Part shown: one piece after another, positions 1 to 64,000 of the stretch
How positions within the stretch are numbered: position 1 is the stretch's first letter
How the letters are laid out: the number at the start of each line of letters is the position of its first letter
Origin: Arthrobacter sp. zg-Y919
Lineage (GTDB): Bacteria > Actinomycetota > Actinomycetes > Actinomycetales > Micrococcaceae
DNA length: 64,000 bases
Assembly (NCBI RefSeq): GCF_030142045.1
Contig: NZ_CP126242.1
Location: 1,178,001 to 1,242,000 of the forward strand
Reading direction: 5' to 3'
Program-made: the position numbers and the translations under genes
Notes under the pieces: model-generated
The model's database searches: none
Told to the model about the DNA's origin: nothing
What the model saw: only the letters and a program-made list of their open reading frames with translations

Positions 1-70
1 ATGCCGGTGATGTACCCGCTGGATTGAAAACGCTAGGGTCCTGCCAACGGATCTACTGAGGGAGCCTCCC

Positions 71-810
71 ATGAGCACAGAAACCGCCGGACGCGTTGCC
101 CTGGTCACCGGAGGATCCGGTGGGATCGGCGCGGCGGTGGTCCGCCGGCTGGCTGCGGACGGTTATTCGGTGGGGGTGCATTATGCCCGCAACAGTGCCA
201 AAGCCCAGTCCCTCGTGGCGGACGTGGCGGCGGCGGGCGGGCAGGGCCTCGCCGTCGGCGGTGACGTGGGGGATGAAGTGGATATGGCCGCCGCGTTCGA
301 CGCCGTCGAGGCAGCATTCGGCGGGATCGACGTCGTCGTGAATACCGCCGGAATCATGATCATTGCGCCCATCGCCGAGTTGAACCTCGCGGACCTGGAC
401 CGGATGCACCATACGAATATCCGGGGCACGTTCGTGGTGTCGCAGCAGGCGGCGCGCCGGGTCCGTCCGGGCGGCGCCATCATTAACTTTTCCACCACGG
501 TACGGCGCACCCAGTACCCGGCTACGGTGCCTACGTGGCCAGTAAGGCGGCTGTGGAGGGGATGACGCTGATCCTGGCGCGCGAACTGCGCGGCCGCGAC
601 GTCACGGTCAATGCGGTCGCACCCGGGCCGACGGCGACTGCACTGTTCCTGGATGGCAAGGACGAGGACACCGTCCGCCGCCTGGCCGAGGCGCCGCCGC
701 TGCAACGGCTGGGCCAGCCCGGGGACATCGCGGAAACCGTTGCCTTCCTTGCCGGGCCGGGCCGCTGGATCAACGGCCAGGTGCTCTATGCGAATGGGGG
801 ACTGGCGTAA
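71..810 (+). pseudogene. SDR-family NAD(P)-dependent oxidoreductase, broken by a one-base deletion
   Basis: Two reading frames together form one complete short-chain dehydrogenase/reductase of about 246 residues. The first part starts at ATG 71 behind a GAGGGAG ribosome-binding site and carries the cofactor motif TGGSGGIG (residues 13-20) and NTAG. The second part, in another frame, carries the catalytic Tyr-x-x-x-Lys (AYVASK, Tyr codon at 532), the NAVAPGPT segment and the C-terminal GQVLYANGGLA. The frames meet at 515-522, where the proline codon after TAC has only two bases (CC) before GGC TAC. The first frame then stops at 565. The substrate cannot be told. Everything outside the junction is intact, so this is either a very recent inactivation or a sequencing error. 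Confidence 0.85.
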
Positions 811-834
811 ATCGGCCTGTGCGAGGATGGGCCG

Positions 835-1863
835 GTGAACGCACTTCTCGCCGGTCCGCGCGGCCGCCGCCTGTGCCTGGAACTTGTGTCGGAACTTGAT
901 CCGCGGGTCAGGGCAGCCGTGTTTGAGCTGGGGTACGAGCTCGACCCCGGAAAAGGAATGTCGGTGGTCCTGTTTGGACCGGGCGCCGGGGCTTCCCGGG
1001 TCATTCCTTCGCCGCAGGAGCTGGCTGCGCTCCTCGTATCCGTTGACCTGAGCCGGGTGGATGCCGAACTGGTCTTCGCAGCCCTCGAAAGCACTGTGCT
1101 CACCGCTATGTACTGGCAGCCGCCGGACGGAGTCGACGTGCTCGCGGCACTTCCGGCTATTCAGGAGGCCCTCGGTCCTGTGGCCGCGCGGGTCGCGGAC
1201 GCTGCGCCGCACCTGGGCCGGCCCCGCCGGACAGAACAGTGGGCCATCGACTGGCGGGAGCCGGACGACCCGGCGCCGCTGGGATCGGATCTGCGGCAGG
1301 CATTGGAGCGGTGGAGCCGGAACATACGGATGGACGAGGCCCGGGCTCTGGAGGCGGCGCGTGAGGTGCGCTCCAACTGGTCCGGTTCCTGGTGGTCGAT
1401 TCCGTCCGGACTACTGAGCACCGTGGGATGCATACCAGCCGGGCTGAGCCTTGTGGAGGATGCCCCGGGGTGGCACGGTGCTGTGACCATCCCGGTCCGT
1501 GGAACCGGCCGGACCTTCGAGATCCACACTGCGGAGGACTGGGTCCACTTGTGCAGGAGGCACCCGCTTGGGGTGACCGCTTCGCGCCGGCACGACTGGT
1601 TCCGCGTGACCGGCCGGGACGGCCGTTGGGTGATCCCCGACTGGGAAGGCGTTGCGGACGAGTGGGACGCCGTTCATCTGACGGTCGAGGGCTACCTCAG
1701 CAGTGCCGGGCGGGCATTGGAGGTCGACGCTGAGCGGGCGTCGGTGATTGCCGGGTGGGATCCGGACCGGACCATCTGGCTGTCAGATGTGGTCCGTGAG
1801 ACGGGACCGCGGCAGTTCTGGCACCGCGCCCAGCAGGGCGACCTCTGGAGGCAGTCCACCTAA
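835..1863 (+). CDS. hypothetical protein, 342 aa
   Basis: The protein begins at a GTG preceded by GAGG and has normal actinobacterial codon use throughout. I do not recognise a family. It has no signal peptide or membrane segment, is acidic and rich in Trp (for example WSGSWWSIPSG near residue 185 and WVIPDWEGVADEWDAV near 270), and reads as a soluble cytoplasmic protein. The C-terminal half, with RxHDWFRVTGRDGRWVIPDW, looks like the most conserved part. It starts 24 bases after the broken SDR gene and may share its transcript. No function is assigned. Confidence 0.7.
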   Translation: MNALLAGPRGRRLCLELVSELDPRVRAAVFELGYELDPGKGMSVVLFGPGAGASRVIPSPQELAALLVSVDLSRVDAELVFAALESTVLTAMYWQPPDGVDVLAALPAIQEALGPVAARVADAAPHLGRPRRTEQWAIDWREPDDPAPLGSDLRQALERWSRNIRMDEARALEAAREVRSNWSGSWWSIPSGLLSTVGCIPAGLSLVEDAPGWHGAVTIPVRGTGRTFEIHTAEDWVHLCRRHPLGVTASRRHDWFRVTGRDGRWVIPDWEGVADEWDAVHLTVEGYLSSAGRALEVDAERASVIAGWDPDRTIWLSDVVRETGPRQFWHRAQQGDLWRQST

Positions 1864-1960
1864 GCGGCTGTTCCTCCACTGCTGCACCGCGAAAGGAGCT
1901 TCTCCACATGCCGGGTGTCCGGGGGTGGGACCTTGTTGGACGGCGGCCATTGTTGTGGGC

Positions 1961-2317
1961 ATGAGAGCCAAAGACATCCTGGGCAACCGCGGCGAAGAGC
2001 TCGCGGCGCAGTATCTGACCGAGGCCGGGTTGAGCATCATTGACCGCAACTGGCGGTGCCCGGAGGGGGAGATCGATCTGGTGGCGGTGGACGGTGCCAC
2101 CCTGGTGGTGGTCGAAGTGAAGACGCGCTCCTCCGTGAATTTCGGACACCCGTTTGAAGCTATTGGCGAGGATAAGCTGGCCCGCCTGTATTTGCTGGCC
2201 GGCGCCTGGGCGCGGGCTCACAGCCGCTATTTCACCCACCGCCGGGTGGACGCCGTGGCGGTGCTCGACGACGGCACGAATCCGCCGGTCGTGGAGCATC
2301 TGCGGGGGATTTCCTAG
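1961..2317 (+). CDS. yraN: YraN family (UPF0102) nuclease-fold protein
   Basis: A 118-residue protein of the UPF0102/YraN family. The N-terminus (GNRGEELAAQYL) and the core EIDLVAVDG...VVVEVKTRS give the E-x-D...E-x-K arrangement of a restriction-endonuclease-like fold, and KLARLYLLAGAW follows as usual. I chose ATG 1961 because it gives the family's typical MRAKDILG start; the same frame extends upstream but without family similarity. In many bacteria yraN is followed directly by comM and dprA. Here those genes are downstream on the same strand but separated by a reversed gene. The biochemical role is not established; the neighbourhood suggests DNA metabolism. Confidence 0.9.
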   Translation: MRAKDILGNRGEELAAQYLTEAGLSIIDRNWRCPEGEIDLVAVDGATLVVVEVKTRSSVNFGHPFEAIGEDKLARLYLLAGAWARAHSRYFTHRRVDAVAVLDDGTNPPVVEHLRGIS

Positions 2318-2330
2318 GCGGAAGCCAAAG

Positions 2331-2371
2331 AACCCCGGCATCTCGGGCTGTTAGGCCGGGACGCCGGGGTT
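2331..2371. terminator. bidirectional terminator-like hairpin between yraN and the convergent membrane-protein gene
   Basis: AACCCCGGC at 2331-2339 pairs with GCCGGGGTT at 2363-2371. The 23-base loop can itself fold through CCGG-type pairs. It sits between two convergent stop codons, so it can serve both strands. There is no long T-run. Confidence 0.55.
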
Positions 2372-2393
2372 CCTATAGGGATGCGTAGGCTGA

Positions 2394-3230
2394 TTAGCGA
2401 CCACTGCACATGACATGGTCCGCAATTTGGGTGCAACCACCACCTCCGCCGCTACCAGCGGGTGGGGGAGTCCATCCGCCTGTGCCACTGCCTCCGCTGA
2501 CCGGTGCGGGAGCTGGGGCAGGAGCCGGTACATAAGGAGCCGGTGCGACAGGTGCAGGAGCGTAGTTGCTGGGAGCCTGCGGAGCCGGAGCATAGGCAGT
2601 GCCGCCGCCGGCGTACTGGGGCTGTGCCGCCGGTGCCGGGACTTGCGCTGCACCGGTCTGTGCAGCCGCCGCCTGTTCAGCCACCGCAGCTTCGCCCGTC
2701 GTTGCGTTCCCGGCTTCCTCGAGGGTCTGTGCTTCAGCGGCATCTGCTGCTGCCTTGTCCTCGGCTGCACGCTTCGCCCCCGCCTGGAAAGCGCTGATGT
2801 CCGCATTCAGCTCCTCGGCGGCTTCATCGAGCTTGCCCGCCTGTGCGTTGGCCGTCTTACTGCTGTCCCGGAGTGCCTTGGCCTCTTCGCGGCTGTCGCA
2901 GTCGCCCGCAAGATCGCTCTCGGTGAGGCCGGCCGTGGCGTTGTCCATGGTCTTCAGCAGGGCCGCTGCGCCGTCGTGTTTGTCGTAGCCTTCAGCGCCG
3001 TTTGCCAGTTCACGGGCCTTATCCGCCGTCTCGACGGAGGCCTTGACGGTTTCGGCGGTTTTCTCCGCGGACGTGGTTGCGTCGGTGCAGAGCCGGTTGG
3101 TCTGGCCGTTGCTGATGTTCGCACCGACGAAGGTGCCGGCGGTCAGGACGCATACGGCCGCTGCGCCGAGGGCAGCGATGACCAGTGTCTTCCTGCCGCG
3201 GCTCGGAGGGGTCTGCGGGCTTTCGGTCAT
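2394..3230 (-). CDS. membrane-anchored Ala-rich coiled-coil protein with Pro/Gly-rich tail
   Basis: A 278-residue protein that I cannot assign to a named family. After a short basic N-terminus (SRGRKT) there is one hydrophobic helix at about residues 15-38, then an Ala/Glu/Lys-rich helical region (about 45-200) likely to form coiled coil, then a tail of Ala-Pro repeats (PAPVAPAPYVPAPAP) and a glycine run leading to a Cys-containing end (CTQIADHVMCSGR). The topology suggests an inner-membrane anchor with the coiled coil and tail outside. ATG 3230 has AAGGAAA eight bases upstream. It is transcribed opposite to yraN and comM and sits between them. The two terminal cysteines could form a disulphide. 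Confidence 0.7.
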   Translation of the reverse strand: MTESPQTPPSRGRKTLVIAALGAAAVCVLTAGTFVGANISNGQTNRLCTDATTSAEKTAETVKASVETADKARELANGAEGYDKHDGAAALLKTMDNATAGLTESDLAGDCDSREEAKALRDSSKTANAQAGKLDEAAEELNADISAFQAGAKRAAEDKAAADAAEAQTLEEAGNATTGEAAVAEQAAAAQTGAAQVPAPAAQPQYAGGGTAYAPAPQAPSNYAPAPVAPAPYVPAPAPAPAPVSGGSGTGGWTPPPAGSGGGGGCTQIADHVMCSGR

Positions 3231-3553
3231 GATGGATTTCCTTGTTCAGGTGCCCGCAGTGCTTGAAAAACCATGGGCTGATGTTTGATTTCCTGCTGAT
3301 CTCTATCGGCGGGGATCGGCGGGTCGAAAGTAAGGGCCCTTTGGGAGCGTCCGTTTCCACCGCCACTCGTCCTTTCCTCCCCAGCCGGCAACGAGGTCCC
3401 GGAGCCCGGGGAGTTGTCGACATCCGCAGACCATGACGCCACGCGTCCGGTGAGGGCCGGACATGCTCGGGCCATGAACACCCAAGACACACGCTGCAGC
3501 GCCGTTCCTCGCCGCGAAGATACCTCCGGCGACACCGCCGCCGAGGCAGCTCA
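3231..3553. other. divergent intergenic region upstream of comM
   Basis: The 323 bases between the membrane-protein gene (minus) and comM (plus) must hold promoters for both. I see no clear sigma-70 pair and no strong hairpin. The last 80 bases contain the short frame listed separately. Confidence 0.4.
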
Positions 3554-3557
3554 GTGA
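3474..3557 (+). CDS. possible 27-aa leader peptide overlapping the comM start
   Basis: An ATG at 3474 opens a 27-codon frame rich in charged residues and Ala, ending at a TGA (3555-3557) that overlaps the GTG start of comM as GTGA. The overlap is the kind used for translational coupling, and the comM ribosome-binding site (GAGG, 3543-3546) lies inside this frame. No family is recognised and no clear ribosome-binding site precedes it, so it may be chance. Confidence 0.25.
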   Translation: MNTQDTRCSAVPRREDTSGDTAAEAAQ

Positions 3558-5101
3558 CACTCGGACGCACCTACGGCGTAGGACTCGTAGGCCTGCAGGG
3601 CAGGATCGTCGAGGTTGAAGCGGATATCGGGCAATCCCTGCCCTCCTTTATCCTGCTGGGGCTGCCCGATGCCTCCCTCAACGAAGCACGGGACCGGGTG
3701 AAGTCCGCGGCAAAGAACGCCGGGCTGCCGCTGAGCCGGCGCCGGATCACGGTCAACCTGATGCCGGCGGACGTACCGAAGCATGGCTCCGGGTTTGATC
3801 TGGCCATTGCGGTCGCCGCCCTCTGCGCCGGCGGGGTATTGCGGAGCCCCGGCCGGTGCATCTTTCTGGCGGAACTCGGACTGGACAGCAGGCTCCGCCC
3901 GATCCGCGGCATCCTGCCGGCGGTCATGGCGGCGGTCTCTGCCGGACACACGGACTTTGTCGTTGCGGCGCAGAACGCAGAGGAAGCAGCGCTGGTTCCC
4001 GGTGCACGGGTACGCGGCTATTCCTGTCTAGCAGAGGTAGCAGCGGATTTTGGTGCCGATCCCGAACAGTTGAACTTTCCGGCACCAGTCGCCAGGACGG
4101 AGGAGGGAACGGATGAGAATGAAGACGAGTCCGACATCAGGATTCCTGACCTCTCCGACGTCGCCGGGCAGCCCGAGGCCCGGTTTGCCGTGGAGGTGGC
4201 TGCGGCCGGGGCGCACCACCTCCTGATGACCGGGCCGCCTGGGGCGGGAAAGACCATGCTGGCGGAACGGCTGCCCGGCATCCTTCCGGACCTTCCGGAC
4301 GACCAGGCCATGGAGGTCACCGCCATCCATTCGCTGGCCTGGCAGGGACGACCATGCCGTCAGCTGCTCCGCAGGCCGCCGTTCGAAAGCCCGCACCACA
4401 CTGCCTCCACCGCGGCGGTGATCGGCGGCGGCGCGGGCATACCCCGTCCCGGTGCCGCTTCCCGCGCACACCGTGGTGTGCTCTTCCTCGACGAAGCACC
4501 CGAGTACGAGCGGCGGGTCCTGGACGGGCTGCGCCAGCCCCTGGAAAGCGGAAGGCTGGTGCTGCACCGGGCGGCGGGAACAGCCGTGTACCCGGCGCGC
4601 TTCCAGCTGGTCCTGGCGGCGAACCCGTGCCCCTGCGGCCTGGCGACAGGGAAGGGGATTGAGTGCACCTGCACCGCCACCCAGCGGCGCCGGTATTTCA
4701 GCCGGCTCTCCGGCCCGCTGCTGGACCGCGTCGATCTGCAGCTCTCGGTCCAGCGGGTTTCACTGGGCGATTATTTTGCCCAAGAGTCCGCAGAGGCGAG
4801 TTCCGCGGTGGCAGCGCGGGTGCGGGAGGCGCGGAAGCTGCAGCGGGACCGGCTCCGGCCGCTGGGCGCGGAAACAAATGCCGAAGTCCCCGGCACCCTG
4901 CTGCGGGACACCCTGCGTCCCCCGGCCGTCGCGACCGCGGCACTGGACCGGGCGATGGAACGCCAACTGCTGACCGCACGCGGCTATGACCGGGTATTGC
5001 GTGTGGCCTGGACCATCGCGGATCTGGTCGGGCACGGGACGCCGGATGCCGACGACGTCGGCCAGGCCCTCGCGTTCCGGCGGCAGGACGCGGCGGCATG
5101 A
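3554..5101 (+). CDS. comM: YifB/ComM family Mg-chelatase-like AAA+ ATPase
   Basis: A 515-residue protein of the YifB/ComM family, known in naturally competent bacteria as a hexameric helicase promoting branch migration during DNA integration. The N-terminal domain begins TYGVGLVGLQGRIVEVEADIG as in the family. The central Mg-chelatase-like ATPase has Walker A GPPGAGKT (residues 227-234) and Walker B VLFLDEA (about 310), followed by PCPCG and the C-terminal helical domain with the RGYDRVLRVAWTIADL segment. Full length for the family. GTG 3554 is chosen because it gives the standard N-terminus and has GAGG at the right distance. It overlaps dprA by four bases (ATGA), so the two are co-transcribed and probably translationally coupled. 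Confidence 0.93.
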   Translation: MTLGRTYGVGLVGLQGRIVEVEADIGQSLPSFILLGLPDASLNEARDRVKSAAKNAGLPLSRRRITVNLMPADVPKHGSGFDLAIAVAALCAGGVLRSPGRCIFLAELGLDSRLRPIRGILPAVMAAVSAGHTDFVVAAQNAEEAALVPGARVRGYSCLAEVAADFGADPEQLNFPAPVARTEEGTDENEDESDIRIPDLSDVAGQPEARFAVEVAAAGAHHLLMTGPPGAGKTMLAERLPGILPDLPDDQAMEVTAIHSLAWQGRPCRQLLRRPPFESPHHTASTAAVIGGGAGIPRPGAASRAHRGVLFLDEAPEYERRVLDGLRQPLESGRLVLHRAAGTAVYPARFQLVLAANPCPCGLATGKGIECTCTATQRRRYFSRLSGPLLDRVDLQLSVQRVSLGDYFAQESAEASSAVAARVREARKLQRDRLRPLGAETNAEVPGTLLRDTLRPPAVATAALDRAMERQLLTARGYDRVLRVAWTIADLVGHGTPDADDVGQALAFRRQDAAA

Positions 5102-6339
5102 GTATCGAAGAGGTGCTGACCGCGCGGGCGGCTCTGTCGCGACTGTTCGAACCCTCGGACATGGCAGGCCTCGCCCTGGTGGCCGCCACCGGTCCAGTCC
5201 ATGCCCTGCAGATCGCCACCGGCAGGTCGACGGCACCTGGTGGAGTGCGGGCCGAAATTGCCACGCACGCGTCCTCGGGCGGCAGCGGGCAAGGTGACGC
5301 GCTGGCAGAGGGGCTCCAACGGTGGAAGCCGCGGGTCGCGGATCTCGCGCCGGACCGGGACCTGGAGACGATCCGCCGGCTGGGCGGGGAACTCCTCGTG
5401 CCGGAGGATCCCCGGTGGCCGGAAGCCCTGCTGCATCTGGAGCTGGGGATGCCGCTCTGCCTATGGGTCCGGGGAACCCTTGACCGGGGACTGCCGGCGC
5501 TCGGCCGCACCGTCGCGGTGGTTGGATCCCGGGATGCGACCGGGTACGGGCTTTCCATAGCCGGAGATATTTCCGCGGGGCTTGCCAACCGCGGATTCAC
5601 CGTCGTCTCCGGAGGTGCTTACGGAATCGACGCGCAGGCGCACCGTTCGGCCCTGGCCTCCGCTCCCGCCGGCACTGCTGCAACCATCGCCGTGATGGCC
5701 GGCGGAGCGGACCGGTTCTACCCGGCCGGCAACGAAGACCTGCTGCGTGCAGTGGCATCCCGAGGGGTGCTGCTGTCCGAGGTACCGCCCGGATCGGCCC
5801 CCACCCGGTGGCGGTTTCTCCAACGGAACCGGATCATCGCCGCACTGAGCGCTGTCACCGTGGTGGTGGAGGCGCGCTGGCGCTCCGGAGCGCTCAACAC
5901 CGCGCATCACGCCGCCGGCCTGGGCCGCGAGGTAGGTGCCGTGCCCGGGTCCGTCTATTCGGCCAACTCCGCCGGCTGCCACCGGCTGCTCCGGGACGGC
6001 AGTGCCGTCTGTGTGACCGATGCCGGGGAAGTTGCCGAACTGGCCGGACCGTTCGGCTCGGGTGCAGCTGCGGGGGATGCGCCGGGGGACTCCGGCGGAC
6101 GTGAAGGCGGCGGACGCGGGGGCGCGAGCGGGGAGAAGCGGTCCGACCATGACGGGCTGGCCGTGCAGGACCTGCTCCTGCTGGATGCGCTCCCGGTGCG
6201 GAACGGAACGACCGTGGACAAACTCGCGTCCGTCGCGGGACTGTCTCCGCCGGGAGTGCGTGCGGGGCTCGCCCGGCTGGAGCTGGAAGGACTCGCCGTG
6301 CGTTCCGAAGCGGATCTCTGGCGTCGGTCCCGGCGCTAG
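5098..6339 (+). CDS. dprA: DNA-processing protein DprA
   Basis: A 413-residue DprA/Smf protein, which in transformable bacteria loads RecA on incoming single-stranded DNA. The N-terminal helical region is followed by the Rossmann-like DprA core, with VAVVGSRDATGYG (about residue 140), VSGGAYGIDAQAH (about 175) and RFLQRNRIIAALS (about 240). A Gly/Ala-rich linker near residues 320-350 leads to a C-terminal winged-helix domain (TVDKLASVAGLSPPGVRAGLARLELEGLA). Its ATG lies inside the comM stop (ATGA). The window does not show whether this organism is naturally competent; both genes are also widespread in non-competent actinobacteria. Confidence 0.94.
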   Translation: MSIEEVLTARAALSRLFEPSDMAGLALVAATGPVHALQIATGRSTAPGGVRAEIATHASSGGSGQGDALAEGLQRWKPRVADLAPDRDLETIRRLGGELLVPEDPRWPEALLHLELGMPLCLWVRGTLDRGLPALGRTVAVVGSRDATGYGLSIAGDISAGLANRGFTVVSGGAYGIDAQAHRSALASAPAGTAATIAVMAGGADRFYPAGNEDLLRAVASRGVLLSEVPPGSAPTRWRFLQRNRIIAALSAVTVVVEARWRSGALNTAHHAAGLGREVGAVPGSVYSANSAGCHRLLRDGSAVCVTDAGEVAELAGPFGSGAAAGDAPGDSGGREGGGRGGASGEKRSDHDGLAVQDLLLLDALPVRNGTTVDKLASVAGLSPPGVRAGLARLELEGLAVRSEADLWRRSRR

Positions 6340-6387
6340 AAGCAGCACCATCGCTCCACCCCACCATCACCCAGGAAGGGAAACACC

Positions 6388-6933
6388 ATGATCATGCACA
6401 AGATTGTCACCTCACCCCTCGGCGTGCTCACCCTAGTCAGCTCGGAGGGCGCCCTGAGCGCAGTCCGGCTGGGACCGCCGCCGGCACCCGCAGGTGCAGG
6501 CACGCCGTACGGCATCGCAGTGGAGGACGGATTCGAGGACGTTGAACGTCAGTTGAGTGAGTACTTCGAGGGCCGGCGGTGCTGCTTCACCGTGGCAACC
6601 AGTCCCGAGGGCACCGAGTTCCAACAAAAGGTATGGGAGCAGGTTGCGGGCATCGGGTACGGCCGGACGGCCAGCTACAAGCAGCTGGCGGTGCTTCTGG
6701 GCGACGCAGCCAAGGCCCGAAGCGTCGGTGCGGCCCTGGCCCGCAACCCGCTGAACCTGGTGGTCCCCACGCACCGCGTCGTGGGCTCCCGCGGAGCACT
6801 GACGGGTTACTCCGGCGGTGTGGACGCCAAGCGGTACCTGCTGGAACTGGAACAGGCACCACAGACCGAGCACCTGCGCCGCAGCTGTGGGCAGGCGGTT
6901 ACCGCCTCGGCGGAAACCTCCAGGTCCGCTTGA
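6388..6933 (+). CDS. O6-alkylguanine-DNA alkyltransferase homologue lacking the catalytic Cys (ATL-like)
   Basis: A 181-residue member of the methylated-DNA:protein-cysteine methyltransferase family. It has the N-terminal domain ([20 protein letters not shown]) and the C-terminal DNA-binding domain, including SYKQLA with the base-flipping Tyr, [12 protein letters not shown] with the arginine finger, and GALTGYSGG. The active-site motif normally reads PCHRV; here it is VPTHRV, with ACG (Thr128, bases 6769-6771) in place of the acceptor Cys. It therefore cannot transfer an alkyl group by the standard reaction. It resembles alkyltransferase-like (ATL) proteins, which bind O6-alkylguanine and flag it for nucleotide excision repair, although those usually have Trp or Ala at this position. 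ATG 6388 has AGGAAGGG upstream. It lies between dprA and xerC. Confidence 0.85.
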
Positions 6934-7013
6934 ACCGCAGCGACGGGCCGAGTGTCCGGCCCTCCACCGCGTGCCTGCTTGAACGGCAGGGGCAAAGAGA
7001 GAACAGTGAGGAG

Positions 7014-7958
7014 GTGACGTCAAAGGGAACAGCAGGGAGCACGGCATGGCCAGCGGAGTTCCATGCCGCGCTGGAAGGCTTTTGCCGCTACCTCACGGCG
7101 GAGCGCGGTAGGTCCGAACATACCGTCCGGGCCTACGAGTCGGACGTGGCGAAACTGCTCGATTACGCGCTCGGCACCGGAGCGGGCTCGCTGAAGGAAC
7201 TGGACCTGGGGATCCTGCGCGGCTGGTTGGGGGAGCTCAGCGCCGCCGGACAGGCCCGCTCCACCCTGGCCCGCCGTGCCGCCACCGCCCGCAGCTTCGC
7301 CAACTGGGCGCTGCGCGAGGAACTGATTCATGAGAATCCGGCCCTGCGGCTCCGGGCACCCAAGAAGGAAAAGACCCTGCCCGGAGTGCTGCGCAGCAGC
7401 CAGCTGGACGACCTCTTCGAAACCCTGAAGACCGCCGCTGCAGAAGGGGATCCGCTGGCCCTGCGGGACCGTGCAATGGTCGAACTGCTCTACGCCACCG
7501 GCACCCGGGTGGGGGAACTGGCAGGCCTGGACGTGGATGACCTCGATCCCGACCGCAGGACCCTCACGGTGCTGGGCAAGGGTAATAAGGAGCGCACCGT
7601 CCCCTACGGCCTGCCGGCGGCGCTTGCGGTGGACGATTGGCTGCGCCGGGGCCGGCCCGCTCTGGCCACCGGAGAAAGCGGTCCGGCACTTTTCCTGGGC
7701 AAGCGCGGCGGACGCGTCGACCAGCGCCAGGTCCGCAGCGTCGTCGCCGGTCTCCTGGCGGACATGCCGGACACCTCCGCGTCGGGGCCACATGCGCTGC
7801 GCCACTCTGCAGCAACCCACCTGCTGGACGGCGGAGCGGACCTGCGCGCGGTGCAGGAAATCCTGGGCCACTCGTCCCTGGCCACCACCCAGCTGTACAC
7901 CCACGTCTCCGTGGACCGGCTCCGGCAGAGCTACAGCCAGGCCCATCCGCGGGCCTGA
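7014..7958 (+). CDS. xerC: tyrosine recombinase XerC
   Basis: A 314-residue XerC/XerD-type site-specific recombinase that resolves chromosome dimers at dif. The N-terminal SAM-like core-binding domain spans about residues 12-110 ([22 protein letters not shown]). The catalytic domain has the full set: Arg165 (TGTRVGEL), Lys189 (GKGNKER), His260 and Arg263 ([11 protein letters not shown]), His286 ([15 protein letters not shown]) and the nucleophile Tyr295. GTG 7014 is chosen because GAGG lies just upstream and the frame before it has no family similarity. The position next to dprA is usual in actinobacteria, and nothing around it suggests a phage integrase. Confidence 0.92.
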
Positions 7959-8014
7959 GCGCGCGGTCGACACGCGCACTCTGCTCACCTTGCGCGGGGG
8001 CACCAAACGATACA

Positions 8015-8044
8015 TTGGCACATAGACGTAACTTACGGCACAAT
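8015..8044 (+). promoter_or_regulatory. possible promoter of the DUF3145 gene
   Basis: TTGGCA (8015-8020) and CACAAT (8039-8044) are separated by 18 bases and lie 86 bases before the start codon. The -35 is good, the -10 is weak. Confidence 0.25.
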
Positions 8045-8129
8045 GATGGACAGCGGACACCTGGCACAATATCCGTCCATACAGCAGCAGGTCGTTGGGG
8101 AAGACGTACCTACAGCTATGGAGGATGGA

Positions 8130-8633
8130 ATGTCTGTTGTGATGGCGCGCGGCGTACTGTTTGTGCACTCAGCCCCTTCCGCGTTGTGCCCTCATATTGA
8201 GTGGGCCATCGGATCCGTCGTGGAAAAGCGAACGGATCTTCAGTGGACCCCTCAGCCGGCGGCGCCCGGAATGGTCCGGGCCGAGATTGCCTGGACCGGG
8301 CCGCAGGGCACCGGTTCCCTGCTCGCGTCCGCCCTGCGTGGCTGGGCGCACCTCCGCTACGAGGTAACGGAGGAACAGAGCGCCGGCGCCGACGGCAGCC
8401 GCTGGGCGCACACCCCCGAGCTGGGCATCTTCCACGCCGCCACCGATGTGCACGGCAACATCATGATCTCCGAGGACCGTATCCGGTACGCCTATGAGAG
8501 CGGTGCCGGGGATCCCTCCGCCGTCTACCATGAGCTGTCCCTCGCCCTGGGCGAGGCCTGGGACGAGGAACTCGAGCCGTTCCGCCACGCCGCCGACGGC
8601 GCGCCGGTGCGCTGGCTGCATCAGGTCGGCTAG
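8130..8633 (+). CDS. DUF3145 family protein
   Basis: A 167-residue protein of the actinobacterial DUF3145 family. Its start ARGVLFVHSAPSALCPHIEWAIG and the middle segment GTGSLLASALRGWAHLRYEVTEE are the family signature, and the length is typical. It is predicted cytoplasmic, with no signal peptide or membrane helix. Function is unknown. ATG 8130 is preferred because GGAGG (8120-8124) sits five bases upstream; ATG 8118 in the same frame is an alternative. It is probably transcribed alone, ending at the bidirectional terminator shared with fabF. Confidence 0.9.
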   Translation: MSVVMARGVLFVHSAPSALCPHIEWAIGSVVEKRTDLQWTPQPAAPGMVRAEIAWTGPQGTGSLLASALRGWAHLRYEVTEEQSAGADGSRWAHTPELGIFHAATDVHGNIMISEDRIRYAYESGAGDPSAVYHELSLALGEAWDEELEPFRHAADGAPVRWLHQVG

Positions 8634-8672
8634 CTGCATTAGGCCGGTAGTCCCACAACCCATAGCAAAAAC

Positions 8673-8712
8673 AAACAGGCGTCCGGGCCCCGCGGGGACC
8701 GGACGCCTGTTT
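8673..8712. terminator. bidirectional intrinsic terminator between DUF3145 gene and fabF
   Basis: A 14-base-pair perfect stem: AAACAGGCGTCCGG (8673-8686) with CCGGACGCCTGTTT (8699-8712). It is flanked by A-rich bases on the left and T on the right, so it can stop both convergent transcripts. Confidence 0.85.
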
Positions 8713-8726
8713 CGTGTGGGAAACGG

Positions 8727-9965
8727 TCAGTGGCTGCGCAGCACGGCAACGGCGTTGTGGCCGCCGAAGCCGAAGGAGTTGCTCAGCGCGACGATGTCGC
8801 CGCCACGGAGCTGGCGGCTCGAGGTCACCACATCAAGCGGGATCTCCGGATCCTGGTTCTCCAGGTTGATGGTGGCCGGGGCCTGGCGCTCGTAAACCGC
8901 CAAGGCCGTGAGCACTGCCTCGACTGCACCGGAGGCACCCAGGAGGTGGCCCATCTGTGACTTCGTCGCGGACACGGCCACGCCGTCGAGCGCGCTGCCA
9001 AGGGCCGCCTTCAACGCCGTGTATTCGGGCTTATCTCCCACGGGGGTGGAGGTGGCGTGCGCATTGACGTGCACAACGTCCTCGGCCTGGGCACGCGCAT
9101 CATAGAGAGCGGACTTCAGTGCCCGGGTGGCGCCAAGGCCTTCGGGGTCCGGTGCGGTGATGTGGTACGCGTCGGCGGTGACTGCGGTGCCGGCGAGTTC
9201 AGCGTAGATCCGGGCGCCGCGGGCCAGGGCGTGCTCTTCGCTTTCGAGGACCAGAGCACCGGCACCTTCGCCCATAACGAACCCGTCGCGGTCGCGGTCG
9301 TACGGCCGGGAGGCACGGGCGGGATCGTCGTTGCGCTTGGACAGTGCCTGCATGGAAGCAAAGGATGCCAGGGGCATCGGATGGATGCAGGCTTCCGCGC
9401 CGCCGGCGACTACGATGTCGGCCTTGCCGGAGCGGATCATGTCCAGGCCCTGATGCAGTGCTTCGGTACCGGATGCGCAGGCGGAAACCGGGGTGTGGGC
9501 GCCGGCACGGGCACCCAGGTCGAGGCTGACGGCAGCCGACGGGCCGTTGGGCATCAGCATCGGTACGGTCATGGGCAAGACACGCCGCGGACCCTTCTCG
9601 CGCAGGGTGTCCCACGCGTCGAGCAGGGTCCAGATGCCGCCAATGCCGGTGGCGAAGGACACGGCAAGCCGGTCGTGGTCAATATCCTCCGTCAGGCCGG
9701 AATCGGCCCATGCCTCGCGGGCTGCGACGACGGCGAACTGGGTGGAGGGGTCCATCCGCTTGGCTTCGACGCGGGCAAGGACCTCCGAGGCGGGCGTGGA
9801 GGCCCGCGCGGCGAAGGTGACGGGCAGGGAGTACTTCTCCACCCATTCATCTTCCAGTGTGCGGGCACCGGAGACACCCTGCAGTGCGTTCTTCCACATG
9901 GTGGGAACGTCCCCGCCGATGGGCGTGGTCGCGCCAAGGCCTGTGATGACTACTTTGCGGGCCAT
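8727..9965 (-). CDS. fabF: beta-ketoacyl-ACP synthase II (FabF)
   Basis: A 412-residue condensing enzyme that elongates acyl-ACP with malonyl-ACP in type II fatty-acid synthesis. The nucleophile is Cys163 in VSACASG; the two histidines are in NAHATSTPVGD and KSQMGHLLGASGA, and the C-terminal SNSFGFGGHNAVAVL is standard. Full length. It is the last gene of the fabD-fabH-acpP-fabF operon, 79 bases after acpP, with a GC-rich hairpin between them. It ends at the bidirectional terminator shared with the DUF3145 gene. Confidence 0.96.
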   Translation of the reverse strand: MARKVVITGLGATTPIGGDVPTMWKNALQGVSGARTLEDEWVEKYSLPVTFAARASTPASEVLARVEAKRMDPSTQFAVVAAREAWADSGLTEDIDHDRLAVSFATGIGGIWTLLDAWDTLREKGPRRVLPMTVPMLMPNGPSAAVSLDLGARAGAHTPVSACASGTEALHQGLDMIRSGKADIVVAGGAEACIHPMPLASFASMQALSKRNDDPARASRPYDRDRDGFVMGEGAGALVLESEEHALARGARIYAELAGTAVTADAYHITAPDPEGLGATRALKSALYDARAQAEDVVHVNAHATSTPVGDKPEYTALKAALGSALDGVAVSATKSQMGHLLGASGAVEAVLTALAVYERQAPATINLENQDPEIPLDVVTSSRQLRGGDIVALSNSFGFGGHNAVAVLRSH

Positions 9966-10012
9966 GATTCACTCTCTTGAAGCAGTTGCTGGTGCTGGTG
10001 CCGGCGGCGCCG

Positions 10013-10038
10013 GGCGGCCGCCGCGGACGGCGGCCGCC
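10013..10038 (-). other. GC-rich hairpin between acpP and fabF
   Basis: GGCGGCCGCC occurs at 10013-10022 and again at 10029-10038. Each arm is self-complementary and pairs with the other around GCGGAC. There is no T-run. In the mRNA it lies just after the acpP stop codon and before fabF, where it could block 3' decay or thin out readthrough. Confidence 0.5.
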
Positions 10039-10044
10039 ATGGGG

Positions 10045-10290
10045 TTAAGCCTGGGCGTTGGAGATGAAGTCGACGGCGTCGCCGACGGTCTTCAGGTTCT
10101 TGACCTCTTCGTCCGGGATACGCACGCCGAACTTCTCTTCGGCGTTGACGACGATGGTCATCATGGAGATGGAGTCGATGTCCAGGTCATCGGTGAAGGA
10201 CTTGTCCAGCTCGACGGCCTCGGGGGCCAGACCGGTCTCTTCATTGACGATCTCGGCGAGGCCGGCCAGGATTTCTTCGTTGCTAGCCAT
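10045..10290 (-). CDS. acpP: acyl carrier protein
   Basis: An 81-residue acidic acyl carrier protein. The phosphopantetheine-bearing serine is Ser40 in DDLDIDSISM; the usual Leu after this Ser is Ile, a conservative change. The last helix (VKNLKTVGDAVDFISNA) is typical. ATG 10290 is chosen because it gives the normal N-terminus and has AAGGAG upstream; the same frame runs 17 codons further without similarity. It is the third gene of the fatty-acid synthase operon, which delivers acyl chains to FabF and FabH. Confidence 0.95.
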   Translation of the reverse strand: MASNEEILAGLAEIVNEETGLAPEAVELDKSFTDDLDIDSISMMTIVVNAEEKFGVRIPDEEVKNLKTVGDAVDFISNAQA

Positions 10291-10404
10291 GGTGGCTCCT
10301 TCTTCTCGTAGTGCCGGTACGGGACCGGTTCGGTGTTCCAACCGCCGAAGCGGTGTGGTTTTTGGGGGCTGAACGGTCCGGGACCGGTGCAGCGGGTGGT
10401 GCGG

Positions 10405-11466
10405 CTAGGGGAGGACTACTACCTGAGCGCCGAAGACGAGCCCGGCGCCGAAGCCGATCTGCAGCGACAGCTTGCCGCTCAGTTCGGGGTTTTCCTTCAG
10501 CAGGCGGTAGGTGGCCAGCGGGATGGAAGCCGCGGACGTGTTTCCGGCATCGGCGATGTCACGGGCAATAACGACGGATTCTGGCAGCTTCAGCTGCTTG
10601 GCCATTTCGTCGATGATGCGCATGTTCGCCTGGTGCGGCACAAAGGCGGAAAGATCCTCCGCGGTGATCCCGGCGGCGTCGAGTGCCTGCTGGGCGGCCT
10701 TGGCCATTTCCCAGACGGCCCAGCGGAAGACGGTCTGGCCGTCCTGGCGCAGGGTGGGCCAGAGCTTGGTCTCCCGGGTGGCGAGGTCTGCGGGGGTCAT
10801 GCCGCCGTCGGCCTCCGCCGCGAGGGAAAGCTCGCGGACGTCCAGCATCGAGTGGGTCATGCCGATCGCGCCGGACTTGCTGCCGTCCGAGCCCCAGACC
10901 GACGGGGCGATGCCCGGGGTGTCGGAGGGGCCGACGACGACGGCGCCGGCGCCGTCGCCGAGCAGGAAGGAAATGGTGCGCTCGGTGTTGTCGATGAAGT
11001 CGGAAAGCTTCTCCACACCGATGACCAGCACATAGGTGGCGGCGCCGGAGCGGACCAGCGCGTCGGCCTGGGCAACGCCGTAGCAGTACCCGGCGCAGGC
11101 GGCCGAAACGTCGTAGGCCGGGGCCGGGGTGGCGCCGAGGCGCTCGGTGATCTGGGTGGCGGCGGACGGCGTCGCGTAGGGGTGGGTCACTGTGGAGACA
11201 ATGACCGCGCCCAGCTGTGAACCCTCGATGCCGGCGTTTTTCAGCGCCTCGTGGCCGGCGGCCTCGGCCATGTCCACCACGGACGTGCCCTTGTCCGCAC
11301 GGTGCCGGGTCACGATGCCGGTGCGCTGGCGGATCCACTCATCGGAGGAATCGATCCACTGGCAGACGTCGTCGTTGCTGACAATGACATCGGGACGGAA
11401 CGCGCCGATGCCGAGAATCCGGCTGAATTCGTTGACGGGGGACTGCTTCAGGGTGGGCGTGCTCAC
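10405..11466 (-). CDS. fabH: beta-ketoacyl-ACP synthase III (FabH)
   Basis: A 353-residue initiating condensing enzyme, joining an acyl-CoA primer to malonyl-ACP. The triad is Cys124 (VSAACAGYCYG), His in VPHQANMRIID and Asn in DAGNTSAASIP. In Micrococcaceae the enzyme normally accepts branched short-chain primers for iso and anteiso fatty acids, which is inference here. Its start codon overlaps the fabD stop by four bases (ATGA). The gap to acpP is 114 bases. Confidence 0.96.
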   Translation of the reverse strand: MSTPTLKQSPVNEFSRILGIGAFRPDVIVSNDDVCQWIDSSDEWIRQRTGIVTRHRADKGTSVVDMAEAAGHEALKNAGIEGSQLGAVIVSTVTHPYATPSAATQITERLGATPAPAYDVSAACAGYCYGVAQADALVRSGAATYVLVIGVEKLSDFIDNTERTISFLLGDGAGAVVVGPSDTPGIAPSVWGSDGSKSGAIGMTHSMLDVRELSLAAEADGGMTPADLATRETKLWPTLRQDGQTVFRWAVWEMAKAAQQALDAAGITAEDLSAFVPHQANMRIIDEMAKQLKLPESVVIARDIADAGNTSAASIPLATYRLLKENPELSGKLSLQIGFGAGLVFGAQVVVLP

Positions 11467-12416
11467 GCGTTACCTTCTCCGGTTGGTGCTGCCGTTCCGG
11501 AATGCTCACGGATGAACTCCCGGGCAGCGTCTAGATCTTCTGGGGATTTCAGGGCCAGGGTTGGAACGCCCTTCATGCCGCGGCGGGCGAGGCCGGTGAG
11601 GGTTCCTGCGGGGGGCAGTTCCAGCAGTCCGGTCACGCCCATGGCCAGCATGTTTTCCATGCACAGGTCCCACCGTACCGGCCGGGACACCTGGGCGATG
11701 AGGCTGTCCAGATTTGCGTCCCCGGACACTACGGCCGCTCCGTCGCGGTTGGACAGGAGGGTGGCGAGGGGTGCCTGCGGTGAGAGGGAGGGGCGCAGGT
11801 TTTCCAGGACCGTCACGGCCGGGGCCATGTGGACGGTGTGGAAGGCACCGGCGACCTTCAGCGGAATCACCCGCGCTTTGGCGGGCGGAGCGGCGGTGAG
11901 GACTTCGAGCTGGTTGTGCGTTCCGGCGGCCACGGTCTGTCCGCCGCCGTTGGCGTTGGCCGCGGTGAGTCCTGCGGCTTCCAGGACGGCGGCGACGTCG
12001 TCGGGGTCCCCGCCGAGGATGGCGCTCATGCCGGTGGGCTCGACAGCCGCGGCCCGGGCCATGGCGTTGGCGCGTTCACGCACGAAGACCAGGGCGTCCT
12101 TTTCCGGCAGCGCACCGGCAATGGCCGACGCCGTGATCTCACCGACGGAGTGGCCGGCCAGGACTGTGGATGCGGTCAGCGCCGCGGGATCCAGCAGCAG
12201 CCGTGCGGCCATCAGGCCGGCGGCAACGATCAGGGGCTGGGCGACGGCGGTGTCTTTGATGGTCTCTTCGTCGGAGACCGTTCCGTGCGCGATCAGGTCA
12301 AGACCGGCGACGTCGCTGAGCGCGGAGAGGTGATCCCGCACGCCGGGCAGTTCCAGCCACGGCGCAAGGAATCCTGGCGTTTGGGACCCCTGGCCGGGGC
12401 AGACAATTGCAAGCAC
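11463..12416 (-). CDS. fabD: malonyl-CoA:ACP transacylase (FabD)
   Basis: A 317-residue transacylase that moves malonyl groups from CoA to AcpP. The glycine-rich PGQGSQTPG (residues 7-15) and the active-site GHSVGE with Ser90 are present, as are the GAFHT histidine motif and the C-terminal ELPPAGTLTGLARR. It starts at GTG 12416 behind GGAAAG and is the first gene of the operon. The 109-base gap to the upstream regulator holds a perfect palindrome (12484-12500). Confidence 0.95.
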   Translation of the reverse strand: MLAIVCPGQGSQTPGFLAPWLELPGVRDHLSALSDVAGLDLIAHGTVSDEETIKDTAVAQPLIVAAGLMAARLLLDPAALTASTVLAGHSVGEITASAIAGALPEKDALVFVRERANAMARAAAVEPTGMSAILGGDPDDVAAVLEAAGLTAANANGGGQTVAAGTHNQLEVLTAAPPAKARVIPLKVAGAFHTVHMAPAVTVLENLRPSLSPQAPLATLLSNRDGAAVVSGDANLDSLIAQVSRPVRWDLCMENMLAMGVTGLLELPPAGTLTGLARRGMKGVPTLALKSPEDLDAAREFIREHSGTAAPTGEGNA

Positions 12417-12431
12417 GTATACAGCTTTCCA

Positions 12432-12437
12432 AACATA
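12432..12437 (-). promoter_or_regulatory. possible -10 element of the fabD operon
   Basis: TATGTT on the minus strand, about 16 bases before fabD. No good -35 lies at the expected distance, which would fit an activator-dependent promoter with the palindrome at 12484-12500 as the activator site. Confidence 0.3.
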
Positions 12438-12483
12438 GGGAGCGGGACCGGGTGTTTGCGTAGACCAAGCTCCCCGGACGCCT

Positions 12484-12500
12484 TTGTAGGAAGTCTACAA
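12484..12500. promoter_or_regulatory. perfect palindrome upstream of fabD, candidate FasR-type operator
   Basis: TTGTAG-GAAGT-CTACAA: six-base arms, five-base spacer. It lies 68 to 84 bases upstream of the fabD start. An imperfect copy (TTGTGT-GAAGG-CTACAA) occurs upstream of the adjacent regulator gene at 13788-13804. Confidence 0.5.
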
Positions 12501-12525
12501 GCCGGGGGAGGTGCTTGGGCAGGGT

Positions 12526-13749
12526 TCAGAGGCGGGTGGCGGGCTTCTCCGGGGCCGCCTTTCCCGCGGGGGCGAGGCGTCCAACCACCAGTGCGGTCTG
12601 CAGGACGAAGGCTTCCCGCGGCAGCATGGGGTCCCAGCCGGTCACGTCGCAGACGCGGCGCAGCCGGTACCGCACGGTGTTGGCGTGCACAAAGAGTTCG
12701 CGTGCGGTGGCTTCCAGCGAGTGTCCCAGGGAAAGGTACGCGCTGAGGGTTTCGGCCAGGCCGTTCGAGGCACCCAGCAGGGGGGTGTAGATGCTCTGTA
12801 CCAGGGCGCGGCGTGCAGTGTCGTCGCCGGACATCACGCGTTCGGGCCAGAGGTCATCCGCGGCCACCGGGCGGGGAGCGGCAGGCCAGGCGCGGGCCGC
12901 GGTAAGTCCGGCGAATGCTGCCTGAGCCGCCGGGCCGGCTTCGACGAGGGACGGTGCGGGCGGGCCGTAGACCACCGGGCCGGGGCCGAAGAGTTCGGAC
13001 AGGCGGGTGTAGGAGAAGGCCTTGTCCTCCAGCCCGCCAAGGACCAGGATCAGTCGTTCGCCCTGGATGCCCACGAGGGTGTCTTCTGCCAGCCGGCCGG
13101 TGGCGCGGCGCAGTTCATTGACGAAGGTTGCATTGGCCTCGGCGGGGGAGCCGCCCACCATGACGGTGACCGGCGCCGCGGAGGTCCAGCCGACGGCGGC
13201 GATCCGGGAGCGCAGCGCATCCGAGCTTTCGCCGCGCAGGATGGCATCCACGACGAGGGCTTCGAGCCGGGTGTCCCAGGCGCCGCGGGTTTCGGCAGCG
13301 CGGGCGTACACGTCGGCAGCGGCGAAGGCCACCTCACGCGAGTACCGCAGCACCGCTTCACGCAGCTTCGACTGGACCTCGTTTCCGGCCAGTTCCGGTA
13401 CCCGGTCCTCCACCACCTGGACCACGACACGGATCAGCTGCAGTGCTTTCTGCAGGCTGATCGAGCGGGTGAGCTCGGTCGGGGCGGTGCCGAAAACGTC
13501 GCTGAGGACCCAGGCCGGCGAGGCAGGACGCTGGTACCAGTTCACGAAGGACGCGATGCCCTTCTGCGCGACCATTCCCAGCGCGGAGCGTTCGTCCGGG
13601 CGCAGCCCCCGGTACCAGGGCAGGGAAATGTCAAGCTGCTGCAGGGTGGCGGTGGAAAGCTTGCCGATATTCGCCTTCAGGCGCTCGACCGTGGGTTGGT
13701 CTGCTTCCGGCGGGGCCGAGGCAGCGGACGTAGTGGGACGCACTGGCAT
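12526..13749 (-). CDS. fasR: PucR-family transcriptional regulator, FasR-like
   Basis: A 407-residue PucR-family regulator. The C-terminal PucR helix-turn-helix is clear: LSLGHSLEATARELFVHANTVRYRLRRVCDVTGWD, about residues 335-370. A GGDEF-like central region (about 160-280) precedes it. In Streptomyces a PucR-like protein named FasR, encoded immediately upstream of fabD, activates the fabD-fabH-acpP-fabF operon; the same position here supports the same role. It is transcribed in the same direction as the operon. The two palindromes upstream of fabD and upstream of this gene are candidate binding sites for activation and self-control. The symbol is transferred by synteny. Confidence 0.85.
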   Translation of the reverse strand: MPVRPTTSAASAPPEADQPTVERLKANIGKLSTATLQQLDISLPWYRGLRPDERSALGMVAQKGIASFVNWYQRPASPAWVLSDVFGTAPTELTRSISLQKALQLIRVVVQVVEDRVPELAGNEVQSKLREAVLRYSREVAFAAADVYARAAETRGAWDTRLEALVVDAILRGESSDALRSRIAAVGWTSAAPVTVMVGGSPAEANATFVNELRRATGRLAEDTLVGIQGERLILVLGGLEDKAFSYTRLSELFGPGPVVYGPPAPSLVEAGPAAQAAFAGLTAARAWPAAPRPVAADDLWPERVMSGDDTARRALVQSIYTPLLGASNGLAETLSAYLSLGHSLEATARELFVHANTVRYRLRRVCDVTGWDPMLPREAFVLQTALVVGRLAPAGKAAPEKPATRL

Positions 13750-13787
13750 ACAGGCGAGCTTACGGCCTGCACCGGTGAACCGCCATT

Positions 13788-13804
13788 TTGTGTGAAGGCT
13801 ACAA
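13788..13804. promoter_or_regulatory. imperfect copy of the fabD palindrome upstream of the PucR-type regulator
   Basis: TTGTGT-GAAGG-CTACAA matches the fabD-proximal palindrome at 14 of 17 positions, with the right arm identical. It lies 39 to 55 bases upstream of the regulator start, as expected for an autoregulatory site. Confidence 0.45.
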
Positions 13805-13857
13805 GTTGGCTAGGCGTCCAGCTTCGGCCGCCGACATCCGCCGCCGTGCCGTTTCCA

Positions 13858-15369
13858 CTACAGCGCAGACCCCAGCCGGCGGAACCTCGCCGTCCGCCGC
13901 TCCAGCCGTTCCGACGCAGGGACGGTCCGCAGTGACGCCAGTTCGTATTCCACGGCCAGGGCCAGGCGCCGGCAGAAGGCGGGTGCCTCGGCGGCGGCGT
14001 CGGGCAGTTCGGCAACGGTATGGTCAACAATCCCGTGCTCGGCCAGCGCGGAAACCGTCACGCCCTGGGCCTCGGCCATCTCCGCGCCGTGCAGTGTGTC
14101 CCGGTGGACAATGGCGCTGGCCCCCTCGGGAGGCAGTGAGGAGAGCCAGGCATGCTGGGCCGCAACGGTGCGGTCTGCGGGCAGCAGGGCCAGTGCCCCG
14201 CCGCCGGCACCCTGACCCAGCAGCACGGAGACCGTGGGGCAGTCCAGGCCGACGAGGTCGTTGAGGCACCGGGCGATTTCTCCGGCCAGGCCGCCCTCTT
14301 CAGCTTCCTTCGACAGGGCAGCGCCGGCGGTGTCGATGACGGTCAGCAGCGGAAGGTTCAGCTCTTCGGCGAGCCGCATGCCGCGGCGCGCCTCCCGCAG
14401 GGAAGCCGGTCCCAGTGCCGGCTGCTGTGTTCCGCGCTGCCGGTCGTGGCCCAGCACAACGCAGGATGTCCCGCCGAAGCGGGCCAGGGCCAGCAGCAGG
14501 CCAGGGTCTTTTTCGCCCTGCCCGGTGCCGTTCAGCGGCAGGACGTCGCCGGCACCGAAATGCAGCAGCTGGCGGACTCCGGGGCGGTGCCGGTTGCGCG
14601 AAATGCTGATGGACTCCCAGGCCGGGACGCGCTGCGGACTGCTCTCCAGCGACGCGGGAGCGGGGACGGGGGCTGCCGGGCCGGGCAGCAGCATGGCCAG
14701 GGCGCGGTGCACGGTGCCGGCGAGTTCCTCCGGGGGCAGCACCGCATCCACCAGTCCGCGCGCCTGCAGGTTTTCGGCGGTCTGCACGCCTTCGGGGAAC
14801 GGCTCGCCATAGAGGGCCTGGTAGACCCGCGGGCCCAGGAAGCCGAGCAGCGCCCCGGGTTCGGCCACGGTGATATGTCCCAGCGATCCCCAGGACGCCA
14901 TCACGCCGCCGGTGGTGGGATGGCGCAGATAGACCAGGTAGGGCAGGCCCGCTTCCTTGTGCCGGCGCACGGCGGCGGTGATCTTGACCATCGACAGGAA
15001 CGCCAGGGTGCCTTCCTGCATCCGGGTGCCGCCGGAAGCGGGTCCGGCGAGGAGGGGCAGTCCTTCACGGGTGGCGCGCTCGACGGCAGCCGTCAGGCGG
15101 TCAGCGGCGGCAACGCCGATGGAGCCGCCCAGGAATCCGAACTCGCAGACGACCAGGGCAACGCGACGCCCCTGTACGAGGCCTTCACCGGTGAGCACCG
15201 ATTCGTCTTCGCCGGTTTTCTGCCGCGCCGCCACGAGGTCCCGTTCATAGGCCGCGTTGTGCTCGGTGTAAACCACCGGGGTATCCCAGGAGCGGAAGGA
15301 ACCAGGGTCCACCACCAGGTCCAGCAGTCCCCGGGCATCCAGCCGCCGGCGCGGCGCCTGCACGCTCAT
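13858..15369 (-). CDS. fused AccD/AccA-type carboxyltransferase
   Basis: A 503-residue protein that joins two crotonase-fold carboxyltransferase halves. Residues about 1-240 match the beta subunit (GGSIGVAAADRL, ASGGTRMQEGTLAF, PTTGGVMASWGSLG, AEPGALLGFLGPRVYQ). Residues about 270-500 match the alpha subunit (LTVIDTAGAALSKEAEEGG, GQGAGGGALALL, HAWLSSLPPEGASAI). The zinc finger that begins bacterial AccD is absent. It could be the transferase of acetyl-CoA carboxylase, given the fatty-acid genes beside it, or a decarboxylase-type enzyme related to MdcD/MdcE of malonate decarboxylase. No biotin carboxylase or carrier gene is in the window. Its ATG overlaps the CoA-transferase stop (ATGA). Confidence 0.85.
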   Translation of the reverse strand: MSVQAPRRRLDARGLLDLVVDPGSFRSWDTPVVYTEHNAAYERDLVAARQKTGEDESVLTGEGLVQGRRVALVVCEFGFLGGSIGVAAADRLTAAVERATREGLPLLAGPASGGTRMQEGTLAFLSMVKITAAVRRHKEAGLPYLVYLRHPTTGGVMASWGSLGHITVAEPGALLGFLGPRVYQALYGEPFPEGVQTAENLQARGLVDAVLPPEELAGTVHRALAMLLPGPAAPVPAPASLESSPQRVPAWESISISRNRHRPGVRQLLHFGAGDVLPLNGTGQGEKDPGLLLALARFGGTSCVVLGHDRQRGTQQPALGPASLREARRGMRLAEELNLPLLTVIDTAGAALSKEAEEGGLAGEIARCLNDLVGLDCPTVSVLLGQGAGGGALALLPADRTVAAQHAWLSSLPPEGASAIVHRDTLHGAEMAEAQGVTVSALAEHGIVDHTVAELPDAAAEAPAFCRRLALAVEYELASLRTVPASERLERRTARFRRLGSAL

Positions 15370-16586
15370 GCTTCGGTTCCTGCTGGGGCTGCGGATCCGC
15401 TGTCGGAGAGCCAGCTGCGGATCCCGCTGCCGTGCTGGTCGAGCAGCGGCGGGGCGGTGTGGACACGATGGGTGGTTTCAGTGCCCTCGGCGGCATCGAA
15501 AAAGCGCAGCGGCGGCCCCGGCAGGGAGACCTTGCCGAGGACGGGGTGGTCGACGTCGACCACCAGTCCCTGTGAGTGGACCTGTTCCCAGTCGTACACT
15601 TCGTCCAGGGTGCGTACCTTGCCGGCGGGAATGCCGGCGGCTCGCAGCTTTTCCAGCAGCGGTTCGGCCTCGATGTCCGCGAACGCCTGCTCGACGGCGT
15701 CGATCACGGCCTGCCGGTTGCGCACCCGCTGCGCGTTGCCGGTGAACTCGGGGCGGGAGGTGTCAATGCCGAACGTCGCGGCGAAGGTCTCCCAGAGCTT
15801 CTCGCTGCCGACACTGATCTGCACCTTGCCGCCCCGGCAGGAGAAGAGCCCGTAGGGGGCAATGGACGGATGGTGGTTGCCCTGCGCCGCGGGGACTTCG
15901 CCCGCGACCGTGTGGCGGGTGCCCTGGAAGGCATGGACACCGACGACGGCGGCCAGCAGCGAGGTCCGCACGACCTGCCCCTTTCCGGTGCGCTCGCGTT
16001 CGAGCAGGGCCGCCAGCAACCCGAACGCACCGTACATGCCCGAGAGCAGGTCGGCGATGGGCACCCCCACACGCTGCGGGTCCTCCGGACCTGAGCCGGT
16101 CAGGGACATCAGTCCGGCCTCGCCCTGGACGATCTGGTCGTAGCCGCTGCGGGTGGCCTCGGGTCCGTCGTGGCCGAAGCCGCTGATGGAGAGGATGACG
16201 AGCCGGGGATTGAGCTCGTGCATCCGGGCGGGGGAGAAGCCCAGCCGGTCAAGCACCCCGGGCCGGAAGTTTTCCACCAGCACATCCGCCCGCCGGACCA
16301 GGTCCTGCAGGACCTCCACGCCGTCACCGGACTTCAGGTCCAGGGCGATGGATTCCTTGTTCCGGTTGCAGGAGAGGAAATAGGTCGCCTGCTGGTCGTC
16401 TTCCGGGCCGACGAAGGGCGGACCCCAGCTGCGGGTGTCGTCGCCGGTGCCGGGGGTTTCGACCTTGATGACGCGTGCCCCGAGGTCGGCGAGCATCATG
16501 CCGGCGTGCGGGCCCGCCAGGGCTCGGCTGAGGTCGACGACGAGGTAGCCGTCCAGCGGGCCGCGGGAGGTGGAATCGGTGCTCAT
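15366..16586 (-). CDS. CaiB/BaiF (class III) CoA-transferase
   Basis: A 406-residue family III CoA-transferase, which moves CoA between carboxylic acids through an aspartyl-CoA thioester. Family features run in order: PLDGYLVVDLSRALAGPHAGMMLADLGARVIKVE, NFRPGVLDRLG, SGFGHDGPEA and GVPIADLLSGMYGA, whose Asp is the likely catalytic residue. Length is typical. ATG 16586 has AGGAAAAGAG upstream. It sits between the permease gene (57-base gap) and the carboxyltransferase (four-base overlap), so it probably activates the imported acid. The substrate is not shown by sequence; malonate is a context-based guess. Confidence 0.88.
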   Translation of the reverse strand: MSTDSTSRGPLDGYLVVDLSRALAGPHAGMMLADLGARVIKVETPGTGDDTRSWGPPFVGPEDDQQATYFLSCNRNKESIALDLKSGDGVEVLQDLVRRADVLVENFRPGVLDRLGFSPARMHELNPRLVILSISGFGHDGPEATRSGYDQIVQGEAGLMSLTGSGPEDPQRVGVPIADLLSGMYGAFGLLAALLERERTGKGQVVRTSLLAAVVGVHAFQGTRHTVAGEVPAAQGNHHPSIAPYGLFSCRGGKVQISVGSEKLWETFAATFGIDTSRPEFTGNAQRVRNRQAVIDAVEQAFADIEAEPLLEKLRAAGIPAGKVRTLDEVYDWEQVHSQGLVVDVDHPVLGKVSLPGPPLRFFDAAEGTETTHRVHTAPPLLDQHGSGIRSWLSDSGSAAPAGTEA

Positions 16587-16643
16587 GGGTAACTCTTTTC
16601 CTGAAGTCTTGCGGGCGGAACGTGGTGCGGGAAACGGGTGGGG

Positions 16644-18008
16644 CTAGAGCCAGCCGGGAACCACCATGATCAGCCAGGCCACCAGCGGCCCGGCTACAAC
16701 GACGATGCCGCTGTAGGCGAGGATGTGCTTGTAGAAGCGGTCCTTGTCCAGGCCTTCGGGTGCGTTGGCCAGCACCAGGGCGCCATTGGTGGAGAACGGG
16801 GAAACATCCACGATGGTCGAGGAGACGGCCAGGGCGCAGATGAGTCCCACCGCGCCGATCTCGCCGGACGCGAGGAACGGAACGGCCAGCGGGATCAGTG
16901 CGGCGAGGATGGCGGTGGAGGACGCGAAGGCGGACACGACGGCACCGATATAGCAGATAAGCAGGGCGGCCAGCAGCGGCATCCCGAGGCTGACCACGCC
17001 GTCGGACACGTATTCCACCGTGCCTGCTTCCTGCAGGACCCCCACGAAGGTGAGCATGCCGCAGATGAGCAGGACCGTGGTCCAGCTGATCTTGTTGATC
17101 GCTCCCTTCTGCGCCTGAGGCGACACCAGGGCAAGGATCGTGGCGATGGTGATGGAAACGAAGCCGACGTCGATCTTGAATCCAAGGGCGACCACGGCCA
17201 GGGTGACCAGGCCGGCGATGGTGACGATCTGGGGGAAGGTTTCACTGCGGGTCTTGGTGGCGGCAAGCCCGTCGCCTGCGGGATCCCGCGGGCCGTAAAT
17301 GTCCGATCCGGTGCCCTTGTAGGCGACGTCGGCCCGGCCGGCGACGCTGAGGTTCATCCGTGCCTCGGCAACCTGCTCCACAAACGCTCCCGTGGTGCTG
17401 TTGCGCAGCTTGCTGCCACCCAGGACGAAGTAGAGGATCACGGCGATGAAGGTGTTGAACAGCAGGCTGGCCATAAAGACGGCGAACGGGCTGGAGTCCA
17501 GATCGGTCTCGGCGATGATGCCGTTTACCGTGACGCCGTAGACGGCGATGGGGGAGAAGCCGCCGGCCTGCGCGCCGTGGATAACCATCATGCCCATCAT
17601 CAGCGGGTTGATCCGGTACTTTGCGGCGAACCCGAGGGCGATGGGAGCCACGATGGCGACGGCGGCCGGTGACAGTGCGCCTACTGCGGTGATGACCGCG
17701 GTGATGGCGAACATGATCCACGGGATGAGCGCCACCCGGTTACCGACAAGCTTCACCGCTCCCCGGACCAACAGGTCGATGGTGCCGTTGTTCTGGGCAA
17801 TGGCGAACAAATACGTCACGCCGACGATGGTCAGGAACAGGCCGCCCGGGAAGTTGGCGAGGATATCCTCGGTGCTCATGCCCAGGAAAACAAAGCCCAG
17901 CAGGAAGGCTCCGACGAAGGCGAGTGCCCCCATGTTCAGTGGCAATACGGTGGCCAAAAGGAACATGGCCACCAATATCAGGATGGAAAGGAGCGGAGCG
18001 GACATCAT
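16644..18008 (-). CDS. MatC/SLC13-type dicarboxylate permease
   Basis: A 454-residue polytopic membrane protein with about eleven to twelve hydrophobic segments. The start (LLSILILVAMFLLATVLPLNMGALAFVGAFLLG) resembles the N-terminal domain of MatC, the malonate carrier of Rhizobium, and the repeated GG-rich re-entrant regions plus VSSTIVDVSPFSTNGALVLANAP are typical of SLC13/ion-transporter relatives. A hydrophilic central loop spans about residues 215-255. It is the first gene of the minus-strand unit permease / CoA-transferase / carboxyltransferase and diverges from a GntR regulator. Uptake of a C3 or C4 dicarboxylate is inferred. Confidence 0.82.
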   Translation of the reverse strand: MMSAPLLSILILVAMFLLATVLPLNMGALAFVGAFLLGFVFLGMSTEDILANFPGGLFLTIVGVTYLFAIAQNNGTIDLLVRGAVKLVGNRVALIPWIMFAITAVITAVGALSPAAVAIVAPIALGFAAKYRINPLMMGMMVIHGAQAGGFSPIAVYGVTVNGIIAETDLDSSPFAVFMASLLFNTFIAVILYFVLGGSKLRNSTTGAFVEQVAEARMNLSVAGRADVAYKGTGSDIYGPRDPAGDGLAATKTRSETFPQIVTIAGLVTLAVVALGFKIDVGFVSITIATILALVSPQAQKGAINKISWTTVLLICGMLTFVGVLQEAGTVEYVSDGVVSLGMPLLAALLICYIGAVVSAFASSTAILAALIPLAVPFLASGEIGAVGLICALAVSSTIVDVSPFSTNGALVLANAPEGLDKDRFYKHILAYSGIVVVAGPLVAWLIMVVPGWL

Positions 18009-18056
18009 TGTTCCCTCGGTCGATGGTCAGGGGCCGCCCGGCAGCGGCGGCGGTGA

Positions 18057-18069
18057 GTGTGATCTACAC
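18057..18069. promoter_or_regulatory. short inverted repeat in the permease/gntR divergent region
   Basis: GTGT-GATCT-ACAC is a perfect inverted repeat with a five-base centre, 49 bases upstream of the permease start. Its size fits a GntR/FadR-type operator, but four-base arms can occur by chance. Confidence 0.3.
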
Positions 18070-18106
18070 CACACGCACTGGACTAGCCTCCTAAACTCTC
18101 ACCGTC

Positions 18107-18137
18107 TTGTCAACGCGTAATCCGGGCTGGCTATACT
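18107..18137 (+). promoter_or_regulatory. probable promoter of the GntR regulator gene
   Basis: TTGTCA (18107-18112) and TATACT (18132-18137) are separated by 19 bases. Both hexamers are close to the sigma-70 consensus; the spacer is a little long. The start codon is 47 bases downstream. Confidence 0.45.
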
Positions 18138-18184
18138 CGGATTCCTGGCCGGCGGATGCCGTGCAGGCGAAGAGAGAGGTTCCA

Positions 18185-18880
18185 ATGCCCGGCAGTAACG
18201 GCGGCGGCGGGTTTGTCCGGGTGTCGCGTCCCCGGTTGTACGAGCGCCTGGTGGAACAGCTCCTGGGGTTCATTGCCGCGACGGGACTGGGGCCGGGAGA
18301 CCTGCTGCCCGCTGAGCGGGAGCTGGCCGAGCGGATGGGTGTATCCCGGGCCACACTGGCGCAGGCACTGGTGGCGCTGGAGGTGTTGGGCGTTATCGAT
18401 GTGCAGCATGGCACCGGTGCCGTACTGGTATATCGGCCCAGCGTTGCCTCCGTGCTGCGGGAACTGCGCGAGCACCGGGACCGGATGCCGGAAATCGTTG
18501 AAGCGCGCAGCACCCTGGAGGTAAAACTCGCAGCGCTTGCCGCCGAGCGGCGTACGCCCGCCGACCTTGCGGCGGTGGAGGCAGCGCTGGAAGCCATGGC
18601 CGGGGAGATTTCCAGCGGCAGCCGCGGCACCCATGGGGATGAACTCTTCCACCAGGCAGTGGCTGCCGCGGCGCACTCCTCCATCCTCGCGTCCATGATG
18701 ACGTTCATTTCCGAGCTGGTCCGCGAGACCCGGCTGGCCTCCCTGGGGCAGCCCGGACGTCCGGAGCGCTCCCTGGAATCCCACCGCGCCATTGCCGATG
18801 CCATCCGTGCGGCGGACCCGGACGCCGCGGCTGCGGCGATGCAGGCCCACATCGACCTGGTGTCGGAAACCGGCATCTAG
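18185..18880 (+). CDS. GntR/FadR-family transcriptional regulator
   Basis: A 231-residue GntR-family regulator. The N-terminal winged helix-turn-helix is clear (LYERLVEQLLGFI, PAERELAERMGVSRATLAQALVALEVLGV, residues about 17-75) and the C-terminal half is an FCD domain (EARSTLEVKLAALAAERR, DELFHQAVAAAAHSSIL, SHRAIADAIRAADPDAAAAAMQAHI) of the FadR group, which usually binds an organic acid. ATG 18185 follows GAGAGAGG. It is divergent from the permease/CoA-transferase/carboxyltransferase unit and is its likely regulator, as MatR is for malonate genes in rhizobia. Confidence 0.9.
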   Translation: MPGSNGGGGFVRVSRPRLYERLVEQLLGFIAATGLGPGDLLPAERELAERMGVSRATLAQALVALEVLGVIDVQHGTGAVLVYRPSVASVLRELREHRDRMPEIVEARSTLEVKLAALAAERRTPADLAAVEAALEAMAGEISSGSRGTHGDELFHQAVAAAAHSSILASMMTFISELVRETRLASLGQPGRPERSLESHRAIADAIRAADPDAAAAAMQAHIDLVSETGI

Positions 18881-18890
18881 CCGGGCATAA

Positions 18891-18926
18891 AAAAGGGAAC
18901 CGCCACATGTGTGGCGGTTCCCTTTT
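18891..18926. terminator. bidirectional intrinsic terminator between gntR and aceE
   Basis: AAAAGGGAACCGCCACA (18891-18907) pairs perfectly with TGTGGCGGTTCCCTTTT (18910-18926), giving A and T tracts on both sides for two convergent genes. Confidence 0.9.
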
Positions 18927-18961
18927 GTGGTTTCTCCTAGGCAGGAGACGCGGCGGGACGC

Positions 18962-21700
18962 TTAGGCGTCGCCCCCGGCGTTTCCGCTGGTGCCGGCGTT
19001 CACGTCCAGCAGGTGGTACTTCTCCATTGCCTCCTTGGGGGCGTTGGCATCGACTTCACCGCGGCGTGCAAGCATTTCGAGCGCCCGCACCACCATCGAG
19101 TGGCTGTCGATCTTGAAGTACCGGCGTGCTGCTGCCCGGGTATCCGCGAAACCGAAGTCGTCGGCACCAAGGGTGGCGAATTCGTTCGGCAGGAACTGGC
19201 GGATCTGGTCCGGTACGGCCTTCATGTAGTCCGTGGAGGCAACGATCGGACCGGTGGCTCCGGCCAGCTGCTGCGTAACGAACGGCACGCGGGGCTCCGA
19301 GCCGGGGTTGAGGAAGGCTTCCTCCTCGGCGGCCAGGCCGTCGCGGCGCAGTTCGTTCCAGGAGGTGACGGACCAGACGTCGGCCGAAACTCCCCAGTCC
19401 TCAGCCAGGAGCTGCTGGGCTTCCAGCGCCCACGGCACGGCAACGCCGGAGGCCAGCAGCTGCGTGCGGGGGCCGTCGATCTTGGCCGGTGCAAGCAGGT
19501 AGATGCCCTTGATGATGCCTTCCACGTCCAGGTCCTCGGGGGCCTTGGGCTGCTGGATCGGCTCGTTGTAGACCATCAGGTTGTAGATGACGTTCGGATC
19601 CTTGGAATCCGGGCCGTACATCTCCTCGAGGCCGTGGCGCACGATGTGCCCGATCTCGTAGCCGTACGCCGGGTCGTAGGTCTTCACCGCGGGGTTGGTG
19701 GAGGCCAGGATCGGCGAGTGGCCGTCGGCGTGCTGCAGGCCTTCACCGGTCAGGGTGGTGCGGCCGGCGGTTGCCGAGATCAGGAACCCGCGTGCCATCT
19801 GGTCAGTGGCTGCCCAGATGTAGTCGGCGGTGCGCTGGAACCCGAACATCGAGTAGAACACGTAGACGGGGATCAGCGGCTCGCCGTGGGTGGCGTAGGA
19901 CGTGCCCGCGGCGGTGAAGGCCGCGATCGAGCCGGCTTCGTTGATGCCCACGTGGACGATCTGGCCCTGCGGGGACTCCTTGTAGGCCAGGACGAGGTCC
20001 CGGTCCACGGAGAGGTAGTTCTGCCCCTTGGGGTTGTAGATCTTGGCCGTCGGGAAGAACGAGTCCATGCCGAAGGTGCGTGCCTCGTCGGGAATGATCG
20101 GCACAATGCGCTTGCCGAATTCCTTGTCCCGCATCAGGTCCTTGAGCAGACGGACGAACGCCATGGTGGTTGCAGCCAGCTGCTTGCCGGAGCCGCGGTT
20201 GGCTACTTCGTAGGCCTTGTCGTCCGGAAGGTGGACCGGTTCGTGCTTCACCCTGCGTTCGGGGACGTTGCCGCCCAGTTCGCGCCGGCGCTCCAGCATG
20301 TACTTGATCTCCGGAGCGTCGGCTCCGGGGTTGTAGTACGGCGGCCGGTACGGATCGGCTTCAAGCTGCTCGTCGCTGATCGGGATCCGCAGGTGGTCGC
20401 GGAAAGCCTTCAGGTCATCGAGGGTGAGCTTCTTCATCTGGTGGGTCGCATTGCGGCCCTCGAAGTGCGTACCCAGGCCGTAGCCCTTGACCGTGTGGGC
20501 CAGGATGACCGTCGGGGCGCCCTTGAACTCCGTGGCGGCCTTGTATGCGGCGTAGACCTTGCGGTAATCGTGGCCGCCGCGCTTGAGGTTCCAGATTTCC
20601 TCGTCGGTCAGGTTGGCGACGAGTTCCTTGGTCTCCGGGCTCTTGCCGAAGAAGTGCTCGCGGACGAACCCGCCGGACTCGGCCTTGTAGGTCTGGTAGT
20701 CGCCGTCGGGGGTGGCATTCATGATGTCCACCAGCGAGCCGTCCTTGTCGCGCTGGAGCAGGTCATCCCACTCGCGGCCCCAGACAACCTTGATGACATT
20801 CCAGCCGGCGCCGCGGAAGAAGGCTTCCAGTTCCTGCATGATCTTGCCGTTGCCGCGGACCGGTCCGTCGAGACGCTGCAGATTGCAGTTGATCACGAAG
20901 GTCAGGTTGTCGAGCTTGTCATTGGCGGCCAGCTGGAGCAGGCCGCGCGATTCCGGCTCGTCCATTTCGCCGTCGCCCAGGAACGCCCACACATGCTGTT
21001 CGGAGGTGTCCTTGATGCCGCGGTTCTGCAGGTAGCGGTTGGACTGTGCCTGGTAGATGGCGTTCATGGGACCAATACCCATGGAAACCGTCGGGAATTC
21101 CCAGAAGTCCGGCATGCTGCGCGGATGCGGGTAGGACGACAGCGCATGCCCCTCGCGGGACTTCTCCTGGCGGAAGCCGTCCATGTCCTCTTCGGACAGG
21201 CGGCCTTCCAGGAAGGCGCGGGCATACATGCCGGGGGAGGCGTGACCCTGGAAATAAATCTGGTCTCCGCCACCCGGATGGTCCTTGCCCCGGAAGAAGT
21301 GGTTCATGCCCACTTCGTACAGGGTCGCTGCGCCTGCGTAGGTCGAGATATGCCCACCGACGCCGATACCCGGGCGCTGGGCCCGGTGCACCATGATCGC
21401 GGCGTTCCACCGCAGCCAGGCGCGGTAACGCCGTTCAACTTCCTCATCGCCGGGGAATTCTGGTTCCTGATCAACCGGGATGGTGTTGACGTAGTCGGTG
21501 GTGGTTACCATCGGCACGCCCACGCTCTGGGAACCGGCACGCTGGAGCAGCGAACGCATGATGTACTGCGCGCGCTCAGTGCCCTGCGAACGGATCAGCT
21601 CATCGAGTGATTCGATCCATTCTGCGGTTTCCTCAGGATCACGGTCCGGCAGCTGGTTGGTTAACCCGCTCAGGATGTCCGTTGTGTCTTCTGCGGCCAC
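18962..21700 (-). CDS. aceE: pyruvate dehydrogenase E1 component, homodimeric type
   Basis: A 912-residue AceE, the thiamine-diphosphate-dependent decarboxylase of the pyruvate dehydrogenase complex. Key parts include [18 protein letters not shown], the cofactor motif [12 protein letters not shown] followed by [20 protein letters not shown] (about residues 265-300), and the transketolase-like C-terminal half ([23 protein letters not shown]). Length matches the family. GTG 21700 is chosen because GAGAGAGG lies six bases upstream; TTG 21706 would place the start against the ribosome-binding site. It stands alone, divergent from the DUF3052 gene. Confidence 0.95.
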
Positions 21701-22009
21701 GGCCAACCTCTCTCATGTACAGATTGTGTCTGCGACATTCTTTACTGTGGGAATCCGGCCGGTGTCCGCCGGATCTTCACTTGCGCGTTTTGCGCGTGTG
21801 CGCGCCTCGGCGCCCGGATCTGCTTTCCTTCCACTCTAGTCCCGTGCCCCGGTTGTTGCGTAGCCTGCACCGGGAAGCATCGCTGACGGCGTACAGCCCG
21901 CTGGGCCTTGAAGCCTGCAGGTTTTAGGTGTTTCGTTGACTCTGAGACAGCGCGGATCAGGCAAATGTGTGATTCCCTTGTATTTATGCAGTCAACCAGG
22001 AGGAGTGAA
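21701..22009. other. divergent intergenic region between aceE and the DUF3052 gene
   Basis: These 309 bases carry the promoters of both genes. I see a TTGACT (21936-21941) on the plus strand without a convincing -10, a small hairpin (ATCCGGC and GCCGGAT around 21752-21775) near aceE, and no coding sequence. Confidence 0.35.
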
Positions 22010-22429
22010 GTGAGCGAGGCCGAGGCCGTCACTGAGGAAAACGTGGCGAGCAGATTGGGTTTCAAGGACGGCGACCTGGTTCAGGAGTTCGGCTACGACG
22101 AGGATGTGGATTTCGACTTCCGTGAGGACCTGGAAGACCTCATCGGCGGCGAACTCCTCACGGAAGACGACCACGATGTTGTGGATGGCGTCATCCTCTG
22201 GTGGCGTGCCGACGACGGCGACCTCGTGGATGCGCTGGTCGATTCCCTGACCACGCTGGACGAGGGCGGAACGGTCTGGGTGCTGACGCCCAAGTCCGGC
22301 CGGGACGGCTACGTTCCTCCGGCGGATATCGAGGAAGCGGCACCCACGGCGGGACTCCACGTCACCACCTCTCCGGGTGTCAGTGACGACTGGGCCGCCA
22401 CCCGCCTGGTGAGCCGACGCAAGAAGTGA
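22010..22429 (+). CDS. DUF3052 family protein
   Basis: A 139-residue acidic protein of the actinobacterial DUF3052 family, with the signature ENVASRLGFKDGDLVQEFGYDEDVD, ILWWRADDGDLVDALVD and VWVLTPKSGRDGYV. Function unknown. GTG 22010 is chosen because AGGAGG lies immediately upstream at ideal spacing and the frame before it is unlike the family. The arrangement DUF3052 gene followed by ahpE, close to aceE, is also seen in mycobacteria (Rv2239c and Rv2238c near aceE). Its stop overlaps the ahpE start by four bases. Confidence 0.92.
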   Translation: MSEAEAVTEENVASRLGFKDGDLVQEFGYDEDVDFDFREDLEDLIGGELLTEDDHDVVDGVILWWRADDGDLVDALVDSLTTLDEGGTVWVLTPKSGRDGYVPPADIEEAAPTAGLHVTTSPGVSDDWAATRLVSRRKK

Positions 22430-22890
22430 CTGCAGGCCTGCCAGCGGCAGGTGCTGTGGTTCCCGGTTTCTGCCTCCCCAACCAGTTCGGCGAAGACATC
22501 CGGCTGGAAGGCCTGCGGGGCACCGGCGTCGTGCTTGTGTTTTTCCCCTTCGCGTTTTCGAAGGTGTGCCGGGGCGAACTTGAGGAGCTGCAGTCCGCGA
22601 AGGGTCTGTTCGCCGACGCCGGCGTCCGCCTGCTGGCTGTCTCCTGTGATTCGAAGTACACCCTCCGGGCCTGGGCGGAGCAGGAGGGGTTTGGCTTCGA
22701 CCTGCTTTCCGATTTCTGGCCCCACGGAGAAGCCGCCCGGACGTTTGGCGTCTTCGACGGACGCCGCGGGCTGGCCGAACGGGCCAGCTTTGTCATTGAC
22801 GGCGGGGGAGTCCTCCGCGCATCGATCCGGACGGAGTCCGGGGTCCCGCGTCCCCTCGACTGGTACCGCACCGCTTTGGAGGACCTGTGA
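22426..22890 (+). CDS. ahpE: AhpE-type one-Cys peroxiredoxin
   Basis: A 154-residue peroxiredoxin that reduces peroxides. The peroxidatic Cys48 lies in FFPFAFSKVCRGEL, matching the AhpE motif. The fold signatures PNQFGEDIRLEGLRGTGVVLVFFP and LLAVSCDSKYTLRAWAEQEGFGFDLLSDFWPHGEAARTFGV are all present. No second Cys sits in the usual two-Cys resolving position, so an outside thiol is needed. GTG 22426 overlaps the DUF3052 stop (GTGA), and the next gene overlaps its stop in the same way, so the three are translationally coupled. Confidence 0.92.
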   Translation: MTAGLPAAGAVVPGFCLPNQFGEDIRLEGLRGTGVVLVFFPFAFSKVCRGELEELQSAKGLFADAGVRLLAVSCDSKYTLRAWAEQEGFGFDLLSDFWPHGEAARTFGVFDGRRGLAERASFVIDGGGVLRASIRTESGVPRPLDWYRTALEDL

Positions 22891-23867
22891 ATGCGGAGCA
22901 GGATTCACGGCCCGGGCAGGATTTAAGGGCGGACCAGGATCCACGACCGGGGCTGGGACTGACGGGCTTCGCCAGCGGACGTGCCCGCGGCACCGCACCT
23001 GCGCCTACCGAGACGGAGCTGCGCCTGCTCAGGCGCGCCGCTGAATACCTCGGCGGGCAGCGTCTCGCCCTGCTCACAGGCGCAGGGCTGAGCACGGACT
23101 CCGGAATCCCCGACTACCGCGGGCCGGACGCTCCGCCGCGCAATCCGATGACGTACCAGCAGTTTGTTGGCGACCCGGTACTCCGCCGCCGCTACTGGGC
23201 CCGCAACCATGTTGGCTGGCACCACCTGCGCCACGCCGTACCCAACTCCGGCCACTCGGCAGTAGTGGAGCTGGAACATCGGGGACTGCTCTCGGGCGTG
23301 ATTACCCAGAACGTGGACCGGCTGCACACCGACGCCGGCAGCGTCAACGTCGTGGACCTCCATGGACGCTACGACAGAGTGGTCTGCCTGGCCTGCCATT
23401 CCGGCTTTTCCCGCTCCGAAGTCGCAGAACTGCTGGAGGAACTCAACCCGGGCTACCTGGACCGCCCCCGTCACGACGGCGAGATCGCCCCCGATGCCGA
23501 CGCCGACGTCGTCGACACCGAAGACTTTGTGGTGGCGGACTGCCCGGTCTGCGGCGGCATGCTCAAACCCGATTTTGTGTACTTCGGTGAGAATGTCCCC
23601 AAGGACCGGGTGGCACGGGCCTTTTCCATGGTGGACGACGCCGGTGCACTCCTGGTGGCCGGCTCGTCCCTGACCGTCATGAGCGGCCTTCGCTTTGTCC
23701 GGTACGCGGCGAAGGCGGATAAGCCCGTAGTCATCATTAACCGCGGCGCCACCCGCGGGGATCCGCTGGCCACCCTGAAAATCGATATGGGAGTCAGTAC
23801 CGCCCTAAGCTGGCTGGCGCGGAACCTGCCGGACCTGCCTGCACCGCAGGACCAACCCGCCGATTAG
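22887..23867 (+). CDS. SIR2-family NAD-dependent protein deacylase
   Basis: A 326-residue sirtuin with an extra N-terminal stretch of about 50 residues rich in Asp, Arg and Pro. The NAD-binding motifs are intact: GAGLSTDSGIPDYRGPD (about residues 68-84), TQNVDRLH with the catalytic His in DLHG, and GSSLTVMSGLRFV. The zinc site is CLAC...CPVCGG. Family knowledge assigns NAD-dependent removal of acyl groups from lysines; the target is unknown. It starts at GTG 22887 inside the ahpE stop (GTGA), linking a deacylase to peroxide defence, and AceE next door is a common acetylation target in bacteria (inference). Confidence 0.9.
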   Translation: MNAEQDSRPGQDLRADQDPRPGLGLTGFASGRARGTAPAPTETELRLLRRAAEYLGGQRLALLTGAGLSTDSGIPDYRGPDAPPRNPMTYQQFVGDPVLRRRYWARNHVGWHHLRHAVPNSGHSAVVELEHRGLLSGVITQNVDRLHTDAGSVNVVDLHGRYDRVVCLACHSGFSRSEVAELLEELNPGYLDRPRHDGEIAPDADADVVDTEDFVVADCPVCGGMLKPDFVYFGENVPKDRVARAFSMVDDAGALLVAGSSLTVMSGLRFVRYAAKADKPVVIINRGATRGDPLATLKIDMGVSTALSWLARNLPDLPAPQDQPAD

Positions 23868-23952
23868 GCATCCGTGCGCTGAATGCGGTAACGTAGTTCC
23901 TCGTGATGCAGGGCCTGCGGAGTTATCTCGCCTCGGCCGGGCAACATGTTTT

Positions 23953-24028
23953 GGGTCTTTAGCTCAGCTGGTAGAGCGCCACGTTTACACCGTGGATGTC
24001 ATCGGTTCGATCCCGGTAGGACCCACCA
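23953..24028 (+). tRNA. tRNA-Val (anticodon TAC)
   Basis: A full cloverleaf: acceptor GGGTCTT with AGGACCC, anticodon stem CCACG/CGTGG enclosing TTTACAC with the anticodon at 23986-23988, T-loop TTCGATC. CCA is encoded (24026-24028). Confidence 0.96.
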
Positions 24029-24032
24029 ACGG

Positions 24033-24076
24033 CCGCCGTTACATTCCGCAGAAGCGGGAAGTAGCGGCGGTTTTTT
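24033..24076 (+). terminator. intrinsic terminator after tRNA-Val
   Basis: CCGCCGTTAC (24033-24042) pairs with GTAGCGGCGG (24061-24070), one G-U pair, followed by six T. Confidence 0.88.
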
Positions 24077-24138
24077 GTGTGCCCCAATGCATCCTTCCGA
24101 AGGATTAACCGCACAGCTATACGGAACACAGGGGATTG

Positions 24139-24993
24139 ATGGGAAATACGGGGAAATCCGTCTGCGCCGCCGTGACGGCGCTGGTCCTGCTGGCCGGGTG
24201 CACGGCGCCCACGGATCCGGCTCCGGTGGACTCCACCACCGGCTCCGCCCCGGCACCCTCAGCTCCAGCGGAAGAAACTGTTCCTGCCCCGGTTGCCGCC
24301 GCTCTCGATGTGGTTGCTGCGGACCGGAAGGACGACTTCTCCGTCGCCGTCCAGGACAACACGACCGGCCGGTCCTGGAGCTACAACCCGGACGCGCGGT
24401 ACCTGGAGGCGAGCCTGGTCAAGGTGCCCATCCTCCTGACCCTGGTTCGCCAGGCCACGGAGGAAGACCGCAGCCTGACGGCGGAGGAAGAGGAGCTCGC
24501 CACCCTGATGATCGAATACAGCGACAACGAGGCCACCGCCGAGTTGTACGCCCGGCTGGGCGGCCGGGACGCGCTGGACCGCACCTACGATCTCATTGGG
24601 GTGACCGACACCGAAGCCGGCGAGATGTGGGGTGCCAGTGAAACCACCGCCGGGGACCAGGTGTTGATCGCCCGGACGGCGGCCAACGGCGCCGACTGGC
24701 TGGACGCGGACCTGCTGGCATTCGCCGTCGGCCTGATGGAGAACGTATGCCCGGAGCAGAACTGGGGGATCAGCGCGGGCGTTTCCTCACCCCTGACGGA
24801 AGTGGCCCTGAAGAACGGCTGGCTGCCGGATGACGACGACGAGTGGGCTGTCGGCAGTTCGGGTTTTATCCGCGACGGGGAAAGGAACTACAGCATCGCG
24901 GTGCTCAGTTCCCGGAACAGCACGCTTTCGGAGGGTATCGGCGTCGTCGAAAACGTTGCCTCCGTGATCAACGGCTACGAAGCCGGTGCCTAA
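24139..24993 (+). CDS. class A beta-lactamase-like serine hydrolase lipoprotein
   Basis: A 284-residue exported lipoprotein. The signal peptide ends in the lipobox LLAG-Cys21, followed by an Ala/Pro/Thr linker to about residue 50. The serine-hydrolase domain has Ser92-x-x-Lys95 (ASLVK) and Ser128-Asp-Asn (YSDN). The third box, Lys-Thr-Gly in true beta-lactamases, appears to be replaced by the SSG of WAVGSSGF. This pattern fits the catalytic-domain-like serine hydrolases often annotated as beta-lactamase-related, which act on cell-wall peptides or have no known substrate; resistance should not be assumed. ATG 24139 is used; an in-frame TTG lies one codon earlier. Confidence 0.8.
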   Translation: MGNTGKSVCAAVTALVLLAGCTAPTDPAPVDSTTGSAPAPSAPAEETVPAPVAAALDVVAADRKDDFSVAVQDNTTGRSWSYNPDARYLEASLVKVPILLTLVRQATEEDRSLTAEEEELATLMIEYSDNEATAELYARLGGRDALDRTYDLIGVTDTEAGEMWGASETTAGDQVLIARTAANGADWLDADLLAFAVGLMENVCPEQNWGISAGVSSPLTEVALKNGWLPDDDDEWAVGSSGFIRDGERNYSIAVLSSRNSTLSEGIGVVENVASVINGYEAGA

Positions 24994-25095
24994 GGGCGCG
25001 CGTGTGGCGGCGGGATAGCGAAGAAGCATAGGCTGGAGCCTGAACACGGCGTGGCCATCCTGCCCCGTCCCGCCCGAACGATCCTTGGAGAGAAC

Positions 25096-26532
25096 TTGAG
25101 TGCACAAATTGGTGTAACCGGCCTTGCCGTCATGGGTGCGAATCTCGCCCGCAACCTTGCCCGAAACGGTTACACGGTGGCCCTGCACAACCGTTCCATC
25201 GAAAAGACGGACGCCCTGCTTTCGGCGCACGGTGATGAGGGGAACTTCATCCGCACCGAGTCGCTCCAGGAACTCGTGGACTCCCTGGAGACACCGCGCC
25301 GCGTCCTGATCATGGTCAAGGCCGGTGCGCCCGTGGATTCCGTGATCAGCCAGCTGGTGCCCCTGCTGGAACCGGGCGACATTGTGATTGACGGCGGCAA
25401 CTCCCACTTTGAAGACACCCGCCGCCGTGAGGCCGCGCTGGCCGAGAAGGACCTTCACTTTGTTGGCGTCGGCGTTTCCGGCGGTGAAGAGGGCGCGCTC
25501 CTGGGGCCGTCCATCATGCCCGGTGGTTCCCGTGAGTCCTATGACTCCCTCGGGCCGATGCTCGAAAAGATTGCGGCCAAGTACGAGGGCGAACCCTGCT
25601 GCACCTGGATCGGCACCGACGGCGCCGGGCACTTCGTGAAGATGGTGCACAACGGCATCGAATACGCGGACATGCAGGTGATCGGCGAGGCCTACGACCT
25701 GCTGCGCTCCGCCGCCGGCATCGAGCCGGCCGAGCAGGCAAAGATCTTCAACGAGTGGAACACCGGCCAGCTCAGCTCCTTCCTGATCGAAATCACCGCC
25801 GAAGTCCTGGGCCACGTGGATGCCAAGACCGGGAAGCCCTTCGTTGACGTAGTCGTGGACTCCGCCGGCCAGAAGGGCACCGGACGCTGGACCGTCGTGT
25901 CCGGCCTGGACCTGGGCTCCCCGGTCTCCGCCATTGCCGAGTCCGTTTTCGCACGCGCGCTGTCCTCCCAGCGCGGGCAGCGGGAAGTTGCCCAGGAGAC
26001 GCTCCAGGGCCGCGAATCCACCGTCGAGCTGCCCGAGACCTTCGTGGAGGATGTACGCCAGGCCCTCTACGCCTCCAAGCTGGTCAGCTACGCGCAGGGC
26101 ATCGACATGCTCAACGCTGCCGCGAAGGAATACGGCTGGGAACTGAAGCTGGATGAGATCGCCTCGCTCTGGCGTGCCGGCTGCATCATCCGCGCCGAGC
26201 TGCTGGACGACATCATGAAGGCCTACGCGGGCAGCGAAGCTCCTGCCAACCTGCTGTTCGCCCCCGCCTTCGCCGAGTCCATCGCCGCCGCCGTCCCGGC
26301 CTGGCGGCGTGTGGTCTCCGTTGCCGTGCAGCTGGGCATCCCCGTACCGGTGTTCTCCTCCTCGCTGGCCTACTACGACGGCCTGCGCCGCAAGCGGCTC
26401 CCGGCGGCACTCACCCAGGGACTGCGCGACCTCTTCGGTGCGCACACCTACCACCGGGTGGATGCCGAAGGCACCTTCCACACCATGTGGGGCCAGGACC
26501 ACGCCGAGGTCGAAGCAGTGGACACCCACTAG
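25096..26532 (+). CDS. gnd: 6-phosphogluconate dehydrogenase, NADP-dependent, decarboxylating
   Basis: A 478-residue enzyme that converts 6-phosphogluconate to ribulose 5-phosphate, producing NADPH. The Rossmann motif GVTGLAVMGANLARNLARNGY begins at residue 6. The substrate-binding GVGVSGGEEGA and the catalytic HFVKMVHNGIEY are intact, as is the C-terminal dimer tail (AHTYHRVDAEGTFHTMWG). TTG 25096 is chosen since GGAGAGA precedes it and the family N-terminus begins here. The long dimeric form is complete. It ends at a very strong bidirectional terminator. Confidence 0.95.
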   Translation: MSAQIGVTGLAVMGANLARNLARNGYTVALHNRSIEKTDALLSAHGDEGNFIRTESLQELVDSLETPRRVLIMVKAGAPVDSVISQLVPLLEPGDIVIDGGNSHFEDTRRREAALAEKDLHFVGVGVSGGEEGALLGPSIMPGGSRESYDSLGPMLEKIAAKYEGEPCCTWIGTDGAGHFVKMVHNGIEYADMQVIGEAYDLLRSAAGIEPAEQAKIFNEWNTGQLSSFLIEITAEVLGHVDAKTGKPFVDVVVDSAGQKGTGRWTVVSGLDLGSPVSAIAESVFARALSSQRGQREVAQETLQGRESTVELPETFVEDVRQALYASKLVSYAQGIDMLNAAAKEYGWELKLDEIASLWRAGCIIRAELLDDIMKAYAGSEAPANLLFAPAFAESIAAAVPAWRRVVSVAVQLGIPVPVFSSSLAYYDGLRRKRLPAALTQGLRDLFGAHTYHRVDAEGTFHTMWGQDHAEVEAVDTH

Positions 26533-26548
26533 GGCACATCGCTTACAG

Positions 26549-26596
26549 GACATACAGAAAGGCCCGCAGCGGACGCTGCGGGCCTTTCTGTATGTC
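26549..26596. terminator. very long perfect bidirectional terminator between gnd and cysE
   Basis: A 22-base-pair uninterrupted stem: 26549-26570 with 26575-26596, loop GGAC. It lies between two convergent genes and is the longest perfect terminator stem in the window. Confidence 0.92.
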
Positions 26597-26611
26597 GGCC
26601 TTGCGGACCGG

Positions 26612-27196
26612 CTAGATGTAGATGGCGGGGTCGACGTACTCCGCCGGATCCACGGCCGGCTGGGTCATCTTGGTGTCCCGGTGCCGCCACGTGGCGGGAA
26701 TGCCGGTAATGATCGAATCCGCGGGAGCGTCCTTCACCACCACGGCATTGGCTCCCACCGCGCTGTTGGCGCCGATGACCACGGGACCGAGGATCTTCGC
26801 GCCGGCACCCACCGTGACGCCGTCGCAGATCGTGGGATGCCGCTTGACCTTGGCCAGTGAACGCCCGCCCAGGGTCACCCCGTGGTAGAGCATGACATCG
26901 TTGCCGATCTCGGCGGTTTCACCGATGACGACCCCCATGCCGTGGTCGATAAAGAACCGGCGGCCGATTGTGGCACCGGGATGGATTTCAATGCCGGTGG
27001 CGAAACGGGTCACCTGCGACAGGACACGGGCCGGGAACCGCAGCGCGGGCCGTGCCCACATGCGGTGCGTCACCCGGTGCATCCAGATGGCATGCAGGCC
27101 GGAATACACAACGAAGTTTTCAAACGAGCCCCGGGCCGCCGGATCATGTGATGCGGCGGCGTCGAGGTCTTCGCGCAGTCGGGCTAACAGACTCAC
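26612..27196 (-). CDS. cysE: serine O-acetyltransferase
   Basis: A 194-residue short-form (EpsC-type) serine acetyltransferase that makes O-acetylserine for cysteine synthesis. The left-handed beta-helix hexapeptide repeats are clear from [44 protein letters not shown] onward, with the catalytic His residues in DHGMG and [11 protein letters not shown] 27196 is chosen as the family start ([13 protein letters not shown]); the frame upstream has no similarity. It lies 49 bases after cysK on the same strand and acts in the same pathway, probably as a complex. Confidence 0.94.
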
Positions 27197-27245
27197 AGAG
27201 AACTTTCTGCTCGGTTGGTCCGTCCCGCAGGGGGCGGAGCGCGGT

Positions 27246-28181
27246 CTAGCCGCGGATGTCGTCGTACAGGACGGTGGAGATGTAACGCTCTCCGAAGTCG
27301 CAGACAGTGGCAACAATCAGCTTACCGGCGTTCTCTTCCCGCTTGGCCAGTTCCAGTGCGGCCCAGACGATGGCCCCGGAGGAAATGCCGCCCAGGATGC
27401 CTTCCTGCGTGCCCAGTGCCCGGGCGGTGGCGACGGAGTCCTCGATGGAGGCGTCGAAGACCTCGTCGTAGATGGTGGTGTCGAGGATCTCGGGAACAAA
27501 GTTCGCGCCGATGCCCTGGATCTTGTGCGGGCCGGGGGAACCGCCGTTCAGGATGGGGGAGTCCTTCGGTTCCACGGCAACAATCTTCACATCCGGCTTG
27601 CGTTCCTTCAGGACCTGCCCGACGCCGGTGATGGTGCCGCCGGTGCCGATGCCGGCAACGAAGATGTCCACCTGGCCGTCCGTGTCCGCCCAGATTTCCT
27701 CGGCGGTGGTGGCCCGGTGCACAGCCGGGTTCGCTTCGTTCGCGAACTGCTGGGCCCAGATGGCGTTCTCGGTGGTGGCGACAATTTCCTTGGCCTTGTC
27801 CACTGCGCCGCGCATGCCGTCGGCACCGGGGGTGAGGACAATTTCGGCACCGTAGGCACGCAGCATGACCCGGCGCTCGGTGGACATGGTCTCGGGCATG
27901 GTGAGGATGACCTTGTAGCCGCGGGCTGCGCCCACCATGGCCAGGGCGATTCCGGTGTTGCCGGAGGTGCCCTCCACAATGGTGCCGCCGGGCTGAAGGG
28001 CGCCGGCCTTCTCGGCGGCGTCGACAATTGCCACGCCGATCCGGTCCTTGACGCTGTTGGCCGGGTTGTAGAACTCCAGCTTTACGGCGACCTGGGCGTG
28101 GAGTCCCTCAGTGAGCCGGTTCAGGCGCACCAGCGGGGTTCCACCTACGAGCTGGGTTACATCGTCATAAATACGAGCCAT
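27246..28181 (-). CDS. cysK: cysteine synthase A (O-acetylserine sulfhydrylase)
   Basis: A 311-residue PLP-dependent fold-type II enzyme making cysteine from O-acetylserine and sulfide. Lys45 in [11 protein letters not shown] binds PLP; the substrate loop GTSGNTG and the phosphate-binding [10 protein letters not shown] are present, and the C-terminal GISSGA is standard. It precedes cysE on the same transcript. Confidence 0.96.
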
Positions 28182-28261
28182 GGTTTTCCTCTATTCCTTC
28201 AACGTTCGTTTCACCGGATGGAGTGATATCCGTTCCAGCCTATCGGCGTGGATGCAGCGGC

Positions 28262-28783
28262 CTAGTCCTGGAGCCATTGGGAGTAATACTTGCGCGCTTT
28301 GGCCAGTTTCGGATTAATAATCACCTGGCAATAGCCCTGGCCGGGGTGCTTTGCGTAGAAATCCTGATGGAAGTCCTCCGCCGGGTAGAAGCGCGGAAGG
28401 GGCACGATCTCGGTGACGATCGGATCCTTCCAGTTCTCCCGTGCCCGCTCGACGGCGGCTTCGAAATCACTGCGCTGGCCCTCATCGGCGTAGAACATGG
28501 ACGAACGGTACTGGGTGCCGACGTCGTAACCCTGGCGGTTCAGGGTAGTGGGATCGTGCTGCGAGAAGAACATGTCCAAAATGACTTCGGAGGGGATGAT
28601 CTCCTCATCGAAAGTCACGGCCACCACCTCTGCGTGCCCGGTGATCCCGGCGCTCACACTGTCATAGTCCGGGTTCTCGGCCGCGCCTCCGGTGTAGCCG
28701 GAAACTACGTCGGTTACGCCGCGGACCTTGCGGTAGAGAGCATCGAGGCACCAGAAGCAGCCTCCGCCTAATACGTAAGTCAT
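28262..28783 (-). CDS. msrA: peptide-methionine (S)-S-oxide reductase
   Basis: A 173-residue MsrA that repairs methionine-S-sulfoxide in proteins. The active site GGGCFWC sits at residues 6-12 with Cys9 as nucleophile. VVSGYTGG, GHAEVVAVTFD, FFSQHDPTTLNRQGYDVGTQYRS and the distal GYC resolving cysteine are intact. ATG 28783 (MTYVLGGG) is preferred to ATG 28786 because it gives workable spacing from AAAGG. Divergent from the Nif3 gene, alone on its strand. Confidence 0.95.
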   Translation of the reverse strand: MTYVLGGGCFWCLDALYRKVRGVTDVVSGYTGGAAENPDYDSVSAGITGHAEVVAVTFDEEIIPSEVILDMFFSQHDPTTLNRQGYDVGTQYRSSMFYADEGQRSDFEAAVERARENWKDPIVTEIVPLPRFYPAEDFHQDFYAKHPGQGYCQVIINPKLAKARKYYSQWLQD

Positions 28784-28915
28784 CATGCCTTTAACAATGC
28801 GCCCGGGACGGCTTTGATTCCCGGCGCCCGGCAAGGGGCCCGGGGACTGTTCCCTGCATCACGGCAGGCGCGCCGGAATTGAGCAGGGCAACGGCCGCAG
28901 GGTAGAACTAGAGCT

Positions 28916-29836
28916 ATGGAAGCGGATTCCCCCCACGAGCGCTCCGGCGCGGACATGCCCGAGGACCAGGTTCAGGCACCCGAGGCCGACGTGCCTACCC
29001 TGGGTGACGTACTGCTGGCGGCCGAAGAACTCTGGCCCGAATCCCTGGCCGAGGGCTGGGATGCTCCCGGCCTGGTGTCCGGACGCGTCGACCGGGAGGT
29101 CCGGCGGATCCTGTTCGCTGTTGATCCCACCCGGGAAGTCATCGACGAGGCCCTCGAATGGGGCGCGGACCTGCTCCTGACCCACCATCCACTGCTGCTG
29201 AAGCCGGTGAATTCCGTCGCCGCCAGCACCTTCAAGGGCGAGGCCGTGCACCGCCTGATCGAAGGTGGCTGCGCGCTCCTGACAGTGCACACCAACGGTG
29301 ACAGCGCCGTCGGGGGAGTATCCGATGTCCTGGCCGATGCCTTCGGCCTGCGGCACGTTGCCCCGCTGGTGCCGGCCGCCGAAGGACTGCCCGAAGAGGG
29401 GATCGGCCGGGTCGGCGACCTGCCCGAGGTGCTCAGCCTGGCCGACTTCGCGGAACGTGTGTTCAGCATCCTGCCCGCCGTCGCCGGCGGCGTGCGGGTT
29501 GCCGGGGACCCGGACGGCCTGGTCCGCAGGGTCGCCGTCTGCGGAGGTGCCGGCGACGGCCTGTTCGACGCCGTGCGTGCCCAGCAGGCGGACGTCTATG
29601 TCACCGCGGACCTGCGCCACCACCCGGCGTCGGAACTGCGGGAGCGTGCCGCCACCGGCAACGGCCGCCCGTACCTCATCGATGTGTCCCACTTCGGCAG
29701 CGAATGGCTGTGGCTGACACCCGCTGCGAACGCCTTGGAAAACGTCCTCACGGACCAGGGCTTCGCCGCTGACGTGCGCGTCAGCGGAGTCAACACCGAT
29801 CCATGGGACTTCGTACTTACTCCCGGGCTGAAGTGA
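28916..29836 (+). CDS. Nif3-like dinuclear metal-centre protein
   Basis: A 306-residue Nif3/YbgI family protein, forming toroidal hexamers with a two-metal site; often annotated as a GTP cyclohydrolase I type 2 homologue without solid evidence. Motifs: LAEGWDAPGLVSGR, FAVDPTREVIDEAL, ADLLLTHHPLLLKPVN, TVHTNGDSA and DVSHFGSEW. The first 25 residues are a charged extension. It opens a plus-strand trio (Nif3, zinc-ribbon protein, RNase HI) that is conserved in actinobacteria, including mycobacteria. Confidence 0.92.
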   Translation: MEADSPHERSGADMPEDQVQAPEADVPTLGDVLLAAEELWPESLAEGWDAPGLVSGRVDREVRRILFAVDPTREVIDEALEWGADLLLTHHPLLLKPVNSVAASTFKGEAVHRLIEGGCALLTVHTNGDSAVGGVSDVLADAFGLRHVAPLVPAAEGLPEEGIGRVGDLPEVLSLADFAERVFSILPAVAGGVRVAGDPDGLVRRVAVCGGAGDGLFDAVRAQQADVYVTADLRHHPASELRERAATGNGRPYLIDVSHFGSEWLWLTPAANALENVLTDQGFAADVRVSGVNTDPWDFVLTPGLK

Positions 29837-29903
29837 TCCCCTCCAGTGGCATAGGCTTAGGAGAGCCGGGCCAGGCAGGTCCGGATATACACGGAGGTAT
29901 TCG

Positions 29904-30644
29904 GTGGCAAAAGCATCGCCCGCGGAGCAGCTGAGGCTGCTGGATCTGCAGGCCCTGGACAGCAGGATCAAGTCCCTGCGCAATCAGGCCCGCAACGTTA
30001 GCAACAATCCCGAGATCGCGTCCCTTGGCGATGCCGTAGCCGCCGCCGAAAGCGCACGCGTGTCCGCCGGTACCGAGGTCGCCGATATTGAACGCGAACT
30101 GGCGCGGGCCGAAGCGGACGTAGCTTCGGTCGTCGCGCGGATGGCCCGTGATCAGCAGCACCTGGACAGCGGGAAGGGCGGCTCCAAGGAGCTCACCGCC
30201 CTGCAGGCGGAGATCGTTTCCCTCGAACGCCGCCGGTCCGACTTGGAGGACGTTGAACTCGACGTGATGGAACGGCTGGAAACAGCCCGCACCCGCGAGG
30301 CCGAGGCAGGCGAGGCCCTGGGTGCCCTGCACGCCAAGCGCCGGGAACTGGAGGAAAAGCGCGACGCCGAGCTGGCAGTGATCGGCACCGACACCGCAGA
30401 CGCTGAAGCCCGGCGCGGAGAACTCGCCGCCAGCTTCGAACCGGCCCTCCTGGCGGTGTACGAAAAGACCCTTTCCAAGCACGGTATCGGCGCTGCCCGC
30501 CTGTTCCACGGCACGTCCGAAGGCTCTGGGATGCAGCTGAGCCCCGGCGACCTCGCTGATATCCGTAAGGCCGCCGATGAGGACATTGTGTTCTGTCCGG
30601 ATTCGGGCTGCATCCTGGTCCGCTCCGCCGAGTGGGGCAGCTGA
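29904..30644 (+). CDS. coiled-coil protein of the C4-type zinc-ribbon family, ribbon degenerate
   Basis: A 246-residue protein with a long N-terminal antiparallel coiled coil (about residues 5-180, heptads of Leu, Ala, Glu and Arg) and a short C-terminal domain. Relatives end in a zinc ribbon with two Cys-x-x-Cys pairs. Here the first pair position reads FHGTSEGSGMQLSPGDLADI, with no Cys, and the second is CPDSGC. Zinc binding in the usual way is therefore unlikely. GTG 29904 follows a GGAGG. The next gene starts three bases after its stop, so the two are coupled. Confidence 0.88.
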   Translation: MAKASPAEQLRLLDLQALDSRIKSLRNQARNVSNNPEIASLGDAVAAAESARVSAGTEVADIERELARAEADVASVVARMARDQQHLDSGKGGSKELTALQAEIVSLERRRSDLEDVELDVMERLETARTREAEAGEALGALHAKRRELEEKRDAELAVIGTDTADAEARRGELAASFEPALLAVYEKTLSKHGIGAARLFHGTSEGSGMQLSPGDLADIRKAADEDIVFCPDSGCILVRSAEWGS

Positions 30645-30647
30645 GAA

Positions 30648-31619
30648 GTGACATTGTTTGACCCGGAGCCGGAGCCGGACTCCGGCGCCGAAGCTGAGGT
30701 TGCCCGCGTCCCGGCCGGCGGACCCCGTCGTACCCTCATCGTCGAAGCGGATGGCGGTTCGCGCGGCAATCCGGGAATCGCCGGCTACGGCGCTCTGGTC
30801 CGCGATCCCGACACCGGCCGCATCCTCGCCGAGAAGGCGGAATACGTAGGCCGCGTGTCCAATAATGTCGCGGAGTATTCGGGCCTCATCGCCGCCCTGG
30901 AGCTGGCGCACAGCATCGACCCGGACTGCTGGATCCTGGCCAAGATGGATTCCAAGCTGGTCGTCGAGCAGATGAGCGGCCGCTGGAAGATCAAGCACGC
31001 CGATATGCAGAAGCTCGCGGCTAAGGCACGTTCGATCGTGAATCCGCAGCGGGTTAAGTACCAGTGGATTCCGCGCGAGTTAAACAAGGACGCGGACCGG
31101 CTGTCCAACGAAGCGATGGATGCCGGAACCGCCGGAATTCCGTGGAAGCCGCGCGCAGGCGCAGACACCAAGGCGGCGGCTGCCGCAGCCGTACTGGAAG
31201 CGGCTGCGTCTCCGGCTCCTGCGCCCGCTCCCACGGGACGGCTGCACCACACGGAGATCTGGGTCAATGACTTCGCAGCGGCGGAGAAATCCCTCGGCTG
31301 GCTGCTGGAGCGGCTGGGCTACGTCCGGAAGGAAACCTGGTCCACCGGCGGAAGCTGGCAGGGCGCTGAGGGGTACATCGTGCTCGAGTCCGGGCCCGAC
31401 GTCGAACGCGGCCCCTACTCCCGGAAACGGGCGGGCCTGAACCACCTGGCGTTCCGTGCAGGTTCGGAGGCCGACGTCGAGCTCCTGGCCCGTCGTGCGT
31501 CCAGCCACGGCTGGACCCTGTTGTTCGCGGACCGGCATCCCCACGCCGGGGGAGCGGAGCACTACGCCGCATACCTCGAAAACGACGAAGGCTTCGAAGT
31601 GGAACTGGTCGCCGGCTAG
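30648..31619 (+). CDS. RNase HI fused to a VOC (glyoxalase/bleomycin-resistance) domain
   Basis: A 323-residue two-domain protein. Residues about 28-160 are a complete RNase HI, degrading RNA in RNA:DNA hybrids, with catalytic Asp35 (EADGGSRGNPG), Glu76 (NNVAEY), Asp101 (MDSKLVVEQMSG) and Asp150 (NKDADRL). A linker of Ala/Pro (about 172-197) leads to a vicinal-oxygen-chelate domain, 199-323: LHHTEIWVND, GYIVLES, LNHLAFRAGS and GFEVELVAG supply the expected metal-ligand positions (His200 or 201, Glu247, His266, Glu319). In mycobacteria the RNase HI at this locus is joined to a CobC-type phosphatase instead. The fusion is in one frame with no sign of a junction error. The role of the second domain is unknown. 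Confidence 0.88.
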   Translation: MTLFDPEPEPDSGAEAEVARVPAGGPRRTLIVEADGGSRGNPGIAGYGALVRDPDTGRILAEKAEYVGRVSNNVAEYSGLIAALELAHSIDPDCWILAKMDSKLVVEQMSGRWKIKHADMQKLAAKARSIVNPQRVKYQWIPRELNKDADRLSNEAMDAGTAGIPWKPRAGADTKAAAAAAVLEAAASPAPAPAPTGRLHHTEIWVNDFAAAEKSLGWLLERLGYVRKETWSTGGSWQGAEGYIVLESGPDVERGPYSRKRAGLNHLAFRAGSEADVELLARRASSHGWTLLFADRHPHAGGAEHYAAYLENDEGFEVELVAG

Positions 31620-32384
31620 TTACCCGTGCAGGATGACGTTGAGCTGGTACGGTTTCCGGCCTGCCGGAGGCACCAGCTCGGCGTCCCACTTTTCCTGCGC
31701 GGCAGCCAGGAGCTCCTGAGGCGTAGCCGGCTCCACACCGGCCCGCTCGAGCAGGTGGCGGGCCAGCTCGCCCCGGGTGTGCTTGGCGAAATGCGAAACA
31801 ACCTTCCGTTCGCCGTTGCGCACGGAGAACACGTTGACCGCCGCCGTGTTCCGGGGATCCGGTGACCAGGCAGCCGCGTAGGTGCTGGAGCGGCAGTCAA
31901 CCACCAGGGAGTTCCCCGCATACTCATCCAGCGGGCCCGTGAGGTGCTGCTTCCAGAAAGCGGCGAGCCGGCCGGTTTCCGGCAGCCGCACCGACATGGA
32001 GAGCCGGTAGGCTGGGATCGGATCAGCAAAGCCAAGGGCACCCCACAGCGCGGACATCACAAGCACCGCGTCATCGGCACGCCGCTGCGCCGTGGATGAA
32101 AGCGTCGTGTAGCCCAATGCGTCGTACAGCACGCCCGTGTAGACCCGGTGCGCGGGCGCACAGGGTTCCATCTCCAGAGTGGTGTTGCGGCGCACTTCCG
32201 GTGCCAGCGTCGCCCCCACGCCCAGAACTGAGAGGGCGTCGCCGGAACTGCTCGCTTCGGCCAGGGCCTTGAGCACCAGGGAGCGGGGTTCGGACAGCAG
32301 CGGGAAATGCAGCCGGGACAGGTCCAGGGCGGCTCCTGTCGGGGCGGGCGTTTTTCCTTCGGAGGGCGGGAGCAGGATCAGCAC
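31620..32384 (-). CDS. yaaA: YaaA family peroxide-stress protein
   Basis: A 254-residue YaaA/DUF328 protein, known in E. coli to limit free iron and protect DNA under peroxide stress. The signature LILLPPSEGKT opens the protein; YTGVLYDALGY, SALWGALGFADPIPAYRLSM, and the C-terminal NVFSVRNGERKVVSHFAKHTRGELAR follow. Length is normal. Its stop codon abuts the stop of the convergent RNase HI-VOC gene with no spacer. Confidence 0.92.
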   Translation of the reverse strand: MLILLPPSEGKTPAPTGAALDLSRLHFPLLSEPRSLVLKALAEASSSGDALSVLGVGATLAPEVRRNTTLEMEPCAPAHRVYTGVLYDALGYTTLSSTAQRRADDAVLVMSALWGALGFADPIPAYRLSMSVRLPETGRLAAFWKQHLTGPLDEYAGNSLVVDCRSSTYAAAWSPDPRNTAAVNVFSVRNGERKVVSHFAKHTRGELARHLLERAGVEPATPQELLAAAQEKWDAELVPPAGRKPYQLNVILHG

Positions 32385-32474
32385 CGGTTAATCCTACGCG
32401 AGCCGGGCGGCGGGTTCCGGAACACCCCGGACGTCCGGGACGGGGCGGACCCCGCGGGACGGTAGAGTTGACGA

Positions 32475-32883
32475 TGGACGGGTTGGCCAGGCAATCGCGT
32501 CGGTGCGGATGCCTTCGGGACATCCGCTGCCGCCGAGGAAAGTCCGGGCTCCACAGGGCAGGGTGGTGGGTAACGCCCACTCGGGGAAACCCGCAGGCCA
32601 GTGCCACAGAAAAGAAACCGCCGGCCCGGGCTGCTTTGCAGCCTGAGCAGGTAAGGGTGAAAAGGCGGTGTAAGAGACCACCAGCGTCCCGGGTGACCGG
32701 GACGGCTAGGTAAACCCCACCCGGAGCAAGGCCATACAGGACACGTTTGAGGGCTGCCCGCCCGATGTGTCCGGGTAGGCCGCTCGAGGCCGCCGGCAAC
32801 GGCGGTCCTAGATGGATGATTGCCGCTCCCGGTCCGGTAACGGTCCGGGCGTACAAAACCCGGCTTATCGGCCAGCCCGTCCA
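32475..32883 (+). ncRNA. rnpB: RNase P RNA, class A
   Basis: The P1 helix pairs TGGACGGGTTGGCC (32475-32488) with GGCCAGCCCGTCCA (32870-32883). Between them are conserved RNase P elements: GAGGAAAGTCCGGGCTCCAC near 32535-32555, GGTAAGGGTGAAAAGG, AGAGACCACCAG, GGTAAACCCC, and ACAAAACCCGGCTTATCGG before the closing stem. A TAGAGT at 32463-32468 is placed as a -10 element. The RNA trims 5' leaders from pre-tRNAs. Confidence 0.97.
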
Positions 32884-33009
32884 CCCATCCTTACGCCGAA
32901 CATTCCGCCCGGCTGCCGCAGAACGCGCGTGAGCCACGCTTTAGCGCAAAGTTCACTGTTTGGTACGTTGACGGATCTCATTTCCCGGGTGCTGGGCTAT
33001 TCTGTGGCA

Positions 33010-34323
33010 ATGCCCAAGACCGAGGCGGCCGCAAGGCCACTGGTTATCAGAAACGCCAACTTCCGGCGGTTGTGGATCTCGTCGACCGCCGGCATCTTCG
33101 GCACGGCCGTCACCAGTGTTGCGCTGCCCGTCATCGCGGTCATGGAACTGGACGCCTCCAATGCCACAGTTGCCGTCCTCTCCGGCATGGCCTTCCTTCC
33201 CTGGCTCCTGTTTGCCCTGCCCATCGGCGTATTGGTGGACCGGCAGCGGCGCCGGCCCCTGATCGTGGTCTCACTCGCCGTACGGACCCTGTTGCTCGCC
33301 AGCCTGCCCGTGGCTTGGTGGCTCGGGCTCCTGACAGTTACCCAGCTGTTCGTAGTGTCCTTCGGCGCTGGGCTGGCAGCGGTGTTCTTCACCCTTGCGG
33401 AGCAGGCGCTGGTGCCCCAGGCAGTGGACCGGGAGGAACTCGTGGAGGGCAACGGGCTGATGACGGGTTCCGGTGCACTGGGCGACGCCGGCGGGCGGGC
33501 ACTGGGCGGCTGGGTCACCGACGCCTGGGGTGCGTCCAATGCGCTGCTTCTCCAGGTAGCGGCCTCATTTGCTTCGCTGGCGGCGATCCTGCGCCTGGAC
33601 ATTACCGAACCCCGTCCCGGCCGTGCGGAGAAGCGGCACGTCGTGAAGGAGATGGCCGAGGGGGTGCGGTACATCTTCAGTACCGTGGCCCTGCGGATGC
33701 TGCTGATTACCGGCGCGTTGTGGAACCTCGGCGGCAACATCGTCAATTCGCTGCTGGTTCTGCTCGTGCTCCGGTCGCTGGGGGAATCGCCCGGCATGCT
33801 GGGCCTGCTCACCGCGGCCACCGCCGTGGGAGGCACTGTGGGCGGACTGTCAGTGAAACGCTTGGCCGACCGATTCGGCTCCGGCCGGGTCTGGCGCTAT
33901 TCGATGTTTCCCGCCGTGGCAGGTTACGCGAGCCTGTTGTTTATCTCCCCGGGCTGGGGGATGGCGGTCGGATTCGTTGGGCTTTTTGTCGCCGGCTTCT
34001 CGATTTCCCTGAACATTGTGGTCGCCACCGCGTTCCGCCAGCGTGTCTGCCCGCCGCAGATGCTTGGCCGCCTCGGTTCTGCCCAGCGGATGGTGAGCTG
34101 GGGGATGCTGGCCGTAGCTGCTTTTGCCGCCGCCCTGCTGGTGGAATTCCTCAGTATCCGCGGTTCCATCCTGACGGGGATCCTGGTGGCTGCCCTGGCG
34201 CCTTTGGTGGCTGCGTTCGGCCCGCTGCGCGGGATCCGGGACCTTGCCGAACTGGAGCCGGACCGGCCGGAGCTTCCGGCAGCCAGCCCTGCCACGACCG
34301 GACGGCACTCCGCGAAGATGTGA
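33010..34323 (+). CDS. MFS transporter
   Basis: A 437-residue major facilitator superfamily protein with about twelve hydrophobic segments. The loop after helix 2 carries GVLVDRQRRRPLIV, the MFS signature, and a second copy, KRLADRFGSGRVWRYS, lies after helix 8. The start NFRRLWISSTAGIFGTAVTSVALPVIAV places it with the drug- and metabolite-efflux type transporters (MFS_3 group, related to enterobactin exporters). ATG 33010 gives the family N-terminus. Substrate unknown. Confidence 0.88.
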   Translation: MPKTEAAARPLVIRNANFRRLWISSTAGIFGTAVTSVALPVIAVMELDASNATVAVLSGMAFLPWLLFALPIGVLVDRQRRRPLIVVSLAVRTLLLASLPVAWWLGLLTVTQLFVVSFGAGLAAVFFTLAEQALVPQAVDREELVEGNGLMTGSGALGDAGGRALGGWVTDAWGASNALLLQVAASFASLAAILRLDITEPRPGRAEKRHVVKEMAEGVRYIFSTVALRMLLITGALWNLGGNIVNSLLVLLVLRSLGESPGMLGLLTAATAVGGTVGGLSVKRLADRFGSGRVWRYSMFPAVAGYASLLFISPGWGMAVGFVGLFVAGFSISLNIVVATAFRQRVCPPQMLGRLGSAQRMVSWGMLAVAAFAAALLVEFLSIRGSILTGILVAALAPLVAAFGPLRGIRDLAELEPDRPELPAASPATTGRHSAKM

Positions 34324-34433
34324 CCTTTCTCTCCCCAGAGATACGGGTGGGAAGTTTGTGACCTAATACACTGGGAGGGACTACCGCCAACCGGCACAAC
34401 GCAGTGCCGGCTGATAGAAGGATGTGAAGTTCT

Positions 34434-35897
34434 GTGAGCTCCAATTCGGATACGTGCCTTGACGCCTGGATGGATCGGGAGGCCCTCGCCGAGGCCATGA
34501 TTCCGCTGATCGGACGGCTCTACCGGGAAAACAGCGTGGTGACCTCGGTGTACGGGCGTCCGCTCGTCAATAAATCGGTGATCGACATCCTGAAGGCTCA
34601 CCGCTTTGCCCGTCAGATCGACGAGACCGAACTGCCCGTGGCCGAAACCTATCCGCTGCTGCTGGCGCTGAGCGAGCTGGAACTGGGCGCCGCGTCCGTG
34701 GACCTGGCCCGGATGGGCAACAAGTACAAGGAACACGGAGGGGATCTCAAGGAGTTCCTACGGACCGAGCTGGCCGACGTCGCCGGTAAGCGCGGCGCGG
34801 ACGAGAGGACCAGTACCGACGTCGTGCTCTACGGCTTCGGCCGGATTGGACGCCTGCTCGCCCGGATCCTCGTGGAGAAGGCAGGCGGCGGACGCGGCCT
34901 GCGGCTGCGCGCCGTCGTGGTCCGGAAGGGTTCGGAAAACGACCTCGTCAAGCGCGCCAGCCTGCTGCGCCGGGATTCCGTCCACGGTGCCTTCAACGGC
35001 ACCATTTCGGTGGACGAGGAAAACAACACGATCCTCGCGAACGGGACGCTCATCCAGGTCATCTACTCCAACGATCCCGCCACAGTGGACTACACCGCGT
35101 ACGGCATCAACGACGCAGTGGTGGTGGATAACACCGGTCGTTGGCGCGACGAGGAGGGACTCTCCCGGCACCTAGCAGCGAAGGGTGTGTCCCGGGTGCT
35201 GCTGACCGCTCCGGGCAAGGGCAGCCTGAAGAACATCGTGCACGGAATCAACCATGGTTCCATCACCGACGACGACCGCATCATTACGGCCGCCTCCTGC
35301 ACCACCAACGCCATCACTCCGGTGCTCAAGGTCCTCAACGACAAATACGGCATTGTGAACGGGCACGTTGAAACGGTGCATTCCTTCACCAATGACCAGA
35401 ACCTGATCGACAACTTCCACAACGGCGACCGGCGCGGGCGCTCGGCGGCGCTGAACATGGTCATCACGGAAACCGGTGCGGCCAAGGCAGTGGCCAAGGC
35501 CCTGCCCGAGCTTGAGGGCAAGCTCAGCGGCAACGCCATCCGGGTCCCCACCCCCGACGTGTCCATGGCGATCCTGAACCTCAACCTGGAGAACGCCACC
35601 ACCAGGGACGAAGTGAACGCGTTCCTGCGCGAAACGTCGTTGAACTCGCCGCTGCACAAGCAGATCGACTACATCGCGTCACCCGAGGTGGTTTCCAGCG
35701 ACTTCGTCGGCTCCAAGCGTGCGGGGATCGTGGACGGACTGGCCACCATCTCGAACGGCAAAAACCTCGTGCTGTACGTCTGGTACGACAATGAATTCGG
35801 CTACAGCTGCCAGGTCGTCCGGGTGCTGGAGGAGATGGCACGCGTCAATCCGCCGGCCTTCCCGAAGGCGGAGTCGCTGGCCGCCATCGCCGGCTAG
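34434..35897 (+). CDS. gapB: glyceraldehyde-3-phosphate dehydrogenase, long GapB-type
   Basis: A 487-residue GAPDH. The catalytic Cys is in AASCTTNAITPVLKVL; the cofactor fold begins at VVLYGFGRIGRLLARIL (about residue 129), and WYDNEFGYSCQVVRVLEEM closes the protein. An N-terminal extension of about 125 residues (LDAWMDREALAEAMIPLIGRLYRE) is not part of ordinary GAPDH but matches the long form known in Corynebacterium glutamicum as GapB, an NADP-linked enzyme used in gluconeogenesis. The cofactor preference here is inferred from that. GTG 34434 is the only good start, with AAGGA eleven bases upstream. Confidence 0.88.
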   Translation: MSSNSDTCLDAWMDREALAEAMIPLIGRLYRENSVVTSVYGRPLVNKSVIDILKAHRFARQIDETELPVAETYPLLLALSELELGAASVDLARMGNKYKEHGGDLKEFLRTELADVAGKRGADERTSTDVVLYGFGRIGRLLARILVEKAGGGRGLRLRAVVVRKGSENDLVKRASLLRRDSVHGAFNGTISVDEENNTILANGTLIQVIYSNDPATVDYTAYGINDAVVVDNTGRWRDEEGLSRHLAAKGVSRVLLTAPGKGSLKNIVHGINHGSITDDDRIITAASCTTNAITPVLKVLNDKYGIVNGHVETVHSFTNDQNLIDNFHNGDRRGRSAALNMVITETGAAKAVAKALPELEGKLSGNAIRVPTPDVSMAILNLNLENATTRDEVNAFLRETSLNSPLHKQIDYIASPEVVSSDFVGSKRAGIVDGLATISNGKNLVLYVWYDNEFGYSCQVVRVLEEMARVNPPAFPKAESLAAIAG

Positions 35898-35935
35898 CAG
35901 CAGGCCCGGCTGGGGCATCCAGACAGGTTAGGACA

Positions 35936-35971
35936 GCACAGGCCCGCAGGAGGAATCCTGCGGGCCTGTGC
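35936..35971. terminator. bidirectional terminator between gapB and def
   Basis: A 16-base-pair perfect stem: GCACAGGCCCGCAGGA (35936-35951) with TCCTGCGGGCCTGTGC (35956-35971), loop GGAA, between two convergent genes. Confidence 0.85.
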
Positions 35972-35991
35972 CGTTGTTTGGGGCAGTGGCG

Positions 35992-36564
35992 TCAGTGCCC
36001 GAACGGGTCCGGATCCACGCCCGGCATCCAGGTGTTGCCGGGAACAGTCCAGCCCTGGGCCTTGAGGACCTTCCGTGCCTTCCGGCTCCACCGGTCATTG
36101 AGCCGGTCCACGTAGAGCTTGCCGTCCAGATGGTCGTACTCGTGCTGCAGTACGCGGGCAAACCAGTCGGTCGCCTCGAACTCAACCGGCGCCCCGAATT
36201 CGTCAAAGCCGCTGATCTTGACCCAGTCCGCGCGGTTGACCGGGAAGTTCTCCCCGGGAACGGAGAGGCAGCCTTCCGAGGTTTCGTCCGGATCGGGGGC
36301 GGAGCCCGGGACCTTCGAGGTGATCAGGGTCGGGTTGATGACAACGCCGCGGTCCGGGGCGTCGTCGTCGTTCGCGTAGTCGAACGTAAACAGGCGTAGG
36401 CCGACGCCGATCTGCGGGGCAGCCAGGCCCACCCCGTTGGCCACGTCCATGGTCTCGTACATGTCCGCAACCAGGGTGCGGAGTTCTTCGTTGAACTCTT
36501 CCACGGCGGCAGCCCGGCGGTGCAGAACGGGTTCTCCATGGATGACGATGGGACGAACGGTCAT
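35992..36564 (-). CDS. def: peptide deformylase
   Basis: A 190-residue iron- or zinc-dependent enzyme that removes the formyl group from new proteins. All three motifs are intact: GVGLAAPQIGVG, EGCLSVPG with the metal-binding Cys, and HEYDHLDGKLYVD with the two metal His and catalytic Glu. Length is normal for the actinobacterial type. It lies just downstream of the acyl-CoA-dehydrogenase region with 38 bases between, opposite in position but on the same strand orientation as that gene. Confidence 0.96.
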   Translation of the reverse strand: MTVRPIVIHGEPVLHRRAAAVEEFNEELRTLVADMYETMDVANGVGLAAPQIGVGLRLFTFDYANDDDAPDRGVVINPTLITSKVPGSAPDPDETSEGCLSVPGENFPVNRADWVKISGFDEFGAPVEFEATDWFARVLQHEYDHLDGKLYVDRLNDRWSRKARKVLKAQGWTVPGNTWMPGVDPDPFGH

Positions 36565-36602
36565 TACTGTCTTTCTCTCGTGGTGATATGCGGTGATCAG
36601 GC

Positions 36603-37760
36603 TCAGCGTGCGATGCCGCGCCCGATGACTTCCCGCATGATTTCGCTGGTGCCGCCGAAGATGGTCAGCAGCCGGGCCGCCAGGAAGGCCTGGGCCACCG
36701 GGTATTCCAGGATGTAGCCGTAGCCGCCGTGCAGCTGCAGGCAGCGGTCCGTGATGGACTTGGCGCGTTCGCTGGCCCAGAGCTTGGCCTTGGCGGCCGA
36801 GACGGCGTCCAGCTTCCCCTCGTTGAAGGCGAGGATGGCGGAATCGACATAGGCTTCAGTGACTTCGACCTCGGTAAGGATGTCGGCCAGCACGAACCGG
36901 CTGTTCTGGAAGTCGGTGATCCGTTCCCCGAAGGCGTTGCGGTTCCTGGTGTACTCCAGTGTTGCTTCGTAGACCTGCCGGGCGACGGCGGAGGAGGCGA
37001 CGGCGATGGCCAGCCGGCCCTGGGGGAGCTGGCCCTCGGCATACTCCAGCCCGCGGCCGACTTCGCCCACGAGGTTTCCGGCCGGAACGTACACGTCGTC
37101 AAAGAACAGCTCCGCCGTGTCGGACGCTTTCAGGCCCATCTTGTCCAGCTGCCGGCCGGTGCTGTAGCCCTCGGTCTTCTCCACCATGAACATGCTGAAG
37201 GAATCGCGCATCCCGCGGCCGGTGCTGCCGTCGGTCCGGGCCAGGACCAGGGACGCGTCGCCGCTGATGCCGTTGCCGATGAAGGTCTTCTGGCCGCTCA
37301 GCCGCCAGCCGCCGTCGTCGGCCCGGACCGCCTTGGTGCGGATACCGCGCAGGTCGCTTCCGGCGCCGGGCTCGGTCCAGGCAACGGAGGTGACCTTGTC
37401 CCCGGACACCATGTCCGGCAGCCAGCGTTCCTTGAGCTCGTCGGAGCCGTAGGCAAGCAGGTGCGGGAGGACCATGTCATCGTGGAGGTGGAAGGCCAGC
37501 CCGACGGCGAGATGGTTGTTCCGGGCGAATTCCTCATCCATCACGGCTCGGAAGCGGTAATCCGGCATACCGGCGCCGCCGAACTCTTCCGGGACGGCCA
37601 GTCCGAGCAGGCCCTGCTCGCCGGCGGCTTTCCAGAGACCGCGGGGCATCATGTGCGCCGCATCCCAGTCGGGGTATGCTGCAGCGATTTCGCGGGAATC
37701 GAATTCCCGGACGACGTCCCGGAACAGCTCGTGGTCCTCTTCGAACAGTCTGCGGTCCAA
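36603..37760 (-). CDS. acyl-CoA dehydrogenase
   Basis: A 385-residue flavoprotein of the acyl-CoA dehydrogenase family, which oxidises acyl-CoA to the trans-2-enoyl form. Features: AVPEEFGGAGMPDYRF, SVAWTEPGAGSDLRGIRTKAV, DDVYVPAGNLVGEVGRGL, CLQLHGGYGYILEYPVAQ with the Glu position of the catalytic base, and FGGTSEIMREVIGRGI. TTG 37760 is chosen because a perfect GAGGAGG lies six bases upstream and the family N-terminus (FEEDHELFRDVVREF) follows; the frame extends further without similarity. The chain length or branched substrate is not determinable. Confidence 0.9.
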   Translation of the reverse strand: MDRRLFEEDHELFRDVVREFDSREIAAAYPDWDAAHMMPRGLWKAAGEQGLLGLAVPEEFGGAGMPDYRFRAVMDEEFARNNHLAVGLAFHLHDDMVLPHLLAYGSDELKERWLPDMVSGDKVTSVAWTEPGAGSDLRGIRTKAVRADDGGWRLSGQKTFIGNGISGDASLVLARTDGSTGRGMRDSFSMFMVEKTEGYSTGRQLDKMGLKASDTAELFFDDVYVPAGNLVGEVGRGLEYAEGQLPQGRLAIAVASSAVARQVYEATLEYTRNRNAFGERITDFQNSRFVLADILTEVEVTEAYVDSAILAFNEGKLDAVSAAKAKLWASERAKSITDRCLQLHGGYGYILEYPVAQAFLAARLLTIFGGTSEIMREVIGRGIAR

Positions 37761-37869
37761 GGCGGCCTCCTCATTGGTAAGCCACGCGCAGGCGCAGCAG
37801 GTCCGGCACGGGCCGGTACCCGTGGGCGCCGTGCGCACCGTGCCGCTAACAGTGAAAGACAAACATAAA

Positions 37870-37903
37870 AGGCCGCCCCGGACTAATCCGAGGCGGCCTT
37901 TGG
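37870..37903 (-). terminator. intrinsic terminator after tRNA-His
   Basis: AAAGGCCGCC and GGCGGCCTTT pair, with further pairing of CGGA and TCCG after a C/A mismatch. On the minus strand it is followed by TTTTATGTTT, fitting termination of the tRNA-His transcript. Confidence 0.75.
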
Positions 37904-37925
37904 AAGCTGGAACTGCCAGCCTCAT

Positions 37926-38002
37926 TGGGGTGAGTAACGGGGGTTGAACCCGCGACCTCCTGGACCACAACCAGGCGCTCTGCCAACTGAGCTATACCCA
38001 CC
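37926..38002 (-). tRNA. tRNA-His (anticodon GTG)
   Basis: The acceptor stem GTGGGTA/TACTCAC has an extra G at -1 (38002) opposite C73, the histidine identity element. Anticodon loop TTGTGGT with the anticodon at 37966-37968. CCA is encoded (37926-37928). Confidence 0.95.
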
Positions 38003-38141
38003 ATGTGCCTCAAACGTTCATCCGCGAAGTCCAGGCGAGTGGTCTTGCGGACTCATTTATCTGAGGCAGCGGAATCAAGCTTACACGGTTTTTTGAGTGC
38101 TTCTGACACACCCGGCCACCGGAGGCCCGATTGTGACAGAC

Positions 38142-38744
38142 CTAACCCGAAATCCCGGCGGCGATCTTCTTGGCCGTGGCGGAATCCGGTCCCGGGGCGG
38201 GAACGAAGACAGCTTCCCGGTAGTAGCGCAGCTCGTTGATGGAATCGCGGATATCACCGAGGGCGCGGTGTCCGCCGCTCTTGGCCGGAGCCTGGAAATA
38301 GGCCCGCGGGTACCAGCGGCGGGCCAGCTCCTTGATGGTGGACACGTCAATGATCCGGTAGTGCAGGTAGTCGATGACTTCCGGCATGTCGCGGGCCAGG
38401 AACATCTTGTCCGTTCCCACGGAGTTGCCGGCGAGCTGGGCCTTCTTCGGCTCGGGGACCCATTTGGTGATGTATTCGACGACGGCGGCCTCCGCCTCGG
38501 CCATGGTGATGCCGTTCGGCAGTTCATCCAGCAGCTTCGAGGTGGTGTGCATCTGGCGCACAAAGTCGCCCATCTGCGCCAGTGCGGCGTCGTCCGGCTT
38601 GATGACCACGTCCACACCGTCGCCGAGGATGTTCAGCTCGGAGTCCGTGACGAGGACAGCCACTTCGATCAGGGCGTCGTTCTTGATGTCCAGACCGGTC
38701 ATTTCACAGTCGATCCAGACCATACGTTCATTTGTTATTGGCAC
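38142..38744 (-). CDS. orn: oligoribonuclease
   Basis: A 200-residue DEDDh 3'-5' exonuclease that finishes RNA decay by degrading 2-5 nt fragments and pGpG. The motifs are VWIDCEMTGLD (first Asp-x-Glu), GNSVGTDKMFL (second Asp) and HRALGDIRDSINEL (His and last Asp). GTG 38744 gives PITNERMVWIDCEMTGLD, the usual actinobacterial start; an internal ATG at 38723 is less likely. It follows a small membrane-protein gene on the same strand. Confidence 0.95.
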   Translation of the reverse strand: MPITNERMVWIDCEMTGLDIKNDALIEVAVLVTDSELNILGDGVDVVIKPDDAALAQMGDFVRQMHTTSKLLDELPNGITMAEAEAAVVEYITKWVPEPKKAQLAGNSVGTDKMFLARDMPEVIDYLHYRIIDVSTIKELARRWYPRAYFQAPAKSGGHRALGDIRDSINELRYYREAVFVPAPGPDSATAKKIAAGISG

Positions 38745-38795
38745 GTGTCCAATGTACCGCTTCCACACGGACACTTCCGGGCGGCGGCTCCGGAA

Positions 38796-39428
38796 CTAGA
38801 GGCTGGAGTGGCTGCGCTGGCGCCGGTCCGGCAGCCCGGCATCGGCGGTGGCATAGCTGGCCGGAATACCGCTCCGGTAGGGCTGCAGGGGGATCTGGCC
38901 GGTGTCGGGCGGCCCGAATGTACGGGTCCAGCGGCTTGGCTCTGCGGGCATCTCGTGGAACACCGGAGTAACGGCGGCCCGCCGGCCGTGCGGCGCGGTG
39001 CGGACGCGGACCGGGTGGGAGGCAGCGGGGTGAAGCGGGGCCGCTGCGGTGCGGACCGGAGCGGCTGCGCGGACGGCTGGTGCCGGCAGGCGCTCCGCAG
39101 CAGGTGCGGCGGCCGCCGTCGGACGCGGGGGAGTGAGCGCCCAGCTGAGCGCAAAAGCGAAAAGCAACAGGGCCGAAGCGGAGGTGACCCCGCCGTACGG
39201 CACACCCACCCACAGCATGGCCACGGTGGCCACCACGGTGAGGAAGGCACCCCAGGCCAGCAGTTCGTGACTGCGTTCCTGCTTCACCGCTTGCTTCACC
39301 GCCTGCTTCGGTGCCGGCTTCACCGCCGGTTTCACCGCCTGCGGGGACGCCGATTGTGCAGCCTCGGCCCGTCTCCTTGGGTGTTTGCTGGTCCTAACAG
39401 GTTCTGCCCGGTGGCGCCCCACAGCCAA
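38796..39428 (-). CDS. hypothetical protein with Ala/Lys/Pro repeats and two membrane helices
   Basis: A protein of about 210 residues without a recognised family. An N-terminal basic region contains the short repeat AVKPAVKPAPKQAVKQAVKQ, followed by two adjacent hydrophobic helices (LLAWGAFLTVVATVAMLWVG and SASALLLFAFALSWAL), and an Ala/Pro/Arg-rich C-terminal half. The start is uncertain: TTG 39428 has AAGG six bases upstream, while the frame is open for 54 more codons. It lies 51 bases before orn and may share its transcript. Confidence 0.5.
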   Translation of the reverse strand: MAVGRHRAEPVRTSKHPRRRAEAAQSASPQAVKPAVKPAPKQAVKQAVKQERSHELLAWGAFLTVVATVAMLWVGVPYGGVTSASALLLFAFALSWALTPPRPTAAAAPAAERLPAPAVRAAAPVRTAAAPLHPAASHPVRVRTAPHGRRAAVTPVFHEMPAEPSRWTRTFGPPDTGQIPLQPYRSGIPASYATADAGLPDRRQRSHSSL

Positions 39429-39542
39429 TACCGCCTTGCTTCGTTTATCACAACAGAAATTCCAGTCTATGCGACCGTGCGCCGGCTCACAGCATTGACA
39501 CCGGCCGAGTCGGGGTATCTCCCGGGGAGGTGCAGGCCGCGA

Positions 39543-39551
39543 TGCTAATAT
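39543..39551 (+). promoter_or_regulatory. extended -10 promoter element upstream of mptB
   Basis: TGCTAATAT is a strong extended -10 (TGn plus TAATAT). It would give a 5' leader of about 110 bases before mptB. A TTGACA at 39495-39500 is too far away to be its -35. Confidence 0.35.
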
Positions 39552-39665
39552 CAGCCTGTTGAAGGTACCCGGGCATTCCTGTGCCGGCATTCAGTCCGCT
39601 ACCGGACCCTGACTGCTGCCAGGCCCGCAGGACAAGTGTTTTACCCAGAGATTGGAACCACGTAG

Positions 39666-41207
39666 ATGACCGCCCAGGTCCCAGCGACTGAGCCTTCGTC
39701 TCCGGGCCCGGAGATAGCGAAAGCCGACCGCCCCAACATTGCGATTCTGCAGGGGTTCATCGGGTCCCTCTTGATGCTCTTCGGCTCCTTTGGTGTGGGG
39801 TGGCTTTCGCTGGACTCAGCCGAGCTGCGGAGCAATCCGCTGATTATCTGGATGCGCTTCGACGAGCCGATCGGCGCCGTTGCAGCAGTCCTGATGCTCG
39901 CGACGGGCGGCATGCTCCTGGTGCGGTCCTGGCTGCGCCTGGGGCAGCGGATGAAAGGATGGGGTCCCGAATCCAGGCCGGTGATCCTGCGCGCCGTCAT
40001 CGCCTGGTCCGCCCCGATGTGCTTCACCCTCCCGCTGTTCAGCCGCGACGTTTTCGCCTACATCGCCCAAGGCCTCGTGATGGTCAGCGGACTCAATCCG
40101 TACAAGGACGGCTATTCCCAGATCTCCAACTACCTGCAGCTCGGCGCGGACGATCTCTGGGCGCAGAGCCCGACCCCGTACGGTCCGGTCTTCCTCTGGA
40201 TCGAGGAACTGGTGGTGCGGATCACGGGCGGCCAGCCCGAGTTCTCCATCCTGCTGTTCCGCCTGATTGCACTGGTCGGCGTTGCCCTTTGTGTCTACTA
40301 CGTGCCGAAGCTGGCCGAACTGCACGGCATCAACCCGAACCGGGCACTGTGGCTGACCGCCGCCAACCCGCTGTTCCTGGTGAACTTCATCGCGGCCGTC
40401 CACAACGATGCCCTGATGATCGGCCTGGCCCTGGCCGGGCTGTACCTGGCCGCGACCAACCGCGCCCTGGCCGGGATCCTGCTGGTAACCCTGTCCATCG
40501 GCATAAAGCCCATCACCGTTATCTTCCTGCCGTTCATCGGCCTGCTGTGGGCCGGGAAGAATGCGTCGTGGCGGCGGAAATTCGCTTACTGGGCCATGAC
40601 GGCCGGCATCTCCCTGGGGCTGCTGTGGGTCATGGGCCTGATCAACGGCTTCGGTTTCGGCTGGGTGGGGGCGCTCAGTACGCCGGGCAGTGTCTGGATC
40701 TGGTACGCCCCGGTGGGCTTTGCCGGGATGCTGGTGGCCACGTTGGGCAACGCCCTCGGACTGCCGGGCTGGACGCTGGCAGACATCGTGCACACCATCG
40801 GGCGGCTGGCCTCCGTGGCCATTGTGCTGTGGCAGATGTTCGTGGGGCAGCACAGCCGCATGATCAGGCGCCTGGCACTGGCCTTCGCGGCCATCGTGAT
40901 GCTGGCACCGATGATCCAGTCCTGGTACGTCGTCTGGCTCATCCCGCTGTTCGCGGTGACTGGCCTCCGCGATGACTGGCAGGCGAAGACGCTCTACCTC
41001 TTCGTTTCGTTCTTTATGGTCTACGCCATCAGCGACCAGCTGGACATCTGGCCCTACTTTGAGTTCAGCCTCAGCGCGGCCCGCCAGATTGCCGCAGTCA
41101 CCGCGCTGGGCTTCGCCCTCTACCTGATCTTCGTGGACCCCAAGACCAAGGTCCTGTTCCGCAAGCGGCTTACGGCGCCCGCTCCGGGCGAACTGCGGAC
41201 GCACTAA
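39666..41207 (+). CDS. mptB: polyprenol-phosphomannose-dependent alpha-1,6-mannosyltransferase (MptB-like)
   Basis: A 513-residue GT-C glycosyltransferase with about thirteen membrane segments. In Corynebacterineae MptB extends the mannan core of lipomannan outside the membrane using decaprenyl-phosphomannose. The acidic motif of the first extracytoplasmic loop is visible in LPLFSRDVFAYIAQG, followed by GLNPYKDGYSQ and SPTPYGPVFLWIEELV. Length is typical. Micrococcaceae make lipomannan-like glycolipids, so a matching role is reasonable. Its 3' end overlaps the convergent GT87 gene by 38 bases. Confidence 0.88.
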   Translation: MTAQVPATEPSSPGPEIAKADRPNIAILQGFIGSLLMLFGSFGVGWLSLDSAELRSNPLIIWMRFDEPIGAVAAVLMLATGGMLLVRSWLRLGQRMKGWGPESRPVILRAVIAWSAPMCFTLPLFSRDVFAYIAQGLVMVSGLNPYKDGYSQISNYLQLGADDLWAQSPTPYGPVFLWIEELVVRITGGQPEFSILLFRLIALVGVALCVYYVPKLAELHGINPNRALWLTAANPLFLVNFIAAVHNDALMIGLALAGLYLAATNRALAGILLVTLSIGIKPITVIFLPFIGLLWAGKNASWRRKFAYWAMTAGISLGLLWVMGLINGFGFGWVGALSTPGSVWIWYAPVGFAGMLVATLGNALGLPGWTLADIVHTIGRLASVAIVLWQMFVGQHSRMIRRLALAFAAIVMLAPMIQSWYVVWLIPLFAVTGLRDDWQAKTLYLFVSFFMVYAISDQLDIWPYFEFSLSAARQIAAVTALGFALYLIFVDPKTKVLFRKRLTAPAPGELRTH

Positions 41208-42435
41208 GCGCCGTGCCGCCCGCCCGGGTCAGGCGGATGACCCGGGCCAGCGACCAGCCGAAGAGCACCAGCAGCAGGATGTTGCGGGCGGTCAGGAGCA
41301 GGGCCACGGCAACATTCAGGTCGTTGTACAGGGCCGAGTAGAACATCGGATACACCAGCGTGGTCAACGCCGCAATCGCGGGCATCAGCATCCCGGGCAC
41401 CTTCCAGGACCGGCCCTCCCACGCCAGTCCGACGGCCACCACCGCACCCAGCCACAGCATGAACTGCGGCGAGCCCACCTTGTTGAACACAATGAACGCA
41501 CTGACCAGGGCCAGTGACCCGGAGATCAGCAGCGCACGCGGATCCGCGCCGCGGCGCAGGGCCCAGATGAGCAGCCCGACGACGGCGAGGGCAGCCAGTG
41601 CCAGCAGAGGCGTCATCAGTGCGGCCACCGGCTCGCCCAGGGCGCCGCGGACTTCGCGGGTGTTGATGATCTTGTCTTCATAGATGTGCGCATCCGACGA
41701 GCCAAGGATCGCCTGCCAGAGACCCGGCGTCGTGAACGGTGCTTCCATCTGCATGCCCCGGGCACCCTGTTCACCGAAGAAACTCAGCAGGTGGGGCAGG
41801 CCGCCGGAAACCGCCACGGCTACGGCGATCACCGCCGACACGGCGGCACCCGTGGCCAGCAGGGTGAGGCGCTTCTTCCACGCAACGAGCACCGCCAGGA
41901 TAACCGCGGCAGGCCAGACCTTGATCCAGGTTGCCACTGCCAGCAGTGCGGAGGCCAGTACCGGACGGGCGGCCAGGAACAGCAGGCCCATGATCACCAG
42001 GGGCGCGGTCAGGCCGTCCACCCGTCCCACGGCAACCGGTCCCAGCAGGGAGGTAACGGCCAGCCACCAATACGCCGCCGCGGTGCCCCGGGACCCCGCA
42101 CGGCGGCTCAGGACAGCCACCCCGCACGCGTTGAGGGCGGTGAAGAGCAGGAACCAGGCAAACTGGTAGCCGCCGTAGCCGAAGACCGCGGCCAGGACCA
42201 TCGGCACCAGGGCGGCGATGGGATAAACCCAGCCGGCGTCGATCCCGACCCAGTGGCCGTCCTGGAGTCCCTCGAACGCCCAGCGCCGGTAGAAGCCGAC
42301 ATCGCTAAGGACATCGCCGTTCAGGATGCGCGAAGCGAGGGCGGCAAGGAAGCCCAGATGGACTACGGCAAATACCGTCCAGAGGGTGGCCGGGCGCAGT
42401 GCCCACTGCCGAAGGGAAGCCGGTTTCCGGGTCAT
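41170..42435 (-). CDS. GT87/DUF2029-type membrane mannosyltransferase
   Basis: A 421-residue polytopic membrane protein resembling the GT87/DUF2029 family of polyprenol-phosphomannose-dependent mannosyltransferases. Hydrophobic segments alternate with loops from residue 15 on; the first loop carries DVGFYRRWAFEGLQDG, and WIKVWPAAVILA is a typical family motif. ATG 42435 gives a normal positive-inside start; the frame is open much further upstream but in the divergent DUF3224 region. Together with MptB it implies lipoglycan synthesis. The convergent 3' overlap of 38 bases with mptB leaves no terminator space. Confidence 0.82.
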   Translation of the reverse strand: MTRKPASLRQWALRPATLWTVFAVVHLGFLAALASRILNGDVLSDVGFYRRWAFEGLQDGHWVGIDAGWVYPIAALVPMVLAAVFGYGGYQFAWFLLFTALNACGVAVLSRRAGSRGTAAAYWWLAVTSLLGPVAVGRVDGLTAPLVIMGLLFLAARPVLASALLAVATWIKVWPAAVILAVLVAWKKRLTLLATGAAVSAVIAVAVAVSGGLPHLLSFFGEQGARGMQMEAPFTTPGLWQAILGSSDAHIYEDKIINTREVRGALGEPVAALMTPLLALAALAVVGLLIWALRRGADPRALLISGSLALVSAFIVFNKVGSPQFMLWLGAVVAVGLAWEGRSWKVPGMLMPAIAALTTLVYPMFYSALYNDLNVAVALLLTARNILLLVLFGWSLARVIRLTRAGGTALSASAVRPERAP

Positions 42436-42553
42436 GCGAGGGTGGTGCTCCTTAGGTAAATCCGCTGCCGTGCCGCGTCCGGGCACAGCGATAAGGCTAC
42501 CCAAGCCACACACCCGGCATGCAATCCGCGCCCGGACACGGGATACTGAAGTA

Positions 42554-42973
42554 ATGACCGACCTAACTGAAGAAGTAATTGTGGCGGATTTTGACGTTTC
42601 GGAGTGGGAACCCACCCCGTACCAGGTGGAAGGAACCAACAGCGAACTCTCCACGGTCCGGGCAGTGAAAATCTTCGAGGGAGACATCACCGGGACCAGT
42701 GTTGCGGACCTGATCATGGCCGGAAATTCCGTGGGCGCAGGCTATGTCGGCTCTGAGGTGTTCGCTGGAACCATTGCCGGGCGCTCCGGGACCATGGTCA
42801 TCCAGCACTGGGGCCTCGCCGAGGGCACAGCCACGGCGAGCTCCGGGCACATCATCCCGGGCTCCGGCACCGACGGACTCGCCGGCATTGCCGGCAAGGC
42901 CATCTACACCCAGGAAGAAGACGGCCAGCACCGGCTCGAACTGCGGGTGACCTTCCCCGCTCCCCAGGCCTAG
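42554..42973 (+). CDS. DUF3224 family protein
   Basis: A 139-residue protein of the DUF3224 family, a small calycin-like beta barrel. The signature TVRAVKIFEGDITGTSVADLIMA, GYVGSEVFAGTIAGRSGTMVIQHWG and GSGTDGLAGIAGKAIY is clear. Cytoplasmic; function unknown. Divergent from the GT87 gene and convergent with the M50B protease gene. Confidence 0.9.
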   Translation: MTDLTEEVIVADFDVSEWEPTPYQVEGTNSELSTVRAVKIFEGDITGTSVADLIMAGNSVGAGYVGSEVFAGTIAGRSGTMVIQHWGLAEGTATASSGHIIPGSGTDGLAGIAGKAIYTQEEDGQHRLELRVTFPAPQA

Positions 42974-42980
42974 GGGCCCC

Positions 42981-42998
42981 GCGCGGAATTATCCGCGC
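42981..42998. terminator. terminator-like hairpin between DUF3224 gene and M50B gene
   Basis: GCGCGGA (42981-42987) pairs with TCCGCGC (42992-42998) around ATTA. It overlaps the M50B stop codon. No T-run, so a weak terminator. Confidence 0.4.
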
Positions 42999-43726
42999 AG
43001 GAAGGCGAGGACCGCTGTAGCCAGCGAAGCGGCGATCACGAGGGCGAACCCCGCCAGCCAGACGACGGCAGGAACCCCGGTGCGCCGGGAGAGGATGTAG
43101 GCGTCGGAGCTTTCCAGGTTCCGGCGCCGGCGTGTGTGTACGCCCAGCAGGTTCACCCAGTCCCGGACCGCCCCGACCAGGAGCGCAATCCCGGTGCACA
43201 TGGCCACATAGCCGGCCACCGGCGGGGCCGCGAACCAGACCAGCAGTACCGAAATCCCGGCGCAGCCAAAGGCGATCACGAATCCCTGCCCGTTCCGGAT
43301 GAACAGCAGCGCACCGAGCAGCACCAGGGCACTGGCGGACAGTGCTGCCCCGGACCAGCCGCCAAGGGCGGCAAGGACCAGGACAGTACCCACCACGGCC
43401 GGTACGGGGTAGCCCCAGAAGCCGGCCCACGCTGCAGGGAACCCGCCCCGGCCCAGGGACCGCATGTCGCCGGAATGATCGAAGCGCAGACGGATGCCCT
43501 TGACCACCTGCCCGGTCATCAGGGCGGCAAAGGCGTGGCCGAGTTCGTGGACGAAGGTCACGAACAGCCCGAACCACCGCCAGGTTCCCCGGGGGATGCT
43601 GAGCAAGGCGGCTACGGCTGTAATCAGCAACAGCACCCGGGCATCCGGATCCACAGCGGGAACACGGCCGAAGCCGGCCAAGACCCGGGACCACCACTCG
43701 GCGGCGACGTCCAGCGCTTCAGCCAC
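42989..43726 (-). CDS. M50B-like membrane metalloprotease
   Basis: A 245-residue membrane protein of the Peptidase_M50B-like family. The zinc motif HELGH lies at about residue 60 in FVTFVHELGHAFAALMTGQVVKGI, inside a hydrophobic helix; four to five more helices follow, with GYPVPAVVG and SSDAYILSRRTGVPAVVW near the end as in relatives. Site-2-type M50 proteases cut membrane anti-sigma factors. Its GTG lies 26 bases after the anti-sigma stop on the same strand, so it is probably the last gene of that operon and may process the anti-sigma factor. That role is inferred from position. Confidence 0.83.
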   Translation of the reverse strand: MAEALDVAAEWWSRVLAGFGRVPAVDPDARVLLLITAVAALLSIPRGTWRWFGLFVTFVHELGHAFAALMTGQVVKGIRLRFDHSGDMRSLGRGGFPAAWAGFWGYPVPAVVGTVLVLAALGGWSGAALSASALVLLGALLFIRNGQGFVIAFGCAGISVLLVWFAAPPVAGYVAMCTGIALLVGAVRDWVNLLGVHTRRRRNLESSDAYILSRRTGVPAVVWLAGFALVIAASLATAVLAFLRG

Positions 43727-43752
43727 GGCCGGCCGGACCCTGCGTGGAAACC

Positions 43753-44517
43753 CTAGGGGTCAAGGACGCCGCGGAGGATCGAATCCCCGGAGTGCGTGGG
43801 GTTGCCGTCAAAAGGCTCGTCGGAGATGTCAACAATTGGGTACTCATCGAGGTCAAGGTTAGCCGGGATGGTGAACCGGCCTTCCGTCCCCTCCATCGTC
43901 CCGAGGCTAACCATCCGCTCGACGTCGGGGGCGATCAGCCACACCTCGCGGAACCCCTGCGCACCGGAACCGGTTGCCGTGACGACCAGCTCGCGGCCGC
44001 CGTCGGACCGCTGGTCCACCTCCGCGCGCCCCGATTCCGAGTACGCGGGCAAAGGATCCAGGTCCACCGCGGCGATGGTTTCGCTCCGGTCCGCCACAAT
44101 GCGCGAGATGCCCCAGGTGCCGGCGGCAGCCAGCACCACCGCCGCGGCCGCAGCGCCGAGGATCTGAGGCAGCCGCCGCCTCTCCCGCCGCTTCCGGACG
44201 GAATCCAGCGGTACCGGGGAAGCCCCAGCGGTGGGCGGCGCTTCGACCGGCGGGGCTTGATTCCAGGGTGCCGCCTCAAAGGGATCAGTGCGGACGGCAT
44301 CACTGAGCCCAAGCCGGTCATGGATGCCGGCCCAGACCTGCGACGGCGGCCGGGGGAGTCCCTCCGGTGCGGCCGGTGCCCTTCCAGCGGTTACAACCCG
44401 CTGCAGTGCAGTGACCTCGGTGGTGCATTCGGTGCAGCTGTCGAGATGGGCAGCCTCTTCCGGCCCGGCCTCGCCCAGGGCGCACAGGGCCAGCGCTTCA
44501 GGTGGCAGATGCTGCAT
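43753..44517 (-). CDS. membrane anti-sigma factor, RskA-like
   Basis: A 254-residue anti-sigma factor. The cytoplasmic N-terminus has a zinc-type anti-sigma pattern (LALCALGEAGPEEAAHLDSCTECTTEV, His-x3-Cys-x2-Cys). A basic stretch RKRRERRR precedes a single membrane helix (QILGAAAAAVVLAAAGTWG, about residue 128-146). The outer domain resembles the RskA C-terminal domain (REVWLIAPDVERMVSLGTM...GRFTIPANLDLDEYPIVDISDEPFDGNPTHSGDSILRG). ATG 44517 is chosen for the GGAGG six bases upstream; it overlaps the sigma gene by 20 bases. It should hold the adjacent sigma factor inactive at the membrane. Confidence 0.9.
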   Translation of the reverse strand: MQHLPPEALALCALGEAGPEEAAHLDSCTECTTEVTALQRVVTAGRAPAAPEGLPRPPSQVWAGIHDRLGLSDAVRTDPFEAAPWNQAPPVEAPPTAGASPVPLDSVRKRRERRRLPQILGAAAAAVVLAAAGTWGISRIVADRSETIAAVDLDPLPAYSESGRAEVDQRSDGGRELVVTATGSGAQGFREVWLIAPDVERMVSLGTMEGTEGRFTIPANLDLDEYPIVDISDEPFDGNPTHSGDSILRGVLDP

Positions 44518-45133
44518 CGCTGACCTCCAATCGCTGCCGGAGTTGGACAAGACTTCTTCGGATGTGGCTCTTTACGGTACCCAACGGGAGTTTCAGTGTT
44601 TCCGATATCTGCTGATGTGTCAGGTCTTCGTGGAAGGCCAGGCGGAGGATGGAACCCTGTGGTTCCCCGAGCCTGGCCAGTTCGGCGTCAAGGACCACAC
44701 GGTCCGCCACACCATCGGGATCCGGGCCGGCGGGTGGAACCTGGGTCCGTCCGGTCTCCGGGGTTTCCATCAGGGTCTCCGAGGAACGGGCCCTTGCCAT
44801 GGCCATGCCGGCGGCCACGTTCCGTCCGATCCCGACCAGCCAGGCGGCCAGGGTGGATCGGTCAGGTGCGTAGCTGTCCCGGTACTTCCAGGCCCGGATG
44901 AACACTTCCTGAACGGCGTCGTCGGCAGCGCCCGGATCGAGCAGCCTGCGCAGCGCCAGCGCGCGGATCAGGGGTGAGAAGCGGCGGTAGGCCTCGGCCA
45001 GCGCTGCTTCGTCCCCCGCCGCGAAGGCAGAGTCCATCGCGGCGTCGTTCTCTGGCGCTCCCGTGGGCATCAGTGCCGTTCTCCTGCCATACGGGGCTGC
45101 CTCCGGTACCCGGCAGCTCTCTGGGGTTGCCAC
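44498..45133 (-). CDS. ECF (SigK-like) RNA polymerase sigma factor
   Basis: A 211-residue extracytoplasmic-function sigma factor. Region 2 is RFSPLIRALALRRLLDPGAADDAVQEVFIRAWKYRDSYAPDR; region 4 is LGEPQGSILRLAFHEDLTHQQISETLKLPLGTVKSHIRRSLVQLRQRL. Its pairing with an RskA-like anti-sigma suggests the SigK group. GTG 45133 overlaps the sortase stop (TAGTG), which favours this start; ATG 45070, 21 codons in, has AGGAG upstream and cannot be excluded. It probably transcribes its own operon beginning at the DUF4397 gene. Confidence 0.9.
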   Translation of the reverse strand: MATPESCRVPEAAPYGRRTALMPTGAPENDAAMDSAFAAGDEAALAEAYRRFSPLIRALALRRLLDPGAADDAVQEVFIRAWKYRDSYAPDRSTLAAWLVGIGRNVAAGMAMARARSSETLMETPETGRTQVPPAGPDPDGVADRVVLDAELARLGEPQGSILRLAFHEDLTHQQISETLKLPLGTVKSHIRRSLVQLRQRLEVSDAASAT

Positions 45134-45792
45134 TATGGTACGGGTACGGCGGTAAGCACAACGTTGTCTTCATAGTCACCCTCGGATTCCAGCCATTTCC
45201 CGCCGCAGGTAACCAGTTCCAGCCGCGGCGCGCCGTCGCGGTCAAAGAGGTTGAATTCGTCGAGTGAGGCCTTGGGAATGTTCTGCACCTTCTCGGTGGT
45301 GTAGCGCAGGACCGTTCCGTCGCTGCGGGTCACGGTGACGGGGGTGCCGGCAGGAACATCGTCCAAGTCAGCGATGGGAAGTGCTTCGGTCCGGGAATCC
45401 ACATGCGCTGCCAGCACCGCCGCTCCGCGGGAGGAGCCGGGTGCCGGACCGTAGCGGTACCAACCGGCCTGGTAATGGTTGTCCGGCAGCGTCATGGCTC
45501 CATTCGTTTCCTGGCCCACGGGGATGACCTCCAGCTCAATGCCGGTTCCCTCCACGCTCACCCGGACGGGCTCGGGAACCTCTTCCGCAGGGGTGGGTAC
45601 GGCCGGCCGCACGGGTATCTCAGCGGAGGGGGCTCCGGACGGCGCCGACGGCGGGGCGGATGTTGGCGCCGCCGAAATGGAGGTGGGCGGCGATTCGGCT
45701 TCGGGGGTGCCGCCGCACGCCGCAGTTCCGGCAAGGACGGCCGCAGAGAGAGTGGCCGCTGCTGCGAACCGCCGCAGGGGGGTAAGGGGCAT
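45133..45792 (-). CDS. class F sortase lipoprotein, catalytic Arg apparently replaced
   Basis: A 219-residue sortase with a lipoprotein signal peptide (lipobox AGTA-Cys26) and a Ser/Pro/Ala-rich linker to about residue 70. The barrel has the catalytic His in AVLAAHVDS and Cys in LELVTCGGKW. In class F sortases an Arg usually follows about a dozen residues after the Cys, before DN(V/I)V; here that position is Glu (DYEDNVV, codon at 45169-45171). It may not transpeptidate normally. ATG 45792 has GGAGG seven bases upstream. It lies between a DUF4397 surface-protein gene and the sigma factor gene. Sortase and sigma genes share one base. Confidence 0.85.
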   Translation of the reverse strand: MPLTPLRRFAAAATLSAAVLAGTAACGGTPEAESPPTSISAAPTSAPPSAPSGAPSAEIPVRPAVPTPAEEVPEPVRVSVEGTGIELEVIPVGQETNGAMTLPDNHYQAGWYRYGPAPGSSRGAAVLAAHVDSRTEALPIADLDDVPAGTPVTVTRSDGTVLRYTTEKVQNIPKASLDEFNLFDRDGAPRLELVTCGGKWLESEGDYEDNVVLTAVPVP

Positions 45793-45880
45793 GGATGGAC
45801 CTCCGGAAAAGAAAGGGGCCCCGGTGCTGCCGCGCGGAAAGGGGGTGCGCAGCAGCACCGGGGGGATCGGGCGGGTGCTG

Positions 45881-46708
45881 CTAGCTGCCGCTGACCGCGG
45901 AACGGCGGCGGAGCAGGGCGGCGCCCAGGGCGAGCAGTGCAACGCCGCCGGCGGCAGCAGCCGCCGTCAGGGCCTGGTCATCCCCGGACTGGGCGACCTG
46001 CTCCATGGCACCCGGCACCGCGTGGGGTGCGGAGTGCATCCCCTCGATGGTCTGGGTGGCGAGGGCCAGGTTCCCCGCTTCAAGTGAGCCCCACGCATAG
46101 ACAATCGTGTTCGTACCTTCGGCCAGGGCCAGGTCCGCCGGACCGATCACCGGCGTCGTGGTGCCCGCCGCGGCGACCGACGCGGAGACTGTTCCGGCGT
46201 CGACTGTCAGCGCCTTCTCATTGGGGTTGGTCAGGCCGGAGATGACCGGCGTTCCACCGGCCAGGACATCGACGGCGGGAGCGGCCGCTACGTGCCGGAC
46301 GGTCAGACGGGACTTGCCCGCTTCGACGGCCGATGTGTCATTGGTGAACAAATTCGCCGTCGGGCTGCCCGAGGCATCGAGGTTGGCCGTGGCGGTGTAG
46401 TTTCCTCCCGCTGCCAGATCCGCAGATACCGGGCCGATGATCGGGGCGGATGCATCCGTGGCATCGGCGGCGGTGATGGCGAGCTGGTAGTTCCCGCCGG
46501 GCAGGTCCAGCGGCCCGGCAAGTTCACCGGGCATGAAGTCGTCCAGGGTAAGCGTGCCGTTGACGTACACGTCCACCGGGGTGTCCGGTACGCCGTGCAG
46601 TACCGACAGTTTTGCCATATCCGTGTCGGCTGCCGATGCCGGTACAGCGGAGAAGGCTGCGGCGGTACCTAGGCCGAGGGCCGTAAGAGCGGTAGCGGTC
46701 TTGCGCAT
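45881..46708 (-). CDS. DUF4397 secreted surface protein with C-terminal membrane anchor
   Basis: A 275-residue exported protein. Signal peptide to about residue 27 (ALTALGLGTAAAFSAVPASAAD), then a DUF4397 beta-rich domain present as two similar halves (LSVLHGVPDTPVDVYVNGTL and LTVRHVAAAPAVDVLAGGTP). The C-terminus has a hydrophobic helix and basic tail (GGVALLALGAALLRRRSAVSGS), the layout of a cell-wall sorting signal, but I see no LPxTG before it. ATG 46708 follows AAGGAG. First gene of the sortase/sigma/anti-sigma/M50B operon, and so a likely client of the sortase or output of the sigma factor. Confidence 0.88.
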   Translation of the reverse strand: MRKTATALTALGLGTAAAFSAVPASAADTDMAKLSVLHGVPDTPVDVYVNGTLTLDDFMPGELAGPLDLPGGNYQLAITAADATDASAPIIGPVSADLAAGGNYTATANLDASGSPTANLFTNDTSAVEAGKSRLTVRHVAAAPAVDVLAGGTPVISGLTNPNEKALTVDAGTVSASVAAAGTTTPVIGPADLALAEGTNTIVYAWGSLEAGNLALATQTIEGMHSAPHAVPGAMEQVAQSGDDQALTAAAAAGGVALLALGAALLRRRSAVSGS

Positions 46709-46889
46709 GGTCTGAGCTCCTTGATCTGCCGCACCCATCGGTACGGGTTAGTGACTTACACCCCTATTACTTCCGGGGGGGCTGTCTTGGATGCAGACCG
46801 GCTGGAGTTTTTTTCGCAGGGTTGCGGAACGCCGTCCGCCGGGCGGTCCGAAACGCAGGATGTGGTCGCCGTAGTATCATCGTGAGGTT

Positions 46890-46962
46890 GCCCCCGTAGC
46901 TCAATGGATAGAGCAACGGCCTTCTAATCCGTAGGTTGCGCGTTCGAGTCGCGCCGGGGGCA
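46890..46962 (+). tRNA. tRNA-Arg (anticodon TCT)
   Basis: Acceptor GCCCCCG/CGGGGGC, D-stem GCTC/GAGC, anticodon loop CTTCTAA with the anticodon at 46923-46925, T-arm GCGCG/CGCGC. The innermost anticodon-stem pair is a C-T mismatch. CCA is not encoded. Confidence 0.93.
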
Positions 46963-46980
46963 CTTTGCAGTTTGGGCCGG

Positions 46981-47036
46981 TTGTCTTCCACAGCCTGTCC
47001 TCTACAGCCTGTCCTCTACAGCTTGTCCTCCACATC
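46981..47036. repeat. four tandem copies of a 14-base repeat upstream of ssb
   Basis: Units at 46981, 46995, 47009 and 47023 follow (T/C)TGTCCTC(T/C)ACAGC. The two middle copies are identical; the outer ones differ at two to three positions. It starts 18 bases after tRNA-Arg and ends 183 bases before ssb. Confidence 0.85.
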
Positions 47037-47219
47037 CGTCCTCCCGTCGAGGCAGGCTCCGCCGGTATCCACAACCGCGGCTGTCCCGGGGTCTCTGCCT
47101 GCGGCAAGCCGGAAACTGGCTGAACCGGCGGACCCGCCGGTACCCAGGCCGCCGGACCGTGCAGGGCCGTACAGGGCACGGCGCAGCACGCCGCGGCAGT
47201 GAGCCGAAGGCAGGACAAC

Positions 47220-47840
47220 ATGACCGACACCATTACGCTCCGGGGCTACGTCGCCACCGATATCCGCCGGAACACCACCGACAACGGGCTCGCGGTGGCC
47301 AGCTTCCGGATGTGCACGACGGAACGCCGTTATGACCGCGACACCGGGAGTTGGCTGGACGGGCAGACAAATTGGTATGCCGTCAGTCTTTTTCGCCAGC
47401 TCGCCACCAATGCCGCGTTCAGCATCCATAAGGGCGACCGGGTGGTGGTGACCGGGCGGCTGCGCCTGCGGCAATGGGCCACGGAGGACGGCCGAAGCGG
47501 CACCAGCGCGGACATCGATGCAGACACGGTGGGCCACGACTTGATGTGGGGGACGGCCAATTTCCGCCGCACCCTGTCCGCCGGAACGGACGGATCCGCA
47601 GGGGATCGGGGCGAGGGCGGGGACCGGGGCCGGGACAGTGCAGGCGTCGGCGGAACCGCGGGCGACCCTGACCTCGATGGGTCCCTGGGCCGGCTGGACC
47701 CGCTGACCGGGGAGCTGCTCGATCCCACCGGAGAAGGCAGCGCCGATGAAGACAGCAGCGATGAAAGCCGCACCGTCGGACCCGGGGAAGAGGTCTTAAC
47801 GACCGGGGACGAGCGCGAACCGGCCGTCACACCGTATTAG
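47220..47840 (+). CDS. ssb: single-stranded DNA-binding protein, paralogue without the usual C-terminal tip
   Basis: A 206-residue SSB. The OB fold covers residues 1-110: TITLRGYVATDIRRN, VASFRMCTTERRYD, GQTNWYAVSLFRQLATNAAFSIHKGDRVVVTGRLRLRQW and SADIDADTVGHDL. The tail is acidic and Gly-rich but ends EREPAVTPY, not the DDDIPF-type tip that binds partner proteins. It is not in the rpsF/rpsR setting of the housekeeping ssb, so it is most likely the second, non-essential SsbB-like copy, which in Streptomyces is needed for correct chromosome segregation. ATG 47220 has AGGA upstream. Confidence 0.88.
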   Translation: MTDTITLRGYVATDIRRNTTDNGLAVASFRMCTTERRYDRDTGSWLDGQTNWYAVSLFRQLATNAAFSIHKGDRVVVTGRLRLRQWATEDGRSGTSADIDADTVGHDLMWGTANFRRTLSAGTDGSAGDRGEGGDRGRDSAGVGGTAGDPDLDGSLGRLDPLTGELLDPTGEGSADEDSSDESRTVGPGEEVLTTGDEREPAVTPY

Positions 47841-47911
47841 GCGCGGTTCGCTGCGGCTTTCCTTGCCCGGCTACCTTCTCCCGGCAGTATGGCGCATGGC
47901 ACAATCACCGG

Positions 47912-48376
47912 ATGACGGACCGCCGCAGACCCCCGCACGCCGCTGCCATTGCGCTGGCGGGAGGCTCTATGGCGCTCGCAGTGGTCCTTGCCGGCTGCAT
48001 CATGACGGGGGAGGGCGCCGGGGAAGACAAGGTCGCGGCGCCCGCCGGTTCCGCGGCCACGGAACCGGCCCCGCCCCGCGCTGCCGAGTCCAGTCCCACG
48101 CCGGTGGAAACGCTGGAATCGGAACTCGGGAAGCTGGCCGCATCCGATCCATCCCCGGACCGGCAGGCCATGGCTGACGCCTTCGCCGCGGCCGGGTTCC
48201 CGGCGGCATCGGTGGAAGTCTCGGCTGACCGGACCCCCACCGGGCTGGAGATCGACTCGATCCAGGCCGCCGCCTTGCAGGGCGGGGAATGTGTGTTCGG
48301 CGAAGTGAGGGACGGTGCGGCCACCGTGACCGTGCTTCCACCGCTGTCCGACGGCGGCTGCTTCGTGGGGGACTGA
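47912..48376 (+). CDS. small lipoprotein of unknown function
   Basis: A 154-residue protein with a basic start, a hydrophobic signal (AAIALAGGSMALAVVLAGC) and lipobox Cys29. A Pro/Ala/Ser linker follows to about residue 65. The C-terminal domain has two Cys (GGECVFGEV and GGCFVGD) that may form a disulphide. The length and this pattern resemble small secreted domains found in other Micrococcaceae, but I cannot name a function. It lies between ssb and ettA on the same strand with its own ATG. Confidence 0.72.
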   Translation: MTDRRRPPHAAAIALAGGSMALAVVLAGCIMTGEGAGEDKVAAPAGSAATEPAPPRAAESSPTPVETLESELGKLAASDPSPDRQAMADAFAAAGFPAASVEVSADRTPTGLEIDSIQAAALQGGECVFGEVRDGAATVTVLPPLSDGGCFVGD

Positions 48377-48378
48377 AA

Positions 48379-48419
48379 CCGGGACTGACGCCGGGGACTC
48401 AAGCCGGGACTGACGCTGG
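48379..48419. repeat. 16-base direct repeat before ettA
   Basis: CCGGGACTGACGCCGG at 48379-48394 recurs at 48404-48419 with one mismatch; GGGACT appears again at 48424. It lies between the lipoprotein stop and ettA. Confidence 0.6.
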
Positions 48420-48494
48420 ATCTGGGACTGGAGCCTGCCCTGCCGAATCGGGACAAATGGTATATATCGGCGCTGACACATTAGCCTTGGTGGT

Positions 48495-50177
48495 ATGGCG
48501 GAATTTATCTACACGATGACCAAGGCCCGCAAGGCCGTTGGCGACAAAGTTATCCTCGACGACGTAAGCATGTCCTTCTACCCCGGTGCCAAGATCGGCG
48601 TGGTGGGTCCCAACGGTGCGGGTAAGTCCACCATCCTCAAGATCATGGCTGGACTGGACACCCCCTCCAACGGTGAGGCCCGGCTCAGCGCCGGCTACAC
48701 GGTGGGAATCCTGCTCCAGGAACCGCCGCTGAATGAGGAAAAGACCGTACTCGGCAACGTCCAGGAGGGCGTTGGAGAGATCTACGGCAAGATCCAGCGG
48801 TTCAACGAAATTTCTGAAGAGATGTCGCAGCCGGACGCTGACTTCGACAGCCTGCTCGAGGAAATGGGCAAGCTGCAGGAAGCCATCGACGCCGCCGATG
48901 CCTGGGACATTGATTCCCAGCTCGAACAGGCCATGGACGCCCTGCGCTGCCCACCGCCCGAAGCCGATGTCACCCTTCTCTCCGGTGGTGAGCGGCGGCG
49001 CGTGGCACTGTGCAAGCTGCTGCTGCAGAAGCCGGACCTGCTGCTCCTTGACGAACCCACCAACCACCTCGACGCGGAGAGCGTGCTCTGGCTTGAGCAG
49101 CACCTGTCGGCCTACCACGGCGCCGTCCTGGCCGTGACCCACGACCGGTACTTCCTGGACCACGTGGCCCAGTGGATTGCCGAGGTCGACCGCGGGCACC
49201 TGTACCCGTACGAGGGTAACTACTCCACCTACCTGGAGAAGAAGCGTGCCCGCCTGGAAGTCCAGGGCAAAAAGGACCAGAAGCTGGCCAAGCGCCTCAC
49301 CGATGAGCTGGACTGGGTCCGCTCCAATGCCAAGGGCCGCCAGACCAAGTCGAAGGCCCGTCTGGCCCGCTACGAGGAAATGGCCGCGGAGGCCGACCGC
49401 ACCCGCAAGCTGGACTTCGAAGAAATCCAGATCCCGCCGGGCCCGCGGCTGGGTTCCCTGGTCCTTGAGGCCAAGAACCTGCAGAAGGGCTTCGGTGACC
49501 GGCAGCTTATTGACGGCCTGTCCTTCTCCCTGCCCCGCAACGGCATTGTCGGCGTGATCGGCCCGAACGGCGTTGGTAAGTCGACGCTGTTCAAGACCAT
49601 CGTCGGCCTGGAAGAGCTCGACGGCGGTGAACTGAAGATCGGCGACTCCGTGAAGATCTCCTACGTGGACCAGTCCCGCGGCGGGATCGATCCGGAGAAG
49701 AGCCTGTGGGAAGTCGTTTCCGAGGGGCACGACTGGATCCAGGTGGGCCAGGTGGAAATGCCGTCGCGTGCCTATGTGTCGGCCTTCGGCTTCAAGGGTC
49801 CGGACCAGCAGAAGAAGGCCGGGGTGCTCTCCGGTGGTGAGCGCAACCGCCTGAACCTGGCGATGACCCTGAAGCAGGGCGGAAACCTGCTCCTGCTCGA
49901 TGAGCCCACTAACGACCTGGACGTGGAAACCCTTTCCAGCCTGGAAAACGCACTGCTGGAATTCCCCGGCTGTGCCGTGGTGGTCTCCCACGACCGCTGG
50001 TTCCTGGACCGGGTGGCCACCCACATCCTGGCCTTCGAAGGCACCGAAGAGAACCCGGCGAACTGGTACTGGTTCGAGGGCAACTTCGAGTCCTACGAGC
50101 AGAACAAGATCGAACGACTCGGCCCGGACGCGGCCAAGCCGCACCGGGTAACCCACCGCCGCCTCACCCGCGACTAA
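48495..50177 (+). CDS. ettA: ABC-F energy-dependent translational throttle protein EttA
   Basis: A 560-residue ABC-F protein with two ATPase domains and no membrane segment. EttA binds the ribosomal E site and gates the first elongation step by ATP level. Walker A boxes are GPNGAGKS (residues 38-45) and GPNGVGKS (about 357); signatures LSGGERRRVAL and LSGGERNRLNL; Walker B LLLLDEPTNHLD and LLLLDEPTNDLD. The linker between the domains has the basic KGRQTKSKARLARYEEM. An AT-rich TATATA at 48461-48466 may be its -10 box. It ends at a strong terminator. Confidence 0.95.
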   Translation: MAEFIYTMTKARKAVGDKVILDDVSMSFYPGAKIGVVGPNGAGKSTILKIMAGLDTPSNGEARLSAGYTVGILLQEPPLNEEKTVLGNVQEGVGEIYGKIQRFNEISEEMSQPDADFDSLLEEMGKLQEAIDAADAWDIDSQLEQAMDALRCPPPEADVTLLSGGERRRVALCKLLLQKPDLLLLDEPTNHLDAESVLWLEQHLSAYHGAVLAVTHDRYFLDHVAQWIAEVDRGHLYPYEGNYSTYLEKKRARLEVQGKKDQKLAKRLTDELDWVRSNAKGRQTKSKARLARYEEMAAEADRTRKLDFEEIQIPPGPRLGSLVLEAKNLQKGFGDRQLIDGLSFSLPRNGIVGVIGPNGVGKSTLFKTIVGLEELDGGELKIGDSVKISYVDQSRGGIDPEKSLWEVVSEGHDWIQVGQVEMPSRAYVSAFGFKGPDQQKKAGVLSGGERNRLNLAMTLKQGGNLLLLDEPTNDLDVETLSSLENALLEFPGCAVVVSHDRWFLDRVATHILAFEGTEENPANWYWFEGNFESYEQNKIERLGPDAAKPHRVTHRRLTRD

Positions 50178-50195
50178 GGGCGCTCCCGGATAACG

Positions 50196-50235
50196 AAGAG
50201 CTCCGCTTCCCCCAGGGGAAGCGGAGCTCTTTTTG
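50196..50235 (+). terminator. intrinsic terminator after ettA
   Basis: AAGAGCTCCGCTTCCCC (50196-50212) pairs perfectly with GGGGAAGCGGAGCTCTT (50215-50231), followed by TTTT. It also lies just downstream of convergent tesB. Confidence 0.92.
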
Positions 50236-50253
50236 TGTCTGCGGCGGATGCAG

Positions 50254-51138
50254 CTACTGCGGAATGCGGATCATTCCTTCCTGGGCCACGGTGGCCACCA
50301 GTTCGCCGCTGCGGTTGAAGATCCGGCCGGTGGACAGGCCACGGGCGGCGGAGGCGCTCGGTGATTCCTGGACATACAGCAGCCAGTCATCAACCCGCAC
50401 CGGGCGGTGCCACCACATGGCGTGGTCCAGGCTGGCAATGCTCATGCCGGGGGTGGTCCAGGAAAGCCCGTGCCCGCGCAGGACCGGTTCCAGCAGCGTG
50501 TAGTCGCTGGCATAGGCGAGGACCGCGCGGTGCAGGTTCTCGCCGTCGGGCAGCGGCTTGAACGTCTTCATCCAGACCGCGTTGTGCGGTGTCTTTTCGC
50601 GGCCGGCGCGGACGTAGACCGGGTCCATGACGTGGCGGATATCCATCGGGCGCCGGTGGGACCAGGCTTCGGCCACGGGATGGTCGAAGTCCTTCAGCAG
50701 TTCGGCAGTGGTCGGCAGGTCCTCCGGTTCGGGGATGCCCGCAGGCATCTCCTCCTGGTGGTCGACGCCGGAATCGGGAATCTGGAAGGAGGCAATCATG
50801 GACAGGATCGGTTTGCCGTCCTGGTACGCGTGGCTGCGCCGGGCGGAGAAGGACCGGCCGTCCCTTAGGCGTTCCACGCCGAAGGTGATGGGCACTTCGG
50901 TGTCACCGGGACGCAGGAAGTAGCCGTGCATGGAGTGCATGACCCGGTCTTCGGGAACGGTCCGGGCAGCGGCGACGAGGGACTGGCCCAGCACCTGCCC
51001 GCCGAAGACCCGCTTGCGCGGCTCCGGCTGGGAGTCACCGACAAAGATGTCCTCATCCGTCTTCGCACCGCCGGCAGAGCTGAGGTTCAGCAGTTTCAAC
51101 AGCGAGGCTGTCGGATCGAAGGACTCATCAATGGACAT
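50254..51138 (-). CDS. tesB: acyl-CoA thioesterase II
   Basis: A 294-residue double-hotdog thioesterase that hydrolyses acyl-CoA. Features: VFGGQVLGQSLVAAARTV, HSMHGYFLRPGD, VERLRDGRSFSARRSHAYQDGKPI in the first hotdog, and ASLDHAMWWHRPVRVDDWLLYVQESPSA, RGLSTGRIFNRSGELVATVAQEGMIR in the second, including the Asp of the catalytic site. Full length. Divergent from a single-hotdog thioesterase gene, with 143 bases between. Confidence 0.94.
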   Translation of the reverse strand: MSIDESFDPTASLLKLLNLSSAGGAKTDEDIFVGDSQPEPRKRVFGGQVLGQSLVAAARTVPEDRVMHSMHGYFLRPGDTEVPITFGVERLRDGRSFSARRSHAYQDGKPILSMIASFQIPDSGVDHQEEMPAGIPEPEDLPTTAELLKDFDHPVAEAWSHRRPMDIRHVMDPVYVRAGREKTPHNAVWMKTFKPLPDGENLHRAVLAYASDYTLLEPVLRGHGLSWTTPGMSIASLDHAMWWHRPVRVDDWLLYVQESPSASAARGLSTGRIFNRSGELVATVAQEGMIRIPQ

Positions 51139-51281
51139 CAGGGACTATCTCCTAGCAGCAAAGGCAACGCTTCCGGGGGAACCACGGAACACTCTTATCT
51201 TAAACGTACCGGGCAGTAACATCGCCGCCGGACCGCGGACGGCGTTTTAGGGCAAACCTCACTCTCTGAAAGGATGGGAGC

Positions 51282-51755
51282 ATGCATCGTTTTCCCATCC
51301 AGCTTCGGTTCGGCGACCAAGATCCCAACGGCCACGTTAACAACGTCGCGTTCGTCCAGTTCCTCGAGGAGGCACGGGTCCAGCTGGGCCTGCTGCCGCT
51401 GCCGGAGGGTGCCGGGGGACCGGGGAGCTTTCGCGACCTGACCGGGGACCGGACGGCAACCTATGTGGCCCGGCAGGAAATCGAGTATCTCGCGCCGCTG
51501 CTCCACGGGAAGGAACCTCTCTGGGTGGACGTCTGGGTGACACGCATCGGTTCCAGCAGTCTCAGTTACGGCTTCCGGCTGGCCGATGAAGACCGGGACA
51601 CGGTGTATGCCCACGCCGAAGCGGCCATGGTGCAGGTGGAGGCGGCCACCGGCAAACCCATGCCGCTCACCGACAGACAGCGCCGGGTGCTCCAGGAATG
51701 GCTGGGCGAGCCTGTGCCGTTCCGTGCCGCCGCCACTGCAGGAAAAGGAAACTAG
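51282..51755 (+). CDS. 4HBT-family acyl-CoA thioesterase
   Basis: A 157-residue single-hotdog thioesterase of the 4-hydroxybenzoyl-CoA thioesterase type. The catalytic motif is RFGDQDPNGHVNNVAFVQFLEEAR with Asp about residue 14, followed by ARQEIEYLAPLLHGKEPLWVDVWVTRIGSSSLSYGFRL. ATG 51282 follows GAAAGGA. Its stop codon is immediately followed by the ATG of the next gene, so they form one operon. Confidence 0.92.
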   Translation: MHRFPIQLRFGDQDPNGHVNNVAFVQFLEEARVQLGLLPLPEGAGGPGSFRDLTGDRTATYVARQEIEYLAPLLHGKEPLWVDVWVTRIGSSSLSYGFRLADEDRDTVYAHAEAAMVQVEAATGKPMPLTDRQRRVLQEWLGEPVPFRAAATAGKGN

Positions 51756-52427
51756 ATGGACACCGAGCTCCAGCTGGCGGATCCGCAGGTCACGGCTGAT
51801 CTGCGCAACTTCATCACCCGTGCCAGGGCCGCCGATGACGGTGCCGTACGCCTGCAGGCGGTCGGCAGTGTCCTGGCCGCCTATGTGTGCATCCTGCGCC
51901 CCCGCATCCTGGGTGAGGGCACCCCGACCGTGCTGGGCCTGCGGACCATGCCGTTGGCGTCCCCCGCCGAGGTTGACGCCACGGTGCAGCTCTCGGCGGT
52001 AGGCGACCGGCTGGCCCGGATGGGATCCGCCGAGACGCTGCTTCAGGTGCCGCCGATGACCGTGCGTGAGACCTGGGCGGGCATTCTGCCTCCGCGGTCC
52101 GGCTGGGAGCCGGCCGGCCGGGTCCCCGTCCAGCTCCTGGAGCAGACCGCGCACCGCGGAATCCGTGAGGTGGCTGCGATGCTGCCGCAGAGCCCGGGAG
52201 CCGCCGTCGTACACAGTGCGCGTTCCGGAGTCTGGGCGCAGCCAATGGGCGGAACCGCGGTGCCGGTGCCGGCGGGAGCCGCATTTGCGGCGCTCTCCCT
52301 CGGCTTCCTGCCGGGGGACGGCCCGGACGCCGGAGGCGCCGAGGCCGCCCTGTTCAGCAACGGGCGCTGGCTGCGGCTGAGCACAGCCCGCGGGCACGTC
52401 CTGACGCGGCTGCCGGCGGTCCTGTAG
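51756..52427 (+). CDS. conserved hypothetical protein coupled to a thioesterase
   Basis: A 223-residue soluble protein with no signal peptide, membrane helix or nameable domain. It looks like a conserved actinobacterial protein: ordinary codon use, several compact motifs (VLGLRTMPLASPAE, VPPMTVRETWAGILPPRSGWE) and a helical N-terminus. Its ATG directly abuts the TAG of the thioesterase gene, so it probably works with it. No function is assigned. Confidence 0.72.
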   Translation: MDTELQLADPQVTADLRNFITRARAADDGAVRLQAVGSVLAAYVCILRPRILGEGTPTVLGLRTMPLASPAEVDATVQLSAVGDRLARMGSAETLLQVPPMTVRETWAGILPPRSGWEPAGRVPVQLLEQTAHRGIREVAAMLPQSPGAAVVHSARSGVWAQPMGGTAVPVPAGAAFAALSLGFLPGDGPDAGGAEAALFSNGRWLRLSTARGHVLTRLPAVL

Positions 52428-52449
52428 ACGCTGGCAGCCCGGCGCGGCT

Positions 52450-52935
52450 TTACGCCGAGTTGACCATGGAGTGGGCGGCCCGCTCCAGGTAGTCCCACAG
52501 GGTTCCCTCGTGCAGGGGAGAGAGGTCGAGGGAGTCGACGGCGGCGCGCATGTGGCGCAGCCAGGCATTCCGGGCCGCGGGGGTGACGATGAACGGCATG
52601 TGCCGCATCCGCAGGCGCGGATGTCCGCGCTGTTCGCCGTAGGTCTTCGGGCCGCCCCAGTATTGCTCCAGGAAGAGCAGCAGGCGTTCCTTGGCGGGGC
52701 CCAGGTCCTCTTCGGGATACATCGGGCGCATCAGCGGATCGTCAGCCACACCGTCGTAGAACACGTCAACGAGCTTCACGAAGGTGGGGTGGCCGCCTAC
52801 GGCCTCGTAGAAGTTGTCGGTGTACTGCGGCTGCTGGAAGGCCGGCGGCTGCTGGCTGGACGGCTGCGCGGGCTGCAGCGGGAGGGATGAGGCGCTGGGC
52901 GGCGCCGGTTCGCCCAGCGGGGCCGGATCAGTCAT
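52450..52935 (-). CDS. truncated haemoglobin (group II, GlbO-type)
   Basis: A 161-residue protein whose last 120 residues form a truncated haemoglobin: [59 protein letters not shown] and [21 protein letters not shown] with the proximal His. The first 38 residues are a disordered Pro/Gln/Ser-rich extension absent from the basic family. GlbO proteins bind oxygen and are linked to respiration under low oxygen. Its ATG overlaps the end of the MscS gene by eight bases. Confidence 0.93.
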
Positions 52936-53590
52936 TGGCGGCCATTCCGTCCTTGACGGGTTCCGTCTTCGCCGGTTCGGCCTCGCCCACGTAGGTGCCC
53001 TGGGAGCGGTTGCCGATCTTGGCGATTTCACCGTTGCGGATGTACCAGATGACGCCGCGGTCATCGATGATCCGGGTAATCCGGATCCCCACCGACTGCA
53101 CCGTTCCGGCGGTGTCACCAACTTCGATGACGTCGCCGATCCCGTACTGGTCCTCAATGGTGATGAAGAATCCGGCCAGCGCGTCGCGGATGAGTTCCCG
53201 CGCGCCGAAACCAAGGGCAATACCGACAATGCCGACGCTGGCCAGCAGCGGGGCGATGTTGATTCCGATGGCGTCCAGCACCATGATGATCGCGACAGTC
53301 CAGATGGAGACATTGACGGCGCTGCGGAGCAGGGCGCCGATGGTGTCGGCACGCTGGGCGCGGCGTTTCTTGTCCAGGTTGCGCATCACCGGCTGCGCCC
53401 ATTTGATCTTGGAGGAATGCAGCAGCGAATAGCCCTTCTGGGCACGCGCCACCAACCGGTTGATCAGGAAGCGCGCGGCGAACCAGACGCCGGTGGCGGC
53501 CAGGACAATAACGGCAGCCTCGATCAGGCCCGACATGTCAAAGTCGTTGAGGGTCACTGACGAGAGGTCAATTTCGGAAGCGGAAAGCAC
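52928..53590 (-). CDS. MscS-family small-conductance mechanosensitive channel
   Basis: A 220-residue channel with one N-terminal helix ([21 protein letters not shown]), a second and third membrane segment ([14 protein letters not shown] and [20 protein letters not shown], the latter the pore-lining helix) and the MscS beta domain ([38 protein letters not shown]). It releases solutes on osmotic downshift. Starts at GTG 53590. It is shorter than E. coli MscS at the C-terminus. The haemoglobin gene overlaps its last eight bases. Confidence 0.92.
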
Positions 53591-53640
53591 GGGTAGCTGG
53601 TCATCCTTATGTTGTAGCCGGAGAGGGTCTGCGGTTAAGG

Positions 53641-54159
53641 CTACCCGGCCACGCCGTCCCCGGACGGTATCCCGGTGCTGCTGAAGATTACCGGCTGGTG
53701 CTCCACCGGGAAGTTCACGCTCCTGGCGATGAAGCAGAGGCGGTGCGCCTCGCTGTGCATCGGGCCTCCGGCCAGCTCGACGGCGGCGGGACCGCCGGCG
53801 TCATCGATGGTCACCTGGGGGCGCAGCAGCACCGAGGTGAATTCACCGCTGCCGTCCCGGTTCAGGCGCAGCAGACCCTCGGGGGAGTCCTGGTAGGCAA
53901 GGACACGGATGCCGTTCCGGACCGCGACATGGAGGTAGGACAGCATATGGCACTGTGCCAGGGCGGCAAGCAGCAGCTGTTCGGGGTTCCAGCGGTCGCG
54001 GTCCCCATGGAAGGTTGGATCGGCGGTTCCGGGCAGGTCGGGCAGCCCGGCGGCCCGGATGAGGTGGTCGCGGCCGTAGCCGCGGTACGAGTCCGTGCCC
54101 CCGCCGCGGTTTCCCGTCCATTCGAGCTCGAGCGTGTAACGGTGTTCGGAAAGGTTCAC
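53641..54159 (-). CDS. OsmC/Ohr-family peroxide reductase
   Basis: A 172-residue OsmC-family protein, thiol-dependent and active on organic hydroperoxides. The two cysteines are in LLLAALAQCHMLSYLH and HRLCFIARSVNFPV, the standard pair. The start GTG 54159 is favoured because GGAGAG lies next to it; TTG 54168 has no ribosome-binding site. The N-terminus (YTLELEWTGN) matches the YhfA-like subgroup of OsmC proteins. Same strand as the MscS gene, 50 bases upstream of it. Confidence 0.9.
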   Translation of the reverse strand: MNLSEHRYTLELEWTGNRGGGTDSYRGYGRDHLIRAAGLPDLPGTADPTFHGDRDRWNPEQLLLAALAQCHMLSYLHVAVRNGIRVLAYQDSPEGLLRLNRDGSGEFTSVLLRPQVTIDDAGGPAAVELAGGPMHSEAHRLCFIARSVNFPVEHQPVIFSSTGIPSGDGVAG

Positions 54160-54216
54160 GCTCTCCAAGCTACCGTCTCCGCCCTCACATGGAAGGGAAA
54201 CCGCCGCGGTTTGGTG

Positions 54217-56769
54217 CTACCGGTCGGCGTCCTGGGCCTTCAATGCGCGGACGACGCCGTCGCGGTTTTCCAGGATCAGGCGGCGCAGTGAGGGGGAGTC
54301 CGCGCCCAGATCGGCCAGGAAGGAATCGGTGGCCTCCACCGTTTCCCGACGGGTCAGCCGGGAGGGATAGAGGCCGACGGCGATCTGCTGGGCAATCTCA
54401 TGGGTCCGGCTGGCCCAGACATCGCGGATCGACGCGAAGTACTTGTCGGCATACGGTTCCAGCAGCTGCGCGTCGTGGACCCGCATGAACCCGGCGATGG
54501 CGGAACGCTGGGCGGCGTTGGGCATGTCCGACCGTTCCACGATCGCTTCCCAGGCCGCCGCCTTTGCCTCGGCGGTGGGCAGCGCCGCCCGTGCCATGGC
54601 GCCGGCAAGGGCACCGGTGGCGGTGGCATCGCGTTCCAGCTCGGCGTCGATATCTTCGGCACCCATCCGGCCCCCCGCCACGAGGCCGGTGAGCAGCTCC
54701 CACCGCAGGTCCGCGTCAATGCTCAGCCCTTCAAGGGACTGGCTGCCGGCGAACAATGCCGCCAGCGTGTCCAGCTGCGCGCCGGAGGAGGCATGGGCGG
54801 CAAAGGCCTTGACGAACTGCAGCTGGGAATCCGAACCCGGCTCCGCAGCGGAGGCCAGCTCCCAAAGGCTGTCCGCGGCGGCAACCATCATGGGTTCACG
54901 GTCTGCGGGGCTGACATAGAAGGCCAGGGTGGTGGCCAGCTGGCGCAGCAATACCTGCACCACGGTGGAATCGGATTCGGAGGCGATGTTCTGCAGGACC
55001 AGTTCCACATAGTTGCGGGCCGGGATCTCCGCATCCCGCGCAGCGTCCCAGGCCGAGGCCCAGACGAGGGTGCGGGGAAGGGAATCGGCAATGTTGCGCA
55101 GGTTCCTGGTGGCGGTGTGCTGCGAGGCATCGTCGAGGCGGATCTTTGCGTAGGCAAGATCGTCGTCGTTGAGCAGCACCAGGGCCGGCCGGGGCTGACC
55201 GGCGAGGTCGGGCACCTCGGTGCGTCCGCCGTCGACGTCGAGCTCCACGCGGTGCGTGCGCTGCAGCCGGCCGTCTTCGTCCGGGTTGTAGAAGCCGATG
55301 GCCAGGCGGTGCGGGCGCAGCGTGGGGTATTCCTCGATGGCGCTCTGCAGGACGGCGAAGGAGGTGATGGTGCCGTCCCCGTCGGTCTCGATTTCAGGGC
55401 GCAGCGTGTTCACGCCGGCGGTTTCCAGCCACTGGGCGGACCATTCCTTCAGGTCCCGTCCGCTGGCGGTTTCCAGCTCCGACAGCAGGTCCGCGAGCTC
55501 CGTGTTGTGCCAGGCGTGCTTGCCGAAGTACTCGCGCACCCCGGCCATGAACTTGTCCTGGCCGACCCAGGCCACCAGCTGCTTGAGCACCGAAGCGCCC
55601 TTGGCGTAGGTGATGCCGTCGAAGTTGACCTGGACGTCTTCCAGGTCGCGGATTTCGGCGACGATCGGGTGGGTGGTGGGCAACTGGTCCTGGCGGTAGG
55701 CCCAGGCCTTTTCCAGGGAGGCGAAGGTGGTCCACGCCTGCTTGAACTCCGTGGCCTCCGCCGCCGCGAGGGTGGACATGAACTCCGCGAAGGATTCGTT
55801 CAGCCAGAGGTCGTTCCACCAGCGCATGGTGACGAGATCGCCAAACCACATGTGTGCCAGTTCGTGCAGGATGGTCACTGCGCGGCGTTCAACCGTGGCG
55901 TCCGTGACCCGGGAGCGGAAGACGTAGCTCTCCAGGAAGGTCACGGCGCCGGCGTTTTCCATGGCGCCGGCGTTGAACTCCGGCACGAAGAGCTGGTCGT
56001 ACTTTTCGAACGGGTAGGGGGTGCCGAACTGCTCCTCGTAGAAGGCAAAGCCCTGCCGGGTCAGTTCGAAGATGTTCTCTGCGTCCATGAACTGCATCAG
56101 GGACCGGCGGGCAAACACACCCAGGGGGATGGTGCGTCCGTCGGAGCTGGTCAGTTCGCTGCGGACGGACTGGTACGGGCCGGCGATCAAGGCGGTGATG
56201 TAGGACGAGATGCGCGGGGTCGGCTCGAAGGACCAGGTGGAGCGCGGGCTGGCGTCGTTCAGGTCGCCGGCGGCAACGGGTTCCGGGGTGGGGGAGTTGG
56301 AGATGACATCCCAGTGCGACGGCGCCGTGACCGTAAAACGGAAGGTGGCTTTGAGGTCGGGCTGCTCGAAGACTGCGAACATCCGGCGGGAGTCCGGCAC
56401 CTCGAACTGCGAATACAGGTAAACCTCGTTGTCCACCGGATCAACGAAGCGGTGCAGGCCCTCACCGGTGTTCATGTAGAGGGCGTCGGCCTCCACCACC
56501 AGTTCATTGGACTCGGCGAGGTTCGGCAGGGAAATGCGTACGCCGTCGGACACCTCCGCCGGGTCCAGGGATACGCCGTTCAAGGTAATCCGGTGGACGG
56601 CGGCGGTAACGGCATCGATAAACGTGGAGGCGCCCTGCTGTGCGGAGAACCGGACAACCGTGGTGCTGCCGAAGACCTCATCCCCCCGGGTGAGGTCCAG
56701 ATTCACGTCATAAGATTCGACATTTATCAGTTCAGCGCGTTCACGGGCCTCGGAGCGCGTGAGATTCAT
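54217..56769 (-). CDS. pepN: aminopeptidase N (M1 family)
   Basis: An 850-residue M1 zinc aminopeptidase that trims N-terminal residues from peptides. The exopeptidase motif FNAGAMENAGAVTF and the zinc site TILHELAHMWFGDLVTMRWWNDLWLNESFAEF are intact, as is the catalytic Tyr region DGITYAKGASVLKQL. Full length for the actinobacterial type; no signal peptide, so cytoplasmic. ATG 56769 gives the family N-terminus (MNLTRSEARERAELI); the frame extends 16 codons upstream. A perfect 12-base palindrome and a strong hairpin lie upstream. Confidence 0.95.
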   Translation of the reverse strand: MNLTRSEARERAELINVESYDVNLDLTRGDEVFGSTTVVRFSAQQGASTFIDAVTAAVHRITLNGVSLDPAEVSDGVRISLPNLAESNELVVEADALYMNTGEGLHRFVDPVDNEVYLYSQFEVPDSRRMFAVFEQPDLKATFRFTVTAPSHWDVISNSPTPEPVAAGDLNDASPRSTWSFEPTPRISSYITALIAGPYQSVRSELTSSDGRTIPLGVFARRSLMQFMDAENIFELTRQGFAFYEEQFGTPYPFEKYDQLFVPEFNAGAMENAGAVTFLESYVFRSRVTDATVERRAVTILHELAHMWFGDLVTMRWWNDLWLNESFAEFMSTLAAAEATEFKQAWTTFASLEKAWAYRQDQLPTTHPIVAEIRDLEDVQVNFDGITYAKGASVLKQLVAWVGQDKFMAGVREYFGKHAWHNTELADLLSELETASGRDLKEWSAQWLETAGVNTLRPEIETDGDGTITSFAVLQSAIEEYPTLRPHRLAIGFYNPDEDGRLQRTHRVELDVDGGRTEVPDLAGQPRPALVLLNDDDLAYAKIRLDDASQHTATRNLRNIADSLPRTLVWASAWDAARDAEIPARNYVELVLQNIASESDSTVVQVLLRQLATTLAFYVSPADREPMMVAAADSLWELASAAEPGSDSQLQFVKAFAAHASSGAQLDTLAALFAGSQSLEGLSIDADLRWELLTGLVAGGRMGAEDIDAELERDATATGALAGAMARAALPTAEAKAAAWEAIVERSDMPNAAQRSAIAGFMRVHDAQLLEPYADKYFASIRDVWASRTHEIAQQIAVGLYPSRLTRRETVEATDSFLADLGADSPSLRRLILENRDGVVRALKAQDADR

Positions 56770-56785
56770 ACCTGGCAAGGGGGTG

Positions 56786-56838
56786 CCTTTCGAAAGGGGC
56801 GTGTCCAGCGGTTCCACGGGTCCGTGGAACCGCTGGAC
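56786..56838. terminator. palindrome and 17-base-pair hairpin between pepN and the LGFP protease gene
   Basis: CCTTTCGAAAGG (56786-56797) is a perfect palindrome in the pepN leader. GTCCAGCGGTTCCACGG (56803-56819) pairs perfectly with CCGTGGAACCGCTGGAC (56822-56838). The hairpin lies 43 bases past the stop of the upstream gene and is probably its terminator, though no T-run follows. Confidence 0.6.
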
Positions 56839-56881
56839 TATTTACGACAATTGCAACATTGTCTCACCAGATGTCCTTTTC

Positions 56882-59800
56882 TTACACGTAGGTGATCTGA
56901 ACCGAACCGTTGGAGCGAAGCGTAATTTTGCCACCCTGGAACAATTGTTCTGTCCCACCGGGAACGGCATATTCGCCGGACCTCGGATAGCCCAGCCGTC
57001 CGTTTTCCCAGCCCTGTTCCGCATAGGCAGTGCGTATGCGTCCGGCGTTAATCTGGGGTCCTGTTGCGGCTGACCAGTAAATGGTTCCTCCCTGGAAGGA
57101 CTGGTACGCGCCCCCATCCCTGATCTTGATCTCCCCGGTGACAGGGAATCCCAACGGGCCGTTTTCCCACCCCTGGTTGGCGTATGCCGTCCTGATTCCG
57201 CCGGCGTTGGCGTGGGCACCGGTTGCGGGCGACCAGTAGATGGCGCCTCCCTGGAAGGACTGGTAGACACCGCCGTCCTTGATGGGCACCTCACCCGAGG
57301 TCGGCATCCCCAGGAAGCCATGTTCGTAGCCGTTTGCCGCATACACGGCTCGGACACTGCCGATGTTGCTGTGCGCACCCGCCGAGGGGGACCAGTAGAT
57401 GGCCCCGCCTTGGAAGGACTGGTAGACCCCATTAGCCAAAGGAACTTCAGCAGCAGTCGGATAGCCCAGCTTACCCTTCTCGCTTCCCTGCTTGCGGTAA
57501 ACATCCAGCAGGGCGCCATTCCGGATAGGGGCCGAGCCCGTGGCCGTGCTCCAGTAGATGACACCGTTTTTGAAGTGCTGCACTGCCCCCTGGGCCAGAG
57601 CGGATTCCTGTCCGAGCGGGAAACCGTATACCCCGGAAGGTCCGCCGGCCATCGAGTAGGCGTAGCCGATGGAACCGGCAACGCTGTTGACCTTGGTCTC
57701 CGGGGACCACGTCAGGCGTCCGCCCTGGAATTCCTGGGTAAGACCGCCGGCAACGGCCGACTGCCCGGAGACGGGATAGCCAAACTTGCTGTTCTGGGCA
57801 CCCTGTTTGCGGTACTCGTCCGAAATGACGCCGTCAGGCAGGTGAACAGATCCGGTCCCGGGGCTCCAGTAAATGGTTCCGTACTGGAACCGCTGTGAGG
57901 CACCGCCGTTGTTCAGAACCACTTCGTTTTCACTGGGGAAGCCCAATTTTCCTGCGGGTCCACCCGAAGCCATGTACGAGTACCCGATAGACCCTGAGAG
58001 TGTCCGGGTGCCGTGCGAGGCAGACCAGATGAGGCGTCCGCCTTCATAGTCCTGGATCAGGCCGCCGGCCGACGCATACTCGTCGGAGAGGGGGAAGCCA
58101 AGCTTTCCTGTCTGATAGCCCTGTGCGGCATAGACGTCCCGGATCGGTCCCGCTTTTGACACATACGCCCCAATACCCGAGCGCCACATGATGGATCCGC
58201 CCTGGTAGTTCTGGAACGTGCCGCCCCCGGGGATCGCCACGATCTCGGTCGTCGGGTAGCCAAGGCTTCCGTGCTCCCAGCCTTGGCGGGCGAATGCCTG
58301 CCGGATCTCGCCATTGGGGGAAACGCGGGCACCAGTGGGTGCGCTCCAATAGATGACGCCGCCCTCGAAGTTCTGGTAGACGCCGCCCTTACCTCCGGGG
58401 AGTTCTCCCGAGGTGGGGTAGCCTAGTGGGCCGTCCTGGGAATTCTGGGCGACATACCCGGAACGAACAGCGCCACTGACTGCATGGGCGCCGTAACCGG
58501 GCGCCCAAATAATAACGCCGTTCTGGAACGTCTGGTAGGAGCCTCCATCACGAAGTCCGCCGACGACTTCCGACGTCGCGTTACCCAGCCACGGCTGGGC
58601 AGAACGGACGGAAGCAATGTCCTGCCCGGCACGTGCGGCGCTGCCGCCGGTGACGGTGACCGAAGCCGCATCCGCGCTGATCCAATCAATCTTGACGGTA
58701 GTGCCCGTGTGGGTACGGAAGGTCTGGCCTGCCTGCCAGGTGCTGTTTGCGTTGGTGTATCCGGCGAAGTCGCGGGTATTCGGTGCCACCACGAGCGAAT
58801 TGAGCGCCCAGTTGTTGGCCAGGTCCCGTTTCACGATCTTGACTCCGCGGTTTCCTCCGACGGCTGTGGAAGCGTCATATCCCACGGGAAGCCGCAGCTC
58901 CAGATAGTAGGTTTCCCCTGACGAGTCCTTGAACTTGACGGCCCGGTTCGAATCCGACCCTGCCCAGGCCCTCAGGGTATAGCTGGTGGACGACGCCGGA
59001 GTGCCCGCATTGCGTATTTCATCGCCGCGGCCGAATCCGCCTATGTCCCAGAAGAAGGAGTTGATGACCGGCATCGGGTACTGGGCATAGCCCATCAGAT
59101 CCGAGGTATCTCCGTATTCGCGTGAAGTACAGGATCCGTCGCCCCACGCACCGTTACCGCCAAGCCAGACGTCGGAGAGCCCGTTGTTGCATTTGAGGCT
59201 GTTGGCGTGGAGCAGGCCCAGGACATGGCCGAGCTCGTGGGTGACCACGTTATTGGTGAAGCCGGAGGGGCGGGGCATAAGCACCGAGCCGCTCGTTGGT
59301 CCGCTGGTCCAGCCGCCGCCCAGAATGCCGCCGTAGCCCCCGCTGCGCAGGTCCCCTGCCGGGACGAAGACCACCAGGGCCTCATCGGGATCTTCGTACC
59401 AGTTGAGGTCCCGCCTGATGGTGTTCATCATGTCCGCGTAGTCCTGCCCGGAGTTCGCGCTGCTGTTAATGGATCTTTCCGCCACGATGCTCATACCCAG
59501 CCGGTTGTTGGACATGGCGCGCCAGTATTTGTTTGCCTCGGCGATGGAGCCGCGGGCGGCGTTCTGGTCCACCCCGTTGCGGTTATCCGTCAGGGTGGCA
59601 AAGACCAGGGTGACCTTGATGGTTCCGCTGCGGGCCGCCGCACCCGCGGTGCTTGCTCCGCCATTCCGTGCACTGAAGGTGGAGGTGCCGTGATCGTGGA
59701 CCGCGGAGATGTCGGTCTCGACGGCCGACCGGACGGTTCCGTCGGGGTCCGTCACCATCGGGGTGTTAGGCCCGGGAACGGGGAAACCGCCGCCGACCAC

Positions 59801-60112
59801 CGGCTCGTAGCCCTCGTCGTCCTTCGGATCGTCCGTCTCACCGCCGGACTGCTCGGATTTCGCGTCCGCAGGGGCGGTGGGCTGCACCGGTTCCGTGGCT
59901 GCCGCTTCGGGCGTGGCCGGTACCGTAGCCGCCGTCGCATCATCCGCCGGCTCCTGCGCCGGGGATGTGGGAGGCAACGTCGATGCGGCGCCCCCGGCGG
60001 GCGCGCCGGTGGCAGCCGGGTCCGGGAGGTCGGTGTAATCCTGCGCCGGCAGTCCACCGGCCGTCAGGGCAACGGCGAGGACGGCCAGAACTGCGAGTTT
60101 TGCACTTTTCAA
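56882..60112 (-). CDS. secreted metzincin-type metalloprotease with about eleven LGFP repeats
   Basis: A 1076-residue exported protein, the largest in the window. TTG 60112 has GGAA upstream and starts a signal peptide (KSAKLAVLAVLAVALTAGG). A Pro/Thr/Ala/Glu-rich region (about 30-130) follows. The protease domain has the zinc motif HELGHVLGLLH at residues 292-302 and the Met-turn SDLMGYAQ about 45 residues later. After a beta-rich region (about 360-520), about eleven LGFP repeats of some 52 residues run to the C-terminus, each with LGYP or LGFP, a YQ(S/N)F(Q/E)GG(A/V)IYW core and an IRxxYxxQGWE end. LGFP repeats occur in corynebacterial and mycobacterial cell-wall proteins and are thought to hold proteins at the wall. 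The substrate is unknown. Confidence 0.88.
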   Translation of the reverse strand: MKSAKLAVLAVLAVALTAGGLPAQDYTDLPDPAATGAPAGGAASTLPPTSPAQEPADDATAATVPATPEAAATEPVQPTAPADAKSEQSGGETDDPKDDEGYEPVVGGGFPVPGPNTPMVTDPDGTVRSAVETDISAVHDHGTSTFSARNGGASTAGAAARSGTIKVTLVFATLTDNRNGVDQNAARGSIAEANKYWRAMSNNRLGMSIVAERSINSSANSGQDYADMMNTIRRDLNWYEDPDEALVVFVPAGDLRSGGYGGILGGGWTSGPTSGSVLMPRPSGFTNNVVTHELGHVLGLLHANSLKCNNGLSDVWLGGNGAWGDGSCTSREYGDTSDLMGYAQYPMPVINSFFWDIGGFGRGDEIRNAGTPASSTSYTLRAWAGSDSNRAVKFKDSSGETYYLELRLPVGYDASTAVGGNRGVKIVKRDLANNWALNSLVVAPNTRDFAGYTNANSTWQAGQTFRTHTGTTVKIDWISADAASVTVTGGSAARAGQDIASVRSAQPWLGNATSEVVGGLRDGGSYQTFQNGVIIWAPGYGAHAVSGAVRSGYVAQNSQDGPLGYPTSGELPGGKGGVYQNFEGGVIYWSAPTGARVSPNGEIRQAFARQGWEHGSLGYPTTEIVAIPGGGTFQNYQGGSIMWRSGIGAYVSKAGPIRDVYAAQGYQTGKLGFPLSDEYASAGGLIQDYEGGRLIWSASHGTRTLSGSIGYSYMASGGPAGKLGFPSENEVVLNNGGASQRFQYGTIYWSPGTGSVHLPDGVISDEYRKQGAQNSKFGYPVSGQSAVAGGLTQEFQGGRLTWSPETKVNSVAGSIGYAYSMAGGPSGVYGFPLGQESALAQGAVQHFKNGVIYWSTATGSAPIRNGALLDVYRKQGSEKGKLGYPTAAEVPLANGVYQSFQGGAIYWSPSAGAHSNIGSVRAVYAANGYEHGFLGMPTSGEVPIKDGGVYQSFQGGAIYWSPATGAHANAGGIRTAYANQGWENGPLGFPVTGEIKIRDGGAYQSFQGGTIYWSAATGPQINAGRIRTAYAEQGWENGRLGYPRSGEYAVPGGTEQLFQGGKITLRSNGSVQITYV
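56930..58560 (-). repeat. tandem array of about eleven ~156-base coding repeats (LGFP)
   Basis: Degenerate in-frame repeats of about 51-54 codons within the secreted protease gene. Nucleotide identity is highest among the copies nearest the stop codon: CCTCCCTGGAAGGACTGGTA recurs around 57087 and 57248, and a near copy at 57410, pointing to recent duplication there. Confidence 0.85.
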
Positions 60113-60287
60113 TGTAATTCCTTGTAGAGCGAGACATGGTGGACGCTGCGGTGGAACGGCTGCAGCGCCCGCGTCCGACGTGGGGGGACCGGGGCCGAAC
60201 CCAGGGGGATCGGAATATGGTCCTATCTGCCTTATCGGCAGGCCCGCGCGGAATGTAAGCCGGATTTTCTGACCAGGAGCCGTGGAT

Positions 60288-60318
60288 TTGGAAAGGCACT
60301 CCACGGGAAAGTTAGGCT
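60288..60318 (+). promoter_or_regulatory. possible promoter of rpiB
   Basis: TTGGAA (60288-60293) and TAGGCT (60313-60318) with a 19-base spacer. The predicted transcript would start just before 60325, giving a 34-base leader to ATG 60359. Confidence 0.3.
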
Positions 60319-60358
60319 GGACATGTTCCCCACCCCCGACGAAACGGACTTACTCCAC

Positions 60359-60829
60359 ATGCGCGTCCACATTGCCACCGACCATGCAGGCATGGACCTG
60401 AGCTCCCACCTCATTGCCCATCTGGCGGGCAAGGGGTACGACGTCGTCGACCACGGTCCGCGGAAATACGATGCGGAAGACGATTACCCGGCGTTCTGCA
60501 TTGACGCCGCCGAGGCAGTGGTCCGGGACCAGGAAGCCGGCACCGCAGCCCTGGGAATCGTGCTGGGAGGATCAGGCAACGGCGAGCAGATCGCCGCCAA
60601 CAAGGTCCGCGGCGTCCGCGCGGCATTGGCCTGGAACCTGGAAACAGCCAGGCTCGCCCGGCAGCACAACGATGCGAACATCGTGGCTGTCGGCGGCCGG
60701 CAGCACACCGTCGAGGAAGCCACGGAAATCATCGAGGCCTTCCTTGCCGAACCCTTCAGCGACGCCGAACGCCACGTCCGCCGGATTGGGCAGATTGCAC
60801 GGTACGAAGCCACCGGTTCAACTCTCTGA
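60359..60829 (+). CDS. rpiB: ribose-5-phosphate isomerase B
   Basis: A 156-residue RpiB, interconverting ribose and ribulose 5-phosphate in the pentose phosphate pathway. Typical sequence: RVHIATDHAGMDLSSHLIAHLAGKGYDVVDHG, YPAFCIDAAEAV, and LGIVLGGSGNGEQIAANKVRGVRAALAWN with the GGSGNGE anion loop, then RQHNDANIVAVGGR. The Ser in GGSGNG fits the mycobacterial type. ATG 60359 gives the family N-terminus. Its stop overlaps the ATG of the glycosylase gene (TGATG). Confidence 0.95.
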   Translation: MRVHIATDHAGMDLSSHLIAHLAGKGYDVVDHGPRKYDAEDDYPAFCIDAAEAVVRDQEAGTAALGIVLGGSGNGEQIAANKVRGVRAALAWNLETARLARQHNDANIVAVGGRQHTVEEATEIIEAFLAEPFSDAERHVRRIGQIARYEATGSTL

Positions 60830-61734
60830 TGCCCGAGGGCCACTCCATACACCGCCTGGCCCGGCAGTTCTCCTCCGTATTCGGCGGGTCCAGGCTCGCG
60901 GTCAGCAGTCCGCAGGGCCGGTTCGCCGCAGGTGCCGCGCAGCTGGACGGCCACGTGCTCGAGGGCGCGTCCGCCACGGGGAAGCAGCTGTTCCTGCACT
61001 TCGACAACGATCTGTATCTGCGTATCCACCTCGGCCTGTACGGTGCCTTTGATTTCGGCGGAGATGAAACGTTCGCCGGTGCCTCCAGCATCGGTGCGCC
61101 CAGACGGGTGGGGGAGCGCGAGACAGCAGGGGACGACGGCGCGGGATACGCCGGGCCGCCCGAGCCAAAGGGGGCCGTGCGGGTCCGGTTGGTCTCCGAC
61201 CACGGCTGGGCGGATCTACGCGGCCCCACCGCCTGTGAGGTGGTGACGGAAGCCGAGCGCAGCAAGGTGCTGGCACGGCTGGGGCCGGACCCACTGGCGG
61301 ACGGAGCCGACGGCACCGCTGGAGCCGAGCGGGCGGCCGAATTCACCCGCCGGCTGTGCAGCAAGGGCTCGCCGATTGGCCTGCTCCTGATGAACCAGGA
61401 GGTGTTGGCCGGAGTGGGCAATGTCTACCGTGCCGAAGTCCTCTTCCGTGCCGGGATTTCCCCGTGGCGGCTGGGGCGGAGCGTCAACGGGGACGAAGCG
61501 CGGGAGCTGTGGAACGACGTCGTCCGGCTGATGAACGACGGCGTGCGGCAGGGCAGGATCATCACCACCCTTCCCGGGGACCGGGAAGACGCCGGCGAAC
61601 CTGTTCCGGTGTCCGAAGCCCACTATGTCTACCAACGCACGGGGCTGCCGTGCCGGCGGTGCGGAACGCCGGTGTCTGGAACCGAGATGGGTGCGCGGAA
61701 ACTGTACTGGTGCCCGTCCTGCCAGGCGGACTGA
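60829..61734 (+). CDS. Fpg/Nei-family DNA glycosylase (endonuclease VIII type)
   Basis: A 301-residue DNA glycosylase/AP lyase that removes oxidised bases. The catalytic N-terminus is PEGHSIHRL (Pro2, Glu3). The helix-two-turn-helix region reads LMNQEVLAGVGNVYRAEVLFRAGISPWR, and the C-terminal zinc finger CRRCGTPVSGTEMGARKLYWCPSCQ is complete. A Gly/Asp-rich insertion near residues 85-110 lies between the sheets of the first domain. It overlaps rpiB by one base. The arrangement rpiB then Nei is common in actinobacteria. Confidence 0.93.
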   Translation: MPEGHSIHRLARQFSSVFGGSRLAVSSPQGRFAAGAAQLDGHVLEGASATGKQLFLHFDNDLYLRIHLGLYGAFDFGGDETFAGASSIGAPRRVGERETAGDDGAGYAGPPEPKGAVRVRLVSDHGWADLRGPTACEVVTEAERSKVLARLGPDPLADGADGTAGAERAAEFTRRLCSKGSPIGLLLMNQEVLAGVGNVYRAEVLFRAGISPWRLGRSVNGDEARELWNDVVRLMNDGVRQGRIITTLPGDREDAGEPVPVSEAHYVYQRTGLPCRRCGTPVSGTEMGARKLYWCPSCQAD

Positions 61735-61806
61735 CCAACCGGCCGGCACCGGGGGACCGGCACCCGCGGCAAGGCGCCGTGCGCCCCGGTGCACCCCGGC
61801 AAACGC

Positions 61807-61839
61807 AGAAGGGCCTTCCGCACAGCGGAAGGCCCTTCT
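61807..61839. terminator. bidirectional terminator between nei-type gene and tRNA-Gly
   Basis: AGAAGGGCCTTCCGC (61807-61821) pairs with GCGGAAGGCCCTTCT (61825-61839), loop ACA. It serves the glycosylase gene and the convergent tRNA-Gly. Confidence 0.85.
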
Positions 61840-61843
61840 AAGG

Positions 61844-61917
61844 TGGAGGGGATGACGGGAATCGAACCCGCGTAATCAGTTTGGAAGACTGAGGCTCTAC
61901 CATTGAGCTACATCCCC
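61844..61917 (-). tRNA. tRNA-Gly (anticodon TCC)
   Basis: Acceptor GGGGATG/CATCCCC, anticodon stem TCAGT/ACTGA with loop CTTCCAA (anticodon at 61883-61885), T-loop TTCGATT, CCA encoded at the 3' end (61844-61846). Confidence 0.96.
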
Positions 61918-62067
61918 GGCGCCGTAAGGCAGGTTTTACCTTAGCACGCGACAACCGGCCGTGAATAATCGGCCAGCATCCGGTTCCCTGCCGGGTGTGG
62001 AATCCGTCCCGGAGCGCGGAAATTCGTCATACCCGCTTCAGGGCAGGTAGGCTGTCAGGTGCACTGA

Positions 62068-62141
62068 CGGGGTGTAGCTCAGCTTGGAAGAGCGCCTGCT
62101 TTGGGAGCAGGAAGTCGCAGGTTCAAATCCTGTCACCCCGA
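62068..62141 (+). tRNA. tRNA-Pro (anticodon TGG)
   Basis: Acceptor CGGGGTG/CACCCCG, anticodon stem CCTGC/GCAGG with loop TTTGGGA (anticodon at 62102-62104), T-loop TTCAAAT. CCA is not encoded. It lies 54 bases before the tig start. Confidence 0.96.
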
Positions 62142-62195
62142 CTCTGTATAACCATGGTGCAGACCAATCCCAGAACCCTCAGGAGAACTTACGCT

Positions 62196-63548
62196 GTGAA
62201 GAGCGCCGTAGAAAACCTCACACCCACGCGGGTAAAGCTCAACGTCGAAGTTCCGTTCGAGGAACTGAAGCCGAGCATCGAAGAGGCCTACAAGACCATC
62301 GCCACTCAGGTGCAGGTCCCGGGCTTCCGCAAGGGCAAGGTTCCCAACCGCCTCATCGATCAGCGCGTTGGCCGCGGCTACGTTCTCGAGACGGCGATCA
62401 ACGACGGACTGAATGGCTTCTACGCGGAGGCCGTCCAGGAAACCGGTATCAGCCCCATGAGCCGGCCCGAAGTTGAGATCACCGAAGTGCCGGACCCGGC
62501 CACCGACGAAGGCCAGCTGGTCTTCACTGTCGAGCTTGACGTCCGCCCCGAGATCGAGCTGCCGGACTACGCCGGCCTCGAGGTCACCGTTGAGCCGGCC
62601 GAGGCGTCCGACGAGGACGTCGTCAAGGCCCTGGACGAACTGCGCAGCCGCTTCGGCACGCTGAAGTCCGTGGACCGTCCGGCAGCTGCCGATGACTTCC
62701 TGACCATGGACCTGGTTGCCAAGGTTGACGGCGAAGAGGTCGACTCGGCCGCAGACCTGTCCTACCAGGTAGGCGCCGGCACCATGCTTGAGGGCATGGA
62801 CGAGGCCGTCACCGGTCTGAGCAACGGTGAATCCGCCACCTTCAACACCAAGCTGGCAGGCGGCGAGCACGCCGGCGCCGACGCCGTGGTGACCGTGACG
62901 GTCAAGGCTGTCAAGGAGCGCGAGCTCCCCGAAGCCAACGACGACTTCGCCCAGCTGGCAAGCGAGTTCGACACCATTGCCGAACTGCGTGAAGACCTCA
63001 CCAAGCGGGCCGCTGAGTCCAAGCTGATGGAGCAGGGCGTCGAGGCCCGCGACAAGGTCCTGGAGAAGCTGCTCGAGCTCGTTGAGGTTCCGGTTCCGGA
63101 ATCCGTTATTGAAGAGCAGATCGAACAGCACTTCAACTCCGAGAGCGCCCAGACCTCCGGTCCGGACCACGACACCGAAGAGCACCGCGCCGAGGTCCGT
63201 GCCAACACGGAAGCCGCCTTCAAGAACGAGATCATTCTTGACGCCGTAGCCGAGAAGGAAGAAGTAGGGGTCAACCAGAACGAACTGATCGACTACATCG
63301 TTTCATCCGCCTCGCAGTACGGCATGGATCCGAACCAGTTCGCCCAGCTGATCGACCAGAGCGGCCAGGTTCCGATGATGGTCGGCGAAGTCCGCCGCCG
63401 CAAGGCGCTGGCCAAGGTCCTCGAGCTGGCCAAGGTCACCGACACCAACGGTGCCGAGATTGACCTGACCGAATTCGTCCGGCCCGCCGGCGAAGAGGCC
63501 GAGGCAGTAGAAGCAGACACCGAAGATCAGAACGAAGACAAGGCCTAG
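62196..63548 (+). CDS. tig: trigger factor
   Basis: A 450-residue ribosome-bound chaperone and prolyl isomerase. The N-terminal ribosome-binding domain has [22 protein letters not shown] with the GFRxGKxP signature at about residue 45. The FKBP-type domain (about 150-245) includes [19 protein letters not shown] and [19 protein letters not shown]. The C-terminal helical arms follow, ending in an acidic tail. GTG 62196 has AGGAGAA nine bases upstream. The tig-clpP order is standard in actinobacteria; a hairpin separates the two. Confidence 0.95.
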
Positions 63549-63576
63549 CCTGTCCGGTTCTCCCCGGAGAGCCACT

Positions 63577-63606
63577 GTGCCGCCGTCCCTCCGGGCCGGC
63601 GGCACA
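63577..63606 (+). terminator. hairpin after tig
   Basis: TGTGCCGCCG pairs with CGGCGGCACA around a ten-base loop. Only GTTT follows at a distance, so termination may be partial. Confidence 0.55.
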
Positions 63607-63667
63607 GCTGTTTAAGCGGGGTTTTCCCCGGTGGGCCGTGCCGCACACCGATGTGACGCGCATCGTG

Positions 63668-63681
63668 CGCCGTCAGCGAAC
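63668..63681. promoter_or_regulatory. possible ClgR-type operator upstream of clpP
   Basis: CGCCGTCAGCGAAC fits the core and right half of the ClgR operator pattern known from actinobacterial clpP promoters (CGC, spacer, GCGAAC) but the left flank does not match. Another GCGAAA follows at 63687. ClgR controls clpP genes in Corynebacterium and Streptomyces. Confidence 0.3.
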
Positions 63682-63800
63682 AGCCAGCGAAACGGCAGCA
63701 GGGGACAGCCGCAACAGGCTAGTGTCCTAGAAGAGACAAACGGCAGGAGCCGCTGGCACGGCCAGCACCCGTTCCTGCCAGAGCGAGAGGTCACTCAGTA

Positions 63801-64000
63801 TGGCAACTGCACCGAACACACCCACCATGGCAACGGTGGACCCGGCCGGCCGGGACGACTACATCTACAACCGCCTGCTCAAAGAGCGGATCATCTGGTT
63901 GGGCTCGGAAGTCCGGGACGAGAATGCCAACGCGATCTGCTCCCAGCTTCTGCTGCTTTCCGCGGAAGACCCTGAGAAGGACATCTACCTTTACATCAAC
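63801..64000 (+). CDS. clpP: ATP-dependent Clp protease proteolytic subunit, 5' part only
   Basis: The first 66 residues of a ClpP, cut by the end of the window. [48 protein letters not shown] is the standard first helix and strand of the fold; the catalytic Ser, His and Asp lie beyond the window. The position directly after tig and the sequence suggest the first of two tandem clpP genes, as in most actinobacteria. ATG 63801 is used; an internal Met at residue 10 is an alternative. Confidence 0.93.

Follow-up and report, generated by a model that had tools for sequence, protein, structure and literature searches.

RNase H1 cleaves the RNA of RNA-DNA hybrids by two-metal-ion catalysis. The closest described relatives of the gene analysed here are Rv2228c, MSMEG_4305, and SCO2299, in which RNase HI is joined to a CobC acid phosphatase (NCBIfam NF005567). 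According to the Introduction of PMC7466739, the basic protrusion is absent from the RNase H of Rv2228c, and the full-length protein cleaves faster than the RNase H domain alone, with CobC as the stimulating part. The same paper states that the domains of MSMEG_4305 were judged dissociable and most probably fixed by drift, and that removal of CobC from the RNase H-CobC protein was of little consequence in vivo. No paper describing a fusion of RNase HI with VOC or with DUF4440 was recognised in the open-access literature searched.

The window, which is the whole 64,000-nucleotide stretch of Arthrobacter sp. zg-Y919 DNA that was analysed, contains an RNase HI of the Rv2228c type, located behind the same NIF3-CT398 gene pair as the RNase HI-CobC proteins of other Actinobacteria. 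However, its C-terminal partner is a VOC domain instead of a histidine phosphatase (Table 1). No match to PF00300 (histidine phosphatase) was found in the fusion protein, and the NF005567 model matched residues 28-192 with a score of 222.7, below its cut-off of 326. The protein thus shares with this family the RNase H half and the locus, but neither the phosphatase domain nor the family score. A previous sequence-only reading had proposed a swap of the C-terminal partner, which the comparison bears out, the VOC standing where the syntenic locus of most other Actinobacteria sampled has the phosphatase; the latter may have been replaced directly or lost beforehand.

Table 1. Features of the fusion locus in the window, and related loci in other genomes
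Feature	Position	Strand	Basis and remarks
RNase HI-VOC fusion gene	30648..31619	+	one open frame, 323 aa, GTG start at 30648, TAG ending at 31619; Pfam; kept in genus
N-terminal short motif MTLFDP, residues 1-6, variable tail	30648..30665	+	candidate protein-binding peptide
RNase HI domain, residues 28-160, actinobacterial Rv2228c type	30729..31127	+	D35 E76 D101 D150
Ala/Pro-rich linker, residues 161-194	31128..31229	+	20-105 aa in relatives; low pLDDT in AlphaFold2 model
VOC (glyoxalase/dioxygenase superfamily) domain, residues 195-323	31230..31616	+	H201 E247 H266 E319
CT398-like coiled-coil/zinc-ribbon gene, conserved neighbour	29904..30644	+	stop 3 bases upstream of fusion; Pfam CT398_CC, Zn_ribbon_9; synteny
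DUF34/NIF3 gene, conserved neighbour	28916..29836	+	Pfam; synteny
YaaA peroxide-stress gene, convergent neighbour	31620..32384	-	Pfam H2O2_YaaD; synteny
DivIVA-like-VOC loci, Jiangellaceae	L163-L167, L169-L171, L173-L183, L075, L077, L085
GNAT-VOC, Rothia	L076:2374-3444
NUDIX-VOC	L143:1009-1890
Methyltransferase-NUDIX-VOC	L161:334-1899
Canonical RNase HI-DUF4440	L186:925-1917, L187:946-2124, L188:898-1947, L189:1021-2001	- (all)

The solved structure nearest to the RNase H half by sequence was 3hst, the RNase H domain of Rv2228c (E 1e-39), which was also the top Foldseek match (E 5e-16). Pfam assigned RVT_3 to residues 34-156 (E 3e-17) and RNase_H to residues 30-155 (E 3e-7), and the half combines the RNase H fold with the four DEDD acids of type 1 RNase H. 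The VOC half was nearest by sequence to 3ct8 of B. halodurans (E 1e-23), a deposited chain of 146 aa titled only 'putative glyoxalase'; the match covered its residues 19-145, and in the fusion the VOC is instead a C-terminal domain. Glyoxalase_4 (PF13669) was found at residues 200-309 (E 3e-10, 40.6 bits against a cut-off of 27), and both the paired beta-alpha-beta-beta-beta fold and the H/E/H/E metal ligands of the superfamily were present. Comparisons of sequence and fold did not single out one function for the VOC, be it glyoxalase I or another named activity. In the AlphaFold2 model (pTM 0.56), both domains were confident and the linker was low; a confident packing of the RNase H against the VOC was not found.

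The sequence-only reading had stated that the RNase H acids and a plausible set of VOC metal ligands are kept, and this holds well beyond the window. Among 41 unique fused RNase H sequences, D101 and D150 were conserved in all and D35 and E76 in 40, with L116 as the exception, and the four VOC ligands were conserved in 49/49 fused VOC sequences of more than 100 residues, L029 with its cut VOC being excluded. For 12 sequences of the genus, the median dN/dS by NG86 simple counting, retaining only unsaturated pairs with dS > 0.05 (60-64 of 66), was about 0 for the RNase H half (63 pairs), 0.093 for the VOC half (64 pairs), and 0.073 for the linker (60 pairs).

The fusion is a true, clade-wide variation on the two-domain RNase HI of Actinobacteria. 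All 29 genomes of the genus matched it, and 28 carried it in one open frame, the VOC of G022 being split between frames. Within the family, this RNase H was present in 58 of 197 genomes, which represent 10 of 32 genera. Ten of these genomes belonged to the Nesterenkonia-like genus g13 and had the RNase H without the VOC, their single match to the whole fusion being the RNase H in each case. Of the 48 others, 47 encoded RNase H and VOC in a single frame, and G169 had the halves on two contigs. The fusion was found beside NIF3-CT398 in nine genera of Micrococcaceae, and a collection scan with 75 named loci placed it in Arthrobacter, Citricoccus, Haematomicrobium, and Micrococcus. Both halves were carried by 63 loci, some of which represent the same genome twice; 61 had them in one frame, including L029 with its cut VOC, and the frames of L033 and L037 were broken. 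Removal of duplicates left 50 distinct fused spans, L029 among them, with linkers of 20-105 residues.

The gene order CysK-MsrA-NIF3-CT398-[RNase H-VOC]-YaaA was conserved in near relatives. In other Actinobacteria, the NIF3-CT398 pair likewise stands ahead of an RNase H, which in most of those sampled is an RNase H-phosphatase: among 49 RNase H frames unjoined to a VOC, 30 had a phosphatase in the same frame (Pfam example L043). The 19 frames with neither partner included eight from Nesterenkonia/Garicola, five from Georgenia/Oceanitalea, and L036, which stops at a contig end. The phosphatase half of L043 gave weaker matches in the genus (best E 5e-12 to 4e-17) than in five outgroup genomes (5e-23 to 1e-33); consequently, no clear phosphatase ortholog was found in the genus, although one may yet be present.

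Each half was also found alone at this site. The RNase H stood alone at eight loci, or seven distinct ones, since the neighbour genes of L044 and L120 do not differ in sequence. Among 14 VOC-only regions, hand-picked from the better matches and not at random, the VOC occupied the site of the fusion in 13, behind CT398 in 11 and NIF3 in 2, with YaaA on its other side in 12; the fourteenth, L127, lay elsewhere. Three further VOCs of the family (L145, L152, and L154) had no site neighbour within their 1.5-kb flanks. In a tree built by a quick method from six neighbour genes (82 rows and 1138 columns), the first branch in the family was a fused row. With four partner states, six label changes were needed in total, of which four led to VOC-only, at least three of these being forced by well supported branches, and one to RNase H-only. 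From this branching and these counts, an early fusion followed by repeated loss of one half appears to be the simpler history, with the direction of the losses probably from the fusion to the single domains. Repeated fusion of neighbours would be another conceivable course, although two intact separate neighbouring genes were found at none of the 63 loci carrying both halves. All trees were quick searches, and the single-domain trees were short in columns, with identical sequences collapsed; the RNase H tree left out L036 and L128-L132, and the VOC tree left out L128-L132 and L029. The branch of the VOC tree that separates fused and same-site VOCs from the rest was weakly supported (79).

Loss of the fused-type RNase H was linked to the presence of a canonical RNase HI. 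Among 110 genomes of the family, 79 gave a strong PF00075 match (canonical RNase HI, best E < 1e-26). The remaining 31 all belonged to the 58 genomes with the fused-type RNase H and none of the 79 did, an exclusivity read from hit lists that do not enter each of the 79 as a miss. Canonical RNase HI was present in all 13 genomes with the VOC alone at the site, and no strong match was found in the 32 fused genomes searched or in eight g13 genomes. PF00075 detects the fused type only weakly: it failed to find it in 13 of the 110 genomes, three of which (G000, G029, and G061) did match in a further search. The fused RNase H is thus probably the only RNase HI of the cell, and because no other was found in most searched genomes carrying the fusion, the gene is probably important. 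This is less sure for G042, G071, G094, G115, and G132 (genus g15) and for G062 (g5), since they had a further, weaker PF00075 match in long frames (E 4e-15 to 2e-9). The one examined, in G042 (L190:1381-3084, minus strand), belongs to a protein of 568 aa whose RNase H domain lies close to the C-terminus; Pfam gave no match for the N-terminal part. RNase HII was present in 11/11 genomes tested, which means that the cell has another RNase H besides the fused gene.

One genome outside the 110, G226, carried both the fusion and a canonical RNase HI. In its fusion (L116:2990-3925, minus strand), the RNase H half had the substitutions D35G and E76D, broke 9 of 41 near-invariant columns (the next worst sequence broke 4), and sat on a very long branch (2.23), whereas the VOC was intact and broke 1 of 26 columns. 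This reads as a redundant RNase H half in decay beside a VOC still in use.

The same VOC also occurs on other proteins. Relatives at E ≤ 0.001 were found in 79 of 248 genomes of the order and 74 of 394 of the class, the lowest being weak at about 30% identity, and many actinobacterial relatives sit in frames of 130-200 aa. Other fusions, with frames taken from stop to stop, likewise had the VOC at the C-terminus but with unrelated N-terminal partners, namely DivIVA-like repeats, GNAT, NUDIX, and methyltransferase-NUDIX (Table 1). In Jiangellaceae, the DivIVA-like motif was seen in 19 of 20 fetched f38 loci, and the Pfam DivIVA model was reached weakly in the two such proteins scanned. On the VOC tree, these cases were separate both from the RNase H fusions and from one another, the DivIVA group as one clade and the three single cases without strong support; independent origins of the latter are not required by any well supported branch. 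Since it is joined to several unrelated partners, the VOC may well be an autonomous enzyme. Among plasmids, 37 records matched the fusion, with only the VOC covered in 19 of the 20 matches listed. Three standalone relatives on Arthrobacter plasmids (L191, L192, and L195) adjoined transposases and recombinases. The plasmid neighbours of five VOC relatives revealed no clear pathway, those in Arthrobacter being transposases, recombinases, a methyltransferase, and a GNAT protein.

Taken together, we consider the protein most likely to be a chain of two enzymes that act independently of each other. Its N-terminal half, which is the sole type 1 RNase H detected in this genome, would cut the RNA of RNA-DNA hybrids by two-metal catalysis, as its intact residues and homology suggest. 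Judging from its residues, its fold, and general knowledge of the superfamily, the C-terminal half would be a self-contained enzyme that holds one metal via two His and two Glu and acts on a small molecule by isomerase, lyase, or thiol-transfer chemistry. The VOC would have been joined on in an ancestor of Micrococcaceae. The occurrence of either half alone at the site, the pattern of canonical RNase HI, the decay in G226, and the presence of the VOC on other domains all argue for two separate enzymes. The model with two confident domains and a low-confidence linker, and the small in vivo effect of CobC removal reported for the related protein, point the same way. Since nine genera retain the open frame and the linker shows constraint within the genus, the join may still have a role, and co-residence on one chain might at most serve co-expression or stability, with no joint reaction. 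The C-terminal partner in the two-domain RNase HI of Actinobacteria is thus exchangeable, and fusion, RNase H-only, and VOC-only loci at the same site, plus G226, provide a natural experiment on whether the partner matters. The VOC itself is an uncharacterised enzyme that deserves a substrate search.

Partner effects are possible since the C-terminal domain raises the RNase H activity of Rv2228c, and the VOC could modulate the RNase H in cis by substrate grip, product release, or dimerisation, as proposed for CobC in that protein. The VOC would take on such a role to make up for the basic protrusion, which is missing from this type of RNase H. We regard this as unlikely and retain it because CobC is reported, in the Introduction cited above, to stimulate Rv2228c, although the MSMEG_4305 domains were judged dissociable. 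The conservation of fusion and linker is consistent with modulation, but the RNase H manages alone at the Nesterenkonia/Garicola loci, with eight g13 genomes lacking a strong canonical match; the linker length varies widely across relatives, and the predicted model gives no confident domain packing. Less likely again is a metabolically coupled or damage-directed enzyme, in which the VOC would bind or convert a small molecule or damaged nucleotide and direct or gate R-loop or primer removal. The intact metal ligands would suit such an enzyme, and three unrelated C-terminal domains on RNase HI (phosphatase, VOC, and DUF4440) could hint at a theme, but the VOC is retained without the RNase H at the same site and also occurs on DivIVA-like, GNAT, and NUDIX domains and alone on plasmids. 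The sequence-only reading had offered three options. The two in which the halves act together, on R-loops carrying small molecules or on damaged nucleotides, found no support, given that sister genera hold each half alone at the locus, that the VOC is also attached to unrelated proteins, and that G226 kept the VOC after two RNase H acids were lost; the third, a simply linked enzyme, fits best. An artefact or decaying fusion, with a lost stop codon or read error and the VOC as inactive debris, can be put aside despite broken frames in L029, L033, and L037, as the 28 one-frame genomes of the genus, the 50 fused spans in relatives, the invariant ligands, and dN/dS well below 1 argue strongly against it, and no sampled relative showed two intact neighbouring genes.

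In all four cases examined, three from VOC-only genomes and one from G226, the canonical RNase HI bore a C-terminal DUF4440 domain. Like the fusion, these proteins join RNase HI to an unrelated C-terminal domain within the same family, but they differ in RNase H type, locus, and rider. It is a long shot that unrelated small-molecule domains (CobC phosphatase, VOC, and DUF4440) were added time and again to the C-terminus of RNase HI in these Actinobacteria because such a rider links the metabolic state to the removal of R-loops or primers. The VOC fusion would then be one instance, and its N-terminal LFD motif would recruit the enzyme to the replication clamp. An LF followed by D, E, G, or N stood ahead of the RNase H in 47 of the 50 unique fused sequences, at a distance of 12-29 residues in 46, with the start codons of relatives unfixed, and was absent from three Micrococcus/Citricoccus sequences. 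The motif is a candidate protein-binding peptide and resembles beta-clamp-binding peptides, as does its Georgenia form SQASLFD. Among the 49 RNase H frames unjoined to a VOC, six had a similar motif, five of them being Georgenia/Oceanitalea frames with SQASLFD.
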